Positions 1 to 23,452 of a stretch of DNA of 23,452 nucleotides are shown here, piece after piece. A program made the translations under genes and the position numbers. Positions within the stretch are counted from its first letter, which is position 1; each line of letters opens with the position of its first letter. The stretch comes from a virus. Where the stretch lies: positions 1 to 23,452 of the IMG/VR virus record IMGVR_UViG_3300022696_000090. One strand, 5' to 3'. The notes below the pieces were generated by a model. It was not told where the DNA came from. It worked only from the letters and a program-made list of their open reading frames with translations, and ran no database searches.

Positions 1-1
1 G

Positions 2-700
2 GCGTACCTCAGAGAAGCGGTGAATGCGCGGGTGCAGTCCGTCGAACGGAAGCATCACGACGTCGCAAAAGTGCGCGGGTCGCTCCGGTTCGCGATCGCG
101 ACGAACGACGTGCACTCACTGATCCAAGGTGCGGTCGCGCACAACCTGAACGACGCGTCAGTTATGGCGTTCGGCGACAGGCTGCTCCACATCCCGATCC
201 CCGACTCCGCGATCGGTTGCTGGGAGCGTGCGGGCGTCACCGGGGACGAGCTCGTCGCGGGAGGGATGATCGCTCGCCACGTGCTGTGGCTCGCAGAGCA
301 GGACTGGGGGGCCATGGAGGGCGATCGGTTCTGGTGCTCCGCGGCGGACGGCGATCTAGTGCACTGGCTGCGGATCTCCAGCGGCCTCCGCGGCGACATC
401 CTCCTACGGGTCTGGCACGAGCTCGAGCATGGCGCCGTACCTCACGCACCACCAGAAGGGCCCACAGGCCTCACAGGGTGGCTCTGGCGTGAGAAGGGGT
501 CGGACGTGGTCTGGGTCAACACGTCGGGCTTGGTGGCGTGCTGGGGGGACGAGCGGCCTAGGAAGGCGTCGATCCGAGTCGTCGGGCAAGCGCTGCGGGG
601 GCTCGCGGCGGAGAGAGAGTGCAGGCCCCACGGGAAGGCTCGATATCACGCGATCAATATCGACGTGATAAAAGGCTATGCTGATTTTTGCGGCTACTAG
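2..700 (+). CDS. C-terminal part of a large replication protein (primase/helicase-like), 5' truncated
   Basis: The reading frame is open through the left edge of the window, so 232 residues of a longer protein are visible. A GTG at position 20 is in frame but is probably not the true start. The stretch RFAIATND, followed some 40 residues later by GDRLLHIPIPD, resembles the sensor/arginine-finger end of phage D5/NrS-1-type primase-helicases (DUF5906-like), in which an ATND-like motif precedes an R-rich strand. The last 45 residues (from about SIRVVGQALRGL to the C-terminus) look like a winged-helix tail. The family match is inference from pattern and no catalytic motif lies inside the window. 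A strong terminator 7 bp downstream closes the unit, so this gene ends an upstream replication operon. Confidence 0.65.
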   Translation, partial: AYLREAVNARVQSVERKHHDVAKVRGSLRFAIATNDVHSLIQGAVAHNLNDASVMAFGDRLLHIPIPDSAIGCWERAGVTGDELVAGGMIARHVLWLAEQDWGAMEGDRFWCSAADGDLVHWLRISSGLRGDILLRVWHELEHGAVPHAPPEGPTGLTGWLWREKGSDVVWVNTSGLVACWGDERPRKASIRVVGQALRGLAAERECRPHGKARYHAINIDVIKGYADFCGY

Positions 701-706
701 GTTTTT

Positions 707-736
707 CCCCGATCGGAAACGGTCGGGGATTTTTTT
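707..736 (+). terminator. Intrinsic terminator of the replication operon
   Basis: A 9-bp stem, CCCCGATCG (707-715) with CGGTCGGGG (720-728), has one G-U pair and is closed by a GAAA tetraloop. An A and seven T residues (730-736) follow. It sits directly after the stop codon at 700. The GNRA loop, GC-rich stem and U-tract make a textbook Rho-independent terminator. Confidence 0.93.
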
Positions 737-774
737 GATCTTTTATTCTTATCTAATGTAGTATATATTACAGT

Positions 775-891
775 TCTTGCCACTAAACCAGGAAAGCCAG
801 AAGAGATCTAGATCTATACCGAACACACATATGTGTGTGTGAGAGGGGTATAGAACCCGAAACCTTCTGAGGACCCTGTTTTCTGGCAAGA
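775..891. repeat. 117-nt concentric inverted repeat in an AT-rich gap (candidate origin, operator array or structured RNA)
   Basis: Paired arms are centred on about 833: TCTTGCCA 775-782 with TGGCAAGA 884-891; AAAC(C)AGG 785-792 with CCTGTTT 875-881, with one bulged C; CAGAAG 798-803 with CTTCTG 864-869; TCTATACC 813-820 with GGTATAGA 847-854. Inside lies a perfect 16-bp palindrome at 823-838, and a 12-bp palindrome AGATCTAGATCT sits at 804-815. About 29 outer pairs plus the inner palindrome could form. No open frame in the 254-bp gap (701-954) looks like a gene. The segment before it (737-770) is unusually AT-rich. Function is inferred only. Confidence 0.75.
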
Positions 892-918
892 CTTTTCTCG
901 GTTGCATATTCGCGGTTC

Positions 919-946
919 TTGCGTTTTTTGCGTGTGCTGGTTATGG
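919..946 (+). promoter_or_regulatory. Promoter for the HTH gene (leaderless type)
   Basis: TTGCGT (919-924), a 16-bp spacer and TTATGG (941-946), with an upstream TG as in extended -10 boxes. The layout matches two clearer TTGCGC-N16-TATACC promoters downstream. The GTG start lies 8 nt after the -10 box. Confidence 0.5.
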
Positions 947-954
947 GTGGGGTC

Positions 955-1206
955 GTGGACATCGTCACCTACCGCCTTGTGCTAGACGCCGACGTGCGAA
1001 ACGACGAGCTGTTCCGGCAAGCCGTCCAGTGGGCGCTGGACTCTGGCCTGTTCGGGGACGAGCGAGATCTGGGTCAGATCTTCGGCGTGTCGCGGGCCCA
1101 GGTGAACCGCTGGAAGAACGGCCGCGGCCTTCCCGGCCAGGGGTCGCGGAAAACGGTGATCTCTCGGTTGCGAGCTCGCGCAAAAAAACCCTTGCGCCTG
1201 AGCTAG
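955..1206 (+). CDS. Small helix-turn-helix DNA-binding protein
   Basis: An 83-residue protein. Residues about 31-50 (RDLGQIFGVSRAQVNRWKNG) form a classical helix-turn-helix, and a basic tail (RLRARAKKP) follows. It is likely a phage transcription regulator acting on the adjacent promoters or on the inverted-repeat region just upstream; this is inference. The GTG at 955 is preferred because a TTGCGT-N16-TTATGG promoter ends 8 nt before it, the same geometry as the next genes. An in-frame ATG at 943 would give 87 residues but would lie inside the -10 box. The 3' end contains an A7CCC run that overlaps the next promoter and places AAA AAA lysine codons in frame. Confidence 0.75.
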   Translation: MDIVTYRLVLDADVRNDELFRQAVQWALDSGLFGDERDLGQIFGVSRAQVNRWKNGRGLPGQGSRKTVISRLRARAKKPLRLS

Positions 1207-1219
1207 ATAGCGGTATACC
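1192..1219 (+). promoter_or_regulatory. Sigma70-like promoter TTGCGC-N16-TATACC
   Basis: TTGCGC 1192-1197, a 16-bp spacer and TATACC 1214-1219. An A7 tract (1182-1188) immediately upstream could act as an UP element. The GTG of the next gene starts 6 nt after the -10 box, which predicts a leaderless mRNA. It is 23/28 identical to the promoter at 2738-2765. Confidence 0.75.
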
Positions 1220-1225
1220 GAAGGC

Positions 1226-1405
1226 GTGAACACGACCACCCAACGAATCATCACCGCAGCGATCGATAGGATCCGCGACGGCGCCGAGCCTATCTCCGCG
1301 ATCGAGGATGCCGCGGAGCGCGTTGCCACGACGCCCGCCGCCCGCGAGCGTGCTCGGCGCCTGGCTCTGTCCTTCCTGGCGCGCGCAGAACGCGGGGGTG
1401 AGTGA
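1226..1405 (+). CDS. 59-aa helical protein of unknown function
   Basis: The GTG start at 1226 is chosen from the promoter TTGCGC-N16-TATACC ending 6 nt upstream; no ribosome binding site is needed if the message is leaderless. The protein is predicted to be almost wholly helical and charged (AAIDRIRDG, AIEDAAERV, ARERARRLALSFLARAE). I do not recognise a family. Its TGA overlaps the ATG of the clamp-like gene (TGATG, 1403-1407), so the two are translationally coupled and may act together, for example in replication. That partnership is inferred from the overlap only. Confidence 0.6.
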   Translation: MNTTTQRIITAAIDRIRDGAEPISAIEDAAERVATTPAARERARRLALSFLARAERGGE

Positions 1406-1944
1406 TGGTCGAGTTCGCGAAACACGAGTTCGGCGCGTTGATCGCACACGCGTCCAAGGATCCTGCCCGCTTCAACCTGCACCAGATTGCGGTCTGGTCA
1501 GACGGATCGGCCGCGGCAACGGACGGCAGACGCCTTCTCATGTGCCGCCAGGAGGGTGGGAAGGCCTGGGCCGCGGACCGGGGAGAGCCTGTCCTAGTGC
1601 CCCTGGAGGCCGCGAAACAGACATACAAGGTTCTCCGCGCCCGAGAGACCGTCGACGTGTGCCTTCGCACGCTGCGTACGCCCGGCTTTGATGTGCCTTT
1701 CTCAGCATCGGAGAACCTGTTCCCGCCCGTGCACGTCGTGGTGCGCACACCCAAGCGCGACCCCGATGTAGGTGATTTCGGAATCGACGCGGCTCTTCTG
1801 GGCGGCACGATGAAGCACCTGGCCAAGATCCATCCGGCGGTGCGGGTGTCGGTGTACGGCGCGTTGGAGCCGATCCACGTGACGTGCTCAGACCCGGGCA
1901 GGGAGCGTGAGTGGCTCGCGGTTGTGATGCCGTGTTGGTTGTAG
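1405..1944 (+). CDS. Compact DNA sliding-clamp-like protein (DnaN-related)
   Basis: A 179-residue protein. Residues 38-44 (ATDGRRL) match the ATDGHRL signature of domain II of bacterial beta clamps. VLVPLEAAKQTYKVL matches the following VIVPRKGVIEL-like helix, and NLFPPV occupies the place of the clamp's RFPDY turn. The C-terminus (FGIDAALLGGTMKHL, VRVSVYG, VVMPCWL) resembles the second half of domain III, which ends VVMPMRL in E. coli. Domain I and the first half of domain III have no counterpart, so it is about half the usual 366 residues. It presumably tethers a phage polymerase to DNA or competes with the host clamp. A GTG at 1402 gives one extra residue; the ATG at 1405 overlapping the upstream TGA is preferred. 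Confidence 0.65.
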   Translation: MVEFAKHEFGALIAHASKDPARFNLHQIAVWSDGSAAATDGRRLLMCRQEGGKAWAADRGEPVLVPLEAAKQTYKVLRARETVDVCLRTLRTPGFDVPFSASENLFPPVHVVVRTPKRDPDVGDFGIDAALLGGTMKHLAKIHPAVRVSVYGALEPIHVTCSDPGREREWLAVVMPCWL

Positions 1945-2112
1945 CGGGGAGGGTCGAGCGGGCAGTAACGTCGTCGTGTATTCGCGCATGGGGACACAAC
2001 CTCCCGCGCCGCCGCCCGCGCCGCCGCGTGTTTAGCGCACTTGCTTTTGTGCCGTACACACAGTACGCTGTGTGCGGTACACCTGTAAAGGGTGTAAGCC
2101 GCCTTACAGAAC
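1945..2112 (+). promoter_or_regulatory. Regulatory gap before the terminase small subunit, with inverted repeats
   Basis: This 168-bp gap holds a tandem 12-bp CCCGCGCCGCCG repeat (2003-2026) and a possible promoter, TTGCTT 2041-2046, N17, TACGCT 2064-2069. Inverted repeat CACACAG-TACG-CTGTGTG (2057-2074) covers that -10 box. A GCGGTACACC sequence (2074-2083) differs by one base from the GCGGTATACC -10 region of two other promoters, but lacks a good -35. TGTAAG-CCGC-CTTACA (2093-2108) follows, with a third half-site TGTAAAG at 2084-2090. The layout suggests an operator-controlled promoter; which -10 box is used is uncertain. Confidence 0.5.
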
Positions 2113-2736
2113 ATGCCCTCCCGCACGAAAGCCCACCAGCGCCCGAGGGCGCGCGAGCTCGCCTACCTGGTCGATGTGCACGGATCCGGCCGCAAGGTCG
2201 CGGCGGCCCTTGGGATCCCCCACACGACCGTTGCCACGTGGATCCGGCAGCTCAAGGCGGGCACCTACGACGACAGCGAGTCCTTGACTTCGACCGCTCG
2301 AGCCGCCGGCGTTCCGCCCCCGGGCGCGATCCCTCCGCAACCGGAGCCGCCGCCGAGACCGCAGGCCCCCTCGCCGAGCATCGACCTAGACGCGGACAAG
2401 GGCGCAACCCGCGCGTGGCTGCTCCAGCGCGTGGGCGGGATCCTCGAGCACCCGGACACGACGCGCGACGCGCTCCAGGCGGCGAAGATGGTCGCGGACT
2501 GGACCGAGGCCGCGAAGCGCGAGAGCGCCACCGACGAGGCAGGTACGTTCTCGCCGCTCGAGGCGGGCCTGTTTCGGCAGGCGCGGCGCCTGCTCGCCTC
2601 GAGGGTCGGTCGGTGGCTCGAGGGCAAAGGCGAGCTGCGGCACCTACCCCCGGACGAGCTCGCCGCTCGGCTCGAGGCCGAGCACTCGGACGAGATCCTC
2701 GAGCTGCTAGGGATCGAAAAAAACCCAGACTTTTAG
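2113..2736 (+). CDS. Probable terminase small subunit
   Basis: A 207-residue protein. Residues about 25-46 (SGRKVAAALGIPHTTVATWIRQ) form a helix-turn-helix for DNA recognition. A proline-rich linker follows (about 70-92, GVPPPGAIPPQPEPPPRPQAP). The C-terminal half is long and helical, as expected for oligomerisation. HTH plus helical oligomerisation domain, about 200 residues and a position 1.1 kb upstream of the terminase large subunit fit a TerS that binds the packaging site. It could instead be a transcription regulator, because two small genes and the LSm-like gene intervene before TerL. No Shine-Dalgarno sequence is visible. The last codons contain an in-frame A-AAA-AAC heptamer (2718-2724) that could allow a -1 shift into the next gene. 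Confidence 0.55.
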   Translation: MPSRTKAHQRPRARELAYLVDVHGSGRKVAAALGIPHTTVATWIRQLKAGTYDDSESLTSTARAAGVPPPGAIPPQPEPPPRPQAPSPSIDLDADKGATRAWLLQRVGGILEHPDTTRDALQAAKMVADWTEAAKRESATDEAGTFSPLEAGLFRQARRLLASRVGRWLEGKGELRHLPPDELAARLEAEHSDEILELLGIEKNPDF

Positions 2737-2737
2737 C

Positions 2738-2765
2738 TTGCGCCCGAAGCAGATCGCGGTATACC
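2738..2765 (+). promoter_or_regulatory. Sigma70-like promoter TTGCGC-N16-TATACC
   Basis: TTGCGC 2738-2743, a 16-bp spacer and TATACC 2760-2765. An A7 tract at 2717-2723 lies 14 bp upstream of the -35, against 3 bp at the 1192 promoter, a shift of 11 bp or about one helical turn. The ATG of the next gene is 6 nt downstream, so the mRNA should be leaderless. Confidence 0.75.
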
Positions 2766-2771
2766 AAAGAC

Positions 2772-2975
2772 ATGGACACGACGCAGACCAACCCCCTCAC
2801 TGAGACTCTGACCGACGAGATGATCCAGGCGCTACGCGTCGAGGCCGGGGCGGCCGGCGACACCGAGCTGGTGAGCCTCATCGACGCTGGCGACCGCGAA
2901 GCAGCAGCCGAGGCGATCAACAGCGCCCGCGCCATGGATGACTCGCGCCCGATGGTCACCGTCGTGGCGGACTGA
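2772..2975 (+). CDS. 67-aa acidic protein, conserved LTDxxIxALRxEAxxAGD type
   Basis: The motif LTDEMIQALRVEAGAAGDTELV (about residues 13-34) recalls a widespread family of short uncharacterised phage and bacterial proteins of form LTDxxIxALRxEAxxAGDxxxVxL. In those a small cysteine-containing second half usually follows; here it is DAGDREAAAEAINSARAM with no cysteine. The function is unknown. The ATG at 2772 is fixed by the promoter 6 nt upstream. The frame is also open backward through the promoter as a -1 continuation of the preceding gene. A GC-rich hairpin follows the stop. Confidence 0.7.
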   Translation: MDTTQTNPLTETLTDEMIQALRVEAGAAGDTELVSLIDAGDREAAAEAINSARAMDDSRPMVTVVAD

Positions 2976-3024
2976 CCCCGACGTCTCTCGAGGCCGCTCC
3001 GCTCCGTACCCGCAAGGGTCGGGG
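2976..3024 (+). terminator. Hairpin after the 67-aa gene, possible weak terminator
   Basis: CCCCGAC (2976-2982) pairs with GTCGGGG (3018-3024), and ACCC-GCAA-GGGT (3008-3019) makes a GNRA-looped inner hairpin that competes for three bases. Only CTTTC follows, so termination would be inefficient. It could instead be a leader structure for the next gene. Confidence 0.3.
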
Positions 3025-3043
3025 CTTTCGGGGTGTGAGTACC

Positions 3044-3262
3044 ATGCCAAACCCCGTCATCATCGCCCACGAGACCTGGACTGGCACTGAGACCATCGAA
3101 ACGAGCGCGTCGATTGTCGACATCGAGATCTCCGTGCTCGCCGATCACTGGGAGTCGCAGGGCGAGGACGCCGCCATGCTGCGCACCGCCCGCGAGACTG
3201 CCCCGGGTGTCTGGACTCTCGACGACGGCACCACGATCGCCCGCGCGAAGGGGATGGCATGA
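3044..3262 (+). CDS. 72-aa protein of unknown function
   Basis: The predicted protein is acidic (VDIEISVLADHWESQGEDAAML, then WTLDDGTTIARAKGMA) with no motif I can name. An in-frame GTG at 3035 would add three residues; the ATG at 3044 is better spaced from the upstream GGGG, but neither start has a strong ribosome binding site. Its TGA overlaps the ATG of a short pentapeptide-like frame (ATGA at 3259), which supports translation. Codon use looks like the surrounding phage genes. Confidence 0.55.
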   Translation: MPNPVIIAHETWTGTETIETSASIVDIEISVLADHWESQGEDAAMLRTARETAPGVWTLDDGTTIARAKGMA

Positions 3263-3363
3263 CCCGCGACGAACTTCTCCAGGCCTACGCCGACGGGCGT
3301 CGCGATTTCCGCGGGGCGAACATCAGCGGTGCCCGGCCCGGGCTAACACGGACACGACGATGA
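3259..3363 (+). pseudogene. Truncated pentapeptide-repeat protein fragment (34 codons)
   Basis: The frame opens with MTRDELLQAYADGRRDFRGANISGA, the typical N-terminus of pentapeptide-repeat proteins: a short helix, then A/DFxxAN/LxxA units. After one or two repeat units it runs into ARPGLTRTRR and stops, so the quadrilateral beta-helix cannot form. It looks like a remnant of a longer gene, its 3' part deleted and joined to the next gene's leader. Bases 3361-3400 are visibly less GC-rich than both flanks, consistent with a junction. The ATGA overlap with the upstream gene means the peptide may still be made. Confidence 0.5.
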
Positions 3364-3392
3364 TTGAACCCATTCACAGAAGAGAGAACGAA

Positions 3393-3659
3393 ATGAAAAA
3401 ACGCATCCAAATCGAAGAGGTTGAAGGCGAAGGCCTTCTCGCCCTACTGGGCGAAGTCGTACACATCTATTGCTGTCGCTACATCTACCGCGGGAGATTG
3501 GAGGGGGTCAACGACACCTGTCTGCTCCTGTCCGAGGCCGGGATCGTCTACAGCACTGGTGAGCTCACCGGACCGCCCTCGGATTTTCAGCGGTTCCGGG
3601 GGGACCACTACGTCCAACTGGCGTCGGTCGAGTCGTTCGGGAGAGCGCCGGATGCATAG
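3393..3659 (+). CDS. 88-aa conserved protein with LSm-like features
   Basis: The sequence LLGEVVHIYCCRYIYRGRLEGVNDTCLLLSEAGIVYSTGEL (about residues 16-56) has the strand-turn-strand pattern of an Sm1 motif, a hydrophobic strand then G-x-L-x-G-V-N-D-x-x-L-L-L. The C-terminal part (DHYVQLASVESFG) resembles a family of short uncharacterised proteins in phages and integrative elements ending WYVQxAAIExFG. Role unknown; LSm folds usually bind RNA, but this is inference. The start at 3393 follows a purine-rich AGAAGAGAGAACGAA leader; an upstream in-frame ATG at 3360 is less likely. Two adjacent cysteines (CC) sit in the putative first strand. Confidence 0.7.
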   Translation: MKKRIQIEEVEGEGLLALLGEVVHIYCCRYIYRGRLEGVNDTCLLLSEAGIVYSTGELTGPPSDFQRFRGDHYVQLASVESFGRAPDA

Positions 3660-3828
3660 CCGCGCGTTTTGGCCCAGGTCCTGGTCCGGGTCCAGGCCCA
3701 GGTCCGGGTCCGGGTCCTGGTCCTGGTCCAGGTCCTGGTCCGGGTCCGGGTCCGGGTCCTGGTCCGAGTCCGAGTCCGAGTCCGAGTCCTGGTCCTGGTC
3801 CGGGTCCAGGTCTGGGAAGGGGGACTGA
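3652..3828 (+). CDS. Possible 58-aa Ser-X repeat peptide coupled to terL
   Basis: This frame begins at an ATG that overlaps the stop of the LSm-like gene by 8 bases and ends at a TGA overlapping the terL ATG (TGATG, 3826-3830). The peptide reads (W/G/R/E)-S repeats through the hexamer array, for example SGSWSWSRSWSGSGSG. The overlaps at both ends suggest ribosomes may traverse it to reach terL. Against this, terL has its own good Shine-Dalgarno sequence (GGAAGGGGG). Variation among units falls on the first codon base in this frame, not the third, so there is no sign of selection on the peptide. Confidence 0.3.
   Translation: MHSRAFWPRSWSGSRPRSGSGSWSWSRSWSGSGSGSWSESESESESWSWSGSRSGKGD
3671..3814. 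repeat. Hexanucleotide GGTCCN tandem repeat, 24 units
   Basis: Twenty-four consecutive 6-mers run without interruption. Seventeen are GGTCCN, two are GGCCCA, four are AGTCCN (3767-3790), and the last is a degenerate GGTCTG. The last base varies as G, T or A. No reading frame on either strand is interrupted, so long artefactual frames arise on both strands. The repeat ends 13 bp before the terL start and just before its ribosome binding site. Confidence 0.95.
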
Positions 3829-5168
3829 TGCTTGACACCGCCGCCCTCGCCCGCCTCGTCTCGAGGCCGAACGTAGACCACCGCAAGCTCCTCGAGTGGG
3901 TTGTCCGGGACCATGCCGTGTTGGCCCGCCCGGAGCAGCTCCGCCCGCCGGACGCGGGGCGGTGGTGGTATATCCAGGCCGGACGGCGGTGGGGCAAAAC
4001 CTTCGCGGGCGCGAACTACACGCTCGACCTGATGGAGCGCTGGGGGCCCGACTTCTTCGGCGGCGCGTGCTCCAAAAACATGGACGAAGTGCGATATACC
4101 ATGCTCGAGGGCCCATCGGGCATGGTCACGATGGCGAAGCGGCGCGGGTACGAGATCGACTGGCAATCCGGCAACGGCCTCGCGATCCACCCGTCGGGCG
4201 CGAGACTACGGACGTTTTCCGGCGAACGCGAAGAGGTGCGAGGTATGGACGCGTCCTACTGGTGGCTGGACGAGCTGCCTTGGTGGAAGGCGCCGGTCGC
4301 GAGTTGGATCAACATCAACACGACGCTATCGCGCCGGTCACCACCTCCGGGACCGCACGGGGTCATCACGTCGAGCCCGCGCAAGCGATCCGCGATCAAT
4401 CAAAAACTCGCGCGGATGGTGGACGAAGGCGACGTCTACCTCGTCCGCGGCGCGACGAGCGACAACGCGGTGAACCTGGACCCGAACTTTTTGAAGAAGC
4501 AGCTCCGGGAAATGCAGGATCGCCAGGGTCGGTGGACGCAGACCGGCCGGCAGGAATGGCTCGGCGAGTTCCTGGACGACGGCGACGGCGGGTGGTCCCG
4601 CGAGATGATCGACGATCACCGCATCGAGGTCACGCCTTCGAGGGCGCTGGACGACATCGTGGTGGGGTACGACCCCGCAGTCACAGACACGAAGACGTCC
4701 GACGACTCGGGGATCGTCGCGGTCGGTCTTTGGCGCGATCACCAGTACGTGCTCGCGGATCGGACGCAGAGCGAGACGTCGCCCGTAGATGCGTGCGCTG
4801 TCGCGATCCGGCTCGCCAACGAGCTAGGAGAGCGGCACCACTGCCGCGCGCGCCTGGTCATCGAGGACAACCAGGGCAAGGATATGCTCCGCACGATTGT
4901 GCGCATGGCATCGGAGTTGCAAGGACTGCCCGAGCCCGACTACCAACTCGTCACCGCGACGAAGAGCAAGTCGGCCCGAGCCGAGGCCGCCGTCAATCTA
5001 TGGGAGCGCGGGTTGTGCTACATGGTGGGCGAGTTCCCCGAGCTCGAAGACCAGATGGTCGAGTGGGCCCCCGGCGGGAGCTCACCCGACCGTATGGACG
5101 CGCTCGTGCACGCGCAGCTGGCGATCGACGCCCGATCGAGCGGCGGCTCGCTTTTCTCTGGCTATTAG
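3828..5168 (+). CDS. terL: Terminase large subunit (packaging ATPase/nuclease)
   Basis: A 446-residue protein. The Walker A motif is GRRWGKT at residues 52-58, the phage-terminase variant. Walker B is YWWLDE at 144-149, with catalytic E149, and a TSSPRKRS coupling segment follows. The RNase H-like nuclease has D282 in VGYDPAVTD, E346-D347 in VIEDNQGKD and D421/D424 in PDRMDALVHA. All elements of a complete motor are present. It drives genome packaging into proheads and cuts the concatemer. The ATG at 3828 is chosen for GGAAGGGGG 6-7 nt upstream and the TGATG overlap. The frame is open further upstream only because of the hexamer repeat. No portal gene follows, which is unusual. Confidence 0.95.
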   Translation: MLDTAALARLVSRPNVDHRKLLEWVVRDHAVLARPEQLRPPDAGRWWYIQAGRRWGKTFAGANYTLDLMERWGPDFFGGACSKNMDEVRYTMLEGPSGMVTMAKRRGYEIDWQSGNGLAIHPSGARLRTFSGEREEVRGMDASYWWLDELPWWKAPVASWININTTLSRRSPPPGPHGVITSSPRKRSAINQKLARMVDEGDVYLVRGATSDNAVNLDPNFLKKQLREMQDRQGRWTQTGRQEWLGEFLDDGDGGWSREMIDDHRIEVTPSRALDDIVVGYDPAVTDTKTSDDSGIVAVGLWRDHQYVLADRTQSETSPVDACAVAIRLANELGERHHCRARLVIEDNQGKDMLRTIVRMASELQGLPEPDYQLVTATKSKSARAEAAVNLWERGLCYMVGEFPELEDQMVEWAPGGSSPDRMDALVHAQLAIDARSSGGSLFSGY

Positions 5169-5177
5169 GCCCGATCG

Positions 5178-5186
5178 TGGTATACT
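5178..5186 (+). promoter_or_regulatory. Extended -10 promoter TGGTATACT
   Basis: TG-G-TATACT is a near-perfect extended -10 box just after the terL stop. No good -35 is present (TGGCTA at a 16-bp spacing). The ATG of the next gene lies 9 nt downstream, so the transcript would have almost no leader. Confidence 0.6.
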
Positions 5187-5195
5187 GCGACGAGC

Positions 5196-5642
5196 ATGAA
5201 AAAGGCCGAACTAGTCGAGGAGCTCGAGCAGGCACGAAAAAAGATCGCCGCGCTCGAGATCGAGCTGTCGAACCGGGAACACGACCGCGAAGACGACGTG
5301 ATCCCGGACACGACGTGGGCACAACTCCGAGCAGCGCTCGAGGGTCGGGCCGGCCTCGACGCCGACCACATGGACTTGGTCGGCGAGGCGGCCAAGGTCG
5401 TGACCGCGTATGACGCGATCCCGGACGGTGTGGAAGAGATCGCCGGGACCGTGTGGGCCTACACCGAAGGCGCGACCGACGAAGTGTGCGAGGAGGTGAC
5501 CGAAGCGTTCGAGCTGCTCCAGGCGTGGCGGGCGCACAATCTGGACGAGCTCGCTTCCGAGCTCTGGCGCTTGGGGCTGCTGAGGAACGGCATCTCGCTG
5601 TTTGAAGCGCTAGAATCCCTACTGTATAGCAGGTCAGCATGA
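5196..5642 (+). CDS. 148-aa protein with N-terminal coiled coil, unknown function
   Basis: Residues 1-32 (MKKAELVEELEQARKKIAAL and on) form a heptad-patterned coiled coil. The rest is acidic and helical (DLVGEAAKVVTAYDAI, EVCEEVTEAFELLQAW, LDELASELWRLGLLR). I do not recognise a family. It occupies the slot immediately after terL where a portal gene is normal, but is far too short and lacks portal features. It has its own extended -10 promoter and overlaps the next gene by four bases (ATGA), so it may form a toxin/antitoxin-like or regulatory pair with the ribbon-helix-helix protein downstream. That pairing is speculative. Confidence 0.7.
   Translation: MKKAELVEELEQARKKIAALEIELSNREHDREDDVIPDTTWAQLRAALEGRAGLDADHMDLVGEAAKVVTAYDAIPDGVEEIAGTVWAYTEGATDEVCEEVTEAFELLQAWRAHNLDELASELWRLGLLRNGISLFEALESLLYSRSA
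5602..5630 (+). promoter_or_regulatory. Promoter TTGAAG-N17-TATAGC for the small ribbon-helix-helix gene
   Basis: TTGAAG 5602-5607, 17 bp, TATAGC 5625-5630, with TG immediately before the -10. It lies inside the 3' end of the preceding gene and 8 nt before the next ATG (5639). The spacing matches the other leaderless-type promoters in this window. Confidence 0.5.
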
Positions 5643-5821
5643 GCGACCTGTACCGCGGAACCCGGAAGCACGTGCAGTTCAAGCTGCGCGGCGACCTTTA
5701 CGCGCTCATCGAGCGGACCTACCCGGGGCAGTCCGTGAACACCGCCGCGCGGGACCTGCTAGAGGAACTACTGCAGCGCGATCTCGACGCCGAGCGCGGC
5801 GAGCCTGTCTCGGATCTCTAG
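5639..5821 (+). CDS. 60-aa ribbon-helix-helix protein
   Basis: The pattern KHVQFKLRGDLYALIERTYPGQSVNTAARDLLEELLQRDLD (about residues 10-50) fits a ribbon-helix-helix fold. One basic/hydrophobic strand (VQFKL) is followed by two helices separated by the PGQSVN turn. Such proteins are dimeric repressors or antitoxins. It starts with an ATGA overlap on the upstream gene and has a promoter of its own. Its last 54 bases overlap the 3' end of the converging kinase-like gene on the other strand, with no terminator between them. It may act on the divergent promoters at 6498-6548, but this is only suggested by proximity. Confidence 0.65.
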   Translation: MSDLYRGTRKHVQFKLRGDLYALIERTYPGQSVNTAARDLLEELLQRDLDAERGEPVSDL

Positions 5822-6139
5822 CCAGATCTTGGCACAGCCCTTGCCCATGCGCGCCTGCCCGGGCGTGAGAGCGATCCACGGCTTCGAGAGCCAGATCACG
5901 CGGTCGCACGGTTTTGCGCCTGGGTGCAGCGCCATGAACTTGCGCAACGCGCGGACGGTAGCCGTTCCCTCGATGACCCACGGCCCAGGCTCGGTCATCC
6001 ACTCGTCCGCGACGATCCGAGAGCACTCGGACCAGTCCGCCTCGCCGATGAGGTCGTCGGTGTGCATGACCCGCCCGCCGAGCTTATCGGCGAGCGTGGT
6101 CTTTCCTACGCGAGGACCGCCGGCGATCACGACTCGCAC
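5768..6139 (-). CDS. P-loop kinase-like protein, 123 aa
   Basis: The N-terminus MRVVIAGGPRVGKTTLADKLG carries a Walker A motif GGPRVGKT at residues 7-14. HTDDLIG (about 26-32) sits where small kinases have their DD/DxD substrate motif, and PWVIEGTATVRALRK matches the lid-side helix of adenylate/shikimate-kinase-like folds. RVIWLSKPW provides a later core strand. It probably phosphorylates a small metabolite or nucleotide, but the substrate cannot be told. It is short, and the adenine-binding C-terminal helix looks abbreviated. The GTG start at 6139 overlaps the upstream gene's TAG (TAGTG), so it is the second gene of a minus-strand pair. It is convergent with, and overlaps, the 5639-5821 gene. 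Confidence 0.75.
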   Translation of the reverse strand: MRVVIAGGPRVGKTTLADKLGGRVMHTDDLIGEADWSECSRIVADEWMTEPGPWVIEGTATVRALRKFMALHPGAKPCDRVIWLSKPWIALTPGQARMGKGCAKIWLEIRDRLAALGVEIALQ

Positions 6140-6489
6140 TACGCATCCTCTTTAGAGGCGAGGAGATCGCATCGTTCAAGCTGCGTTTCATAGGCCTCGA
6201 CAAGCGTGGCCAACACTTCGATCCTGTCTTCGTGAGCCGCTTTTGGCTTCTCCCGGTTCATGCGCGCAAGTCGATCGATTTCCCGAAGGCTTCTTTCGTA
6301 CTCCTGCTCGTTCTTGATCGACGGCGCCCCCTCTTTAGGGGCGAGAGCACCCATGATGATCTGCCGGTACAGCTCCGCCCTTGTGATCCCCCGCACGAGT
6401 GCGGCGTCTACGGCGCGGTGGTGCACCTCCCACGGGACACGCGTGGACGCGATAGGTCGAGCTCCCTGGCCTGGTTTGTTGCGGTTCAT
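6139..6489 (-). CDS. Ribbon-helix-helix DNA-binding protein with acidic helical tail
   Basis: A 116-residue protein. Residues about 14-49 (STRVPWEVHHRAVDAALVRGITRAELYRQIIMGAL) match a ribbon-helix-helix: strand STRVPW, helix EVHHRAVDAALVRG, turn ITRAELYR, second helix. A helical tail follows (EYERSLREIDRLARM, EVLATLVEAYETQLE) and may mediate oligomerisation. The start ATG at 6489 lies 8 nt after a good -10 box, and only GAG stands in as ribosome binding site, so the mRNA is probably leaderless. It is the first gene of the minus-strand pair and is divergent from the head operon. It is a good candidate for a repressor of one or both promoters at 6498-6548. Confidence 0.75.
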   Translation of the reverse strand: MNRNKPGQGARPIASTRVPWEVHHRAVDAALVRGITRAELYRQIIMGALAPKEGAPSIKNEQEYERSLREIDRLARMNREKPKAAHEDRIEVLATLVEAYETQLERCDLLASKEDA

Positions 6490-6497
6490 ACGCTCAC

Positions 6498-6525
6498 AGA
6501 TTACACGGTGGCCCGGGACTTGCAA
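6498..6525 (-). promoter_or_regulatory. Minus-strand promoter TTGCAA-N16-TAATCT
   Basis: On the minus strand, TTGCAA (6525-6520), 16 bp, TAATCT (6503-6498), with TG directly before the -10. The ATG at 6489 follows after 8 nt. The -35 hexamer TTGCAA is its own reverse complement and also serves the plus-strand promoter at 6520-6548. Confidence 0.65.
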
Positions 6526-6548
6526 CATACCGGCCCGGCGAGTAGAAT
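6520..6548 (+). promoter_or_regulatory. Head-operon promoter TTGCAA-N17-TAGAAT, sharing its -35 with the divergent promoter
   Basis: TTGCAA 6520-6525, 17 bp, TAGAAT 6543-6548. The ATG at 6555 is 6 nt downstream, predicting a leaderless transcript. This is the only clear promoter ahead of the head genes, so it probably drives the capsid and neck operon. Polymerase cannot occupy both promoters at once if both use the same palindromic hexamer. Confidence 0.65.
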
Positions 6549-6554
6549 GCGCAC

Positions 6555-6764
6555 ATGCCCGATCCGTCCCTCGAGGAGCAGATCCAGAGCGTCCGCGAAG
6601 CCGTTGCTGAGCTGAGCGACGGCAAGTGGGACAAAGGCGATGCGAAGGCGATCGTTGTCCTGGCCGGCGCGCTCGCTGCGTTCCTCGCCCTCGGTCTCGA
6701 GGCCGCGCACATGGCAGGTTTGTTTGCTGACGATCCGGTCGAGGCGAGCACCGATGGTGGTTGA
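6555..6764 (+). CDS. 69-aa small membrane protein
   Basis: The N-terminus is an acidic amphipathic helix (LEEQIQSVREAVAELSDGKWDKGD). Residues about 32-54 (AIVVLAGALAAFLALGLEAAHMAGL) form one transmembrane segment, and a short acidic tail follows. This is the first gene of the head operon, beginning 6 nt after the -10 box. Coiled helix plus a single membrane segment occurs in XhlA-like holin accessories and other phage membrane proteins; a precise role cannot be assigned. The next small gene starts inside it, with an 11-base overlap. Confidence 0.65.
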   Translation: MPDPSLEEQIQSVREAVAELSDGKWDKGDAKAIVVLAGALAAFLALGLEAAHMAGLFADDPVEASTDGG

Positions 6765-6894
6765 CATCCTGGCTGTACCCGGCGCGCCGGGGCACGTGGA
6801 AGCGCGCAGAAACCGCTGGGCACGTCTCGCACGTCTCCGGGGTGCGGCGCGCAAACGCGCGATTGCGTCTCGGGTTCGGAGGGCGACGCAATGA
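6754..6894 (+). CDS. 46-aa arginine-rich protein
   Basis: The ATG at 6754 overlaps the upstream gene by 11 bases, and the TGA overlaps the protease gene ATG (ATGA at 6891), so the frame forms a continuous translational chain between two well-supported genes. The product is strongly basic: after MVVDILAVPGAPGHV it is dominated by arginine and alanine (EARRNRWARLARLRGAARKR and on). Such a short basic peptide could bind nucleic acid or be a capsid accessory. It could also serve merely to couple translation. No family is recognised. Confidence 0.5.
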   Translation: MVVDILAVPGAPGHVEARRNRWARLARLRGAARKRAIASRVRRATQ

Positions 6895-8108
6895 CGCGCG
6901 TCATGCGCATCGACCGGTTGTCGTGCGTTCTCGACTTCGACGCGCCAGCGCCGTCGCCGCAGGCGGCGAGTGCGCGATACACCGACGAGGGTTTCCTCGT
7001 GGTGGACGCGTATCTAGCGCGTGATGGCCTGCTCCAGTACTCCGACGGGACGCGCGTGTGGAACGAGTACCGGCCCGCGAGCGAGCTCGCTGCCGCCGCC
7101 GACTCGTTCCAGCACGCGCCGATCACGGACGACCATCCGCCGGAAATGGTAACGGCCGCGAACGCTAGTCAGTACGTGCGAGGCGTCGTTTTGAACGATG
7201 TCCGGACGGAAACGCTCGACGGTGTGACTTATCTCCGAGGGACGCTCCGGGTCATGGACGCGGCCCTAATCCAGAAGATCCACGACGGCCAGCGCGAACT
7301 CTCCATCGGTATGTGGAGTCGCGTCGAAGTCCGGGACGGTGTGTATCGCGGCGAGCGTTTCGACGCGGTACAAACCGACTGTGAGGGTAATCACCTCGCG
7401 TCGGTTCAACGAGGGCGTGCTGGTTCGTCCGTCCGCGTGTTTATGGACAATGCGCAGATCCCGGTCCATTATGGGGGGGCAATCACGATGGCAAAACCGA
7501 GCACCGATCCGCAACCCGAACGCCAGGACGAGGTAGGCGCGCCAGTCACGGAGGCGAAACTCGTCGGCCCCGACGGCCAAGAGATCATGGTCCCGACGTG
7601 GGTCGCTGCCGCGGTCGAGGAACTCCGCGAGATGCGCGAGAAGCAGGCCGCCGCTGAAGAGCCCGCTGAAGAGCCCGCTGAAGAGCCCGCTGAAGAGCCC
7701 GCTGAAGAGCCTGTCGAGCCCGCCGAGCCTGTCGAAGATGAAGACGAAGACGACGAAGAGATGAGCATGGACGAAATCAACCGACGAGTACGCCGGCGCG
7801 TCCGGCTGGAACGCCTTGCGCTGCGAGCTGACCTGGACGTCGACGCTATGGACGATGCAGGGGACGACGATCTCGCGCGCGCTTTCGTGGCGTCGGTCAT
7901 GCCACGCCACAAGGATCGCGCCGACAAAGCGGCCGGAGAGGTGCTTGATGCCCTCGTCGAGATCGCTTCGGCTGAGCTTGCCGCACGGCCTAAGCCCGAA
8001 GCGGCGAACCCGTTCGAGCGCCGGCGCAAGGTCGCCGATGCGGATGATGACCCTATCGCGGCAGCCGAAGTCCGCGCCATTGCCCGATCCCTCGGGCTGC
8101 AGGAGTAA
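6891..8108 (+). CDS. Prohead protease/scaffold fusion, DUF2213-like
   Basis: A 405-residue protein. Residues about 25-200 carry the DUF2213 pattern: ARYTDEGFLVVDAYLARDGLLQYSDG, VWNEYRPASEL, HAPITDDHPPEMV, RGVVLNDVRTE, YLRGTLRVMDAAL, GQRELSIGMWSRVEV. H and S of DDHPP and ELSIG are the likely catalytic residues. After about residue 205 it becomes a helical, acidic scaffold with an EEPA repeat (about 254-274) and a poly-acidic stretch, as expected for a scaffold clipped during maturation. A possible internal start at 7489 (ATGGCAAAACCG) would yield a separate scaffold protein. The ATGA overlap at 6891 couples it to the upstream gene. The decoration and capsid genes follow directly. Confidence 0.85.
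   Translation: MTRVMRIDRLSCVLDFDAPAPSPQAASARYTDEGFLVVDAYLARDGLLQYSDGTRVWNEYRPASELAAAADSFQHAPITDDHPPEMVTAANASQYVRGVVLNDVRTETLDGVTYLRGTLRVMDAALIQKIHDGQRELSIGMWSRVEVRDGVYRGERFDAVQTDCEGNHLASVQRGRAGSSVRVFMDNAQIPVHYGGAITMAKPSTDPQPERQDEVGAPVTEAKLVGPDGQEIMVPTWVAAAVEELREMREKQAAAEEPAEEPAEEPAEEPAEEPVEPAEPVEDEDEDDEEMSMDEINRRVRRRVRLERLALRADLDVDAMDDAGDDDLARAFVASVMPRHKDRADKAAGEVLDALVEIASAELAARPKPEAANPFERRRKVADADDDPIAAAEVRAIARSLGLQE
7653..7712 (+). repeat. 12-bp tandem repeat GCTGAAGAGCCC, five copies
   Basis: Five head-to-tail copies in frame encode (AEEP)5 in the scaffold region of the protease protein; the fifth ends in CCT. The copies are otherwise identical at the DNA level, which suggests recent slippage expansion. 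Confidence 0.95.
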
Positions 8109-8111
8109 GAG

Positions 8112-9290
8112 ATGCAGACCACGTATAACGCCGCGCACGCGACCGCAGTCGAGGGTACCGCCCTCGCCTGCCGACAGTCCCGACCGCTCACTCTGCCCCA
8201 GCTAGAGCAGATCTCGCTGGTCACCGTCACCGGCGGGAGCGAGACCGATGACCTGGTCATCACGTTCACCGATGACGTGACGTCGCAGTCCTACACTCTC
8301 ACCGCGACCGGTAGCGCGACCGAGGCGACGCTCCTGAGCAACGCTCAGGACGCCTTCGACGTGCACGATCAGCTGCCGATGCTGTTCGACCTTGCCGGCG
8401 AGGTATCCGGCGGGGACGTGCTCCTGACGTTCACCGCCAAGAACTCGAACCGGAGCTACAGCATCTCCGCTACCGGCGGTACCGCGGTCGCAGACCCGGT
8501 CGTGACGAACACCCAAGACCCCGGAGGGTCCGGTGTCGAGTTCGGTCGGTTCGTCCGTTTCGGCGACGAGGCCGGGACCTTCGACGCGCTCGCTAGCGAC
8601 ACCGCTGCGGACGACATCGCCGGCGTGTTGTTTCGGACCGACGGTAACCACTTCCGGTCGACCGACGGCGGCACCGCATCGAGCACCGACCGAGCCGAGC
8701 GGGGCAAAACCTACTCCATCATGGAGCAGGGTCGCTGCTACATGAAGGCCGAAGGCGCGATCGCCCGCGGTGACAAACTGTACGCCAGGCGAGCACTCAC
8801 TTCGAGCGCTGGCGCTGTCGGCCGGGTCCGTGCCACCCCGGCCGGCGGCGCTCAAGCCTCGACTCTCGGGCCCGTCGCAGACCAGCCGGAATACGGAGTC
8901 GCGTTCGAGATCCTCGACAGCTCCGGTGTTCGCCGACGGTTCGCCGCGAGCTACACCCCGACCGACGGCACCACCTCCGTTGCTGACGCCGTCGACGGGT
9001 TGTACGACGCGATCGTAGACCAGCTCGGTGCCGCCGATTCGGCCACCAACGGGTTCGGGATCACCGTGACCGAGTCCTCGACCCTGGTCACGCTCACGAC
9101 CGACGCCGGGTACGAGATCCTTAGCCTGGAATGTACGACGTGGGCCGACGACACCGAGGCCGCGACCGTCGCCGCCACCCTAGGCACCGCAGACGCCGAT
9201 GCCATCTACGTTGGCGATTTTGCCACGGCACAAGGCGCCGCGGCCGATGGCGAGCTCGTAATCGTCAAGATCCACATGGGAGCGCAGTAA
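8112..9290 (+). CDS. Capsid decoration/cement protein with two beta-rich insert domains
   Basis: A 392-residue protein between the protease/scaffold and the capsid gene, the normal position of a DUF2190-like cement protein. The cement-like core lies at about 140-255: GRFVRFGDEAGTFDAL, DDIAGVLFRTDG, YSIMEQGRCYMKAEGAIARGDKLYARR. On either side is a beta-strand/helix/beta-strand module, at residues about 34-133 (LVITFTDDVTSQSYTLTA, LLSNAQDAFDV, DVLLTFTAKNSN) and about 260-365 (YGVAFEILDSSGVRRRF, VADAVDGLYDAIVDQL, TLVTLTTDAGYEI). Related modules appear in the neck and sheath proteins. Family length is usually 110-150 residues, so this is much enlarged. It ends with a TAATG overlap on the capsid gene. 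Confidence 0.7.
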   Translation: MQTTYNAAHATAVEGTALACRQSRPLTLPQLEQISLVTVTGGSETDDLVITFTDDVTSQSYTLTATGSATEATLLSNAQDAFDVHDQLPMLFDLAGEVSGGDVLLTFTAKNSNRSYSISATGGTAVADPVVTNTQDPGGSGVEFGRFVRFGDEAGTFDALASDTAADDIAGVLFRTDGNHFRSTDGGTASSTDRAERGKTYSIMEQGRCYMKAEGAIARGDKLYARRALTSSAGAVGRVRATPAGGAQASTLGPVADQPEYGVAFEILDSSGVRRRFAASYTPTDGTTSVADAVDGLYDAIVDQLGAADSATNGFGITVTESSTLVTLTTDAGYEILSLECTTWADDTEAATVAATLGTADADAIYVGDFATAQGAAADGELVIVKIHMGAQ

Positions 9291-10372
9291 TGAACGAAAA
9301 GCACAAACGACTTCGCGACGCCTACGCCGACGTGTTCCCGAGCAAGCAGGCGGTGGAAGCTGTCCTGGACGCCGCGGGACGTCAGGGGCGCCTGGATTGG
9401 GAGCTCGCGCCGCTCATGGCCGAGCGTCTGCGGCACGTCTACCCGCAGATCATGGAGACGGTCTACCCCGAGCTGCTCGCAGCGAACGGCGGAGTCCTTC
9501 CCATCGATTCGAGCCCCAGCCCGGCGGATGAGACGTATCGGTACTACCTGATCGACCAGCAGGGCAAAGCCGACTGGATCGACGACGACGGCACTTTCGC
9601 GCCGTCTAACTCCGCGACGCTTCGTCAGTTTGACGGGCGCATGGCCGAGTTCGGTCACAAGTGGGATGTGACGATCTTCGATCTCGAACGCGCCGCCCAG
9701 CACCCGAGCATGAACCTCCAGGTCATGAAGGGCCGGATGGCGAAGCGGGCCCACGACGAGTGGAAAAACTGGGTGTGGCTGTTCGGCGACAAGAAGAAGG
9801 AGCTCGAAGGGCTCTGCAATAACCCCGACGTCGCTCACTTCCTTGCGCCGCTGAACGGGGGAGCGTCCAGCCGGCTGTGGGCCAACAAGACCGACGCCGA
9901 GATGATGGCGGACGTCGAGGAGCTGATCGATTCGATCCCCGACCGGACCAAGCGAGCCTACTTTGCGGCCACCGTGTTCATGCCGCTCAGCCTCGTGCAA
10001 GAGGCCAAGAGCCGCTACATCTCCGCCACCGCGTCCGGCAACGTCACGGTGTGGGACCGGATGCTCGCGCGGTACAGCGGCGACGAGACCGGCCAGATGC
10101 GGGTCGAGTTCAAGATCCTGAACGAGTGCGCCGCGGCCTTCCGCGTCGACCCGAAGACCGGGACCGACACCAGCGGGCTCGAGGGGGACTTCATGATGGC
10201 GCTACCTGCCGCGGACGCGTCGATGCTGGCGTTTGTCCAGGCTCGTCCGTTCTCGCAGCGGCCTCCGCAGGAGGAGGATCTCAAGATCAAAACGCTGACT
10301 CACGAGAAGATCGGCGGCTGTCGGTGCCAGATCCCGCAGGCCGTTTCGGTTATGCGCTTCGGCACTACCTGA
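9290..10372 (+). CDS. Major capsid protein, DUF2184-like
   Basis: A 360-residue protein. It has the HK97-fold pattern seen in DUF2184-type capsid proteins. AEFGHKWDVTIFDLERA leads into the spine-helix region. WLFGDKKKELEGLCNNPDVAHFLAP is the typical sentence for subunit self-recognition. WANKTDAEMMADVEELIDSIPDRTKRAYFAATVFMPLSLVQEA is the P-domain, and the segment before the C-terminus is a beta-rich A-domain. The start ATG at 9290 overlaps the upstream TAA (TAATG) with GGGAGCG as ribosome binding site. The next 118 bp are non-coding with strong inverted repeats, so the transcript may partly end here and give extra capsid mRNA. The family call rests on pattern and position. Confidence 0.85.
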   Translation: MNEKHKRLRDAYADVFPSKQAVEAVLDAAGRQGRLDWELAPLMAERLRHVYPQIMETVYPELLAANGGVLPIDSSPSPADETYRYYLIDQQGKADWIDDDGTFAPSNSATLRQFDGRMAEFGHKWDVTIFDLERAAQHPSMNLQVMKGRMAKRAHDEWKNWVWLFGDKKKELEGLCNNPDVAHFLAPLNGGASSRLWANKTDAEMMADVEELIDSIPDRTKRAYFAATVFMPLSLVQEAKSRYISATASGNVTVWDRMLARYSGDETGQMRVEFKILNECAAAFRVDPKTGTDTSGLEGDFMMALPAADASMLAFVQARPFSQRPPQEEDLKIKTLTHEKIGGCRCQIPQAVSVMRFGTT

Positions 10373-10382
10373 TCGACTAGAT

Positions 10383-10463
10383 ACCCACCCGACCCTGACG
10401 GGGCGGCGGCGGATCCTGTGACGCTCGGTTCTTGGGTGGGTTTGTTACGGGTGTGGGATCCGC
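10383..10463 (+). other. Interleaved inverted repeats after the capsid gene (possible terminator or pseudoknot)
   Basis: ACCCACCCGA (10383-10392) pairs with TTGGGTGGGT (10432-10441), with one G-U. GCGGATCC (10409-10416) pairs with GGATCCGC (10456-10463). The order is A-B-A'-B', which would permit an H-type pseudoknot. A small CCC-TGACG-GGG hairpin lies inside. TTGTT follows the first stem, so partial termination is plausible. The GGATCC core is self-complementary, so the second pairing is weaker evidence. Confidence 0.5.
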
Positions 10464-10490
10464 AGCCCTCCGATTTTTACGAGGCAGTGA

Positions 10491-10847
10491 ATGACCACCC
10501 AGAAGAAAAAACATCTCCTTGACCGGCTGGTTCTCAACACCGCCCGGCGCGTTGTGGAGTCGAGAGCCAGAAACAAGAACGTCCGCGAGGGCATGCCGCC
10601 GTCGTTCGACGTCGATCGATGCGTGACCGGACCCAACGACGTTTCGGATCCGCGGTTCCTTCGAGGTTTTCTCGACATGTCCGAGTGCATCGGCGGCGAC
10701 CGTGCTCTCAGCTACTGGACGCACCACGCCCCGGAGATCTGCGAATCGGCTCAGTCAATCCCAGGGCTGCGCCTGCTCGCCGAACTCGACGACGATCCCT
10801 CCCGTAAGGCGCTGGCGGAGGCCCGAATCGCCGTGCTTCAAAAATGA
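10491..10847 (+). CDS. 118-aa protein of unknown function in the head-neck cluster
   Basis: It starts at an ATG 6 nt after GAGG (10481-10484). It overlaps the DUF4054-like gene by four bases (ATGA). The N-terminus is basic (TTQKKKHLLDRLVLNTARRVVESRARNKN). A middle segment PSFDVDRCVTGPNDVSDPRFLRGFLDMSECIGG and a helical C-terminus (GLRLLAELDDDPSRKALAEARIAVL) follow. I do not recognise a family. Its position between capsid and connector suggests a virion or assembly role. It is the first gene after the structured gap. Confidence 0.65.
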   Translation: MTTQKKKHLLDRLVLNTARRVVESRARNKNVREGMPPSFDVDRCVTGPNDVSDPRFLRGFLDMSECIGGDRALSYWTHHAPEICESAQSIPGLRLLAELDDDPSRKALAEARIAVLQK

Positions 10848-11194
10848 GCTATGCATCCGACAGCGACCTGACGACGAGGATCCCGGCGACCGCAGACGCC
10901 ACCGAGGATCAACGGGCGTTAGCGCTGTTGGACGCACGAGCGGAGATCAACCTAGCTTCCTATGGTGACGCAGCGACCCGAGCACACGCGCTCGTCGCTG
11001 CGCACTACCTCGTCTTGTCCGGCGCGATCGCAGGCGGGGAGTCCGGGGTCGTGACGTCCGCGAAGGCGGGGGAGATCTCCGCGACCTACGGGGGCCGCTT
11101 TGACCGGGTCGACCCGCTGTACGCCAGCACGATCTACGGCCGTCAGTTTTTGCAGATCCGGGACTCTCTCGTGTCCCGACCGAAGGTCGGATGA
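10844..11194 (+). CDS. Head-tail connector, DUF4054-like
   Basis: A 116-residue helical protein. LLDARAEINLASYGDAATRAHALVAAHYLVLS (about 28-59) is the DUF4054 helical pair with the hydrophobic AHxL motif. SAKAGEISATYGGRFDRVDPLYASTIYGRQFLQI (about 71-104) matches the family's S-x(n)-T-x-YG-x-x-F loop. DUF4054 proteins sit next to the capsid gene in many phages and form the adaptor ring under the portal. It overlaps the upstream gene by ATGA and ends 1 bp before the next ATG (11196). The portal to which it should dock is not present in the window. Confidence 0.75.
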   Translation: MSYASDSDLTTRIPATADATEDQRALALLDARAEINLASYGDAATRAHALVAAHYLVLSGAIAGGESGVVTSAKAGEISATYGGRFDRVDPLYASTIYGRQFLQIRDSLVSRPKVG

Positions 11195-11195
11195 A

Positions 11196-11495
11196 ATGAA
11201 CCTCGGGCAGATCATCATCGACCGTTTGGAGAAGATCGACGCACGTGTTCGATCGATCGAAGTGAGCCTGACGAACCGGCTTACGTCTGTGGAGTCGAAG
11301 ATCGATCAGCTGGACAACCACGCGGCCGAGATCCGCGAGCTAGACGGCCGCATCGAAACGCTGGAAGAGGCCAGGGCCGAACGCCGCGGAGCCGTGGCGG
11401 AGGCAGTCAAAGCAAAAAAGAGCGCCTGGGGGGCCATGGCGGCCGCCCTAACGAGTGTTGTGTATCAGATCTTCGATTGGTTGGCGTTGCGATGA
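11196..11495 (+). CDS. XhlA-like coiled-coil protein with C-terminal membrane segment
   Basis: A 99-residue protein. Residues 5-60 form a long heptad coiled coil (RLEKIDARVRSIEVSL, ESKIDQLDNHAAEI, RIETLEEARAER). The C-terminus AWGAMAAALTSVVYQIFDWLALR (about 76-98) is a single transmembrane helix. This architecture matches XhlA/hemolysin-like phage proteins that help a holin. Finding it inside the connector gene cluster is unusual for a lysis gene, so it could also be a membrane-facing virion protein. The start at 11196 overlaps nothing and follows the previous TGA by one base. Its TGA overlaps the next ATG pair. Confidence 0.65.
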   Translation: MNLGQIIIDRLEKIDARVRSIEVSLTNRLTSVESKIDQLDNHAAEIRELDGRIETLEEARAERRGAVAEAVKAKKSAWGAMAAALTSVVYQIFDWLALR

Positions 11496-11785
11496 TGGCG
11501 GTTCGCGCCGCAGCGCAGGTTTCCGCGATCAATCAATACGCCGCCGTCGTAGGTGAGACCGTCGACGCAGCACGCGAGATCCGGCGGTTTCGATGGACGA
11601 ACGCTCATCTACTCGCCCTCGAAGCGCAGGCGATGATCCATATGCTGGAAGGCGAGGACCGGATCCTATTCCGTGCGGCCCGGCTCGGGCACTGGCGACG
11701 ACGCTACCGCCGTTTTGCCGCGAAGGCGTACGCCCTCGACCACGTCAAAGCGTGGCGAGCCGGGCTCACGGGAGGGACACCATGA
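11492..11785 (+). CDS. 97-aa protein of unknown function
   Basis: The frame opens with tandem ATG codons at 11492 and 11495, overlapping the upstream TGA, so the N-terminus is uncertain by one residue. The sequence is predicted helical (AREIRRFRWTNAHLLALEAQAMIHMLEG), with a basic segment RAARLGHWRRRYRRFAAKAY near the C-terminus. No family is recognised. It overlaps the tail-completion gene by ATGA and is likely translated with it. It probably belongs to the head-tail joining set. Confidence 0.65.
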   Translation: MMAVRAAAQVSAINQYAAVVGETVDAAREIRRFRWTNAHLLALEAQAMIHMLEGEDRILFRAARLGHWRRRYRRFAAKAYALDHVKAWRAGLTGGTP

Positions 11786-12288
11786 GCACGAAAAAGATCA
11801 AAGACGCCCTCGCCCTGCTCTCGCGGACGAAGGCCCGCTACGGCTATCAAGGACCGTCCGGAGACGAGACGCACCCGGACAACCCGGAGCTGTCGATCAA
11901 GGACCTGGCGAAGATCCACGAGTACGGGCTAGGTGTTCCCGCCCGCCCGCTGATCCGCGTCACCGCCGATCGGCATCGAACCGAGTTCATCGCCGCCGCG
12001 AAAAAGGCCGCTCGCGCGGTGGCGCGTGGTGTCGTGCGAGACAAGCGAGGCCGGTTTGCTGGGCGCGACGTCGATACCGCCGTGCGCCCGGTAGCGCAGC
12101 GGGGGCTCGAGGCGCTACGCGACACGCTCAGTCGATCCAAAGAATGGGCTCGTCCGAACGCACAAGCGACGATCAAAAGAAAGGGTCACGACCATCCGCT
12201 GATCGGAACGGAGCGAACGCTGCATACCCACGCGTCGTGGGCGATCGTCCGTGACGGTGTGATCGTGGATCAAGGGGGCGAAGAGTGA
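11782..12288 (+). CDS. Tail-completion protein, HK97 gp10-like
   Basis: A 168-residue protein. LSIKDLAKIHEYGLGVPARPLIRVTADRH (about 38-66) has the HExG...PARP core of the gp10/virion-morphogenesis families, in which a short helix precedes the arginine-proline loop. The C-terminal ARPNAQATIKRKGHDHPLIGTERTLHTHASW matches the NxxTxxRKGxDxPLIxTGxL ending of that group. These proteins form the tail-completion ring on the neck. A strong GGAGGG (11771-11776) precedes the ATG. It ends with a GTGA overlap on a 33-codon frame. Confidence 0.75.
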   Translation: MSTKKIKDALALLSRTKARYGYQGPSGDETHPDNPELSIKDLAKIHEYGLGVPARPLIRVTADRHRTEFIAAAKKAARAVARGVVRDKRGRFAGRDVDTAVRPVAQRGLEALRDTLSRSKEWARPNAQATIKRKGHDHPLIGTERTLHTHASWAIVRDGVIVDQGGEE

Positions 12289-12386
12289 CCTGGTTCGTTT
12301 TTTTCTTGTGCATGGCCGCGCTCGTGGCCTTGGACGAGAGGGACCGCCGTAGGGACTGGCAACGGCGGAGGAGGATCCGGTCGTGA
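12285..12386 (+). CDS. 33-aa single-span membrane microprotein
   Basis: GTG at 12285 overlaps the upstream stop (GTGA), and its TGA overlaps the next gene's GTG (GTGA at 12383). The 33-codon frame is therefore tightly locked into the operon. The product is MTWFVFFLCMAALVALDERD followed by a basic stretch of about 13 residues rich in R and W. It would insert as one short membrane helix with the basic C-terminus in the cytoplasm. No family is recognised. A strong GGAGGAGGA lies within its 3' end and serves the next gene. Confidence 0.6.
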   Translation: MTWFVFFLCMAALVALDERDRRRDWQRRRRIRS

Positions 12387-12751
12387 TCCCTGTCGGCGGG
12401 CTGGTCGATGTGATCCCGGCGTCGACGGTCACCGTCCGAACGTGGTCGGGCGGGTCGATCGACGAGTACGGCTCGTACAGCGCCAGTGGTGAGACGGACA
12501 CCACCGAGACGATGCCTGTGCACCCGGCGACGTCCCGCCGGTTCCGCGAGATGTTACCCGAGGCAGTTCGGGACCGCGAGACGATCGCCCTCTACCCTCG
12601 AGCTGGGTCGGCGCTGTCTAGGGCGTCGGGCGTGCGCTCGCCAGAGGTTCAATACGGCGGGCGTTGGTATACGGTCACCGCGGACGGGGACTACGAAACG
12701 CTAGGGGGTATTCGCCTCGTGCTCGCGATCTTGAAGGACACCACGTCATGA
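12383..12751 (+). CDS. Head-closure/neck protein
   Basis: A 122-residue beta-rich protein. TVTVRTWSGGSIDEYGSYSASG, TMPVHPATSRRFREMLPEAVRDRETIALYP and SPEVQYGGRWYTVTADGDYETLGGIRLVLAIL match the usual layout of phage head-closure proteins: an N-terminal strand pair, a PEG/AxR loop near the middle and a GRxYxVxxxxDxxxxGxxRxVLA ending. It would seal the connector channel and join the tail-completion ring. The GTG at 12383 is supported by GGAGGAGGA 6-7 nt upstream and by the GTGA overlap. It overlaps the serine-protease gene by ATGA. Confidence 0.7.
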   Translation: MIPVGGLVDVIPASTVTVRTWSGGSIDEYGSYSASGETDTTETMPVHPATSRRFREMLPEAVRDRETIALYPRAGSALSRASGVRSPEVQYGGRWYTVTADGDYETLGGIRLVLAILKDTTS

Positions 12752-13389
12752 TCCATCGAATCTTACCGATCCTGTTGTTGCTCTTGGCGAGCTGCGCTCA
12801 AGTGACGCGTCTGCCCCCGAACGACCCTCCCGAAACCGGGACGCTCGCAGAGCGCACGCACAAAGCCGTAGTGCTGATCGCCTACGGCCCGCGCGTTCAC
12901 GGGTCAGGTTTCGCCGTTTCCCCGAATCAGATCCTCACGGCGAAGCACGTCGTAGAGGACGCGAGTCAGGCCGCGATGGCGGAGATCGTGACCGAAGACG
13001 GGCAGACGTGCACACCCGTGGGGATCCGTGCGTCGAGAGATCAAGATTACTCGATTCTGACCGTCACCGGATGCCGGCTGTCGTGGTTGCGCATGCGCTC
13101 ATCGCCTGCGGTGCTCGGAGAAGATGTGTACCTTGCCGGCCACCCGTACGAGGATCGTCAGACCTGGACTCGGGGTGTAGTGTCGAATGTGTTCGACGGC
13201 AAAAACAAGATCGGGGTTGACGCGGTCGCGCTCCCCGGTATGTCCGGCGGGCCTGCGGTAGACGCTGACGGGTACGTGATCGGCATCGTCTCCTTCGGCG
13301 AGCTTGCGATCGGGCTCAACCCGGCCCACCGCCGTGTGTGGGGTGGGCAGACGTTCCTGGTGCCTACCGCGGAGATCCTGATCCGATGA
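12748..13389 (+). CDS. Trypsin-like serine protease with lipoprotein signal peptide
   Basis: A 213-residue protein. Residues 1-16 form a lipoprotein signal with lipobox LASC, the modified residue being Cys16 (IHRILPILLLLLASC). The catalytic triad of a chymotrypsin/HtrA-like fold is complete: H67 in LTAKHVVED, D100 in RDQDYSIL and S166 in GMSGGPAV. HGSGFAVSP at 51-59 supplies the N-terminal barrel, and C88-C109 could form a disulphide. There is no PDZ domain. It is overlapped by ATGA on both sides within the neck genes, so it is expressed with the virion. Likely a membrane-anchored periplasmic protease. A role in host envelope alteration, superinfection exclusion or lysis is possible. The site of action is inferred from the signal only. 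Confidence 0.9.
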   Translation: MIHRILPILLLLLASCAQVTRLPPNDPPETGTLAERTHKAVVLIAYGPRVHGSGFAVSPNQILTAKHVVEDASQAAMAEIVTEDGQTCTPVGIRASRDQDYSILTVTGCRLSWLRMRSSPAVLGEDVYLAGHPYEDRQTWTRGVVSNVFDGKNKIGVDAVALPGMSGGPAVDADGYVIGIVSFGELAIGLNPAHRRVWGGQTFLVPTAEILIR

Positions 13390-14282
13390 CCACGAGATCC
13401 ATCCGGCTAGACCGCATGCAGGCGGGGCTCGTGGCGTGGGTCTCCGCTGTGCTCCCGTCCGCGACGGTTGCGTGGGGCAGGACGAAGCTCCCGCGCGAGG
13501 TAGCCGGGCAACGCCTGGCGACGTTCCGCGTCGTATCGGGACCCCGCTCCGCTGGACAGGGCAGTGCGTCCGTCCGTCCTTGGAGAGTCATCGAGGCGGC
13601 GTCCGTCACGATCACCGACGACATTGTCGAGGGCGCGTCCGCGGGGATCATCGCGTCGGGGATCAAGGTCGAGCACACGGCATCGGCGGGGGAGTCCCGA
13701 GGCGACGTGCGAGACGCACTGCTTGCGCTGCTGCAAGCGTCGGACATCGACGCAACGTTTACGGCCGCGGACAACGGTGTCAGCATCCTGATTACACCGA
13801 CGAGCCCCGGCGACGTCACCGGGCTGATCGCGTTAGGTTCCGCGACCACGGCGTTTTTGCCTTACTACGGCTCGCTGGTAGGGAGCCCGTATGGTGGTCA
13901 ATCGGGAGCAACGCTCACGGATCGCAAGGTTCAGATCGATGAAGCGACGTATCGAATCGAGCTCCAGATCTCGGACAAACGCCCCGAGCCGATGAACGGC
14001 GCGGGCGCTGCCATGGCGGAGCTATTCGCGTCTACAGACCTCCCGCCGATGCAAAACGTCCGCGACCAGTACGGACTACGTGTAGACATGGGAACGCCGA
14101 TCAATCTCGATCGGTTGTCCGGCCCCGACTGGGAATCCCGCGAGGTGGTGGACCTGAACGTCACGCTCATGTCGATATCCGCCGCACAGGCTACGAGGAT
14201 GGTGCAGGTCTTCGCGAATATCGACGCGCGCCATGGAAATGCTATTATTGCCGCGGTAGGAGCTGCGGCCGCAGAAAGTTGA
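13386..14282 (+). CDS. Tail terminator/neck protein with inserted beta-alpha-beta module
   Basis: A 298-residue protein. The flanks fit a tail-terminator fold of the LIC_12616/gp12-like group. The N-terminal part has RMQAGLVAWVSAVLPSATVAWGRTKLPR; the C-terminal part has YRIELQISDKRPEPMNGAGAAMAELFASTDL, then PPMQNVRDQYGLRVDMG and VDLNVTLMSISA. Between them (about 70-160) is a strand/helix/strand module (SAGIIASGIKVEHT, RGDVRDALLALLQAS, VSILITPTSPGDVTGLIALG) like those in the decoration and sheath proteins. The protein directly precedes the sheath gene, as expected for a tail terminator. It overlaps the protease gene by ATGA; the next gene begins 7 bp downstream. Confidence 0.75.
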   Translation: MTTRSIRLDRMQAGLVAWVSAVLPSATVAWGRTKLPREVAGQRLATFRVVSGPRSAGQGSASVRPWRVIEAASVTITDDIVEGASAGIIASGIKVEHTASAGESRGDVRDALLALLQASDIDATFTAADNGVSILITPTSPGDVTGLIALGSATTAFLPYYGSLVGSPYGGQSGATLTDRKVQIDEATYRIELQISDKRPEPMNGAGAAMAELFASTDLPPMQNVRDQYGLRVDMGTPINLDRLSGPDWESREVVDLNVTLMSISAAQATRMVQVFANIDARHGNAIIAAVGAAAAES

Positions 14283-14289
14283 TTACACA

Positions 14290-15723
14290 ATGTCAGTACC
14301 GATCACGTTCTATGCCGACGTCGATGTTTCGTTGGCTGGTCAAAGCCAGGGCTCGGCGAGCCTGACCACGCCCGCGTTTATCAACGAAAACTCGGTGGAC
14401 TCCAACATCATCCAAGGGCCTTACACCTCGGCCCAAGCCGTTCTCGATGCCGGGTTTGCGTCCGGGTCCCCTATGCACGACTTCGCCGTCGGGCTCGCGC
14501 AACAGAGCAAGAAGCCGACCAGCTTCTACTCGATCCGAGACTCAGGCGGGGGCCCTAACGCTGCCCTAACTGCCGCGCTTGCAGAAAACGCAGGTGCGTT
14601 CTACGGCGTGACGATGGAGTCTCGGGACGACTCGGACATCCTCGCCGTTGCCGCCACGATCCAGACCGTCCGGAAACTATTCCTCGCGCAGAGCAACGCA
14701 CCGAGTTTGCTGGACGACGCGGGCAAAGAGTATCAGGCGACGTTCGATGGTACCCCGACCGACGGCGATTATACGCTGACGTTCACTGGGTTCGGTCTGT
14801 CGGCTCCTGTAGATATCACCGTCACGCGGTCCACCACGCCGGCGACGAATAACGATCTAGCGGCTGCGCTAGACACCGCGCTGGACACCGCAGCGGGCGC
14901 GGCCGGGGACCTCGAGGACGTGCTGGTCGCGTCGAGCATCTCCACCACGGACAACGTCGTCACGTTTGAGACCCAGGACGGCTTGGACGCCGGCACGATC
15001 ACGGTCACCGACCCGGAGACCCCGGACGGCCTGGCCATCGAAACCACGGACGACGACGTCGGCTCACAGCTGATGGCGAACAGCTACAACCGCACGTCGC
15101 TTTGGTACCACCCGACGGACGCCGATCTGCTCGCTGAGCGGGTTATGGCGCGTTGCTTCGGTAACAACCTCGACACGCAGCAGCTGTCGTGGAGCTACAA
15201 GAACATCGTCGGTGTGACCGGGACGCAGAGTTTGACGTCGGCGAACGTGACCGCGTTGCGGAACGTGCTGTGCAACTACTTCGCGCCGACGGTCTCTAGC
15301 CAGGGGCTCACGTCGCAAGCGTTCACCGCTCCGGGATGGACGAGCTCTGGCGTAGCGGGAGCGGGTCTGCCGATCCGCGTCATTACGACCCAGGACTGGA
15401 TGCACGCTCGCCTCGAGGAAGGTTTCCTCAACATGTGGCTGAAGGAGCCCAACGCGATCTTCCTCGACAAAGACGGCATCGGACGAGCCGAGTCGGTCGT
15501 GCGTGACGTGTTCGCGAACGGGCTTCGTGCCGACCACCTCATTGCGAAGGTCGTGCCCGACGGAGAGGAGTTCGCCGGGGAGCAGACGCCTTACCTGAAC
15601 GTGCCGAAACCGTCGGAGATCTCCGCGGCGGACCGAGAGGCGGGTATCCTGCGGATGACCGGCGTCGTCTACATCAAACCGACCCTTGAGAAGGTCGTAC
15701 TCAACATTACGGCAAGGCAGTAA
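14290..15723 (+). CDS. Tail sheath protein, DUF3383-like
   Basis: A 477-residue protein. MSVPITFYADVDVSLAGQSQGSASLTTPAFI is a typical sheath N-terminus. TSFYSIRDSGGGPNAALTAALAENAGAFYGVTMESRDDSDILAVAATIQTVRKLFL (about 79-134) is the DUF3383 core. The middle carries a strand/helix/strand insert (about 147-250), and the C-terminus (QLSWSYKNIVGVTG, LEEGFLNMWL, ADHLIAKVVPDGEEF, VVYIKPTLEKVVLNITARQ) is the conserved sheath-sheath interaction region. The contractile sheath shows the phage is a myovirus. It has a short 7-bp gap from the upstream gene and no clear ribosome binding site. The tube gene follows 3 bp downstream. Confidence 0.9.
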   Translation: MSVPITFYADVDVSLAGQSQGSASLTTPAFINENSVDSNIIQGPYTSAQAVLDAGFASGSPMHDFAVGLAQQSKKPTSFYSIRDSGGGPNAALTAALAENAGAFYGVTMESRDDSDILAVAATIQTVRKLFLAQSNAPSLLDDAGKEYQATFDGTPTDGDYTLTFTGFGLSAPVDITVTRSTTPATNNDLAAALDTALDTAAGAAGDLEDVLVASSISTTDNVVTFETQDGLDAGTITVTDPETPDGLAIETTDDDVGSQLMANSYNRTSLWYHPTDADLLAERVMARCFGNNLDTQQLSWSYKNIVGVTGTQSLTSANVTALRNVLCNYFAPTVSSQGLTSQAFTAPGWTSSGVAGAGLPIRVITTQDWMHARLEEGFLNMWLKEPNAIFLDKDGIGRAESVVRDVFANGLRADHLIAKVVPDGEEFAGEQTPYLNVPKPSEISAADREAGILRMTGVVYIKPTLEKVVLNITARQ

Positions 15724-15726
15724 ATC

Positions 15727-16182
15727 ATGGCTGGCGAACTCAGACAATACGATCCTCTCCAGGTTACCGGCTCGTGGGCGACGCCTATCGGTGTGTTTGA
15801 CATCGTCGACGGGGCAGTCAACCCGGGCGATTTCCTGTCGACGGCGCGTGATAACCCGACGTGGTCTCGCGAGGCGGATCGGGCGGGTAACGCAACTCGA
15901 GTCAGAAACAACAACAAGGGCGGCACCGTCTCGGTCACGCTGTCGGCATCGAGCCCGACGAACACCGTACTATCCGGCGCCCAGGCGACCGACGAGCTCA
16001 CGGAGAACGTGACCGGTGTGCTCACGCTGAAGGACCTGAACGGTAACACCGTGATCGTCGCTACCGGGGCGTTCCTCAACGCTACCCCGGACGTATCGTT
16101 CGGAGGCGAACGAGGAAGCCGTACCTGGGTGTGGGAAGCCGCCCAGATCGAATCATTCCTTGGAGGCCATGACGTCGCATGA
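15727..16182 (+). CDS. Tail tube protein, DUF3277-like
   Basis: A 151-residue beta-rich protein. RQYDPLQVTGSWATPIGVFDIVDGAVNPGDFL opens the tube fold. NPTWSREADRAGNATRVRNNNKGGTVSVTLSASSPTNTVLS matches the DUF3277 strand pattern that forms the hexamer ring. DLNGNTVIVATGAFLNATPDVSFGGERGSRTWVWEAAQIESFLGGHD ends the fold with the conserved GxxxxxxxW segment. It directly follows the sheath gene and precedes the chaperones, as in other myoviruses. The next gene begins at an ATGA overlap. Confidence 0.9.
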   Translation: MAGELRQYDPLQVTGSWATPIGVFDIVDGAVNPGDFLSTARDNPTWSREADRAGNATRVRNNNKGGTVSVTLSASSPTNTVLSGAQATDELTENVTGVLTLKDLNGNTVIVATGAFLNATPDVSFGGERGSRTWVWEAAQIESFLGGHDVA

Positions 16183-16688
16183 ACGACGAAACAAACCCAC
16201 CCCCCACGTCCGAGTTCGATCAAGCAGTAGCAGCCGCTCAGGAAAAAACACGGCGGATTTTCGCGTACGCCCGCGAGCTGTCGTCCTTAGACCTCAAACC
16301 GCGGACGGTGCAGCACAAGATCGATGGGATCGTGTACACGTCGACGAAGCTACCCGCGAGCGTCGGGCTGGACGTCGGCCCGAAGGTCGCGGCGCTGTTC
16401 GGTCCGTCGATCACCAGAGCGCTAGCGGTGGGCGAGGGAGCGTTGTTTCGCGTGGACTGGCTCACCCCGCTCATGGACCGGGCTATCCGGGACGACGCGA
16501 TGGAGACGGTGCGTACGTTGCTATCCCGGACGAAGGCAAGCCGCTACGTCCACATGCCTGGGAGCAAGGGAGGGGACCTGTCGCCAGAGCTCGACGAGCA
16601 TTTCGCGGGGGAGTACCCGCACCTATTGAAGGTTTGCCTGCTCGTCCTGGCGCACAACTTCAGGGGCCCTACACTAGGCGGCCGCTAG
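16179..16688 (+). CDS. Tail assembly chaperone, short form
   Basis: A 169-residue protein. The N-terminus is disordered (DETNPPPTSEFDQ). The rest has beta/helix segments including TVQHKIDGIVYTSTKLPAS and FRVDWLTPLMDRAIRDDAMETVRTLLS. Located between tube and tape measure, it is the G-type chaperone that coats the tape measure during tail assembly. Near its 3' end lies a slippery GGGCCCT plus hairpin (16664-16701), so some ribosomes read on in the -1 frame. The TAG stop (16686-16688) lies inside the hairpin. It overlaps the tube gene by ATGA. Confidence 0.85.
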   Translation: MNDETNPPPTSEFDQAVAAAQEKTRRIFAYARELSSLDLKPRTVQHKIDGIVYTSTKLPASVGLDVGPKVAALFGPSITRALAVGEGALFRVDWLTPLMDRAIRDDAMETVRTLLSRTKASRYVHMPGSKGGDLSPELDEHFAGEYPHLLKVCLLVLAHNFRGPTLGGR

Positions 16689-16921
16689 CCCAGTGGTCGC
16701 CGAAAAGTAAACCCAGCCGGATCGGCGGCTGTGGATTTTCCCGGGTCCCGGCCTTGATCGGGAACCTTTGTATCCGTCCGGGCGAGGGCGTTGACGTGGC
16801 CATGTATGCCGCGCTGATGCATGACCTAAGCCTGGACGACCTGTATAACCTCGAAGATATCGACCACGTCGACCGGTCGTGGAGAGACGCCAGACAAGCG
16901 GAGGCCGAAAGTAATGCCTGA
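16179..16921 (+). CDS. Tail assembly chaperone, -1 frameshifted long form (G-T type)
   Basis: The -1 frame stays open from the slippery site to the stop at 16919-16921. It reads HNFRGPYTRRPLAQWSPKS at the junction and ends in SLDDLYNLEDIDHVDRSWRD. The predicted product is 247 residues: 164 from the first frame and 83 from the second. Coding of the T part is confirmed by absence of any good start before 16800 and by the usual arrangement of an overlapping -1 frame just before the tape measure. The tape measure start (16914) overlaps the last 8 bases. An internal start at ATG 16801 is possible but unneeded. Confidence 0.85.
16664..16701 (+). promoter_or_regulatory. Programmed -1 ribosomal frameshift signal
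   Basis: Slippery heptamer G-GGC-CCT at 16664-16670 is in frame with the short chaperone; both tRNAs can re-pair as GGG and CCC. Six bases later a 10-bp hairpin begins: GGCGGCCGCT 16677-16686 with AGTGGTCGCC 16692-16701, two G-U pairs and loop AGCCC. This is the standard layout for -1 frameshifting in tail chaperones. Confidence 0.9.
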
Positions 16922-18986
16922 TACAATCGAGGATTTTGTGTTTGGGCTCGCGTTCGGGAAGGCCGATACGCGCAACCTGGACAAGGCCGAAAAGCAGTTC
17001 AATCAGGCCGAAGAACGGCGGGCGAAGCAGGTCAAAGAGACGAGCCGACGCATCGAACGGATCCGGGATCAGCTCACGAAAGCGACGACGCGCGAAGAAA
17101 AACAACAGCTCCGTCGGCAGCTTCGGAACCTGCAGCGTTACGAGAAGAGAGCGAAAGCGGCGTATCGATCCGCGGCCAAAGAAGCGAAGGAGGCCGGGAG
17201 GATCGCCACGAAGGCGTCCAAGGACCAGGCCCGGGCGCTCGATCGTTTCAAAGGCGCGATCCGTTCGGGAGCCCGTGGAGCGGCCGGGGCTGCAGGCGGT
17301 GTGATCGCGGGGGCGGCGGCCGGCATGCTTGCGCTGTCGAGGAACACGGTCCAGAGCGCGCGCGAGCTCGACCAGTGGTCTAGAGCAATGGGCGTGTCCG
17401 CGTCCGACCTGTCCGCATTCCAGGAGGGCATGAGACTCGCGCGGGTTCCCGTGGACAACGCCCGCGAAGCGGTCAAGACGTTGCGCGAGAACCTAGGCGA
17501 GCTTGCTCGGATCGGTACCGGCCCCGCCAAAGACGCGATGGGATCGCTCGGCTTGGAGCTCGAAGACCTGCAAGGACTTGGCGTCGAAGAACAAATGGCC
17601 GTGTTCGCTGATGCGATCCGTGACGTCGGGGACCCTGCAAAGCAGTTGTCGATCGCGATCGAGATCATGGGCGAAGACGGCAGGGCGCTGCTCCCTGTAC
17701 TCCGCGAGGGAGGGGACGCGATCCGAGGACTCGGGGATCAGGCGCGCGCGACGGGTGCGGTCCTCGACGATGACATGATCCAGCGCGCCAAAGAGCTTGA
17801 CGCGCGCATGGCCGAAGTCGAGGCGCAGGTCCGGGGCGCCGGTCTGACGATGGTCGAGGCGTTGATCCCTGCGCTCACGGACAGCGCCGAAGGCGTTGCT
17901 GGGTTTGTCGAGAATAACGAGGAGTTCATAAAGCAGGACATGCCGACGGTTATCCGGACGCTAGCGGACGCCTTCGGATCCGTTGCGTCGGCCATCGCCG
18001 GCGCGAGCCGTCAGGCATCCGACTTCGCGAACGAGCTTGCGGACATCGACCAGCGTGTGCAGGTATCGACAGGTGGGGAGTTCAGTCTGTTCGCTGCGAT
18101 CGCGAACCCGATCGGAGCTGCGGGGTTCGCCCTGGGTCGTGACGCGGCCGGCAAAAACAGCGACGCATACAACAACGTCGTGGGCACTCGGGACGCCCGG
18201 GCGCTGACCGAGAGCGGGCGCCGACAGATCAGGGCCGAACAAGCGGCCCAAAAGCGGCTGGGCGCTATGTCCCAAGCTCTCGACGCTCAGGTTAGCCAGG
18301 CGTTCAACGCGACCCAGATCGCTCCCGACGCTGCTACCGAGGCTCTTCGCCGTGGTGCCGGTGCCAGGCGATCGGCCCTGTTCGAGATCCAGGAGCTCGT
18401 GTCGCAAGGCGGGGACGCGCGCGAGCTAGCCGCCCAACGGGGCATTTCTCTTACCGCCGCAGAGCTGAAGCAGGTGGGCGGCGGCCGAGGTGGTGGCCGA
18501 GGCAGGAGCAAGCAAAACCCAGAGCTCATGGCACGAGCACGAGACCTGCTCGGATCGGATCTGGAACGCCTAGCGACCGAAGGCGGTGCCGGAGACGTTG
18601 CCGTTCAGGAGTCACTACAGGCCGCGGCTGCGGAGTTCGGCAAAGGCTCAAACGCGAAGGTGGCTCGCGAGGCAGCGCTTCGTCGCCTAGGGCGTAGCAC
18701 GGGCCAAGATCTGGTGAATCAGGATGCTATGGGCGATCCGCTGATGTCCGAGTTGTTCGGAGAGAACGTGCCCGACGCCGAGCTTTCGAAGATCGCCAGG
18801 GGTGCGACGCCGCAAACCCTCGTGTCGAACATCACCAACACGTTCTCGTTTGACATCGACCAGGCGATCAGCGGTAGCGGCGACGCGGGGGAGATCGCTA
18901 GGCAGGTCTCACAACGGATCCGATCCGACTTCGAAGGCTCGATCGAGAAGTCCACCAAGATGGCGAAAGTCGTTTTTAGGAGGTGA
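16914..18986 (+). CDS. Tail tape measure protein
   Basis: A 690-residue, almost entirely helical protein. Residues about 20-110 are a strongly charged coiled coil (NLDKAEKQFNQAEERRAKQ, EEKQQLRRQLRNLQRYEKRA). A hydrophobic glycine-rich segment (RGAAGAAGGVIAGAAAGMLAL, about 120-140) is the membrane-active part typical of tape measures. Domains with DQWSRAMGVSASDLSAFQEGM (about 152-172) match the lambda-H/Mu family. It fixes tail length; at about 0.15 nm per residue it predicts a tail of the order of 100 nm. There is no lysozyme-like domain. The start overlaps the chaperone frame by 8 bases. The TGA lies in the AGGAGGTGA that serves as ribosome binding site for the next gene. Confidence 0.9.
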   Translation: MPDTIEDFVFGLAFGKADTRNLDKAEKQFNQAEERRAKQVKETSRRIERIRDQLTKATTREEKQQLRRQLRNLQRYEKRAKAAYRSAAKEAKEAGRIATKASKDQARALDRFKGAIRSGARGAAGAAGGVIAGAAAGMLALSRNTVQSARELDQWSRAMGVSASDLSAFQEGMRLARVPVDNAREAVKTLRENLGELARIGTGPAKDAMGSLGLELEDLQGLGVEEQMAVFADAIRDVGDPAKQLSIAIEIMGEDGRALLPVLREGGDAIRGLGDQARATGAVLDDDMIQRAKELDARMAEVEAQVRGAGLTMVEALIPALTDSAEGVAGFVENNEEFIKQDMPTVIRTLADAFGSVASAIAGASRQASDFANELADIDQRVQVSTGGEFSLFAAIANPIGAAGFALGRDAAGKNSDAYNNVVGTRDARALTESGRRQIRAEQAAQKRLGAMSQALDAQVSQAFNATQIAPDAATEALRRGAGARRSALFEIQELVSQGGDARELAAQRGISLTAAELKQVGGGRGGGRGRSKQNPELMARARDLLGSDLERLATEGGAGDVAVQESLQAAAAEFGKGSNAKVAREAALRRLGRSTGQDLVNQDAMGDPLMSELFGENVPDAELSKIARGATPQTLVSNITNTFSFDIDQAISGSGDAGEIARQVSQRIRSDFEGSIEKSTKMAKVVFRR

Positions 18987-18990
18987 CGTT

Positions 18991-19602
18991 GTGCCCGTTC
19001 AGTTACTGCGCCCGAATACCGTAGCGATCTTCGCGACCGACCCGACTGGAACCGCGGGCGTCGCCGCGAAGCTCACCGCGTTCTTGCTCACGCAAGCGCA
19101 GATCGATCTACCTGGCCGGTTCCGTTTTGACTTGGTCCGGCAGTACACGCATTCGAGTGGGTTTGACGCGGCTAGGAGCCCGGTTGAACAGGCGGTGGCC
19201 GACAACCTGGTCAAGCGGCCCGAGTCGCTCACCGTGTCCGGATCGCTGTCCGCGACGCCGGTGTTTGCCTTCGGCGGAGGTACCGGGGCGTTCGGGTCTT
19301 TGATCCGCCGCGACCTGATCCAGCTAAAGGCGCTGCAGCGTTTGGCGGACGTCGGAGAGCCGCTCGTCGTGGTGACGCCATCGCAGGTGTTCGGGTCTAT
19401 GGCTCCGGTGTCGATCCAGGACGTGCACACGATGGATCATAAGGTCGAGCTAACGATCACGTTCGAGGAGATCCAGATCGTCTCTCCGCTATCCGTCGAC
19501 GGTGCGCTGGACCTAGACGCGCTTCTAGCAGGTGCCGGCGCAACCGAGGGCATCGGGGGCCAAGCAACAGGAGCGGTGCCAGACCCGGGGGGTCCGTTGT
19601 GA
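18991..19602 (+). CDS. Dit-like baseplate protein (tail hub adaptor)
   Basis: A 203-residue protein. The N-terminal half has RPNTVAIFATDPTGTAG and SPVEQAVADNLVKRPESLTVSGSLSATP, in the pattern of the Dit N-terminal domain. The middle RRDLIQLKALQRLADVGEPLVVVTPSQVFGSMAPVSIQDVHTMDHKVELTITFEEIQIV matches the family's hydrophobic strand pairs. The last 40 residues are low-complexity and acidic. Dit-like proteins dock the tape measure and hub onto the tube. A perfect AGGAGGTGA ends 5 nt before the GTG start (18991). The stop overlaps the next gene by GTGA. Confidence 0.75.
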   Translation: MPVQLLRPNTVAIFATDPTGTAGVAAKLTAFLLTQAQIDLPGRFRFDLVRQYTHSSGFDAARSPVEQAVADNLVKRPESLTVSGSLSATPVFAFGGGTGAFGSLIRRDLIQLKALQRLADVGEPLVVVTPSQVFGSMAPVSIQDVHTMDHKVELTITFEEIQIVSPLSVDGALDLDALLAGAGATEGIGGQATGAVPDPGGPL

Positions 19603-19910
19603 TCACACAGATCAACGTGCGAGTGGCGGCGAGCCAGCGGTCGACGATCCAGTTCGTCACGCTCGATGACGTCCGCATCGGCCTTCGTTTTTCGTACATG
19701 GCTAGCTTTCAACGGTGGGTAATGTGGCTTGTCGCGGTCGACAACGAGGACATCGCCGGTCCGATCCGCCTAGTACCTGGGTTGGATCTTCTGTTGCCGT
19801 ACAAGTACGATCCTCGTGTCCCGCCGGGCGTTCTATTTGTCGACGGCGACCCTCCGACCCTTGAGACCGTAGACCTCGAATCCCGGCTGTTGTACAGGCC
19901 ATCATCGTGA
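19599..19910 (+). CDS. Baseplate plug protein
   Basis: A 103-residue beta-rich protein. RFSYMASFQRWVMWLVAVDNEDIAGPIRLVPGLDLLLPYKYDPRVPPGVLFVDGDPPTLETV matches the single-domain plug family known from Pam3-type baseplates, with its RW-x-x-D-x-I-x-G-x-x-L-V-x-G-x-D-L-L-x-P-Y core. It closes the central channel of the hub. GTG is fixed by the GTGA overlap (19599) with the upstream gene. It also overlaps the hub gene by GTGA (19907). Confidence 0.8.
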   Translation: MITQINVRVAASQRSTIQFVTLDDVRIGLRFSYMASFQRWVMWLVAVDNEDIAGPIRLVPGLDLLLPYKYDPRVPPGVLFVDGDPPTLETVDLESRLLYRPSS

Positions 19911-20839
19911 TCACGTTCCCCCGATACTTCCGACCGTCTGCGATCGCGACGGTGACGACCGTGGCGGGTACCGTGCTCACGGTCAAGGATCTGAACCTGC
20001 CTCCTCCGGCCCCACGCGGACCTAGGATCGTGTTCCGTGTGACGAAAACGCTGATGTCGGATCCAGACGAGGCGGACGTCGCGATTTACAATCTGAGCCC
20101 GGTCCGCGAGCGGCTGGTAACGGACGCGTTTTCGGAGCTTGGACGATCTCGCGTTCTGCTGTTCGGAGGGTACGGCTCGACGACGGCCCGCCTGTTCGGG
20201 GGCGATGTCAGGAGCATGCAGGCGCACCGCCGCGAGGGGCCGGACTACGCCCTAGTCATGTCAGCGGACGACGCAGGGGACTCGCTCGCGGAGCTCACCG
20301 TATCCTATGGGACCGCGGGGCTGACCGCGGACAACATGATCGACATCGCGATCGCGGCGATCAACACGGGCGATCCGACGCGAGGCGTTGCCCCCTACCC
20401 GCTGGCGCGGCATCCTAGCGTCGCGACGGTTGTAGCGGCGGCGGGCCCAGCCGCTGCAGGTAACCCGTTCTCTGGCGTGCACGCGGGCAAGGTGACCGAG
20501 CTGTTCGACGAGGCCGCTCGGATCCTGAAAGCTCGATGGTGGATCGCAGACGGGCTGTTCTATATGGCGGCGCGCAAGCTACCTACGGACGGCCTTGCGA
20601 TTGTGCTTCGATCCACGCAGTGGTTGTCGGAGCCGCAGGACGACGCCAACGGCGTCATGAAGGTGGCTGTGCTTTTCGATCCGAACCTCGTGCCAGGCCG
20701 GCAGGTCCAGCTCGTCGATCAGCGCGCGCAGCTTCGCTTCATCGAACCTACTCCGTACCGCGTCGAAGCGGTTACGCATTCAGGAGACACGCGCTCGGGG
20801 CCGTGGAGCTCGGAGCTCGTCTTGAGGAGGTTTCCGTGA
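19907..20839 (+). CDS. Baseplate hub protein (gpD/gp27-like)
   Basis: A 310-residue protein. FRPSAIATVTTVAGTVLTVKDLNLPP and PRIVFRVTKTLMSDPDEADVAIYNLSPVRERLVTDAFSEL (about 8-88) are the domain I strands. GRSRVLLFGGYGSTTARLFGGDVRSM (about 79-104) has the typical hub pattern in which RLxGGDV turns precede the inserted domain. The C-terminal part (DEAARILKARWWIADGLFYMAARK and VQLVDQRAQLRFIEPTPYRVEAVTHSGDT) carries the later strands. Three copies form the hub on which the spike sits. A strong GAGGAGG near its 3' end serves the spike gene. The order plug, hub, spike supports the call. Confidence 0.85.
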   Translation: MITFPRYFRPSAIATVTTVAGTVLTVKDLNLPPPAPRGPRIVFRVTKTLMSDPDEADVAIYNLSPVRERLVTDAFSELGRSRVLLFGGYGSTTARLFGGDVRSMQAHRREGPDYALVMSADDAGDSLAELTVSYGTAGLTADNMIDIAIAAINTGDPTRGVAPYPLARHPSVATVVAAAGPAAAGNPFSGVHAGKVTELFDEAARILKARWWIADGLFYMAARKLPTDGLAIVLRSTQWLSEPQDDANGVMKVAVLFDPNLVPGRQVQLVDQRAQLRFIEPTPYRVEAVTHSGDTRSGPWSSELVLRRFP

Positions 20840-21549
20840 GCAACAATGAAGAGTCAGACGCCGTCGATGGATCTGTACCCCTGGCGCAGGTTAGCCCGAT
20901 GGTCGACCGCAAGTTGCGGAACCTAGAGCTCGGGCTCCGTGTCGCGATGCCGGCCCGCGTGGTGACGTACAATGCCGCGACGCAAAAAGTCGATGCTCGA
21001 GGCGAGTTCCTCCCTATCCTGGCAGGCCCGAACGGTACCGACATCCCGGATACCCCGATCCTGTTCGGGCAGATCCCCGTCGCGTGGCCGCGGGCCGGGG
21101 CCGGTACGGCATACCAGACGATGCCGCTCGCCCCCAACGACACCGGCTACGTGCTCTGTATGGACCGCGCTATCAGCCGATGGCTCACTACAGGCAACCC
21201 AGCGGCACCGGTAGATCCGGTTTCCGGTCGTGCACACTCGCTAGGGGACGCGGTTTTCATCCCAGGCCTGCACACGGATACGGACGCGATTACACCTCCG
21301 CCGTCTCCGACAGCACATGTTATCGAAGGCCCGCCCGTGGCCGGGGTGCAGCTCGGAGCGACGGCCACCATGCAGGTCGCTCTGGCGTCGCAGCTGCATA
21401 CGTACATCACCGCCGCCGTTGCGGCCGGTCTCGCGGCGGCGGTACCCGGATCCGCCGACGGGGGCACCGCCGCGTTTACAGCCATGCAGGCGTACCTGGC
21501 GAGCAACCCGTTCACGTCGTTCGCGACCACGAAAGTGGTAGCAGAGTGA
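20836..21549 (+). CDS. Baseplate spike protein, Gp138-N-like
   Basis: A 237-residue protein. RNLELGLRVAMPARVVTYNAATQKVDARGEFLPIL (about 28-63) leads into an OB-fold: PILFGQIPVAWPRAGAGTAYQTMPLAPNDTGYVLCMDRAISRW (about 73-115), the conserved VPVxxPxxxG...MPLxxxDxGxxLxxxxAIxxW of Gp138 N-terminal domains. SLGDAVFIPGLHTD is the family's LxDAVFxPGL end. The rest is alanine-rich and helical. The trimer forms the membrane-piercing needle. No metal-binding HxH tip is visible. GTG is supported by GAGGAGGT upstream and the GTGA overlap with the hub gene. The 26-bp gap after the stop is the only true gap in this cluster. Confidence 0.85.
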   Translation: MSNNEESDAVDGSVPLAQVSPMVDRKLRNLELGLRVAMPARVVTYNAATQKVDARGEFLPILAGPNGTDIPDTPILFGQIPVAWPRAGAGTAYQTMPLAPNDTGYVLCMDRAISRWLTTGNPAAPVDPVSGRAHSLGDAVFIPGLHTDTDAITPPPSPTAHVIEGPPVAGVQLGATATMQVALASQLHTYITAAVAAGLAAAVPGSADGGTAAFTAMQAYLASNPFTSFATTKVVAE

Positions 21550-21555
21550 TTCTGT

Positions 21556-21563
21556 GGCATAAT
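21556..21563 (+). promoter_or_regulatory. Possible promoter TGGCATAAT in the baseplate cluster
   Basis: TGG-CATAAT (TG at 21555-21556, CATAAT at 21558-21563) lies in a 26-bp gap between the spike and wedge genes. Neighbouring baseplate genes otherwise overlap by four bases. The -35 (TGGTAG at a 16-bp spacing) is weak. The wedge ATG is 12 nt after the -10 box. Confidence 0.35.
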
Positions 21564-21575
21564 ACGTGCACCCCT

Positions 21576-21947
21576 ATGGACTACCGGATCGAAAAGACCG
21601 CGGGGCAATGGGACGTCGCGCTGGTCGACGGCGACATCGTCCTGCTCGATGACGAGTCCGATGCCGATCGGATCGAAGCAGTTTCACAGAGAGCTGTTTA
21701 CAGGTTCATGACGTGGCTAGGTGAATCACCATACGAAGTCACCGCGGGCGTGCCTCACGACGCGATCCTCGGGTCAACCGAGCCGGTCGAGGGCGTCGTG
21801 GGTCTGTACGCTCTGGAGATCGGGGACACCGAGGGCGTGTCCGCGGTCGAGGATCTGTCGTTCGTCGAAACCTCTGGGGAGCTGGAGATCACCGCGACGA
21901 TCAGGATCGGTGACGTGGAGACGACGGTGGTGGGGGCTGTATCGTGA
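21576..21947 (+). CDS. Baseplate wedge protein, gp25-like
   Basis: A 123-residue protein. The N-terminal half is DYRIEKTAGQWDVALVDGDIVLLDDESDADRIEAVSQRAVYRFMTWLGESPYEVTAGVPHDAIL (about 2-65), in which a helix RIEAVSQRAVYRFMTWLGESPYE precedes the LGESPYxxxxG turn typical of gp25/W-type wedge proteins. The C-terminal part has LYALEIGDTEGVSAVEDLSFVETSGELEITATIRIGDVETTVV, two strand pairs common to the family. It builds the wedge ring that contacts the sheath. ATG at 21576 lies after a gap with a weak promoter. It overlaps the J-like gene by GTGA. Confidence 0.8.
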   Translation: MDYRIEKTAGQWDVALVDGDIVLLDDESDADRIEAVSQRAVYRFMTWLGESPYEVTAGVPHDAILGSTEPVEGVVGLYALEIGDTEGVSAVEDLSFVETSGELEITATIRIGDVETTVVGAVS

Positions 21948-23152
21948 GCGCGTCCGTAGGAGCCAGCGGGGTCAGTACCCAGACGTTCAGCGTGATCCTA
22001 GACGAGATCGTAGCCTCGCTAGAGACGACGCTATCGCTGACGACGGCGCAGGCGAACCGCATCCGTACGTCGGTGCAGTCCGGGCTCGGGCAGTGGGCGA
22101 GGATCCAAGCGGAGCGCGAAGCGGTGGACCAGGAAGCGCTGGCGCTCGTGTACGGGTCGCTTGGCGCCGAAGCGGAAGGGACCAACCTGGACCGCGTGTT
22201 CCGCCTACTAGGGCTCGAGCGCCGAGCCGCGACAAGATCCCGGGTTACCGGCACCGCGACGGGTACGGCGGCGACGTCGATCCCGAACGGCACGCGGGTG
22301 CAATACGACAACGACGGCACCGTATGGGTCGTGGCGGACGGCCCGTACACGATCGGCGGCGGCGGGACCGTGACCGGTGTCGTCCTGGAGCGCGAAGTGG
22401 CGGATACCAGCGCCCCGGGGGCGTCGACGGACTGGACGATCCTCGATGTTGTTGTCGGGTTCTCGTCGTACGAGAGCACGGCCCAGCCGGTGATCGGCGC
22501 TCCTGTAGAGACGGATGCCGAGTTCCGCGTCCGCGCCACGACGGAGGCGTACCGCCGGGCGCTCGGGCCTACGGAGGCGATTGAGGCTGCGGTGTCTAGC
22601 GTCGACGGTGTGACGTACGTCGCGGCATGGGACAACCCGACCAGCTCGACGGATGCGGACGGGATCCCGGCGTACGCGACGAACGTCGTTGTCGAGGGCG
22701 GGGACAACGAAGAGATCGTCACGGCGATCTTGAACTCGCGGGGGGCCGGCGCTGAAATGTACGGACTGCCGGGCGGTACGCTGGTCGAGGAAACGCGTAA
22801 CCTCGGGGGCAACAAGAACATTACGATCCAGTTCAACCGCGTTGAAGACGTCGACATGTACATTCGGTGCACTATCACTACGTCGACGTCGGAGGACGCG
22901 ACGCCAGCGGGGATCACCGATACCGTCGCGGCGCTGCTCTTGGAGCAGGCGCCGGAGCTGTACGGGATCGGTGACGACGTCCTTCCGTGGCGGCTCGAGG
23001 CTGTGATCCACGTCGCGGGATATCCTGGGATCGATAGCGTGCTCGTCGAAGTCTCGGACGACGGCGTGGCCTGGCAGACCGCGAAATACCCGATCACCAT
23101 TCGCCAGCGTTCGGTGTACGACGCCGCGCGCATTACTGTGTTGGAGAACTGA
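21944..23152 (+). CDS. Baseplate wedge protein, gpJ-like
   Basis: A 402-residue protein. LDEIVASLETTLSLTTAQANRIRTSVQSGLGQWARIQAEREAVDQEALALVYGSLGAEAEGTNLDRVFRLLGLERRAATRSRVTGTATGTAATSIPNGTRV (about 18-118) is the J N-terminal domain: helical, ending in the strand with SIPxGTxV. EDVDMYIRCTITTSTSEDATPAGITDTVAALLLEQAPELYGIGDDVLPWRLEAVIHVAGYPGIDSVLVEVSDDGVAW (about 305-385) is the J C-terminal region. A large middle part contains FRVRATTEAYRRALGPTEAIEAAVSSVDGVTYV, the conserved RR-x-x-G-x-x-x-x-x-A-I core. It forms the baseplate outer wedge with gp25-like protein. GTG is fixed by the GTGA overlap. Confidence 0.9.
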   Translation: MSASVGASGVSTQTFSVILDEIVASLETTLSLTTAQANRIRTSVQSGLGQWARIQAEREAVDQEALALVYGSLGAEAEGTNLDRVFRLLGLERRAATRSRVTGTATGTAATSIPNGTRVQYDNDGTVWVVADGPYTIGGGGTVTGVVLEREVADTSAPGASTDWTILDVVVGFSSYESTAQPVIGAPVETDAEFRVRATTEAYRRALGPTEAIEAAVSSVDGVTYVAAWDNPTSSTDADGIPAYATNVVVEGGDNEEIVTAILNSRGAGAEMYGLPGGTLVEETRNLGGNKNITIQFNRVEDVDMYIRCTITTSTSEDATPAGITDTVAALLLEQAPELYGIGDDVLPWRLEAVIHVAGYPGIDSVLVEVSDDGVAWQTAKYPITIRQRSVYDAARITVLEN

Positions 23153-23154
23153 GC

Positions 23155-23452
23155 ATGAGCATCCTCCCTGATATCTACGACCCGCTGAACGCAAACTACA
23201 AGACGCAACCGTGGAACCTGCTTGATAAGGAGGATCGCGATCTAGCGACCGGCGCCGTGATCACTCCGCGCGCCGAGGCCGTGGCGTCCGAGCGGATCAT
23301 CGCGAAGCAGCTGAACGGCATCCACGGGTCGCTACACCACTTGAGCGATATGGTGAAGGGCGCAACGCAGATCGCCGCCCTGGACATCGCGGGGACGCTG
23401 GACGTGGACGGGGCAGCGACGTTGGGCGGAACGCTGGACGTGGACGGGGCGG
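23155..23452 (+). CDS. Start of tail fibre or baseplate-associated repeat protein, 3' truncated
   Basis: The 99 codons visible begin MSILPDIYDPLNANYKTQPW, then a helical region (AVASERIIAKQLNGIHGSLHHLSDMV) and ALDIAGTLDVDGAATLGGTLDVDGA at the edge. This resembles a short anchor followed by the beta-repeat shaft of a tail fibre: a 12-residue unit GTLDVDGAATLG. In this gene order (J-like wedge, then gpI-like or fibre) either a tail fibre or a baseplate fibre-connector is expected. I favour a fibre because of the repeat. The rest is beyond the window. Start ATG lies 2 bases after the upstream stop. Confidence 0.7.
   Translation, partial: MSILPDIYDPLNANYKTQPWNLLDKEDRDLATGAVITPRAEAVASERIIAKQLNGIHGSLHHLSDMVKGATQIAALDIAGTLDVDGAATLGGTLDVDGA
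23395..23450 (+). repeat. 36-bp-period direct repeat in the fibre gene
   Basis: ACGCTGGACGTGGACGGGGC occurs at 23395-23414 and again, identically, at 23431-23450. The spacing of 36 bp equals 12 codons, so it keeps frame and encodes TLDVDGA units. More copies probably lie beyond the window. Confidence 0.9.

Follow-up and report, generated by a model that had tools for sequence, protein, structure and literature searches.

A strongly folding 117-nt hairpin in an AT-rich, non-coding gap of a myovirus-like phage genome fragment: a candidate structured RNA

Background

6S RNA (Rfam RF00013) folds into a long rod, in which an internal loop separates a lower from an upper stem. Lambdoid control regions combine a small repressor gene with a palindromic site lying beside it, of which a second copy precedes another operon. 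In phages, small RNAs have been described from intergenic gaps, such as 24B_1 of Phi24B, whose mature RNA is only 20 nt long (PMC10732415), and the Pas sRNAs (PMC13192938). Protelomerase targets, of the phage N15 telRL type (TelN, PMC12624138), are also located in phage gaps and feature a central palindrome with flanking inverted repeats. The locus described here, a long imperfect hairpin between a terminator and a gene for a putative regulator, shares some traits with each of these systems and departs from all of them in others.

Results

The window, i.e. the whole stretch of DNA analyzed, is a fragment of 23,452 bases from a virus record, with a GC content of 65%. Recognized genes code for the terminase large subunit, a DUF2213-type head protease, the major head protein, the tail sheath, the tape measure, the baseplate hub and baseplate J: the fragment is that of a myovirus-like tailed phage. 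Judging from sequence comparison, its lineage is divergent and distant from the compared sequences. The best terminase identities, 33% among annotated phages and 38% among viral contigs (alignment search), are too remote to help, and no match to the tail sheath was found among annotated phages. Protein patterns of the upstream ORF, the helix-turn-helix (HTH) ORF, the terminase and the tail sheath retrieved no homologue from viral contigs, nor from genomes; the tail sheath was not found among about 1,090 genomes of three phyla, in a search run without a positive control. Blastn and tblastn searches with the gap and its neighboring genes against phages returned nothing, save the terminase at no more than 33% identity.

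Some further features of the fragment were observed. No portal gene was recognized between terminase and head protease (5170-6890), where small genes are found instead, two of them on the minus strand: ORF 5768-6139, kinase-like with a P-loop by eye, and 6139-6564, a possible regulator. An array of 23 copies of the 6-base unit GGTCCG (3677-3816), open in several frames, lies directly 5' of the terminase large-subunit gene and probably extends the called ORF falsely, the true start being at about 3828. Within the DUF2213 protease gene, a perfect 12-base repeat, CCGCTGAAGAGC, occurs five times (7651-7711) and gives rise to a PAEE repeat in the protein.

The feature under study is an imperfect hairpin of 117 nt, at positions 775 to 891, defined by folding, shuffles and a window scan and assigned to neither strand. 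Its stem consists of P1 (775-782/884-891, 8 bp), P2 (785-788 plus 790-792/875-881, 7 bp with a one-base bulge), P3 (a perfect arm of 6 bp, 798-803/864-869, extended to 797-803/864-871 in the fold), P4 (813-820/847-854, 8 bp) and an apical P5 (824-830/835-841 in the fold). A 16-bp palindrome, ACACACATATGTGTGT, at 823-838, is contained within the apex. All four arm pairs and the palindrome are present where the original prediction had placed them. The single common center near 833, also claimed there, has to be abandoned: the outer arms center on 833-833.5 and the palindrome on 830.5, the sums of paired positions being 1666 for P1 and the first part of P2, 1667 for P3 and P4, and 1661 for the palindrome. 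Because of this difference in centers, an asymmetric internal loop, of 3 nt versus 5 nt in the fold, is found below the apex. Center offsets of 0.5 and 3 nt are easier to reconcile with a single strand folded on itself than with a strict DNA dyad.

Folding is much stronger than expected for the composition. The RNA minimum free energy of the 775-891 region is -44.5 kcal/mol on the plus and -50.5 kcal/mol on the minus strand, whereas the shuffled sequences average -24.9 and -28.1; this corresponds to z values of -5.9 and -6.6, and none of 1500 dinucleotide shuffles folded as well. A fold energy well under that of dinucleotide shuffles, as looked for in a structured RNA under selection, is thus found, and the claim that the structure exceeds chance is borne out. 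The outer arms are significant alone: with the apical palindrome swapped for GAAA, they still beat all 1500 shuffles, with a z of -5.7 on both strands, and are therefore not a product of the AC/GT run. With DNA folding parameters, z is -5.3. When 117-mers were taken from the window in steps of three bases, the hairpin came out clearly on top on the plus as well as the minus strand, with regression z values of -5.57 (plus) and -6.27 (minus), the runners-up reaching -4.47 and -4.46.

Applied to 719 kb of other phage loci, in steps of 15 bases along one strand, the same statistic gives 18 sites with a z of about -5.5 or lower, or roughly one in 40 kb. Several consist of a single hairpin of about 100 nt and are located either in gaps or within ORFs. 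Given this frequency in control phage DNA, the hairpin is real and non-random, unusual but not extraordinary, and belongs to a fairly common class, with about one member per phage genome. That phage hairpins this strong are not rare is the result of broader import. As a separate observation, a 4.6-kb viral contig (L012) contains two very strong hairpins (1441-1557 and 3976-4092, z about -8), one of them directly 3' of that contig's terminase match.

Relatives of the hairpin were searched for as well. A covariance model of the hairpin, run over 742 kb, matched only itself, and a pattern of the arms found 9 viral and 34 genome matches, none with matching 3' arms. An exact 18-mer of the right arm, present in one viral contig, was discarded as a chance match, being located there inside an ORF and unfolded. 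TAGAACCCGAAACC resembles a stretch of 23S rRNA, presumably by chance.

Both the frequency of such hairpins in other phage loci, some of them within genes, and the failure to find the arm-sequence element elsewhere, in viral contigs or genomes, would agree with a neutral quasi-palindrome, generated by inverted duplication (template switch) or left as the decaying remnant of a small hairpin element. We regard this origin as unlikely, since near-symmetric loops break up the arms and yet leave entire blocks perfect, and the hairpin is located in an AT-rich gap flanked on both sides by terminator-like sites.

The gap was rightly described as non-coding: a minus-strand ORF crossing it has a GC3 of 0.48, versus about 0.8 in real genes of this fragment, and the GC3 bias seen in the genes is lacking from every open reading frame in the gap. 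It is also AT-rich, as stated, the two lowest-GC 200-bp windows beginning at 641 and 731. To the left of the hairpin, where a terminator had been proposed, an intrinsic one is located on the plus strand at 706-735 (10-pair stem, 4-nt loop, T7), serving the upstream gene. The latter had been called a replication gene, a designation without backing from Pfam, PHROG, PDB or phage matches; the gene is cut by the contig end, and a fold model of its product, with a pLDDT of 34, is of no use. The terminator is followed on the plus strand by an AT-rich stretch (735-770), with about 15% GC versus 65% for the genome, holding -10-like boxes, namely TATATT at 764-769 and TAGTAT at 759-764, the second 18 nt after TTGATC (735-740). 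The predicted plus-strand transcript start falls at about 771-777, and TATATT would place it within 1-2 nt of the 5' base of the hairpin. A strict consensus promoter scan of 600-1300 found no promoter, either for the HTH gene, to which one had been ascribed on the right, or otherwise; hence the view of the region as transcriptionally separate is unsupported, and the hairpin is separated from the gene by another U6 terminator-like site, at 911-929.

Where the GC content of the window is lowest, an AT-rich stretch adjoins a long inverted repeat with a significant DNA fold. Together they might mark a site of replication or recombination: an origin, in which 735-770 would unwind next to a dyad able to form a cruciform, or a palindrome for telomere resolution of the protelomerase type. 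We hold this to be distinctly unlikely. The origin considered in the original prediction is not accompanied by any iteron-like repeat family, no replication initiator or protelomerase was recognized among the window's genes, and the neighbor called a replication gene has no recognizable replication domain; the GC-skew profile is uninformative because position 833 is at the fragment edge. Offset centers and about 40% arm mismatches are ill-suited to a resolvase site: as a gapless dyad, the region has 32 of 60 positions paired (window mean 16.2, sd 3.7), far from a near-perfect single-center palindrome, and is second in the window outside a tandem array, comparable with many others.

On the plus strand, the hairpin is directly followed by a T-rich tail, CTTTTCTC (892-899, 5 T out of 8), a weak terminator tail which has no equivalent on the minus strand. 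The weak terminator-like site at 911-929 (plus strand) ends in T6 at 924-929. An alternative weak plus-strand terminator may form at 886-929, where GCAAGA (886-891) pairs with TCTTGC (917-922), followed by GT6, and the 8-mer GTTCTTGC at 773-780 recurs at 915-922. The 886-929 terminator alone is worth -8.2 kcal/mol, and imposing it on the full transcript makes the fold 7.4 kcal/mol less favorable than the one with the hairpin; the hairpin should therefore win unless its 5' arm is missing. The presence of GTTCTTGC at both places raises the prospect of an RNA switch of an undescribed type, in which the 117-nt stem and the terminator compete for the strand. This is very improbable; were it true, read-through into the repressor gene would be set by formation of P1, which could hinge, for instance, on the transcription start or on protein binding at the apex.

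The gene to the right, at 955-1206 on the plus strand, codes for an HTH protein of 83 aa, in a frame open from 919 and with an alternative start at 943. A lambda-repressor-like (XRE) fold is predicted by a model with a pLDDT of 75, for which the top Foldseek matches are mostly XRE/Cro-type DNA-binding domains, with no significant E-value. By this model, the protein is a possible regulator of the gap. Farther on, two short genes, starting at GTG 1226 and ATG 2772, have the upstream element TTGCGCC-N14-GCGGTATACC(G/A)AAG in common (1192-1228 and 2738-2774), with TATACC exactly 6 nt 5' of both start codons, an arrangement expected if both have leaderless promoters of a single class; GGTATACC is absent from the window beyond these two segments. 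Searched as a pattern, the promoter-like motif matched one unrelated coding family only. The left arm of the hairpin was also considered as a copy of the promoter-like TATACCGAA, and this was rejected, the similarity being under the shuffle level.

Which strand would be transcribed is indicated differently by different data. Flanking sequences favor the plus strand. The minus strand folds 6 kcal/mol better, which counts against a plus-strand RNA, and the stem mismatches comprise four A-C pairs on the plus strand, equivalent to G-U on the minus strand, and none of the reverse kind, a split weakly in favor of the minus strand (one-sided probability about 1 in 16). The region and its flanks have no match in Rfam at the gathering threshold; at E <= 10 only chance-level matches were found, mostly on the terminator.

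A different function is suggested by the apex, which contains on the plus strand the inverted repeat CCGAACACACA-N6-TGTGTG (819-841), itself including the palindrome, as a candidate operator. A second plus-strand site, CCGTACACACA-N6-TGTGTG at 2052-2074, lies 39 bp before a terminase small-subunit candidate (2113), within an inverted repeat with a 13-bp stem (2048-2080). In the window, CCGWACACACA-N6-TGTGTG occurs without mismatch only at these two positions; this pattern, absent from the original prediction, suggests a shared operator. The lambda-repressor-like protein, or another phage DNA-binding protein, could bind both sites and tie its own control to that of the late operon, the outer arms being further half-sites or incidental. 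In shuffled sequences, only 0.04 matches with up to 3 mismatches are expected, ACACACA is absent elsewhere on the plus strand of the 23 kb, and both sites are in upstream gaps, one adjacent to a gene with a repressor-like fold model. For the apex at least, the common site speaks for a DNA operator and against a plus-strand RNA. The pattern was, however, defined post hoc, from the two sites themselves, and the same 6-mer half-site and spacer occur at two places, anywhere in the window, in 61 of 100 shuffles, so that a coincidence is made unlikely solely by their placement in two gaps (about 1e-3, by our estimate). Several registers are possible in the (AC)n/(GT)n run, and the outer 29 bp, significant alone, are left unexplained. 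An operator region is, on balance, somewhat unlikely. The operator array earlier proposed for the HTH protein is somewhat strengthened, as a reading, by the second site of like form upstream of the small-terminase candidate; a structured RNA fits better.

Directly 5' of the small-terminase candidate, adjacent inverted repeats, TGTGCCGTACACACAG../..CTGTGTGCGGTACAC and CTGTAA../..TTACAG, are found at 2048-2105, and are a candidate late operator or packaging site.

Discussion

Among the functions initially envisaged for this locus, a structured RNA is the best fit, being supported by one long interrupted stem, a non-coding gap and a terminator at the left end. We hold it as likely as not that the hairpin forms a compact plus-strand RNA, about 120 nt long, or acts as structured leader to the lambda-repressor-like gene. 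RNA polymerase would start in the AT-rich DNA, at about 771-777, transcribe the hairpin beginning with its first base and, in part of the cases, halt either at the U-rich tail (892-899) or at the T6 stretch (924-929). The product would be an RNA of about 120-155 nt, compact and resistant to nucleases. Polymerases reading through would enter the regulator gene at 955, for which the hairpin would double as leader; once P1 has formed, the competing weak terminator at 886-929 could not form.

A structured RNA would be an undescribed phage RNA, without Rfam relatives, beside a repressor-like gene, while an operator would link a regulator to the packaging genes of a putatively divergent myovirus lineage. 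Both outcomes would add a small, useful annotation, and neither would be surprising.

As a candidate small RNA in a non-coding gap, the hairpin is comparable to 24B_1 and the Pas sRNAs; similarity in sequence to them is not expected, and the RNA proposed here is a predicted one. It recalls 6S RNA for the internal loop, at about 804-812/855-863, between lower and upper stem, but is not matched by the 6S family of Rfam even at E <= 10 and, at 117 nt, is short for a 6S RNA. The central palindrome and flanking inverted repeats in a phage gap are reminiscent of protelomerase targets, from which the hairpin differs by its offset centers and heavily mismatched arms, no protelomerase gene being recognized in the fragment. 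In comparison with lambdoid control, spacing and sequence of the candidate operators are unlike those of the repressors known to us, and the long outer stem is without counterpart; the likeness consists in the small repressor-like gene beside a palindromic site, with a second copy before another operon.

Follow-up and report, generated by a model that had tools for sequence, protein, structure and literature searches.

We find that the 65-bp region between the head operon and a two-gene minus-strand cassette of a 23,452-bp IMG/VR phage contig (the whole stretch of DNA analysed, hereafter the window) holds two promoter-like elements that point in opposite directions and share one palindromic −35 hexamer, TTGCAA, as borne out both by the sequence geometry and by shuffle tests. 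The feature is real and was correctly described in the original prediction; the interpretation placed on it, that of a compact genetic switch making the two operons mutually exclusive, overreached. Our own reading, which we put forward tentatively, is that of a compact divergent promoter serving a regulator cassette on the opposite strand, possibly with both directions repressed together. What makes the site interesting is the recurrence of such promoters beside ribbon-helix-helix (RHH) genes, together with its leaderless layout, and not a switch.

RESULTS

Two promoter-like elements share a palindromic hexamer within the head module

The window (GC 64.5%) covers a head and contractile-tail region whose products include the terminase large subunit, a DUF2213 head maturation protease, a cement protein, the major capsid protein, sheath, and baseplate hub and wedge (Table 1). 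The true start of the major capsid protein ORF is probably near 9290, and that of the terminase probably lies downstream of positions 3669-3830, where a simple repeat in the 5' part of the frame is read as a long stretch of alternating Val-Arg/Leu-Val. We recognised no portal gene in its usual position between terminase and protease (3669-8108) or in a PHROGs scan of 20 window proteins, and the PF06381 portal model has no match on the contig; the contig may be a fragment. The tail region also encodes a serine-protease-like protein with a lipoprotein-like start (12664-13389, phrog_9683). For the first gene on the head side, a 69-aa ORF, no relatives were found in viral contigs.

TTGCAA is its own reverse complement; exactly at the predicted coordinates, 17 bp separate it from TAGAAT on the head side and 16 bp from the minus-strand TAATCT. 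Scored against the sigma-70 consensus, TTGCAA matches at 4/6 positions on each strand, TAGAAT at 5/6 and TAATCT at 3/6, the last nevertheless fitting the looser TANNNT. Because of this low −10 score the minus promoter is missing from a standard promoter scan, which lists the plus promoter (9/12); by our own count the minus one reaches 7/12. No more than six hexamers can reach 4/6 or better against TTGACA on both strands. Judged by sequence, the site belongs with divergent overlapping promoters, i.e. opposed −35/−10 pairs with overlapping elements. The GGCCCGG repeats that flank the hexamer might, at a stretch, be candidate operator arms; neither the arms nor dyad symmetry beyond the hexamer is significant (P about 0.06-0.07), and GGCCCGG occurs five times in the window.

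Table 1. Features of the window that are discussed in the text
Feature	Position	Strand	Remarks
60-aa protein	5639..5821	+	originally called a second RHH protein; 54-nt overlap with the kinase-like gene at the latter's 3' end
TATACT directly after TGG (extended −10-like)	5181..5186	+	9 nt before ATG 5196; third near-leaderless signal
123-aa small P-loop (kinase-like) protein	5768..6139	−	GTG start overlaps the preceding gene's stop by 1 nt
116-aa protein	6139..6489	−	first cassette gene; by eye RHH plus C-terminal helices
Divergent intergenic region, 65 bp	6490..6554	both	holds both promoter-like elements
TAATCT, −10-like	6498..6503	−	minus-strand promoter; before ATG 6489
GGCCCGG repeat	6510-6516 and 6532-6538		GGCC cores 11 bp to the left and right of the TTGCAA dyad
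TTGCAA palindromic hexamer	6520..6525	both	−35 position of both promoter-like elements
Alternative in-frame ATG	6526..6528	−	abuts hexamer; start ambiguity
TAGAAT, −10-like	6543..6548	+	head-side promoter; before ATG 6555
69-aa ORF with hydrophobic stretch	6555..6764	+	first gene on head side
Head maturation protease	6891..8108	+	DUF2213, phrog_530
Capsid cement-like protein	8112..9290	+	PF22758
Major capsid protein ORF	9131..10372	+	PF09950, phrog_264

The arrangement is unlikely to arise by chance

The criteria of the chance test, which were set after the site had been seen, were a score of 4/6 or better for the hexamer on both strands and a TANNNT 16-18 bp away on each side. The TTGCAA site is the one arrangement in the window that matches, and none appeared in 300 dinucleotide shuffles of the whole window or in 20,000 local shuffles of 105 bp; when the −35 is relaxed to 3/6, 0.053 arrangements are expected per window. 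TTGCAA alone is not rare (2 copies in the window vs 1.68 expected), and none of the 43 other loci compared has the arrangement. Of 296 Actinomycetota genomes, one has the full leaderless geometry, both ATGs included and at most one mismatch allowed; the backward control likewise gave one hit. Judged by the shuffles, a shared-hexamer divergent pair is unlikely to have come about by chance.

Both directions have a predicted near-leaderless layout

Overlooked in the original prediction was the short distance to the start codons: the gap to the following ATG is 6 nt for TAGAAT and 8 nt for TAATCT, and both mRNAs would hence be nearly leaderless. Shine-Dalgarno (SD) pairing is weak on both sides (−3.1 kcal/mol plus, −1.9 kcal/mol minus). 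Across the 30 window positions scored, two of which are not start codons, TANNNT at 5-10 nt was found at only three (6555, 6489 and 5196), with strong SD pairing instead at many other starts (e.g. 6891, 8112, 12383, 16179 and 16914). In Mycobacterium tuberculosis the centre of TANNNT lies 7-12 bp upstream of where transcription starts, no −35 is conserved, and leaderless genes make up 22-26% of the total (PMC3898074). Since the layout in the window matches this TANNNT rule and SD pairing is weak, the simplest reading would be two nearly leaderless mRNAs with predicted starts about 65 bp apart; both sides have the marks of a leaderless-type promoter, namely TANNNT at start-codon distance and weak SD pairing, the start sites being predicted. 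Note that in hosts with TANNNT promoters the −35 may be of little weight, which weakens arguments resting on the shared hexamer.

The plus-strand genes upstream of the cassette end at 5821, and between there and 6554 we found no convincing plus-strand terminator: the best candidate (6062-6109) is a GC-rich hairpin with a tail of only TTTCCTAC, and a second one (6453-6473) has a weak, unconvincing stem. It is therefore possible that upstream transcription reaches the head genes by read-through.

The cassette encodes a putative regulator and a P-loop protein with relatives in packaging modules

Codon-position GC backs both cassette ORFs as genes. The product of the first one had been called a probable repressor, and the 60-aa protein encoded nearby a second RHH protein; both calls come from reading the sequence, and neither protein has an RHH family match in Pfam at E<=10 or in NCBIfam. 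The Arc and RHH_1 models match nothing on the contig, and alignment to known RHH proteins with hhalign gives about 1% probability for each protein, with the 116-aa protein aligned in register. The structure model of the 116-aa protein is poor (pLDDT 51; helices 20-32 and 37-48 at low confidence, no strand in the monomer) and yields no fold match at E<=0.001, nor does the sequence match solved structures. PHROG matches are confined to its C-terminal part: phrog_10398 (unknown) and phrog_1373 ('transcriptional regulator'). No relatives of the protein were found in viral contigs or phages, and the best hits in four further genomes or records (E 0.03) are unconvincing. Given the missing RHH model match, the 1% profile score and the poor structure model, the repressor assignment is a lead, not a result.

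Relatives of the P-loop protein were found in one viral contig and in one phage record. In the former (L012, 4001-5941), a P-loop kinase-like domain that is 46% identical to that of the window is fused in-frame to the N-terminus of the large terminase (646 aa); in the latter (L013, 4941-5390 of the unrelated phage MW202476), the relative lies directly behind the portal gene and is annotated as 'ADP-ribosylation factor-binding protein'. As both relatives are on the packaging strand, the P-loop protein tracks packaging modules, and this placement suits cooperation with the head genes better than exclusion. A two-row P-loop profile, run without a positive control, hit none of 396 Actinomycetota genomes.

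Relatives of the head module lack the cassette

According to the original prediction, absence of the shared hexamer from relatives would count against it. The nearest head-module relative (L003) has neither the cassette nor a single TTGCAA in 10.6 kb; this result is not decisive because, at 42% identity in the protease, L003 is too distant. No relative carrying the minus-strand cassette was found, single queries with the capsid and terminase proteins returned no relatives in viral contigs, and megablast of the window against phages returned nothing. A DUF2213 search of genome contigs produced 32 loci, the best with 38% identity over residues 13-215, and none of them has the shared-hexamer arrangement.

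TTGCAA-sharing divergent promoters recur beside RHH genes

We searched for the pattern ATTNTA-17-TTGCAA-17-TANAAT, using the same letters at 23/23 spacing as a control. Viral contigs contain at least 120 such stretches vs 31 at the control spacing, but this fourfold-or-more enrichment was rejected after dereplication and a gene-overlap check: 38 rows belong to one cluster, the matches listed collapse into 50 clusters vs 24 for the control, and 27 of the 50 clusters among the matches listed lie inside predicted genes (16 of 24 in the control). Since one cluster contributes so many rows and most matches fall inside genes, we claim the RHH association alone and no general enrichment. An RHH gene is located within 330 nt in 46 of the 120 rows among the matches listed vs 0 of 31 control rows (P=4e-6); counted by cluster, the association is not significant (5/50 among the matches listed vs 0/24; P=0.17), and the RHH profile used for both counts was built partly from the counted clusters' own proteins.

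ORFs with an ATG and an SD sequence flank the pattern on both sides in seven clusters among the matches listed, and five of these seven consist of a small RHH gene and a divergent partner. In the L047 cluster the RHH gene faces an OrfB-like gene (by eye), with GIY-YIG in member L048; in L063 and L049 it faces an HNH gene; L051 and L155 likewise pair an RHH gene with a divergent partner. The RHH proteins of four of these five pass Pfam cut-offs, that of L155 having a weak Arc match only. Another locus, L151, has near 3002-3053 a near-perfect palindrome whose centre is ACTATTGCAATAGT and which takes in both −10 boxes of a divergent pair; this pair adjoins an ORF in which a P-loop-like motif can be read by eye.

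In 299 Bacillota genomes the pattern occurs at 15 places in 13 genomes, and a TGTACA centre instead of TTGCAA at none. Four of the 15 places (three distinct ones once two near-identical copies in one genome are merged) lie beside an RHH_3-like gene, a family with 63 places overall in the same genomes; the corresponding chance rate, 2.4e-5 per site, is an estimate that assumes a mean genome size. This count is independent of the viral RHH profile and probably reflects one mobile-element family. In L204 (Bacillota) and the L047 cluster alike, the common TTGCAA promoter stands between a small RHH_3 gene and the OrfB/TnpB-like gene that faces it; the L204 partner is an OrfB/IS605-type gene, and the arrangement is possibly that of a regulated mobile element.

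We inspected 20 of the 63 RHH_3 places. Four of the five stand-alone RHH_3 genes with an intact spacer have TTGCAA, the fifth (L247) having TTGAAG at the same place. Three places cut by contig ends (L244, L252 and L253) and two with another reading context (L248 and L249) were set aside, and 10 weaker members of the family (L254-L263) do not have the shared geometry; L257 has TTGCAA upstream, not established as shared. Among phage RHH relatives selected by protein, L264 keeps the geometry with TGTAAA in place of TTGCAA, L213 and L212 have TTGCAA upstream, not established as a common centre, and L265 and L266 are without it. Recurrent cases are mainly AT-rich, as opposed to the GC-rich window. 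In the open-access literature searched we found no report of RHH proteins together with TTGCAA, or with TnpB and divergent promoters, and nothing useful on CopG operators or on RHH proteins with homing endonucleases; print may differ.

DISCUSSION

The closest parallels to the site in the window are three phage loci in which RHH/HNH pairs lie between terminase and portal (L063), behind portal and minor head protein (L049), or between portal and protease (Staphylococcus phage S-CoN_Ph26, L264; 17/16 spacing). As in the window, the regulator gene of all three is on the strand opposite the structural genes and inside the head module, and in L063 and L049 the divergent promoters also have TTGCAA as their common centre. 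The window differs in that a P-loop protein follows the regulator and an endonuclease is absent, in that this regulator has no RHH family match, and in that its promoters are leaderless-type and GC-rich. By analogy, these loci suggest that the window cassette is a lodged opposite-strand regulator unit, the shared promoter of which would restore expression of the genes behind it. Loci where RHH_3 genes face OrfB/TnpB-like or GIY-YIG genes (the L047 cluster, L204 and related Bacillota) resemble the window in a small gene of RHH type, read as such by eye in the window, and in TTGCAA, in their case with 17/17 spacing, but are SD-led mobile elements in AT-rich DNA that drive no head genes.

The E. 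coli bidirectional promoters of Warman and Grainger offer a mechanistic comparison. These are single short near-symmetric sequences from which polymerase initiates both ways without simultaneous occupancy; the −10 is common, starts are 18 (or 10, 23) bp apart, and the authors place separate divergent promoters outside the class (PMC12825309). By this account, simultaneous polymerase occupancy would be equally impossible at the window site, but here it is the −35 that is common, while the −10s are separate (39 bp between them) and the predicted starts about 65 bp apart, and the site falls outside the bidirectional class in Warman's sense. The original argument that only one polymerase can use the hexamer at a time holds in so far as steric exclusion at initiation is plausible; however, with just 65 bp between the two ATGs, such exclusion would be expected even if no hexamer were shared.

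We envisage, tentatively, two housekeeping-type promoters placed back to back in 65 bp, with the palindromic −35 in common and near-leaderless mRNAs. The minus direction would drive the regulator/P-loop cassette lodged in the head module, and the plus direction would act as a local promoter for the head genes. CopG/Arc-type RHH autorepressors are small regulators that, as dimers, bind across the promoter of their own gene. The first cassette protein, unlike them, shows no sequence membership in the group; it would most likely repress its own promoter and, given the symmetry of the core, transcription in both directions at once, in line with what is expected of RHH-autoregulated cassettes. The two polymerases would exclude each other at the moment of initiation only, and at ordinary activity the outcome would be weak interference rather than an either/or switch.

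Less probable, but still a serious candidate, is a plain divergent pair: two independent constitutive leaderless promoters within 65 bp that the first cassette protein does not regulate, TTGCAA being simply the least costly way for a −35 to read TTG on either strand. The small number of suitable hexamers, the missing RHH family match of the window protein, and the lack of an RHH neighbour at 45 of the 50 clusters among the matches listed and at 11 of the 15 Bacillota places all fit this account; the RHH pairing in five of the seven truly divergent-looking clusters among the matches listed (L047, L063, L049, L051 and L155) does not.

It is improbable that just the plus promoter, or no promoter at all, is real and that the minus gene starts at ATG 6528, in which case the minus 'promoter' would fall inside the gene and its −10 would be coincidental. 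This would explain the 3/6 score of that −10 and the in-frame ATG abutting the hexamer, and is helped by the minor role of −35 elements in hosts with TANNNT promoters (PMC3898074). Yet ATG 6528 has no TANNNT within 40 nt upstream and no strong SD (−2.5 kcal/mol), the cassette must have some promoter nearby, and both the empty shuffles and the presence of TANNNT at leaderless distance on both sides speak against coincidence.

Least probable of all is the genetic switch, in which polymerase competition for the one hexamer common to both promoters, together with a repressor, would make head genes and cassette mutually exclusive: that overlapping promoters exclude each other sterically is accepted, and one direction can be repressed when the other is strongly activated, but among the E. 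coli bidirectional promoters competition appeared only under such activation, the basal activity of all five tested having been too low for it (PMC12825309), and the window adds possible read-through into the head genes past unconvincing terminators, no operator or confirmed repressor, and a kinase-like protein whose relatives sit in packaging modules.

The divergent, possibly co-repressed cassette promoter that we favour can be placed in a wider frame, which we consider rather unlikely as a whole: a TTGCAA-centred −35 might be a recurrent, convergently used control element at which an array of RHH-type regulator dimers shuts both directions. In this frame the regulators would be opposite-strand units inserted in phage head operons and in mobile elements, and the window would be a leaderless high-GC version whose packaging-linked P-loop protein stands in place of the endonuclease. 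Should the element work in the way we propose, it would show phages taming foreign regulator cassettes inserted in their head operons while structural expression stays intact, and would extend the rules of bidirectional promoters, derived from shared −10 elements, to a shared −35.
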